Origin: an uncultured Oxalobacteraceae bacterium
GTDB lineage: Bacteria; Pseudomonadota; Gammaproteobacteria; Burkholderiales; Burkholderiaceae
Direction: 5' to 3'
Assembly (NCBI GenBank): GCA_946480015.1
Contig: CAMLIL010000104.1
Coordinates: 1-17,809 of the forward strand
Length of the DNA: 17,809 nucleotides
Below the pieces are notes generated by a model. The model was not told the DNA's origin and ran no database searches. It worked only from the letters and a program-made list of their open reading frames with translations. Below are positions 1 through 17,809 of the stretch, piece after piece. The first letter of the stretch is position 1. Every line of letters starts with the position of its first letter. Made by a program: the position numbers and the translations under genes.

Positions 1-793
1 CCGCCACCGTTTTGTCTGCCTGAACACCAGCTGCCACCGTGTGCGCTTCTTTCGGTGCAGTCTGCGCCAACACTTTTCCCAGCCTTGCGTCGAGTTCAAC
101 AAGCGCTTTTGGAATCTGCTTGAGGGCATCCTGCTGCAGCGCGTAAAATTTTCCCTCCCACTCTGCCAGTTTGACAATCGTCGCTTTGACCCTATCGAAA
201 TACCGCAGGCTTTCCAGATGTGTGCGCAGCGTCTTGACGATTTCGACAAGCTTGCCCGTGATTTCGCGCATGGCCTGCATCAGCGGCTTTTCGTACTTGG
301 CAAACTTGATTGCGCGCAAAAACTTTAAAATGTCGCCCTTGATGAATTTTTGCAGGAACTGCACCAGTTCCACCAGCTTAGACGCTTCCTTAATCAACAT
401 AAGCATGACCGCACGCAGTGCAGCGCCAAGTTCCGAGCCTGCGATGCCGCCAACTATAGCACCTACGCCCGCCGCCGCCGCACCGCCCGCGGCCATCGCG
501 ACCGGTAAGGCAATGACGATCAGGCAGGCACTTAGCAATACCCACTCCATGAGCTCTTCGCGCTTCTCAGGATGGTTCGCCAGCCGCAGAATGACAGCGA
601 CCGCATCGCGCGCGCTGGTGACGATGACAACGCCTGGAATAAAACTGACCAGCATATCGGCAACGATAGCCGACAGTGGCCGATGGTCGGCAAATTCGCC
701 AAAGAACACAGACTTGAGCCAGTCCATGCTGCCGACGACGTGGCCCCAAGCATCGTTCAGGATAGTGTGATGGTCCGGCGGTTGCTGGGTCAT
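1..793 (-). CDS. T6SS effector-like membrane-inserting protein, partial (3' end outside window)
   Basis: An open frame of 264 codons starts with ATG at 793 and runs without a stop to the window edge, so the C-terminus is missing. Its ATG overlaps the vgrG stop as ATGA, which suggests translational coupling. The visible protein begins MTQQPPDHHTILNDAW. It has hydrophobic stretches at about residues 41-71 and 84-128, the second a Gly/Ala-rich run (AAGGAAAAGVGAIVGGIAGS), followed by a Lys-rich helical region at about 135-245. N-terminal membrane-translocation helices directly behind vgrG are typical of T6SS cargo effectors whose toxic domain lies at the C-terminus; no toxin domain is visible here. 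Codons ending in A/T (TTA, CTA, ATA, AGG) are commoner than in the genes further right. Effector assignment is inference from context; a non-toxic adaptor is possible. Confidence 0.7.
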   Translation of the reverse strand, partial: MTQQPPDHHTILNDAWGHVVGSMDWLKSVFFGEFADHRPLSAIVADMLVSFIPGVVIVTSARDAVAVILRLANHPEKREELMEWVLLSACLIVIALPVAMAAGGAAAAGVGAIVGGIAGSELGAALRAVMLMLIKEASKLVELVQFLQKFIKGDILKFLRAIKFAKYEKPLMQAMREITGKLVEIVKTLRTHLESLRYFDRVKATIVKLAEWEGKFYALQQDALKQIPKALVELDARLGKVLAQTAPKEAHTVAAGVQADKTVA

Positions 794-3552
794 GCTTGAC
801 CTTTCGTTGTCGTGCTGCGCGGTGCCCAGTTCAGTAATTCGTGCACATCGTCATGTAATTCGGTGCTGACAGTGGAGCTTGCCTGTATCGGTTTGTAGTC
901 ATATTCAATCTTTGCGCCGACGCCTGCCGGTACGTCGCTGATGCGGGCAATGCCCAGGGCATCGAGCATTCCCTTGCGTATGCTGCCGTCACTCAACGTT
1001 GCTTTGTAGGCAGCGCCGGCTAATGGCGCTCCCCAATCGGTGAGATGACGAAACTCCACATCGGTCTTTTGTAATTCAGGTTTGAGCAAATGCGGCATCA
1101 CATACGACTTGGTCGCGGGCCCTGGCATGGTGTGCATCGAGGCCTCCGCGGTCCAGGTGCCGGACGTCCCGTTGGTAATGCCAGAGGCATTGATCTTCAC
1201 AAATGAGCCACCGGCGGAGATCATGACTTCTTCTTTGGCATGAATTTCAATGCGCGAGGTGGTCGATAGCAGGCGCACCACTTTTTCCGCGATAAGATCA
1301 AGGTCGTTGCTTTGCGCCTGTACTTCAACTTTGCCCTTGGCGGCAAATAATTTGATGCCGGCGTTAAAGGCGAACAGGCTGATTTTTTCAGCGACGCTGG
1401 CGAGCAGGCTTTTACCCACAGCTATATTGGTATCCATCCCCGACGACAGCGTCACTTCGGCGCCCGCATGAACGTGGGTGCCTTTGGCGCTGGCCAGAGC
1501 GATGCCAGCCGGGGACGCTGCCAGCAGTATCGGTTCTTTAAACCGGTTGGCACCGCCTTGCCCCTCGCCGTCATACCGGTCTTGCGTGGCGTCGATGAAG
1601 TGGTTGAGGGCATCCAGCCCGGCAAGCGCTTCCGCGCCTGCTTTTGATGCGGTATCGGACAGGCTTTTGCTGAGCGACGCGCCTGCTTTCAGCTGACTTG
1701 TAGCTTCAGTGGCGTCGAGCTGCGTGCCCTGGGGTCCAGGGCGGCCAAAGGTACTAAGGTATAGGCCCTTTTGCGTGACAATTGCACCGAAATCATCGGT
1801 GCTGAGTGCAAAACCCGACCCGTAAAAGTTATTTCGCTTGTTACCCTGCTGGCTGACCAGATAGCCGAGGTTCAGTTGCGCATGGGTATTGGTGCTATAG
1901 AGATGAACCCGGTTTTGCCTGGTTGTGTCATCAAGCACCAGCTGATTGAAACCATTGCCTTTGTATTCTTTGGACTTGTAGCCCGAGAGCTTGCCATCGG
2001 TATGCCATTGAGGTGCCTGATCGTCGTTATACAGTCGCCCGGTAACCACGGGCCGATCTGCATCGCCATCGAGAAAGGTGACGATGACCTCTTGCCGGAC
2101 GCGGGGCACATTGAGCCCACCCCAGCCTTGACCGGCATTAGGATAGCTGACACGCACCCAGCAGGAGGCGCGCTCGTCGCCGGGGTTTTGCCGGTCCCAG
2201 CGGAACTGGACTTTGACGCGGTTGAGGCGATCGGTGTAAATCTCTTCGCCTGCCGGGCCGACAACCACGGCAGTTTGCGGATGCAGCGTCGGTTTCGTGT
2301 GCTCGAACGGGCTACGGAACGGCACTTTACGGCGCTGGACTTCAATGCGGTTGAAACAATGGCCGGTGTGCTCGTTGCCTGCGAATTTTCCCAGGTTCGC
2401 CTCGCCTTGCGCCAGGTTGCGCCCCATGGCGGCTTTTGAGGCTTCCAACTGCGGCAAGAGGCTGCCGGGAAAGTCTTTCACTTTGTTTGAGAGCGGTAAG
2501 TTATTTTCGATGCACCATTCAACCGCAATGACAAAAAACTGACGGTCTTCGGGCGCATCAGACTGATGTGCCGGGTGGTCTTCAAGGGTGAACCAGCCGC
2601 CTACCGACAGAGAACGCACACCAGAAACGGCGGAGAACCGTTTCATGCTCGACTCCCACTGTTCTACCCGGAGTCGCGACTGTTTGTCTCCTTGCTCTTG
2701 TTTTGAATAGGTATACGCGCCGGTGTATTCGTATACTTCTAACTGGCCAGGTAGATCGCCATGCTCTCTGAGAACGAAGGTGTTGCTCTCCTTTACCTGG
2801 TTCGGCGCTTTGTAATCGTTGGTTCTGGCAGTAAATTGGCTGGGGGCCAAACTCCGGTCTGCGCTCCAGTGCACAATTTTGTGCACTTCGTCTTCGGTGC
2901 CTGCGCCGTGAAAGTAAATTTTTTCCTGAGCAATTGGCTTGAGCTGATACGTCGTATCGGTAATCACAAGCACATGACCAGAACCGTCGGCCTTGTGCTC
3001 GTGGTAGCTGTACCAGCCTTCTTCTTCCATCAACCGCTGGACGAAATGCCAGTCTGTCTCGTATTGGGTGCAATAAGAACGCTCGCGCGCAAGCTCCCTC
3101 ACATCAAAGCGGAAATTGCCCCGGGCCTGCGGATACCCGTTAAATACGTCACTGAGGATGTCGTCGGCTGTTTTGTCCTGCCATATCCGGGCATCTTTGC
3201 GAAATTTCAAAAAATGCAACCACGGCGCAAATGACATCTGGCAGAAAGTGAACTGTCCGTCACTGCCCAAGCGTTTCATCGTGTGCACATAACCATGGAC
3301 GGGTAAATAGCTACGATCAGCCTGCTGTATCCAAAGCGTTACGGGCTGTGCAATAAGCGTTTTAAGTTCGATATCGTCACGTACCGATAGGCAATCGATC
3401 GTGTACTCGTAACTTCTCCCCAGACGCTCGTGGGCGAGCACGCGTTGCGGTAGAAGGACATCTTCGCCGAGAGGGGTGGTTAATTTGACGAGGCGGGCCT
3501 GTTGGCCGACAAGCGCTTGGTTGAGAAACAGGAAGTTTTTCAGATCGGCCAT
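790..3552 (-). CDS. vgrG: Type VI secretion system spike protein VgrG (TssI) with C-terminal TTR-like extension
   Basis: This is the trimeric spike at the tip of the T6SS tube, which carries effectors into target cells. In order (about 920 residues from the chosen ATG): a gp27-like region at about 20-375, a gp5-like OB fold at about 425-515 (with GDERASCWVRV and GWGGLNVPRVRQEV), a DUF2345 needle region at about 580-810, and a C-terminal transthyretin-like module at about 830-890 starting near VEFRHLTDWGAPLAGA. Such modules in other VgrGs dock cognate effectors. The ATG at 3552 (MADLKNF) is preferred: GAGG lies 12 bases upstream, although spacing is long. An in-frame ATG at 3570 and a TTG at 3597 are alternatives. 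The stop overlaps the effector-like gene downstream. GC content is visibly below that of the rest of the window. Confidence 0.93.
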   Translation of the reverse strand: MADLKNFLFLNQALVGQQARLVKLTTPLGEDVLLPQRVLAHERLGRSYEYTIDCLSVRDDIELKTLIAQPVTLWIQQADRSYLPVHGYVHTMKRLGSDGQFTFCQMSFAPWLHFLKFRKDARIWQDKTADDILSDVFNGYPQARGNFRFDVRELARERSYCTQYETDWHFVQRLMEEEGWYSYHEHKADGSGHVLVITDTTYQLKPIAQEKIYFHGAGTEDEVHKIVHWSADRSLAPSQFTARTNDYKAPNQVKESNTFVLREHGDLPGQLEVYEYTGAYTYSKQEQGDKQSRLRVEQWESSMKRFSAVSGVRSLSVGGWFTLEDHPAHQSDAPEDRQFFVIAVEWCIENNLPLSNKVKDFPGSLLPQLEASKAAMGRNLAQGEANLGKFAGNEHTGHCFNRIEVQRRKVPFRSPFEHTKPTLHPQTAVVVGPAGEEIYTDRLNRVKVQFRWDRQNPGDERASCWVRVSYPNAGQGWGGLNVPRVRQEVIVTFLDGDADRPVVTGRLYNDDQAPQWHTDGKLSGYKSKEYKGNGFNQLVLDDTTRQNRVHLYSTNTHAQLNLGYLVSQQGNKRNNFYGSGFALSTDDFGAIVTQKGLYLSTFGRPGPQGTQLDATEATSQLKAGASLSKSLSDTASKAGAEALAGLDALNHFIDATQDRYDGEGQGGANRFKEPILLAASPAGIALASAKGTHVHAGAEVTLSSGMDTNIAVGKSLLASVAEKISLFAFNAGIKLFAAKGKVEVQAQSNDLDLIAEKVVRLLSTTSRIEIHAKEEVMISAGGSFVKINASGITNGTSGTWTAEASMHTMPGPATKSYVMPHLLKPELQKTDVEFRHLTDWGAPLAGAAYKATLSDGSIRKGMLDALGIARISDVPAGVGAKIEYDYKPIQASSTVSTELHDDVHELLNWAPRSTTTKGQA

Positions 3553-3689
3553 GGGGAAGGACTGCCTCATTTCTATTGAGTGAGCGAGCACGAGCAACGC
3601 ACACGCGATGAAATGTGGTAGTCCGCGTCGAAAAGTTCACAGGTATCAAAAATACAACCATGAAATTTTACTCATATCTTGTCCGGTCG

Positions 3690-3708
3690 TCTACTGTTGT
3701 ACAGTAGA
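3690..3708. repeat. Short perfect inverted repeat
   Basis: TCTACTGT, a three-base spacer TGT, then ACAGTAGA form a perfect 8-bp palindrome. It lies in the gene-poor gap between vgrG and the two small membrane genes. No T-tract follows on either strand, so it is not a convincing terminator. It could be an operator or the scar of an insertion. The rest of the 3553-3900 gap holds only the possible gene remnant listed next. Confidence 0.4.
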
Positions 3709-3712
3709 GTAG

Positions 3713-3862
3713 CCGGCTGGCTTCAGACCGGCCGACGATGCCGACGAGATCATGGGTATCGACGCGTTAGCAGCCGGCGCTGGCTGGTTGCCGGACAGTG
3801 GGTGCACGATCGCCACCGGCAGCGGAACCGCCAAGGCCATCAATCACGCCCTCAAACGCTGA
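3713..3862 (+). pseudogene. Possible remnant of a protein-coding gene (C-terminal end)
   Basis: Immediately after an in-frame TAG (3710-3712), 49 codons stay open to a TGA at 3860. The peptide ends ADEIMGIDALAAGAGWLP then DSGCTIATGSGTAKAINHALKR. Codon third positions are mostly G or C, as in true genes here, and the composition looks protein-like. The only ATG (3752) gives just 36 residues and has no clear ribosome binding site. I do not recognise the family. It may be the tail of a gene truncated when the vgrG cassette was inserted, a small gene, or chance. Confidence 0.25.
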
Positions 3863-3900
3863 CCGGCACTTGACCGCTAAGGTTTATGATCAAACGGACT

Positions 3901-4107
3901 TTAACCCGTGAAGACACCGTACAGGTAGTGGGCCAGGACTGAGGCGATGAGAAGCAGGATTGCCAGCAATACCCAGCGCGTCGTCCGGGTCAGGGCGACC
4001 ACGGCGCGGCTGGCCTCTTCGTTCAGGGTAAGGCGCTTGCCGGACGGACGGGTCAGCAACTTGTACAGGATGGTCAGGCCGCCTGCGATCACCAGGAATT
4101 TGATCAT
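3901..4107 (-). CDS. Small two-helix inner-membrane protein, unknown function
   Basis: This gene encodes 68 residues: MIKFLVIAGGLTILYKLLTR, a short polar linker with KRLTLNEEASRAVVALTRTTR, then a second membrane helix VLLAILLLIASVLAHYLYG. Both helices are clear and the linker is basic. The start lies 5 bases after the stop of the upstream minus-strand gene, so the two are almost certainly one transcript, with weak ribosome-binding sequence of its own. The longer open frame extending upstream is out of frame with the neighbouring gene and has biased Arg/Gly-rich content, so the short form is chosen. No family is recognised. A role with the upstream coiled-coil membrane protein is likely but unproven. 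Confidence 0.65.
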   Translation of the reverse strand: MIKFLVIAGGLTILYKLLTRPSGKRLTLNEEASRAVVALTRTTRWVLLAILLLIASVLAHYLYGVFTG

Positions 4108-4112
4108 GCAGG

Positions 4113-4499
4113 CTACCCGAGACGGACCACGAACACGGCCAGGACGACACACGCAACACCCATCGCCGCCACGGCCCCGGCCAGCAGGCGGGTGCGCCGG
4201 CGTGCCGCTTCCATGGTGGCGATCAGCTGCGCATTCTGGTCCGCCAGCTTGGTGATGAGGCCGCTCGCTGCGACCATTTGCGACTTGAGCACCGCCACTT
4301 CCTGCTCGGCACGGTCGAGCCTTGCGCTGAGCCCGGCATTCGGGCCGAGCGGCACCGCCTCCTCGCCCGCCGCCGGCTCGGCCGCCTTGCTGCCGACCGA
4401 ATCCCACAGCTTGCGCGCGCCGCCCACGACCGAGGGCGCCGCCGACAGCACGTCGCTCCACGGGACCGCTTTCAACATCGTCAAGATACTCGTTGCCAT
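4113..4499 (-). CDS. Coiled-coil protein with C-terminal membrane anchor, unknown function
   Basis: 128 residues starting MATSILTMLKAVPWSDVL. Residues about 55-105 form a probable coiled coil (LSARLDRAEQEVAVLKSQMV onward to QLIATMEAARRRTR), and a single C-terminal membrane helix follows (LLAGAVAAMGVACVVLAVFVV), so the protein looks tail-anchored. The start at 4499 is chosen because GGAG lies 7 bases upstream; an ATG at 4505 would sit too close to it. A longer in-frame start at 4547 would read through a 9-bp tandem repeat and add repeated Ala-His-Leu, which I judge unlikely. It is co-oriented with and 5 bases from the next small membrane gene. No function can be assigned from sequence. Confidence 0.7.
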   Translation of the reverse strand: MATSILTMLKAVPWSDVLSAAPSVVGGARKLWDSVGSKAAEPAAGEEAVPLGPNAGLSARLDRAEQEVAVLKSQMVAASGLITKLADQNAQLIATMEAARRRTRLLAGAVAAMGVACVVLAVFVVRLG

Positions 4500-4516
4500 T
4501 GTCATGCTCCGCTTAC

Positions 4517-4552
4517 CCAAGTGCGCCAAGTGCGCCAAGTGCGCCAAGTGCG
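4517..4552. repeat. Four perfect tandem copies of a 9-bp unit (CCAAGTGCG)
   Basis: Four exact copies of CCAAGTGCG stand head to tail directly upstream of the minus-strand coiled-coil gene and about 45 bases from the Fur box of the divergent operon. The unit is a multiple of three, so copy-number change would not shift a frame. If it were translated on the minus strand it would encode repeated Ala-His-Leu. It could alter spacing within the 5' leader or promoter of the small membrane genes. Confidence 0.85.
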
Positions 4553-4585
4553 CAGCATACCATCGGCGCCGCGCACGAGAACAAG

Positions 4586-4614
4586 TTGACTTGGTAAATG
4601 ATAATAGTTATCAT
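4586..4614 (+). promoter_or_regulatory. Sigma70 promoter of the PepSY/ApbE iron-reduction operon
   Basis: TTGACT (4586-4591) and TATCAT (4609-4614) are separated by exactly 17 bases, matching the housekeeping -35/-10 pattern closely. The predicted start of transcription is near 4621, about 20 bases before the ATG of the PepSY gene. The -10 element lies inside the Fur-box palindrome, so Fur binding would block polymerase directly. Confidence 0.75.
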
Positions 4615-4616
4615 TT
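4596..4616. promoter_or_regulatory. Fur box (ferric uptake regulator operator)
   Basis: AAATGATAA and TTATCATTT form a perfect 9-bp inverted repeat around TAG. The half-sites match the Fur consensus core TGATAAT/ATTATCA. It covers the spacer and -10 of the promoter above, the classic position for iron-dependent repression. The minus-strand membrane genes start about 97 bases away, so the same site might also affect them. Confidence 0.88.
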
Positions 4617-4641
4617 GCGTTTGGTTCTCATCCATTCTCCC

Positions 4642-5286
4642 ATGCACACGCCCGCCACCCAGCAGCTTCCCAGCGCCAGCCGCGCCGCCTGGCTGAAGCA
4701 GCTGCATCGCTGGCACTGGATCAGTTCGGCGCTGTGCCTGTTCGCCATGCTGCTGTTCAGCCTGACGGGCATCACGCTCAACCACGCCGCGCAGATCGAA
4801 GCCAGGCCGCACACCGTCAACCGCAAGGCCGCCCTGCCCGCGCCGCTGCGCGAACAGCTGGCCGCCTTCGCGGCGGCCCATGCCGACCAGCGTGCTCCGC
4901 TGCCGGCGGCGATTGCGCGCTGGGCCGACGATCAATTCAAGCTCGACGTGGCCGGCCTGGAGGCCGAATGGACCGAGGAAGACGCCTACGTGCCGCTGGC
5001 GCGTCCGGGCGGCGACGCCTGGCTGCGCATCGGTGCCGACGGCGCGGCCGAATACGAAAAGACCGACCGCGGCTGGATATCCTGGCTCAACGATCTGCAC
5101 AAGGGCCGCAACACCGGTCCGGTATGGGCCTGGTTCATCGACCTGTTCGCCGTCGCCTGCGTCGTGTTTTGCGTGACCGGTTTCCTGATTATGAAAATGC
5201 ACGCGGCCAACCGCCGCGCTACCTGGCCCGTGATCGGCTTCGGCATTCTGCTGCCGCTGCTGCTCGCCCTACTCTTTATCCACTGA
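4642..5286 (+). CDS. PepSY-associated transmembrane protein (probable membrane electron-transfer subunit)
   Basis: 214 residues, first gene of the Fur-controlled operon. There are three membrane helices, at about 26-47, 161-184 and 195-213, with a loop at about 50-155 that carries a small PepSY-like domain. The segment LHRWHWISS before helix 1 (His22, His25), His48 after helix 1 and NDLHKGRNTGPVWAW before helix 2 (His153) are typical of PepSY_TM proteins; in related siderophore reductases such as FoxB, conserved His residues bind haem. By family and context it probably carries electrons across the inner membrane from the cytoplasmic reductase encoded by the fifth gene. The ATG at 4642 fits the promoter position; a much longer upstream open frame would run through the promoter and is rejected. 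Haem binding is inferred, not shown. Confidence 0.85.
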   Translation: MHTPATQQLPSASRAAWLKQLHRWHWISSALCLFAMLLFSLTGITLNHAAQIEARPHTVNRKAALPAPLREQLAAFAAAHADQRAPLPAAIARWADDQFKLDVAGLEAEWTEEDAYVPLARPGGDAWLRIGADGAAEYEKTDRGWISWLNDLHKGRNTGPVWAWFIDLFAVACVVFCVTGFLIMKMHAANRRATWPVIGFGILLPLLLALLFIH

Positions 5287-5294
5287 CACCGACC

Positions 5295-5804
5295 ATGAAA
5301 CTACAGCGCACGCTTGCCCTCACCCTTCCGATGCTCAGCAGCTGGGCTGTCGGCGCCGACCTGGCCGTCAAGTTCGAGATTCCCCAGCTGCAGGTGGCCG
5401 AATACCACCGTCCCTACGTGGCGATGTGGCTGGAGCGCGCCGACCAGAGCGTGGCGGCCAACCTGGCGGTGCTGTACGACGTCAAGAAGAAGGACAACGG
5501 CGGCACCAAGTGGGTCAAGGACCTGCGCACCTGGTGGCGCAAGGCCGGCCGCGATGTGGAACTGCCGCTGGACGGGGTCAGCGGCGCCACCCGCACGGTG
5601 GGCGAACACATCCTCACCTTCGGCGCCAAACAGGGCATCGACAAGCTGCCGCCCGGCGACTACAAGCTGGTGATCGAAGCGGCGCGCGAAGTTGGTGGGC
5701 GCGAACTGGTGCGCGTGCCGGTCACGCTGCCGGCCAAGGCCAAGCAAACCTTCACCGCGCACGGCAAGGAAGAACTGGGCGCAGTGACTGTGCAAGCCAA
5801 CTAG
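5295..5804 (+). CDS. DUF2271 exported protein with an ApbE-type flavinylation motif
   Basis: 169 residues with an N-terminal signal peptide (about 1-20, ending SSWAVGA). The mature part is a beta-rich DUF2271 domain, including YVAMWLERADQSVAANLAVL and KWVKDLRTWWRKAG. Residues 93-101 read DGVSGATRT, which matches the motif on which ApbE enzymes attach FMN through a phosphoester bond to Thr (as in NqrC and RnfG, D-x-x-[ST]-G-A-[ST]-x-T). The predicted acceptor is Thr99. An ApbE gene lies two genes downstream. I therefore read it as a periplasmic FMN carrier that receives electrons from the PepSY membrane protein, whose gene ends 8 bases upstream. DUF2271 has no firmly established function; the flavinylation is a strong prediction from motif plus context. 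Confidence 0.85.
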   Translation: MKLQRTLALTLPMLSSWAVGADLAVKFEIPQLQVAEYHRPYVAMWLERADQSVAANLAVLYDVKKKDNGGTKWVKDLRTWWRKAGRDVELPLDGVSGATRTVGEHILTFGAKQGIDKLPPGDYKLVIEAAREVGGRELVRVPVTLPAKAKQTFTAHGKEELGAVTVQAN

Positions 5805-5816
5805 GACGGGACCGAC

Positions 5817-6626
5817 ATGAACATCAAACACACACTTGCGCTGCTGGCCCTGGCCGTGTCGCTCGACGCATCCGCCCACCGCGGCTGGCTGTATCCTCAG
5901 CAGACCATGGTCGAAGGCAAGGAACCCTGGGTCACCATCGACGGCGCCATTTCCGAAGGCCTGTTCGACGTCGACCACATGCCGCTCAAACTCGACAACG
6001 CCACCGTCACCGATCCCGATGGTGTGAGCACGCCGGTCGCCAACGCCTACACCGGCAAGCAGCGCAGCACCTTCGACCTGAAGATGAGCAAGGACGGCAC
6101 CTATAAAATCGCGATCGTCAACAAGAGCGTCATGGCCAGCTACAAGGATGCCGGCGGCGAGATCAAGCGCTTCCGCGGCAGCGAAGAAGCATTCGCCAGG
6201 GAAGTGCCGGCCACCGCCCCGGAACTGAAGGCCACCTTCATGCACCAGCGCCTGGAAACCTTCGTCAGCGCAAACAAGACCAGCAACGGCGCGCTAAAGC
6301 CGAGCGGCAGCGGCCTGGAACTGGTCGCGCTGACCAATCCGACCGATCTGCGCAGCGGCGAAACCGCCAAATTCCGCTTCCAGCTGAACGGCAAGGCGCT
6401 GCCGAACTTCGCCTTCAGCCTGATTCCGGGCGGCGTGCGCTACCGCGGCGTGCTGGGCGAGATTCGCCTGAGCACCGATGCCAAAGGCGACGTCACCGTC
6501 AAGCTGCCGGCCTCCGGCATGTACTGGCTCAACGCCGGCTATCCGGTAACGTCCGACAAGGCTGCGCAGCCGGCCGACGGCCGCCGCTACAGCTACGCCG
6601 CGACGCTGGAAATCCTGCCGGAATAA
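5817..6626 (+). CDS. DUF4198 exported periplasmic protein
   Basis: 269 residues with a signal peptide ending ASA at residue 20, so the mature protein would begin His-Arg-Gly-Trp (HRGWLYPQQTMVEG), as is common in DUF4198 proteins. The body is beta-rich, with Ig-like or transthyretin-like character (VTIDGAISEGLFDVDHMPL; GDVTVKLPASGMYWLNAGY). DUF4198 members are often found next to metal transporters and are thought to be periplasmic metal-associated proteins. It starts 12 bases after the DUF2271 gene, within the same operon. It may bind metal or ferric ligand near the flavoprotein or stabilise it. The N-terminal His after cleavage could be a metal ligand, which is speculative. Confidence 0.82.
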   Translation: MNIKHTLALLALAVSLDASAHRGWLYPQQTMVEGKEPWVTIDGAISEGLFDVDHMPLKLDNATVTDPDGVSTPVANAYTGKQRSTFDLKMSKDGTYKIAIVNKSVMASYKDAGGEIKRFRGSEEAFAREVPATAPELKATFMHQRLETFVSANKTSNGALKPSGSGLELVALTNPTDLRSGETAKFRFQLNGKALPNFAFSLIPGGVRYRGVLGEIRLSTDAKGDVTVKLPASGMYWLNAGYPVTSDKAAQPADGRRYSYAATLEILPE

Positions 6627-6630
6627 GCAG

Positions 6631-7620
6631 GTGCACCCGGTACTGGTTCCGCTCGACATCCGGCCCGGCCTGCCCGCGCCGGGCAGCAGCATGCACCAGC
6701 TGTCGGGCGCCAGCATGGGCACCACCTGGAGCGCGCGCGTGATGGCGCCTCCCGCTGCGGCGCTGGAGTTGAGCGCGCTGCTGCAGCACGCCTTGAACGA
6801 GGTGGTGGCGCAGATGAGCCACTGGGAGCCCGGATCGAACCTGAGCCGCTACAACGTGGCGCACGCCGGCAGCTGGCACACCCTGCCCGATGAATTCTTC
6901 GAAGTGCTCACTTATGCACTACGCATAGCGCAGGACAGCGGCGGCGCTTACGATCCCTGCGCCGGCGCGCTGGTCAACGCCTGGGGCTTCGGCGCCGACG
7001 GGCGCTATAACCAGCCCGGCTTTCAGGCGCCACCGCACGCCCTGCCGCCCGCGCCGCGCCTGACCATGGAAATCGATCACGCACGGCGGCGCGTGCTGCA
7101 GCCCGGCGGCGTGCAGCTGGACCTGTCCTCGGTCGCCAAAGGATACGCGGTCGACCTGATGGCGCAGCGCCTCGCAGCCCAGGGCCTCGAACACTATCTG
7201 GTGGAACTGGGCGGCGAGCTGCGCGGCGCCGGCGTCAAGCCGGACGGCCAGCCATGGTGGGTCGCCATCGAAGGCGTGCCCGACGCCGGCGCGGCCGGCG
7301 CAGCCAGGGTGGCCCTGCACGGCCTGGCGCTGGCCACATCGGGCGACTACCGCCGCTATTTCCAGTACGGCGCGCGGCGCGCCGCGCATACGATCGATCC
7401 GCGCACCGGGGCACCGGTCGACCATCGGATTGCCGCGGTCAGCGTGCTGCACGCCGAGTGCATGGCGGCCGATGCGCTGTCGACCGCGCTGACCGTGCTC
7501 GGACCGGAACAAGGCCTCGCCTTCGCCGAAGCGCGCCAGCTGGCCGCACGCTTCCTGCTGCGCGATGGCGGCGCCATTCGCGAAATCCAGACCAGCGCCT
7601 GGCGCGCCATGCTGCAATGA
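6631..7620 (+). CDS. apbE: FAD:protein FMN transferase (ApbE family)
   Basis: 329 residues. ApbE cleaves FAD and attaches FMN to Thr of exported flavoproteins with Mg2+. Visible family signatures are GASMGTTW near 26-33, GGAYDPCAGALVNAWGFG at 104-121, LDLSSVAKGYAVD at 163-175, LVELGGELRGAG at 190-201, ATSGDYRRYF at 235-244, HTIDPRTGAPV at 253-263 and AADALSTA at 279-286, whose Asp is the usual metal ligand. The start is a GTG at 6631, only 4 bases after the DUF4198 stop; an internal ATG at 6691 is the alternative. Neither form has a signal peptide or lipobox, unlike most Gram-negative ApbE proteins. The obvious substrate is the DUF2271 protein. The stop overlaps the next gene's start (ATGA), so translation is probably coupled. 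Confidence 0.92.
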   Translation: MHPVLVPLDIRPGLPAPGSSMHQLSGASMGTTWSARVMAPPAAALELSALLQHALNEVVAQMSHWEPGSNLSRYNVAHAGSWHTLPDEFFEVLTYALRIAQDSGGAYDPCAGALVNAWGFGADGRYNQPGFQAPPHALPPAPRLTMEIDHARRRVLQPGGVQLDLSSVAKGYAVDLMAQRLAAQGLEHYLVELGGELRGAGVKPDGQPWWVAIEGVPDAGAAGAARVALHGLALATSGDYRRYFQYGARRAAHTIDPRTGAPVDHRIAAVSVLHAECMAADALSTALTVLGPEQGLAFAEARQLAARFLLRDGGAIREIQTSAWRAMLQ

Positions 7621-8933
7621 TCAGTGCCGATCCCACCCGCTGGGCGCTGGCGGCAGGCGCCCTGCTCAGCTACGGCGCCCTGTGCATGGCCATGCTGCGC
7701 CAGCGCGCCGCCCCAGGCGCGCCAGCCGGCGAGCATGACTGGCTGGTGGCCTACGCCAGCCAGACCGGCACCGCCGAATTCTTCGCCGAACGCAGCGCCG
7801 CGCGCCTGCGCGCGGGCGGGCTGCATGCGCGCGCCGTCAGCGTCGACCGGCTCGATCCTGCCAGCCTGCGCGGCGATGCGCGCATCCTGTTCATCGTCAG
7901 CACCTATGGCGAAGGCGATGCGCCCGACAGCGCGGCCAGGCTGATGCGCATTCTCGCCGCATCCGAACTCCGCCTGGACCGGCTGCACTACGCCGTGCTG
8001 GCACTGGGCGACAGCAGCTACGCCCAATTCTGCGGCTTCGGCCGCCAGCTCGACGCCAGCCTGAAGGCGCTGGGCGCGCACAGCCTGTTCGAGCGCATCG
8101 AGGCTGACCGCAGCGCGCCCGAGGCGCTGGCCGCGTGGCAGGAGCAGCTTGGCCGGCTGGCCAATTTCGGCGACGACGCCGACTGGAGCGCCCCCGCGCC
8201 CTCGACCTGGCGCATCGCGGCGCGCACGCTGATGAACCCGGGCAGCGCCGGCGCCCCGGTCTATCAAGTCATTCTCACCCCGGACGGCGCGCTGCCGGCA
8301 TGGCAGGCGGGCGATCTGGCCGATGTCAGCGTGCCGGACGATCGGGCCTATCCGCGCGCGTATTCGATCGCGTCCATCGCCAGCGAAGGCCACCTTGCCC
8401 TGCTGGTGCGCCTGCACGTGCGCGAGGACGGCGCGCCGGGCCTCGCGTCCAGCCTGCTCTGCGTGTCCGGCGCAACCGAGGTCGCGCTGCGCATCCGCCC
8501 GCACCAGCGCTTTCGCATCGGCGACAACGGCGCGCGCCCGCTGATCCTGATCGGCAACGGCACCGGCATGGCCGGCCTGCGCGCCCATCTGAAAGCGCGC
8601 GTCCAGGCAGGCCAGCGGCGCAACTGGCTGATCTACGGCGAACGCAACGCCGCCCACGACGCCCTGTACGGCGCCGAGACCGCCGCCTGGCAGCTCGACA
8701 AACTCAGCCTGGCCTACTCGCGCGACGGCGGCCCGGTGCGCTATGTGCAGCATGCGATCGAGCGCGAAGCCGAGGCCGTGCGCGCCTGGGTGCGCGACGG
8801 CGCGGCCATCTATGTGTGCGGCAGCCTGCAGGGCATGGCCGCCGGCGTGCACGACGCCTTGACCGCCGCGCTGGGCGAGCAATTGCTGGCCGAACTGGAC
8901 GAAACCGGCCGCTACCGGCGCGACGTGTATTAA
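7617..8933 (+). CDS. Membrane-anchored diflavin reductase (flavodoxin plus FAD/NAD(P)H domains; CysJ-like)
   Basis: 438 residues. An N-terminal membrane helix at about 8-27 is followed by a flavodoxin domain (FMN loop SQTGTAE at 48-54; STYGEGDAPD at 95-104; LGDSSYAQFCGF at 130-141) and a ferredoxin-NADP reductase module (FAD motif RAYSIAS at 247-253; nucleotide-binding GNGTGMAGLR at 313-322; IYVCGS at 398-403; C-terminal Tyr). It is shorter than sulfite reductase alpha subunit or P450 reductase, as is usual for the PepSY-linked forms. It should oxidise NAD(P)H in the cytoplasm and pass electrons through FMN to the PepSY membrane protein. The ATG at 7617 overlaps the apbE stop; a longer upstream frame antisense to no gene but overlapping apbE is rejected. 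Last gene before the second Fur promoter. Confidence 0.9.
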   Translation: MISADPTRWALAAGALLSYGALCMAMLRQRAAPGAPAGEHDWLVAYASQTGTAEFFAERSAARLRAGGLHARAVSVDRLDPASLRGDARILFIVSTYGEGDAPDSAARLMRILAASELRLDRLHYAVLALGDSSYAQFCGFGRQLDASLKALGAHSLFERIEADRSAPEALAAWQEQLGRLANFGDDADWSAPAPSTWRIAARTLMNPGSAGAPVYQVILTPDGALPAWQAGDLADVSVPDDRAYPRAYSIASIASEGHLALLVRLHVREDGAPGLASSLLCVSGATEVALRIRPHQRFRIGDNGARPLILIGNGTGMAGLRAHLKARVQAGQRRNWLIYGERNAAHDALYGAETAAWQLDKLSLAYSRDGGPVRYVQHAIEREAEAVRAWVRDGAAIYVCGSLQGMAAGVHDALTAALGEQLLAELDETGRYRRDVY

Positions 8934-8941
8934 TTTGGATG

Positions 8942-8972
8942 AATGAGAACGTTGTTGATAACGATTCTCATT
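8942..8972. promoter_or_regulatory. Fur box region upstream of the siderophore receptor
   Basis: The core TGATAACGATTCTCA (8956-8970) matches 13 of 15 positions of the 7-1-7 Fur pattern TGATAAT-N-ATTATCA. An outer inverted repeat, AATGAGAA (8942-8949) with TTCTCATT (8965-8972), surrounds it, suggesting two overlapping Fur dimer sites. The site ends at the -35 of the receptor promoter, 79 bases upstream of the receptor ATG. Confidence 0.8.
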
Positions 8973-8999
8973 TACAGGAAGCCTATTCAACTTTACAAT
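8971..8999 (+). promoter_or_regulatory. Probable sigma70 promoter of the fiu-piuC unit
   Basis: TTTACA (8971-8976) and TACAAT (8994-8999) are 17 bases apart. The -35 overlaps the right end of the Fur operator, so the receptor should have its own iron-regulated transcript in addition to any read-through from the reductase operon. The leader would be about 45 bases. Confidence 0.65.
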
Positions 9000-9050
9000 G
9001 GCAGGCATTGGCCGCTGTCGCGCTTTCACTTACACCACTCAAGAGAACTC

Positions 9051-11330
9051 ATGTCACTGATCAAACGCCGCAAACACGCTGTTTCCCCGCTTAACCAGGT
9101 CGGCGCCATCGCCGCGCTGCTGATGCCGATCGCCGCGCAAGCGGCCGATGCGCCGCCACCGGCCCGCACCATGCAGGAAATCCAGGTGAACGCCAAGGCG
9201 GAAAATGACTTCAAGGCCGAGAAAGCCTCCTCGCCCAAATACACCGAAGCGCTGGTCGATACCGCGCAGACCATCAGTGTCATCAAGAAGGAACTGATCC
9301 AGCAGCAAGGCGCCGTCAGCCTGACCGAAGCCTTGCGCAACACGCCCGGCGTGGGCGCCTTCTTCCTGGGTGAAAACGGCAGCACCAGCACCGGCGACGC
9401 CATCTACATGCGCGGCTTCGATTCCTCGACCAGCATCTACGTCGACGGCGTGCGCGACGTCGGTTCGATCTCGCGCGACGTGTTCAACATCGACCAGATC
9501 GACGTGCTCAAAGGTCCGGCCGGCACCGACAATGGCCGCGCCTCGCCCACCGGCGCGGTCAACCTGGTCAGCAAGCAGGCCAATCTGGAGCAGGCGCTCA
9601 GCGGCACCGTGCAGTTCGGCAGCGCCGAGCAGAAGCGCGGCACCCTGGACGTGAACCACGTGATCGACGCCGACAAGGGCATCGCCTTTCGCCTGAACGC
9701 CCTGGCGCAGGACAGCGGCAATCCGGCGCGCGACCTGGTCAAGAACAAGCGCTGGGCGCTGGCGCCGTCGGTGGCCTTCGGCCTCGGCAAACCCACCCGC
9801 GTGCTGGTCAATTACCTGCACGTGGACCAGGACAATGTGCCGGACGGCGGCGTGCCGACCATCGGCCTGCCCGGCTACTCGTCGCCGGACCCGGCCCGCC
9901 CGTTCCTGTCGCAGGCCAAACCGGTCGATGCGAGCGGCTACTACGGCGCCGCGTCGGACTACGACAAGGTCAAGGCCGACATGTTCACCGTGAAGGTCGA
10001 GCACGACTATTCGCGCACCTTCAAGCTGCAGAACACCACCCGTTACGGCAAGACCGAGCAGAACTACCTGCTGTCGTCGTTCACCGTGACGGCCGCCAAT
10101 CTGCTCACGCCCGACCCCGCCGACCCGGCCACCTGGACCTTGAACCGCGCCAGCCGCACGGTGAAAAACCAGACCAACAAGATCCTGACCAACCAGACCG
10201 TCGGCACGCTCGACCTGGACACCGGCGCCCTGCACCACACCCTGGTGGGCGGCCTGGAATTCACCCAGGAAAAGCAGTACAACTTCGGCCTGGGCGGCAC
10301 CGGCGTGATGAACAGGGACCCGATCTACGCGCCCAATCCATGGTCGGCCATGACAGCCTTCAATCCAGTGCCGAACGGCGTGTTCCAGGACGCCAAGGTC
10401 GACACCCAGAGCGTCTACCTGTTCGACACCATCAGGCTGGGCGAACAGTGGATCTTCACCGCCGGCGCCCGCGCCGACCACTTCAAGATCGATTACAGCG
10501 CGGCGGCCCTGTCGACCGCCACCAGCAACCCGACGCTGCCGGTCGGCACCCTGCTGGCGCCGGTCGCCCTGTCGCTCGGCGACACCGTCGGCAACGGCAA
10601 GCTGTCGCTGCTCTACAAGCCGACCCCGACCAGCAGCGTGTACGGTACGGTATCGACCTCGAAGATGCCACCGGGCACCAATGTCGCCCTGTCGACCAGC
10701 GCCAACAACCTGGCCAATCCGCAATACGATCCGCAGGCAGCCACCACGCTCGAGCTGGGCGGCAAGATCGACCTGCTCCAGCAGAAGCTGAGTTTGACGG
10801 CCGCCGTCTACCGCACCACGGTCAAGAACGAACTGGAACAGGACCCGGTCGATCTGCTGTACTACCAGACCGGCAAGAAGCGCGTGCAGGGCGTCGAACT
10901 GGGCGTGACCGGCGCCATCACCCGCAACTGGCTGGTCAGCGCCGGCTATGCCCGCATGGACACCGAAGTCACCGACGGCAAGGCCGTCACCGCCATCGGC
11001 AACCGCGCCCTGTCGTACACGCCGAAAGACAGCTTCACGGCCTGGACCTCGTACAACATCACCCCGGCCTTCAAGGTCGGCGGCGGCGCGCGCTACGTCG
11101 GCAAGCTGTATCGCGGCACCGACGGCGCCATCGGCACCCCGGCCTTCGCCGACGCCTACTGGGTGGTCGACGCCATGGCCACCTACACGGTCAACCCGCA
11201 CCTCGATCTGCAGCTGAACGTGTACAACGTGGCCGACAAGGAGTACATTGCGGCGATTAACAAGAGCGGCTACCGCTACACCCCGGGCGCGCCGCGTTCG
11301 GCCAGCGTGACCGCCAATTTCCGCTTTTAA
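9051..11330 (+). CDS. fiu: TonB-dependent catecholate siderophore receptor, Fiu-like
   Basis: 759 residues. A signal peptide (about 1-31, ending PIAAQA) is followed by a TonB-box-like segment MQEIQVNA (41-48), a plug domain ([60 protein letters not shown]) and a beta-barrel ending in the usual terminal Phe (SVTANFRF). There is no N-terminal signalling (FecA-type) extension, so it is not a trans-envelope sensor. Plug sequence and the piuC neighbour recall E. coli Fiu (fiu-ybiX), which imports ferric dihydroxybenzoylserine and related catecholates. The ATG at 9051 has AAGAGAA upstream; an earlier in-frame start would lie within the promoter. The exact ligand cannot be read from sequence; the gene symbol rests on resemblance and context. 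Confidence 0.9.
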
Positions 11331-11353
11331 TCCTGACCTCGATCCTGACCTTG
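11330..11353. repeat. Two 12-bp direct repeats between the receptor and dioxygenase genes
   Basis: ATCCTGACCTCG and ATCCTGACCTTG stand head to tail right at the receptor stop, with a further partial copy (CTCCTG) following. The repeat fills most of the 31-base gap before piuC, which has no purine-rich ribosome binding site of its own. Confidence 0.5.
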
Positions 11354-11361
11354 CTCCTGCC

Positions 11362-12039
11362 ATGATGCTGCATATCCCGAACGTCCTGACGCGCGACCAG
11401 GTAGCGGCCATGCGCCGCGCCCTGGATGGCGCCGACTGGACCGACGGGCGCGCAACCGTGGGCGAGCAAGGCGCCCAGGTCAAGCACAACCGCCAGCTGC
11501 CGCAAGCGTCCCCCCTGTGCCGTACCCTCGGGGAAACCGTGCAGGCGGCGCTGGCCGCCAATCCGCTGTATTTCGCCGCGGCGCTGCCGCTGCGCAGCTC
11601 GCCGCCGCTGTTCAACGCCTATTCCGGCGGCGAGCATTACGGCGACCATGTCGACGGCGCGATCCGCATCACGCCCGGAGCGCCTGCGGTGCGCACCGAT
11701 GTCTCCTGCACCCTGTTCCTGAGCGATCCCGAGGACTACGACGGCGGTGCGCTGGTCGTCAACGACAGCTATGGCGCGCACGAAGTCAAGCTGCCCGCCG
11801 GCGACATGATCGTCTATCCCTCCTCCAGCGTGCACCAGGTCGAACCGGTCACGCGCGGCATGCGCGTGTGTTCCTTCTTCTGGGTGCAAAGCATGGTGCG
11901 CGACGATGCGCGCCGCGCCCTGCTGCTCGACCTGGACCGCACCATCGTCGGCCTGCGCGCCAAAACCGGCGACTGCCCCGAGCTGGTCAGCCTGACCGGC
12001 CACTATCACAACCTGCTCAGGATGTGGGCCGAAGTCTGA
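11362..12039 (+). CDS. piuC: PKHD-type Fe(II)/2-oxoglutarate-dependent hydroxylase PiuC (YbiX)
   Basis: 225 residues, the usual length for PiuC/YbiX. The metal-binding triad is visible as His96-x-Asp98 ([13 protein letters not shown]) and His158 ([11 protein letters not shown]), with Arg168 ([13 protein letters not shown]) as the 2-oxoglutarate-binding residue. These enzymes are regularly encoded beside Fiu/PiuA-type iron receptors and are induced by iron limitation, but the substrate is not settled; modification of a siderophore is a common suggestion. It follows the receptor by 31 bases, so is probably co-transcribed from the Fur-regulated promoter. ATG codons at 11362 and 11365 are both possible starts, and there is no obvious Shine-Dalgarno sequence, which suggests translation dependent on the upstream gene. 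Confidence 0.92.
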
Positions 12040-12133
12040 TCCCCGCACACGGCTGAAAACGCGCCTCCCCTGTTTTTCTTTACAATGAAACGAGGCTGCG
12101 TTCGTTGCATGAATAAATAGACGGGAGACGACA

Positions 12134-12598
12134 ATGTTCGACCTGGATCTGCCGTGGTGGGAATTCATCGTGCGCGGCGCCGTCGTGTACGGCGTGCTGA
12201 TGGTCATGGTGCGCATTTCCGGCCGCCGCACCATCGGCCAGTTCACGCCCTTCGATTTGCTGGTGGTGATGCTGCTCAGCGAAGCGGTCTCCAACTCCCT
12301 CTCCGGCGGCGACGATTCACTCATCGGCGGGCTGATCATCGCCGCCACCCTGGTCGCCCTGAACATCGGCGTGGCCTTTCTCTCCTCGCGCAACCGCAAG
12401 ATGGCCGCCGTGCTGGAGGGCACGCCGGTACTGCTGGGCCGCAACGGCAAGCTGTTCGACCAGGTCCTCAAGGACTGCAAGCTATCCCAGATGGAAGTCG
12501 AGCTGGCCTTCCGCAAGGCCGACTGCAAGATGGAAGACATGCAGTGCGCCTTCCTCGAACCGGACGGCTGCATCACCGTGCAAAAAAAGCCCGAGTGA
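12134..12598 (+). CDS. DUF421 (YetF/YcaP-type) inner-membrane protein
   Basis: 154 residues. Hydrophobic helices lie at about 10-28, 40-50 and 63-84, followed by a small soluble domain that begins near AAVLEGTPVLLGRNGKLFDQ. The stretch RISGRRTIGQFTPFDLLVVM with a following LLSEAVSN is characteristic of DUF421. The function of the family is poorly defined. A good ribosome binding site (GGGAG, 8 bases before ATG) supports the start. It is separated from piuC by 94 bases, where a TACAAT (12081-12086) could be a -10 element without a good -35, so it is probably transcribed separately from the iron genes. It has Cys residues in the C-terminal domain (DCKLSQ, ADCKMEDMQC, DGC), five in all, which is rather many for this family. 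Confidence 0.85.
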   Translation: MFDLDLPWWEFIVRGAVVYGVLMVMVRISGRRTIGQFTPFDLLVVMLLSEAVSNSLSGGDDSLIGGLIIAATLVALNIGVAFLSSRNRKMAAVLEGTPVLLGRNGKLFDQVLKDCKLSQMEVELAFRKADCKMEDMQCAFLEPDGCITVQKKPE

Positions 12599-12729
12599 CA
12601 GCGACGATCCCAACAATAATTTCCCAGCCGTAGCGTGTGATATCGCGTTCAAAGATGATGCTTTAATGCTAACGCTTCATCTGGTTTTTGTTCGATTTCG
12701 ATTTCGCAAATAATTAACGGGAGAAACAT

Positions 12730-13314
12730 ATGAAACGGATCGTCTCGTCGCTGGCGCTCGCTATGGGCATGCTGGCGAGTTCAGCTTTTGCTGCCACCAC
12801 CACCTACCGCGCGGTCGCCAGCGGACCGGGTGAGGTCACACCCAACCCGTCGCCGGGCTACAGCATCGCCACCATCGTCATCGACGACGTGGCCGGCACC
12901 ATGCAGGTCACGTCGCCGTTCCAGGATTTGCTCGCCCCCACCACGGACGCCCACATCCATTGCTGCACGGCGGCGCCCTTGGTCGGCGCCGCAGGGGTGG
13001 CCACGCCGCTGACCGGCTTTCCGCTCGGCGTCACCGACGGCGCCTATTCGCACCTGTTCGACCTGAACAGTTCGGCCACGTACAGCGCCGCCTTCCTCAG
13101 CGCCGCCGGCGGCACCGCCGACGCTGCGCGCGACACGCTGCTGGGCGGCATCGTGGCCCACGAGGCCTATCTGAACATTCATTCGAGCCTGTATCCCGGC
13201 GGCGAAATTCGCGGCTTCCTGGTGGCCCTGCCGGTGCCTGAACCGTCGCAATACGCCATGCTCGGCATCGGCCTGGCCGGCGTCGCTTTCATGGCACGCA
13301 AAAAGAAGCAGTAA
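12730..13314 (+). CDS. CHRD domain protein with PEP-CTERM sorting signal
   Basis: 194 residues. A signal peptide (1-21, ending SSAFA) precedes a CHRD domain at about 23-160, recognisable by TTYRAVASGPGEVTPNPSPG, DAHIHCCTA, GLSEH-type spacing and AYLNIHSSLYPGGEIRGFLV. The C-terminus has the PEP-CTERM signal: VPEPSQ (169-174), a membrane helix, and the basic tail RKKKQ. Such proteins are cleaved by an exosortase, encoded elsewhere, and end up at the cell surface or in the matrix, often in exopolysaccharide-producing bacteria. The ribosome binding site GGGAGA lies 6 bases before ATG. The gap upstream (12599-12729) is relatively AT-rich and probably contains the promoter, though no clear elements stand out. 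CHRD function is largely unknown; the CHRD domain occurs in chordin. Confidence 0.9.
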   Translation: MKRIVSSLALAMGMLASSAFAATTTYRAVASGPGEVTPNPSPGYSIATIVIDDVAGTMQVTSPFQDLLAPTTDAHIHCCTAAPLVGAAGVATPLTGFPLGVTDGAYSHLFDLNSSATYSAAFLSAAGGTADAARDTLLGGIVAHEAYLNIHSSLYPGGEIRGFLVALPVPEPSQYAMLGIGLAGVAFMARKKKQ

Positions 13315-13405
13315 ATCCTGCTGACGAAGTGCCGCGTGCGTTGGATCGGGGGCGCGCGGCATTTCCGCTACACTGCTGGTTTTTCCGGCATGCATCTCCG
13401 ACATC

Positions 13406-14887
13406 TTGAAATTCTCCATCGGCCACCGCCTGTTCGCCGCCGTCCTGCTGGCCATCCTGGCCGTGACCGCCACCGGCATCGCGCTGATGCGCCATCATCT
13501 GCTGGCCAGCTTCTCGTCCTATGCCGTGCAGATCGAACTGGACCGGCTGCAGCAATTGTCCGATGCGCTGGCCGACCGCTACCAGAGCTCGCCCGGCTGG
13601 GCATTTCTTCCCGCCGACAGCCAGGCGCGCCGCAACTGGATCGGCGAAGAACTCGCGCGGCTGCAGGCCGGCATACCGGTACCGCCGACACCGCCTGCAC
13701 CGCCGCTCGAACCCACGCCCCTGAACGCCGCCGCGCCGCCCCTGCCGCCGCTGCCTCCTCCGGCGGTCGTGCCGGTCCCGCCGGGAATGATCGCCGACCT
13801 CGACATGCTCGGCCTGCAGGACCGCATTACCCTGCTTGATGCCGATGGCCGTTATCTGGCCGGACGTCCTGCGGGCAACGAAGCGCAGGCGCGCCGCGCT
13901 GTCACGGTCAAAGGGCGCACGGTAGCCTATCTTTCGGTGGCACAGGTGGCGCGGCCGCGCGACGCCTTGGCCAGCGCCTTCCTGGACCGGATCCGCAGCA
14001 GCCTGCTGCTGATCGTGGCGGTCAGCGTGGCCTTGAGCGCACTGCTGGCCACCGTGCTGGCTGCACACTTCCGCAAACCGATCCAGCAGCTGGCCGACGG
14101 CGCCCGCGCGCTGGCCGACGGCCGTTACGACACCCGGCTCGCCTTGAGCCGCAGCGACGAACTGGGCGAACTTGCGCAGCGCTTCAACCAGATGGCCGTC
14201 AAGCTGGGCGAGATGGAAGCGGGCCGGCGCCAATGGGTCGCCGACACGTCGCACGAACTGCGCACGCCGCTATCGGTATTGCGCGCCCAGCTTGAAGCGA
14301 TGCAGGATGGCGTGCGCAGCGCCACGCCGGAAGGCCTCGCATCGATGCTGCGCCAGGTACTGGCCCTGAACAAACTGATCGACGAGCTGTACGCGCTGGC
14401 ACAGGCCGACATCGGCCAGCTCGACTTCCACTTTGTCCGCGTCGATGCGTGGCAGCTGGCGGCCGAGGCCGCCGCCGCGTTCGGCCACAAGCTGGAAGCG
14501 GCCGGCCTGGCATTGACGCTGGCGAGCGCACCCTCGACCGCGGTAGTCAAGGCCGATCCCGACCGCTTGCGCCAGGTGTTCGCGAACCTGTTCGAAAACG
14601 CCATGCGCTACACAGCCGCACCTGGGCGCATCGGGCTTGGCGCGCACGCTGCCGATGGCATGCTGACCATCGTCATCGACGACAGCGCGCCAGGCGTACC
14701 GGACCAGGCGCTTGGCCGCCTGGGAGAACGCTTTTACCGCGTCGAAGGATCGCGCAGCCGCGCGCATGGCGGCGCTGGCCTGGGGCTGGCGCTTTGCCAG
14801 CGCATCGTGGCCGCGCACGACGGCAGGCTCACCTTTGGCCATGCGCCGCTGGGCGGGCTGCGCGTGTCGATCGCCCTGCCGCTATGA
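13406..14887 (+). CDS. baeS: BaeS-like sensor histidine kinase with a polyproline periplasmic insert
   Basis: 493 residues. Membrane helix 1 is at about 9-28 and helix 2 at about 197-219; between them is a periplasmic sensor of some 165 residues. HAMP follows at about 220-273. The phospho-acceptor H-box is WVADTSHELRTPLSVLRAQLEAM with His283; the N-box contains Asn398 (LFENAMRYT), and the ATP lid motifs are DDSAPGVP (425-432), RFYRVEGSR and GGAGLGLAL (455-463). The H-box resembles BaeS, the envelope-stress and metal/flavonoid-responsive kinase. Oddly, residues 90-127 of the sensor are a polyproline tract (PVPPTPPAPPLEP and PPLPPLPPPAVVPVPPG). The start is TTG at 13406; no in-frame ATG is nearby. 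Its stop overlaps the regulator's ATG. Sensor ligand unknown. Confidence 0.9.
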   Translation: MKFSIGHRLFAAVLLAILAVTATGIALMRHHLLASFSSYAVQIELDRLQQLSDALADRYQSSPGWAFLPADSQARRNWIGEELARLQAGIPVPPTPPAPPLEPTPLNAAAPPLPPLPPPAVVPVPPGMIADLDMLGLQDRITLLDADGRYLAGRPAGNEAQARRAVTVKGRTVAYLSVAQVARPRDALASAFLDRIRSSLLLIVAVSVALSALLATVLAAHFRKPIQQLADGARALADGRYDTRLALSRSDELGELAQRFNQMAVKLGEMEAGRRQWVADTSHELRTPLSVLRAQLEAMQDGVRSATPEGLASMLRQVLALNKLIDELYALAQADIGQLDFHFVRVDAWQLAAEAAAAFGHKLEAAGLALTLASAPSTAVVKADPDRLRQVFANLFENAMRYTAAPGRIGLGAHAADGMLTIVIDDSAPGVPDQALGRLGERFYRVEGSRSRAHGGAGLGLALCQRIVAAHDGRLTFGHAPLGGLRVSIALPL

Positions 14888-15540
14888 GTACCCGCATCTA
14901 CATCGTCGAAGACGAAGCGGAACTGGCCGCGCTGATCGCCGACTACGCGCGCCTGAACGGCTACACCGCCAGCGTATTCGGCAACGGCAGCGAAGCGCTG
15001 GCGGCGGTGAAGGACGCGCGACCCGGCCTGATCGTGCTTGACCTGATGCTGCCCGGCCTGGATGGCCTGAGCCTGTGCCGCGAAGTGCGTGCGTTCAGCG
15101 ATGTACCGATCATCATGGTCACCGCGCGCGTCGAGGAAATCGACCGGCTGCTCGGGCTCGAAACCGGTGCCGACGACTACCTCTGCAAGCCCTTCAGCCC
15201 GCGCGAACTGATGGCCCGCATCAAGGTGATCCTGCGGCGCGTGCAGCCGGCGGCGGCAACGCCCGCGCTCGTGGTCGATGCGGCCGGCCTGCGGGTGAGC
15301 GTCAAGGGCCAGCCGGTGGCGCTGACGCCGACCGAATTTCATCTGCTGGCGGCGATGGCGCGCCGGCCCGGCCAGGTGTTCACGCGCGCCCAGCTGCTCG
15401 ACATTGCGCGCCACGACAGCCTGGACGTCACCGACCGCGCCATCGATAGCCACATCAAGAATTTGCGCCGCAAAATCGGCGCGGTGCTGCCTGACGCCAT
15501 CGGCTCGGTCTACGGATTGGGATACCGGCTGGATCTGTAG
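14884..15540 (+). CDS. baeR: BaeR-like OmpR-family response regulator
   Basis: 218 residues. The receiver domain (about 4-115) has the acidic pair Glu9/Asp10, the phospho-acceptor Asp53 (LIVLDLMLPGLDG), Thr80 (IIMVTA) and Lys102 (YLCKPFSPREL). The winged-helix DNA-binding domain is at about 125-216 (LTPTEFHLLAAMARRPGQVF; DRAIDSHIKNLRRKIG; GSVYGLGYRLDL). It overlaps the kinase gene by ATGA, so the pair is translated together. Together with the BaeS-type H-box, the sequence suits BaeR, although other OmpR-family regulators cannot be excluded. A BaeR-box-like sequence lies directly downstream, ahead of a small exported protein that is a natural target. Confidence 0.9.
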   Translation: MSTRIYIVEDEAELAALIADYARLNGYTASVFGNGSEALAAVKDARPGLIVLDLMLPGLDGLSLCREVRAFSDVPIIMVTARVEEIDRLLGLETGADDYLCKPFSPRELMARIKVILRRVQPAAATPALVVDAAGLRVSVKGQPVALTPTEFHLLAAMARRPGQVFTRAQLLDIARHDSLDVTDRAIDSHIKNLRRKIGAVLPDAIGSVYGLGYRLDL

Positions 15541-15548
15541 ACATCCAC

Positions 15549-15566
15549 GTTTTCTCCACATTTGAA
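15549..15566 (+). promoter_or_regulatory. Possible BaeR-type box
   Basis: The sequence GTTTTCTCCACATTTGAA matches about 13 of 18 positions of the E. coli BaeR box (TTTTTCTCCATDATTGGC, from memory), with an uninterrupted TTTTCTCCA core. It lies between baeR and the proline-rich gene, 44 bases before that gene's ATG. No clear -35/-10 pair could be placed around it. One occurrence could be chance. Confidence 0.4.
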
Positions 15567-15609
15567 CTGCAATCTGCACTTGCCCGTTCACTTAACCAAG
15601 GAGAAAACC

Positions 15610-15918
15610 ATGAAAGCGATCCTGTCATCCCTGCTGTTTGCCGTCGCCGCGTCGGCGTCCGCGCACGATTGCCAATGCCCGAACATGCCGTCCCCGCCCG
15701 CGCCGCCGGAGGCACCAGCGGCTCCGATGCCACCGGCGCCTCCGGCCCCGCCACCCATGCCAGCCATCCCGTCCGGCGCCCATGCGGCATGTGCCGGCAA
15801 GGCTGCCGGCACCCAGGTTCGCTACGTGATCAAAAAAGGGGAAGTCATGACGGGAAGCTGCGCAAGCGAGGGCGGCAAGCAAATTTTCGCCCTCCAGTCG
15901 TACAGCCTGGAGGACTGA
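15610..15918 (+). CDS. Small exported proline-rich protein with four cysteines
   Basis: 102 residues. A signal peptide (1-18, ending SASA) would be cleaved to leave a mature N-terminus HDCQC, then a proline/alanine tract at about 27-54 (PSPPAPPEAPAAPMPPAPP onward), then a compact C-terminal part with Cys61 and Cys84 (AACAGKAAGTQVRYVIKKGE; GSCASEGGKQIFALQSYSLE). The ribosome binding site AGGAG lies 7-8 bases before ATG. It follows baeR by 69 bases in the same direction and shares a polyproline character with the sensor kinase. I recognise no family. It may be a periplasmic accessory or target of the Bae-like system, in the manner of CpxP or Spy, and the N-terminal His plus Cys-x-Cys might bind metal; both are inference. 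Confidence 0.78.
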   Translation: MKAILSSLLFAVAASASAHDCQCPNMPSPPAPPEAPAAPMPPAPPAPPPMPAIPSGAHAACAGKAAGTQVRYVIKKGEVMTGSCASEGGKQIFALQSYSLED

Positions 15919-15929
15919 TATCTGACGCG

Positions 15930-15987
15930 CTCGCGAAAGCGGGGGCCCATGGTACGCGTGCTCAGCGTGGGTCCCCGCGTTCGCGGG
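15930..15987. repeat. REP-like imperfect inverted repeat between convergent genes
   Basis: Left arm CTCGCGAAAGCGGGGGCCCA (15930-15949) and right arm TGGGTCCCCGCGTTCGCGGG (15968-15987) pair at 17 of 20 positions around an 18-base loop containing its own ACGC/GCGT pairing. The CCCGCGAA-GCGGG theme resembles short repeats scattered in many betaproteobacterial genomes. The gluQ stop codon lies in the loop, so the last codons of gluQ are contributed by the right arm. No T-tract follows, but it may end both convergent transcripts. Confidence 0.7.
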
Positions 15988-16858
15988 AACGCCCCCAGGC
16001 TGCGGTTGCAGCCGGCCAGAACGCCGCGATCGAATCGACCGGCGCCAGCGCCAGGCCAAGGTACCTGGCCGCGGCCAGCAGGATAGCCACGGCCTCGCCC
16101 TCCGACGACGGGACCAGCGCCGCGGCCCCCGTCTGTTTCGACAGCTTTTCACCCTCGGCATTGCGCACCACCGGCACATGCAGATAACGCGGGGTCGGTA
16201 CGCCCAGCAGATGCTGCAGATAGATCTGGCGCGGCGTCGAATCGATCAGGTCGGCCCCGCGCACCACGTCGGTCACGCCCTGCCCGGCATCGTCGACCAC
16301 CACCGCCAGCTGATAGGCCCAGAACCCATCGGCGCGTTTGAGTACAAAGTCGCCCGACTGGGTGGCCAGGTGCTGCGCCACCCGGCCCGCCATGCGGTCG
16401 GTGAAGGCGATGGTGTCGCTGCCGGCGTCCGGTACGCGCACGCGCAGGCTGCGCATGCTCTTCCCCGGCCCCAACCCATAACGGCAGGTACCGGGATAGA
16501 TCGCCGCGCCATCCGGCGCGAAGCCCAGGCGCGAGTCGGCGATCTCGCGGCGGTTGCAGCCGCAGGGATAGGTGAAGGCCGCGATGCGCGCCGCCGCCGC
16601 TTCATATAGATGCTTGCGCCGGCTTTGCCACACCACCTCGCCATCCCATTGCATGCCCAGCGTTTGCAGCAGCTCGAGGATGCCCTGGTCGGCGCCGGCC
16701 ACGCTGCGCCCTTCGTCCACATCCTCGATGCGCACCAGCCACTGGCCGTGATGGGCTTTGGCGTCGAGATAGCTGGCCATCGCCGCCACCAGCGAACCGG
16801 TGTGCAATGGCCCGCTGGGGGAAGGGGCGAATCTGCCGATGTAGTTGGAAGTAGTCAA
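15962..16858 (-). CDS. gluQ: Glutamyl-Q tRNA(Asp) synthetase
   Basis: 298 residues. A truncated paralogue of glutamyl-tRNA synthetase without the anticodon-binding domain; it attaches glutamate to queuosine at position 34 of tRNA(Asp). The class I signatures are present: YIGRFAPSPSGPLHTGSLVAAM (HIGH-type) and EGEKLSKQTGA (KMSKS-type). A zinc-site region is seen as YPCGCNRREIADSR followed by YPGTCRYG. The start is taken as TTG at 16858 (TTSNYIGRF next); a GTG at 16882 is an alternative and there is no in-frame ATG close by. There is no clear ribosome binding site. The C-terminal residues WGRSRERGDPR are encoded by the REP-like arm and look like an accidental extension. Adjacent genes are unrelated in function. 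Confidence 0.93.
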   Translation of the reverse strand: MTTSNYIGRFAPSPSGPLHTGSLVAAMASYLDAKAHHGQWLVRIEDVDEGRSVAGADQGILELLQTLGMQWDGEVVWQSRRKHLYEAAAARIAAFTYPCGCNRREIADSRLGFAPDGAAIYPGTCRYGLGPGKSMRSLRVRVPDAGSDTIAFTDRMAGRVAQHLATQSGDFVLKRADGFWAYQLAVVVDDAGQGVTDVVRGADLIDSTPRQIYLQHLLGVPTPRYLHVPVVRNAEGEKLSKQTGAAALVPSSEGEAVAILLAAARYLGLALAPVDSIAAFWPAATAAWGRSRERGDPR

Positions 16859-16868
16859 AGTGCTGGCG

Positions 16869-16896
16869 ATTGTACACCGCACTCCCCGACAACAAA
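16869..16896 (-). promoter_or_regulatory. Possible gluQ promoter
   Basis: On the minus strand TTTGTT (16896-16891) and TACAAT (16874-16869) stand 16 bases apart. Transcription would start only a few bases before the TTG, implying a leaderless or near-leaderless message, consistent with the absence of a Shine-Dalgarno sequence. If the true start is further downstream, this reading changes. Confidence 0.35.
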
Positions 16897-16915
16897 TGTA
16901 TGCATTCAATGAATA

Positions 16916-16944
16916 CTGCCAAAACCACAATGATGGTGTACATT
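16916..16944 (+). promoter_or_regulatory. Possible promoter of the small exported-protein gene
   Basis: CTGCCA (16916-16921) and TACATT (16939-16944) are separated by 17 bases, with 4 of 6 and 5 of 6 matches to consensus. The leader to the ATG at 16976 would be about 25 bases with GGGAG in it. It is back to back with the proposed gluQ promoter. Confidence 0.4.
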
Positions 16945-16975
16945 GCTGGGAAATGGGATTCACGCGGGAGATGAC

Positions 16976-17347
16976 ATGCGCAAACTGATGCTGGCAATAC
17001 TGACTGTGGCGCAGCTGCAAGCGGTGGCGCAGACGCCTGCGCCGGTCGTCTCGCCCGACTGGGCCGCTAAAAGTGCGCCTCGGCCGGACGACATGAAAAA
17101 AGCCATCCGCGAAGGCGTGCGCGAAACGCTGGCCGAGGACGACCACACCGAGGTCGCGCGCCGCTACCAGCGCGATCCGCGCTACGGCGTGCGCTACGGC
17201 AAATTCAGCGCCGCGCTCGAAGCCGCGCCCGGCGTGCCCGGCTGCCTCGGACCGAATGGCCTGAGCCGGCAAAACACCTACATCTTCGGCGGCCTGCTGG
17301 CCCTGCCCTTCCTGGTGGTCGCGGCGGTCACGGGCAAGTGCAATTGA
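16976..17347 (+). CDS. Small exported or membrane protein of unknown function
   Basis: 123 residues. A signal peptide is likely at 1-19 (MRKLMLAILTVAQLQAVAQ). The middle part is charged and helical (PDDMKKAIREGVRETLAEDD; RRYQRDPRYGVRYGKFSAAL), followed by VPGCLGPNGL with Cys90, and a C-terminal membrane helix at about 102-120 (NTYIFGGLLALPFLVVAAVTG) with Cys122 at the very end. So it is probably anchored in the inner membrane by its C-terminus with the charged part in the periplasm. GGGAG lies 6 bases before ATG. The gene is monocistronic: a strong terminator follows directly. I do not recognise the family and context gives no hint. Confidence 0.78.
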   Translation: MRKLMLAILTVAQLQAVAQTPAPVVSPDWAAKSAPRPDDMKKAIREGVRETLAEDDHTEVARRYQRDPRYGVRYGKFSAALEAAPGVPGCLGPNGLSRQNTYIFGGLLALPFLVVAAVTGKCN

Positions 17348-17352
17348 ACAAG

Positions 17353-17382
17353 AAAAAAGCGAGCTCGAAGCTCGCTTTTTTT
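17353..17382. terminator. Bidirectional rho-independent terminator
   Basis: AAAAAAGCGAGC, loop TCGAA, GCTCGC and a run of seven T form a perfect hairpin flanked by A and T tracts, so it works on both strands. It sits 6 bases after the stop of the small exported-protein gene and 18 bases past the gltA stop, ending both convergent transcripts. Confidence 0.93.
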
Positions 17383-17399
17383 AATGCCAAGGACCTTGA

Positions 17400-17809
17400 T
17401 TAACGCTTGTCCATCGGCACGACGTCGCGCGCAGGCGAGCCGGTGAACAGCTGGCGTGGACGGCCGATCTTCTGCTCCGGATCCGAAATCATTTCGTTCC
17501 ACTGGGCGATCCAGCCGATGGTGCGGGCCATCGCGAAGATACCGGTGAACAGCGACACAGGAATACCCAGCGCCGACTGCACGATGCCCGAGTAGAAGTC
17601 GACGTTCGGGTACAGCTTGCGCGACACGAAGTAGTCGTCCGACAGGGCGATCTTTTCCAGTTCCATGGCCAGCTTGAACAGCGGGTCGTCCTGCAGGCCC
17701 AGTTCGTTGAGCACTTCGTGGCAGGTTTCGCGCATCAGCTTGGCGCGTGGGTCAAAGTTCTTGTACACGCGGTGACCGAAGCCCATCAGCTTGACGCCGC
17801 TGTTCTTGT
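17400..17809 (-). CDS. gltA: Citrate synthase, C-terminal part (5' end outside window)
   Basis: The last 136 or so codons of a type I/II bacterial citrate synthase, the first enzyme of the TCA cycle (oxaloacetate plus acetyl-CoA to citrate). The frame stays open to the window edge, where it reads [27 protein letters not shown] holds one catalytic His, PNVDFYSG holds the catalytic Asp, and [18 protein letters not shown] and RPRQLFTG hold the conserved citrate-binding Arg residues. The C-terminus [12 protein letters not shown] is usual for proteobacterial GltA. The gene ends at a TAA at 17402-17400 followed by the shared terminator. Nothing unusual is seen in the visible part; an ATG at 17786 is internal, not the start. 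Confidence 0.96.

Follow-up and report, generated by a model that had tools for sequence, protein, structure and literature searches.

The DUF2271 protein encoded in the stretch of DNA analysed here (17,809 nucleotides from an uncultured Oxalobacteraceae bacterium, hereafter the window) is very probably, judging from its sequence and from analogy with relatives, an exported electron carrier, with FMN predicted to be held covalently on Thr99 through the ApbE transferase of the same operon. In the window itself, this reading rests on the genes and their order, on the conservation of the acceptor motif, on Fur-like boxes and on the intact active site of ApbE; for flavinylation at this Thr, regulation by iron and Fur, and sensitivity to chelators, it rests on analogy with relatives, as described in published text passages. 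A sequence-only reading had proposed a periplasmic flavoprotein carrier with FMN on Thr99, and the proposal finds support in a relative flavinylated at the matching Thr, according to the text of PMC8238504. DUF2271-FMN would be the periplasmic end of an electron path serving iron starvation. Electrons would move from NAD(P)H to a flavodoxin-reductase (7617-8933), hence to a haem-binding PepSY-like protein, to DUF2271-FMN and eventually to ferric iron, which would enter through a Fiu-type receptor. We infer the flavinylation of the window protein, the direction of electron flow, the haem of the PepSY-like protein and the role of ferric catecholates as acceptor. The part worth following up is the ApbE, in which no recognisable signal peptide was found; what would matter is the place where the flavinylation reaction occurs.

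Organization of the locus

Five genes on the plus strand encode, in this order, a PepSY-like membrane protein, the DUF2271 protein, a DUF4198 protein, ApbE and a flavodoxin/NAD-binding reductase, and are separated by gaps of 12 bases at most or overlap by 4 bases. The genes of a Fiu-type receptor and then of a PKHD dioxygenase come after the reductase gene, on the same strand. The PepSY-like protein (4642..5286) matches PF16357 (E 2.5e-76, 256.5 bits against a cut-off of 27) and PF03929 (E 2.4e-11), and by its sequence is a probable haem-b transmembrane electron carrier. In an alignment of 130 PepSY-like rows His25 and His153 are present in all, His214 in 94%, His48 in 92%, His187 in 87% and His22 in 78%; the conservation of the first two is in keeping with the haem-binding histidines of FoxB described in the text of PMC11334425. 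The DUF2271 protein (5295..5804) is 169 aa long and matches PF10029 (E 3.3e-48, 163.3 bits against a cut-off of 27.3). The DUF4198 protein (5817..6626; PF10670, E 2.7e-48) has a leader core of 2.46, is probably exported and is possibly involved in metal handling. ApbE (6631..7620; PF02424, E 2.7e-77), which has a GTG start and the N-terminus MHPVLVPLDI, is encoded two genes downstream of the DUF2271 gene, as the sequence-only reading had it. The gene of the reductase (7617..8933; PF00258, E 6.4e-29; PF00175, E 2.9e-08) starts 4 bases inside the end of apbE; its product shows, by eye, a hydrophobic segment at the N-terminus and is the probable cytosolic electron donor.

The receptor gene (9051..11330), whose start was placed at ATG 9051, encodes a catecholate siderophore receptor of the Fiu type (NCBIfam NF007349, 983 bits, cut-off 686). 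The adjoining gene (11362..12039) encodes a PKHD-type 2OG/Fe(II) dioxygenase of the YbiX/PiuC/CciO kind (NCBIfam NF003975, 337 bits, cut-off 180; PF18331 and PF13640). A Fiu equivalog and a PKHD dioxygenase hence lie side by side as a pair, and a PepSY-like membrane protein is clustered with ApbE and DUF2271, as in PepSY-like flavinylation systems. The closest named proteins are mostly from Massilia. Elsewhere, the window hosts a long ORF on the minus strand (790-3597) which we take to encode a type VI secretion tip protein of the VgrG kind, a presumably exported protein with a PEP-CTERM-like tail, VPEPSQYAMLGIGLAGVAFMARKKKQ (12730-13314), and adjoining genes (13406-15540) which we assume to encode a sensor histidine kinase and a response regulator.

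Fur-like sites

A Fur-box-like palindrome, AATGATAATAGTTATCATT (4597..4615, plus strand), ends 26 bases before the start codon of the PepSY-like gene. Fur sites may be described by a 7-1-7 core of 15 bases or by the 19-base E. coli consensus. The core fits the palindrome with one mismatch; no match to the full 19-base consensus was found at up to three mismatches. The pattern used for the palindrome was shaped on the sequence of the window, and therefore only scans counting mismatches to the core are to be taken as tests for Fur. Of 79 related loci scanned in this way, 58 have a core with at most three mismatches before the PepSY-like gene, whereas 46 of 1580 random stretches taken from these loci contain one. 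Upstream of the operon, a tandem 9-base unit, AAGTGCGCC, is repeated by eye in nearly four copies (4519-4553).

A second, weaker Fur-like box (8954..8972, plus strand), with two mismatches in the core (8956-8970), lies before the receptor gene. The same core was found in three of the four loci tested (L001, L002, L003), and a version with four mismatches in the fourth (L004). The sequence-only reading had envisaged a single Fur-controlled operon. The Fur-like box before the PepSY-like gene holds, but with a second Fur-like site ahead of the receptor gene, two units under Fur appear likelier for these seven genes than a single operon. Judging from sequence, a separate Fur-controlled start is probable for receptor and dioxygenase.

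The acceptor motif of DUF2271 proteins

The ORF at 5295-5804 carries the claimed motif, D93-G-V-S96-G-A-T99-R-T101, the predicted FMN acceptor Thr99 being codon 5589-5591. Among the seven cluster proteins scanned, the pattern D-x-x-[ST]-G-[AP]-[ST] occurs in the DUF2271 protein alone (DGVSGAT, residues 93-99); a looser near-match, DLRSGET, is found at residue 177 of the DUF4198 protein. A signal peptide at the N-terminus of the DUF2271 protein is probable: a leader is visible by eye, but its hydropathy core is weak (1.32) and fails the 1.6 cut-off, which 60 of 64 separate DUF2271 proteins reach. The structural model (mean pLDDT 72.3) has eight strands and a helix (66-83). The loop hosting the motif (93-98) has pLDDT values below 50, as would suit an acceptor loop exposed on the surface. 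A sequence search for a solved relative gave no credible match (one at E 0.49), and matches to solved structures were weak.

Conservation of the motif was monitored in 398 genomes of the phylum to which a Massilia genome belongs; 68 PF10029 domains above cut-off were found, in 65 of these genomes. Overall, 78 DUF2271 places were listed, and the 10 below the Pfam cut-off were excluded from every count; domain positions were taken from Pfam matches, our own profile having missed 7 of the 68. The acceptor position is Thr or Ser in all 68 domains (Thr in 54, Ser in 14), Asp is found at position 93 in 61, and [ST]-x-[AP]-[ST] in 66, the exceptions being L164, which is fused to ApbE, and L181. The motif thus exceeds chance. 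Pro replaces Ala before Thr in 16 of the 68 domains (L117, L119, L120, L122, L123, L125, L126 and others).

The sequence-only reading had proposed, as a test, conservation of the motif specifically beside apbE, and such specificity is rejected. Thr or Ser is found in 47 of 47 domains with ApbE within 9 kb and in 21 of 21 without; for the strict form [ST]-G-A-[ST] the figures are 27 of 47 (fusions included) and 11 of 21. The acceptor is kept in both groups because every DUF2271 genome sampled has an ApbE somewhere. All 65 DUF2271 genomes have a match to ApbE, and in the full set of 398, those 65 included, 290 have one over cut-off (Fisher p 3e-10 for the 65 against the other 333). The equal retention of the acceptor in loci with no ApbE inside 9 kb might suggest that the motif is structural, and that DUF2271 works without a covalent flavin. 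Such a role is scarcely credible in view of the ApbE found in each of the 65 genomes, of the placement of the motif in a loop modelled with very low confidence outside the core of the fold, and of the flavinylation of a relative at the matching position (text of PMC8238504).

Neighbours were scored within 9 kb of the 68 DUF2271 loci by our own profiles: PepSY-like matches were found at 50, DUF4198 at 53, ApbE at 47 (4 fused) and reductase-like proteins at 47. A PKHD gene lies within the same distance in 22 of the 68 loci. Thirteen loci (L169-L180, L182) host a second type of DUF2271, with the motif [DNS]-G-x-[ST]-G-A-S. Our own profiles detected no PepSY-like or DUF4198 match there; all 13 have an adjoining reductase-like match, and 11 have a leaderless ApbE at a distance of 2.1-2.2 kb.

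ApbE proteins lacking a leader

The ApbE of the window has the PF02424 profile, the fold and the catalytic Ser, His and Asp, with an intact active site. At its N-terminus (6631-6714) neither a recognisable signal peptide nor a lipobox was found, a point that the sequence-only reading had not noticed, and the residues before the MGT motif include no uncharged hydrophobic core and no Cys. Leaders were scored by a hydropathy rule of our own, with a main cut-off of 1.6, complemented by inspection by eye and not by SignalP. At this cut-off, a leader core was found in 1 of 43 separate ApbEs linked to DUF2271 against 55 of 68 unlinked ApbEs, and raising the cut-off to 2.0 leaves 1 of the 43 and 51 of the 68 (Fisher p 2e-15). 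Of these 68, 20 were the best-scoring entries of a ranked list and lean to classical lipoproteins; 19 of them pass at all cut-offs between 1.2 and 2.0. The other 48 comprise every further ApbE match of the 65 genomes, with two fragments from a single genome taken as one. Within these 48, 19 of 20 pass; in a mixed last set of 28, for which the tested stretch was defined slightly differently, 17 pass at 1.6 and 13 at 2.0. Eleven of the 28 have no core at 1.6, and 9, mostly short or divergent, are leaderless by eye. The leaderless form is therefore not unique to DUF2271 clusters.

A leader core at 1.6 is present in 41 of the 43 DUF2271 proteins beside linked separate ApbEs. Among 74 ApbEs from close loci 8, 2, 1 and 0 pass at 1.2, 1.6, 1.8 and 2.0, respectively (L035 is the one passing at 1.8), and no leader core at 2.0 was found in the 120 database ApbEs among the matches listed. 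Fused ApbE-DUF2271 proteins have a leader core in 4 of 4 cases at 1.6 and in 3 of 4 at 2.0. Two ApbEs from Andreprevotia (P0121, P0122) have no leader core. In close relatives the leaderless ApbE is marked by the N-terminus M-R-R-V-[LF]-[IVL]-P; the form M-R-R-V-L-[IVL]-P is found in 61 of 74 close relatives, and in only 11 of 43 linked ApbEs of the wider sample. Some sources name these close relatives, which share the short N-terminal motif, thiamine biosynthesis lipoprotein.

A tree of 93 ApbEs, rooted by midpoint only, requires three label changes, which may be gains or losses, to accommodate the linked leaderless rows. These fall in separate places, and the leaderless form occupies two separate parts of the tree. 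Linked ApbEs of the second DUF2271 type, 11 rows in all, group together in a single clade (support 100/100) next to the unlinked ones. Discussion of a leaderless ApbE beside DUF2271 was not found in text passages of the openly licensed literature; a supplementary table of Meheust et al. 2021, which holds signal-peptide predictions, may already show this form.

Place of the flavinylation reaction

Since the ApbE of the operon has no recognisable signal peptide, we propose, tentatively and at somewhat less than an even chance, that FMN is attached to DUF2271 in the cytosol by this dedicated enzyme, before export. According to this view, ApbE would modify the DUF2271 preprotein, and the flavinylated chain would then leave the cell interior via Sec. 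A motif of seven residues suffices for ApbE, according to text of a review (PMC12052999), and an unfolded preprotein could thus be a substrate. This, together with the many genomes which host a single ApbE, favours cytosolic attachment. Opposing evidence comes from known ApbEs, periplasmic as a rule, from the signal peptide that the authors name for the Amantichitinum ursilacus enzyme (PMC8238504) and from an early complementation test, cited in the same review, in which the cytosolic version of another ApbE failed. The occurrence of leaderless ApbE-like proteins away from DUF2271 also weighs against a cytosolic step, as does the weak leader of the window DUF2271 protein, and no sign of a special export route was seen.

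Two candidate signs of such a route were rejected. Tat export of pre-flavinylated DUF2271 is not a general route, as 3 of 42 sequences, one of which has a doubtful start, carry Arg-Arg among their 10 N-terminal residues. Weaker leaders in DUF2271 proteins beside leaderless ApbEs were not apparent either, hydropathy being not clearly lower than in the others (p 0.12), which gives no sign of a special route. The same comparison for DUF4198 leaders, meant as a control, showed a difference (medians of 2.44 and 2.07, p 3.4e-5); such leader comparisons therefore carry effects of lineage or method.

A leaderless ApbE could instead be exported to the periplasm in a way not recognised here, through a non-classical route or together with a partner protein, and flavinylate DUF2271 there as in other systems. 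This would accord with the typical location of ApbE, membrane-anchored in the periplasm in the words of the review (PMC12052999). Moreover, where a linked separate ApbE is missing, the genome has an ApbE at another place; 19 of 20 such ApbEs have a leader core, which leaves room for modification of DUF2271 itself in the periplasm. The hypothesis is rather unlikely, given that a core at 2.0 is missing from 42 of the 43 linked ApbEs, from all 74 of the close loci and from all 120 database ApbEs listed, and that the first 20 residues of the ApbE model (pLDDT block means 88 and 91) look folded rather than leader-like.

The enzyme might also serve another, cytosolic protein, DUF2271 being flavinylated by a different ApbE or never. 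A cytosolic ApbE with a cytosolic substrate, the fumarate reductase of Klebsiella, is described in the review passages (PMC12052999), and the near-match of the DUF4198 protein could be seen as a target, though that protein is itself probably exported. Such an arrangement is improbable. In 29 of the 43 genomes with a linked ApbE no other ApbE match was found in the assembly examined, which is the sense in which an ApbE is called single here, and none of the 29 has a FMN_bind match. In turn, FMN_bind matches occur in 20 of the other 22 DUF2271 genomes, and the remaining two (G308, G225) have fused ApbE-DUF2271 proteins. The restriction of the pattern D-x-x-[ST]-G-[AP]-[ST] to DUF2271 within the window cluster, and the acceptor Thr/Ser kept in all 68 domains, argue in the same direction.

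The covalent flavinylation of exported carriers is generally placed outside the membrane, where FAD is then needed. If the ApbE is cytosolic, iron-starved cells would load the flavin first and export the finished carrier; no FAD would be needed outside the membrane, and the question of the periplasmic FAD supply would fall away in these systems. Attachment in the cytosol before export would make DUF2271, to our knowledge, the first such exported protein.

Comparison with known systems

Flavinylation of a DUF2271 protein has already been published. In the text of Meheust et al. 2021 (PMC8238504), the A. ursilacus protein is flavinylated in the presence of its cognate ApbE, and a T-to-A change abolishes the modification. 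The apbE used is described as signal-peptide-truncated, which implies that the authors took that ApbE as exported. The system resembles that of the window in the Pfam domain, in the [ST]-G-A-[ST] acceptor and in the presence of apbE in the same cluster; it differs in the species and in the signal peptide named by its authors, which the window ApbE lacks. The 2021 survey, which the sequence-only reading had cited without being sure of its coverage, does include clusters of PepSY-like, DUF2271, DUF4198 and ApbE proteins: according to its text, PepSY-like clusters often contain ApbE, DUF2271 (2833 clusters) and DUF4198 (1500). These systems share with the window PF16357, ApbE, DUF2271, a secreted DUF4198 protein, a link to Fur and, in some, a TonB receptor. 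In contrast, the window has a separate gene for a flavodoxin-type reductase, followed by the Fiu receptor and the PKHD dioxygenase.

In other published passages, a model of a flavinylated DUF2271 protein of Shewanella is shown (mSystems 2024, PMC11334425), and DUF4198/DUF2271 pairs of Alteromonas rise under iron limitation (PMC7190382); nothing on DUF2271 was found in the passages of PMC12424826, PMC6037834, PMC9045290 and PMC13038864. The Klebsiella pneumoniae enzyme of the review (PMC12052999) is, like the window ApbE, without a signal peptide. Its substrate is a soluble cytosolic fumarate reductase, whereas the presumed substrate in the window is exported.

The Caulobacter locus, as presented in the text of PMC3751524 and PMC11870441, encodes a transporter, DUF2271, DUF4198, ApbE and a sulfite-reductase-like flavoprotein in identical order. 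The genes CC_3059-3063 are included in a table of iron-responsive/Fur genes (PMC3751524); CCNA_03155-03159 are a direct Fur target, and insertions in them lower fitness in EDTA (PMC11870441). A Fiu-related receptor works with a dioxygenase in Caulobacter as well (PMC11870441), but the two genes (CCNA_00028, CCNA_00027) reside at another locus, and in the window they directly follow. The window thus adds one member, from a Massilia-like bacterium, in which the electron path and the Fiu/dioxygenase pair stand side by side.
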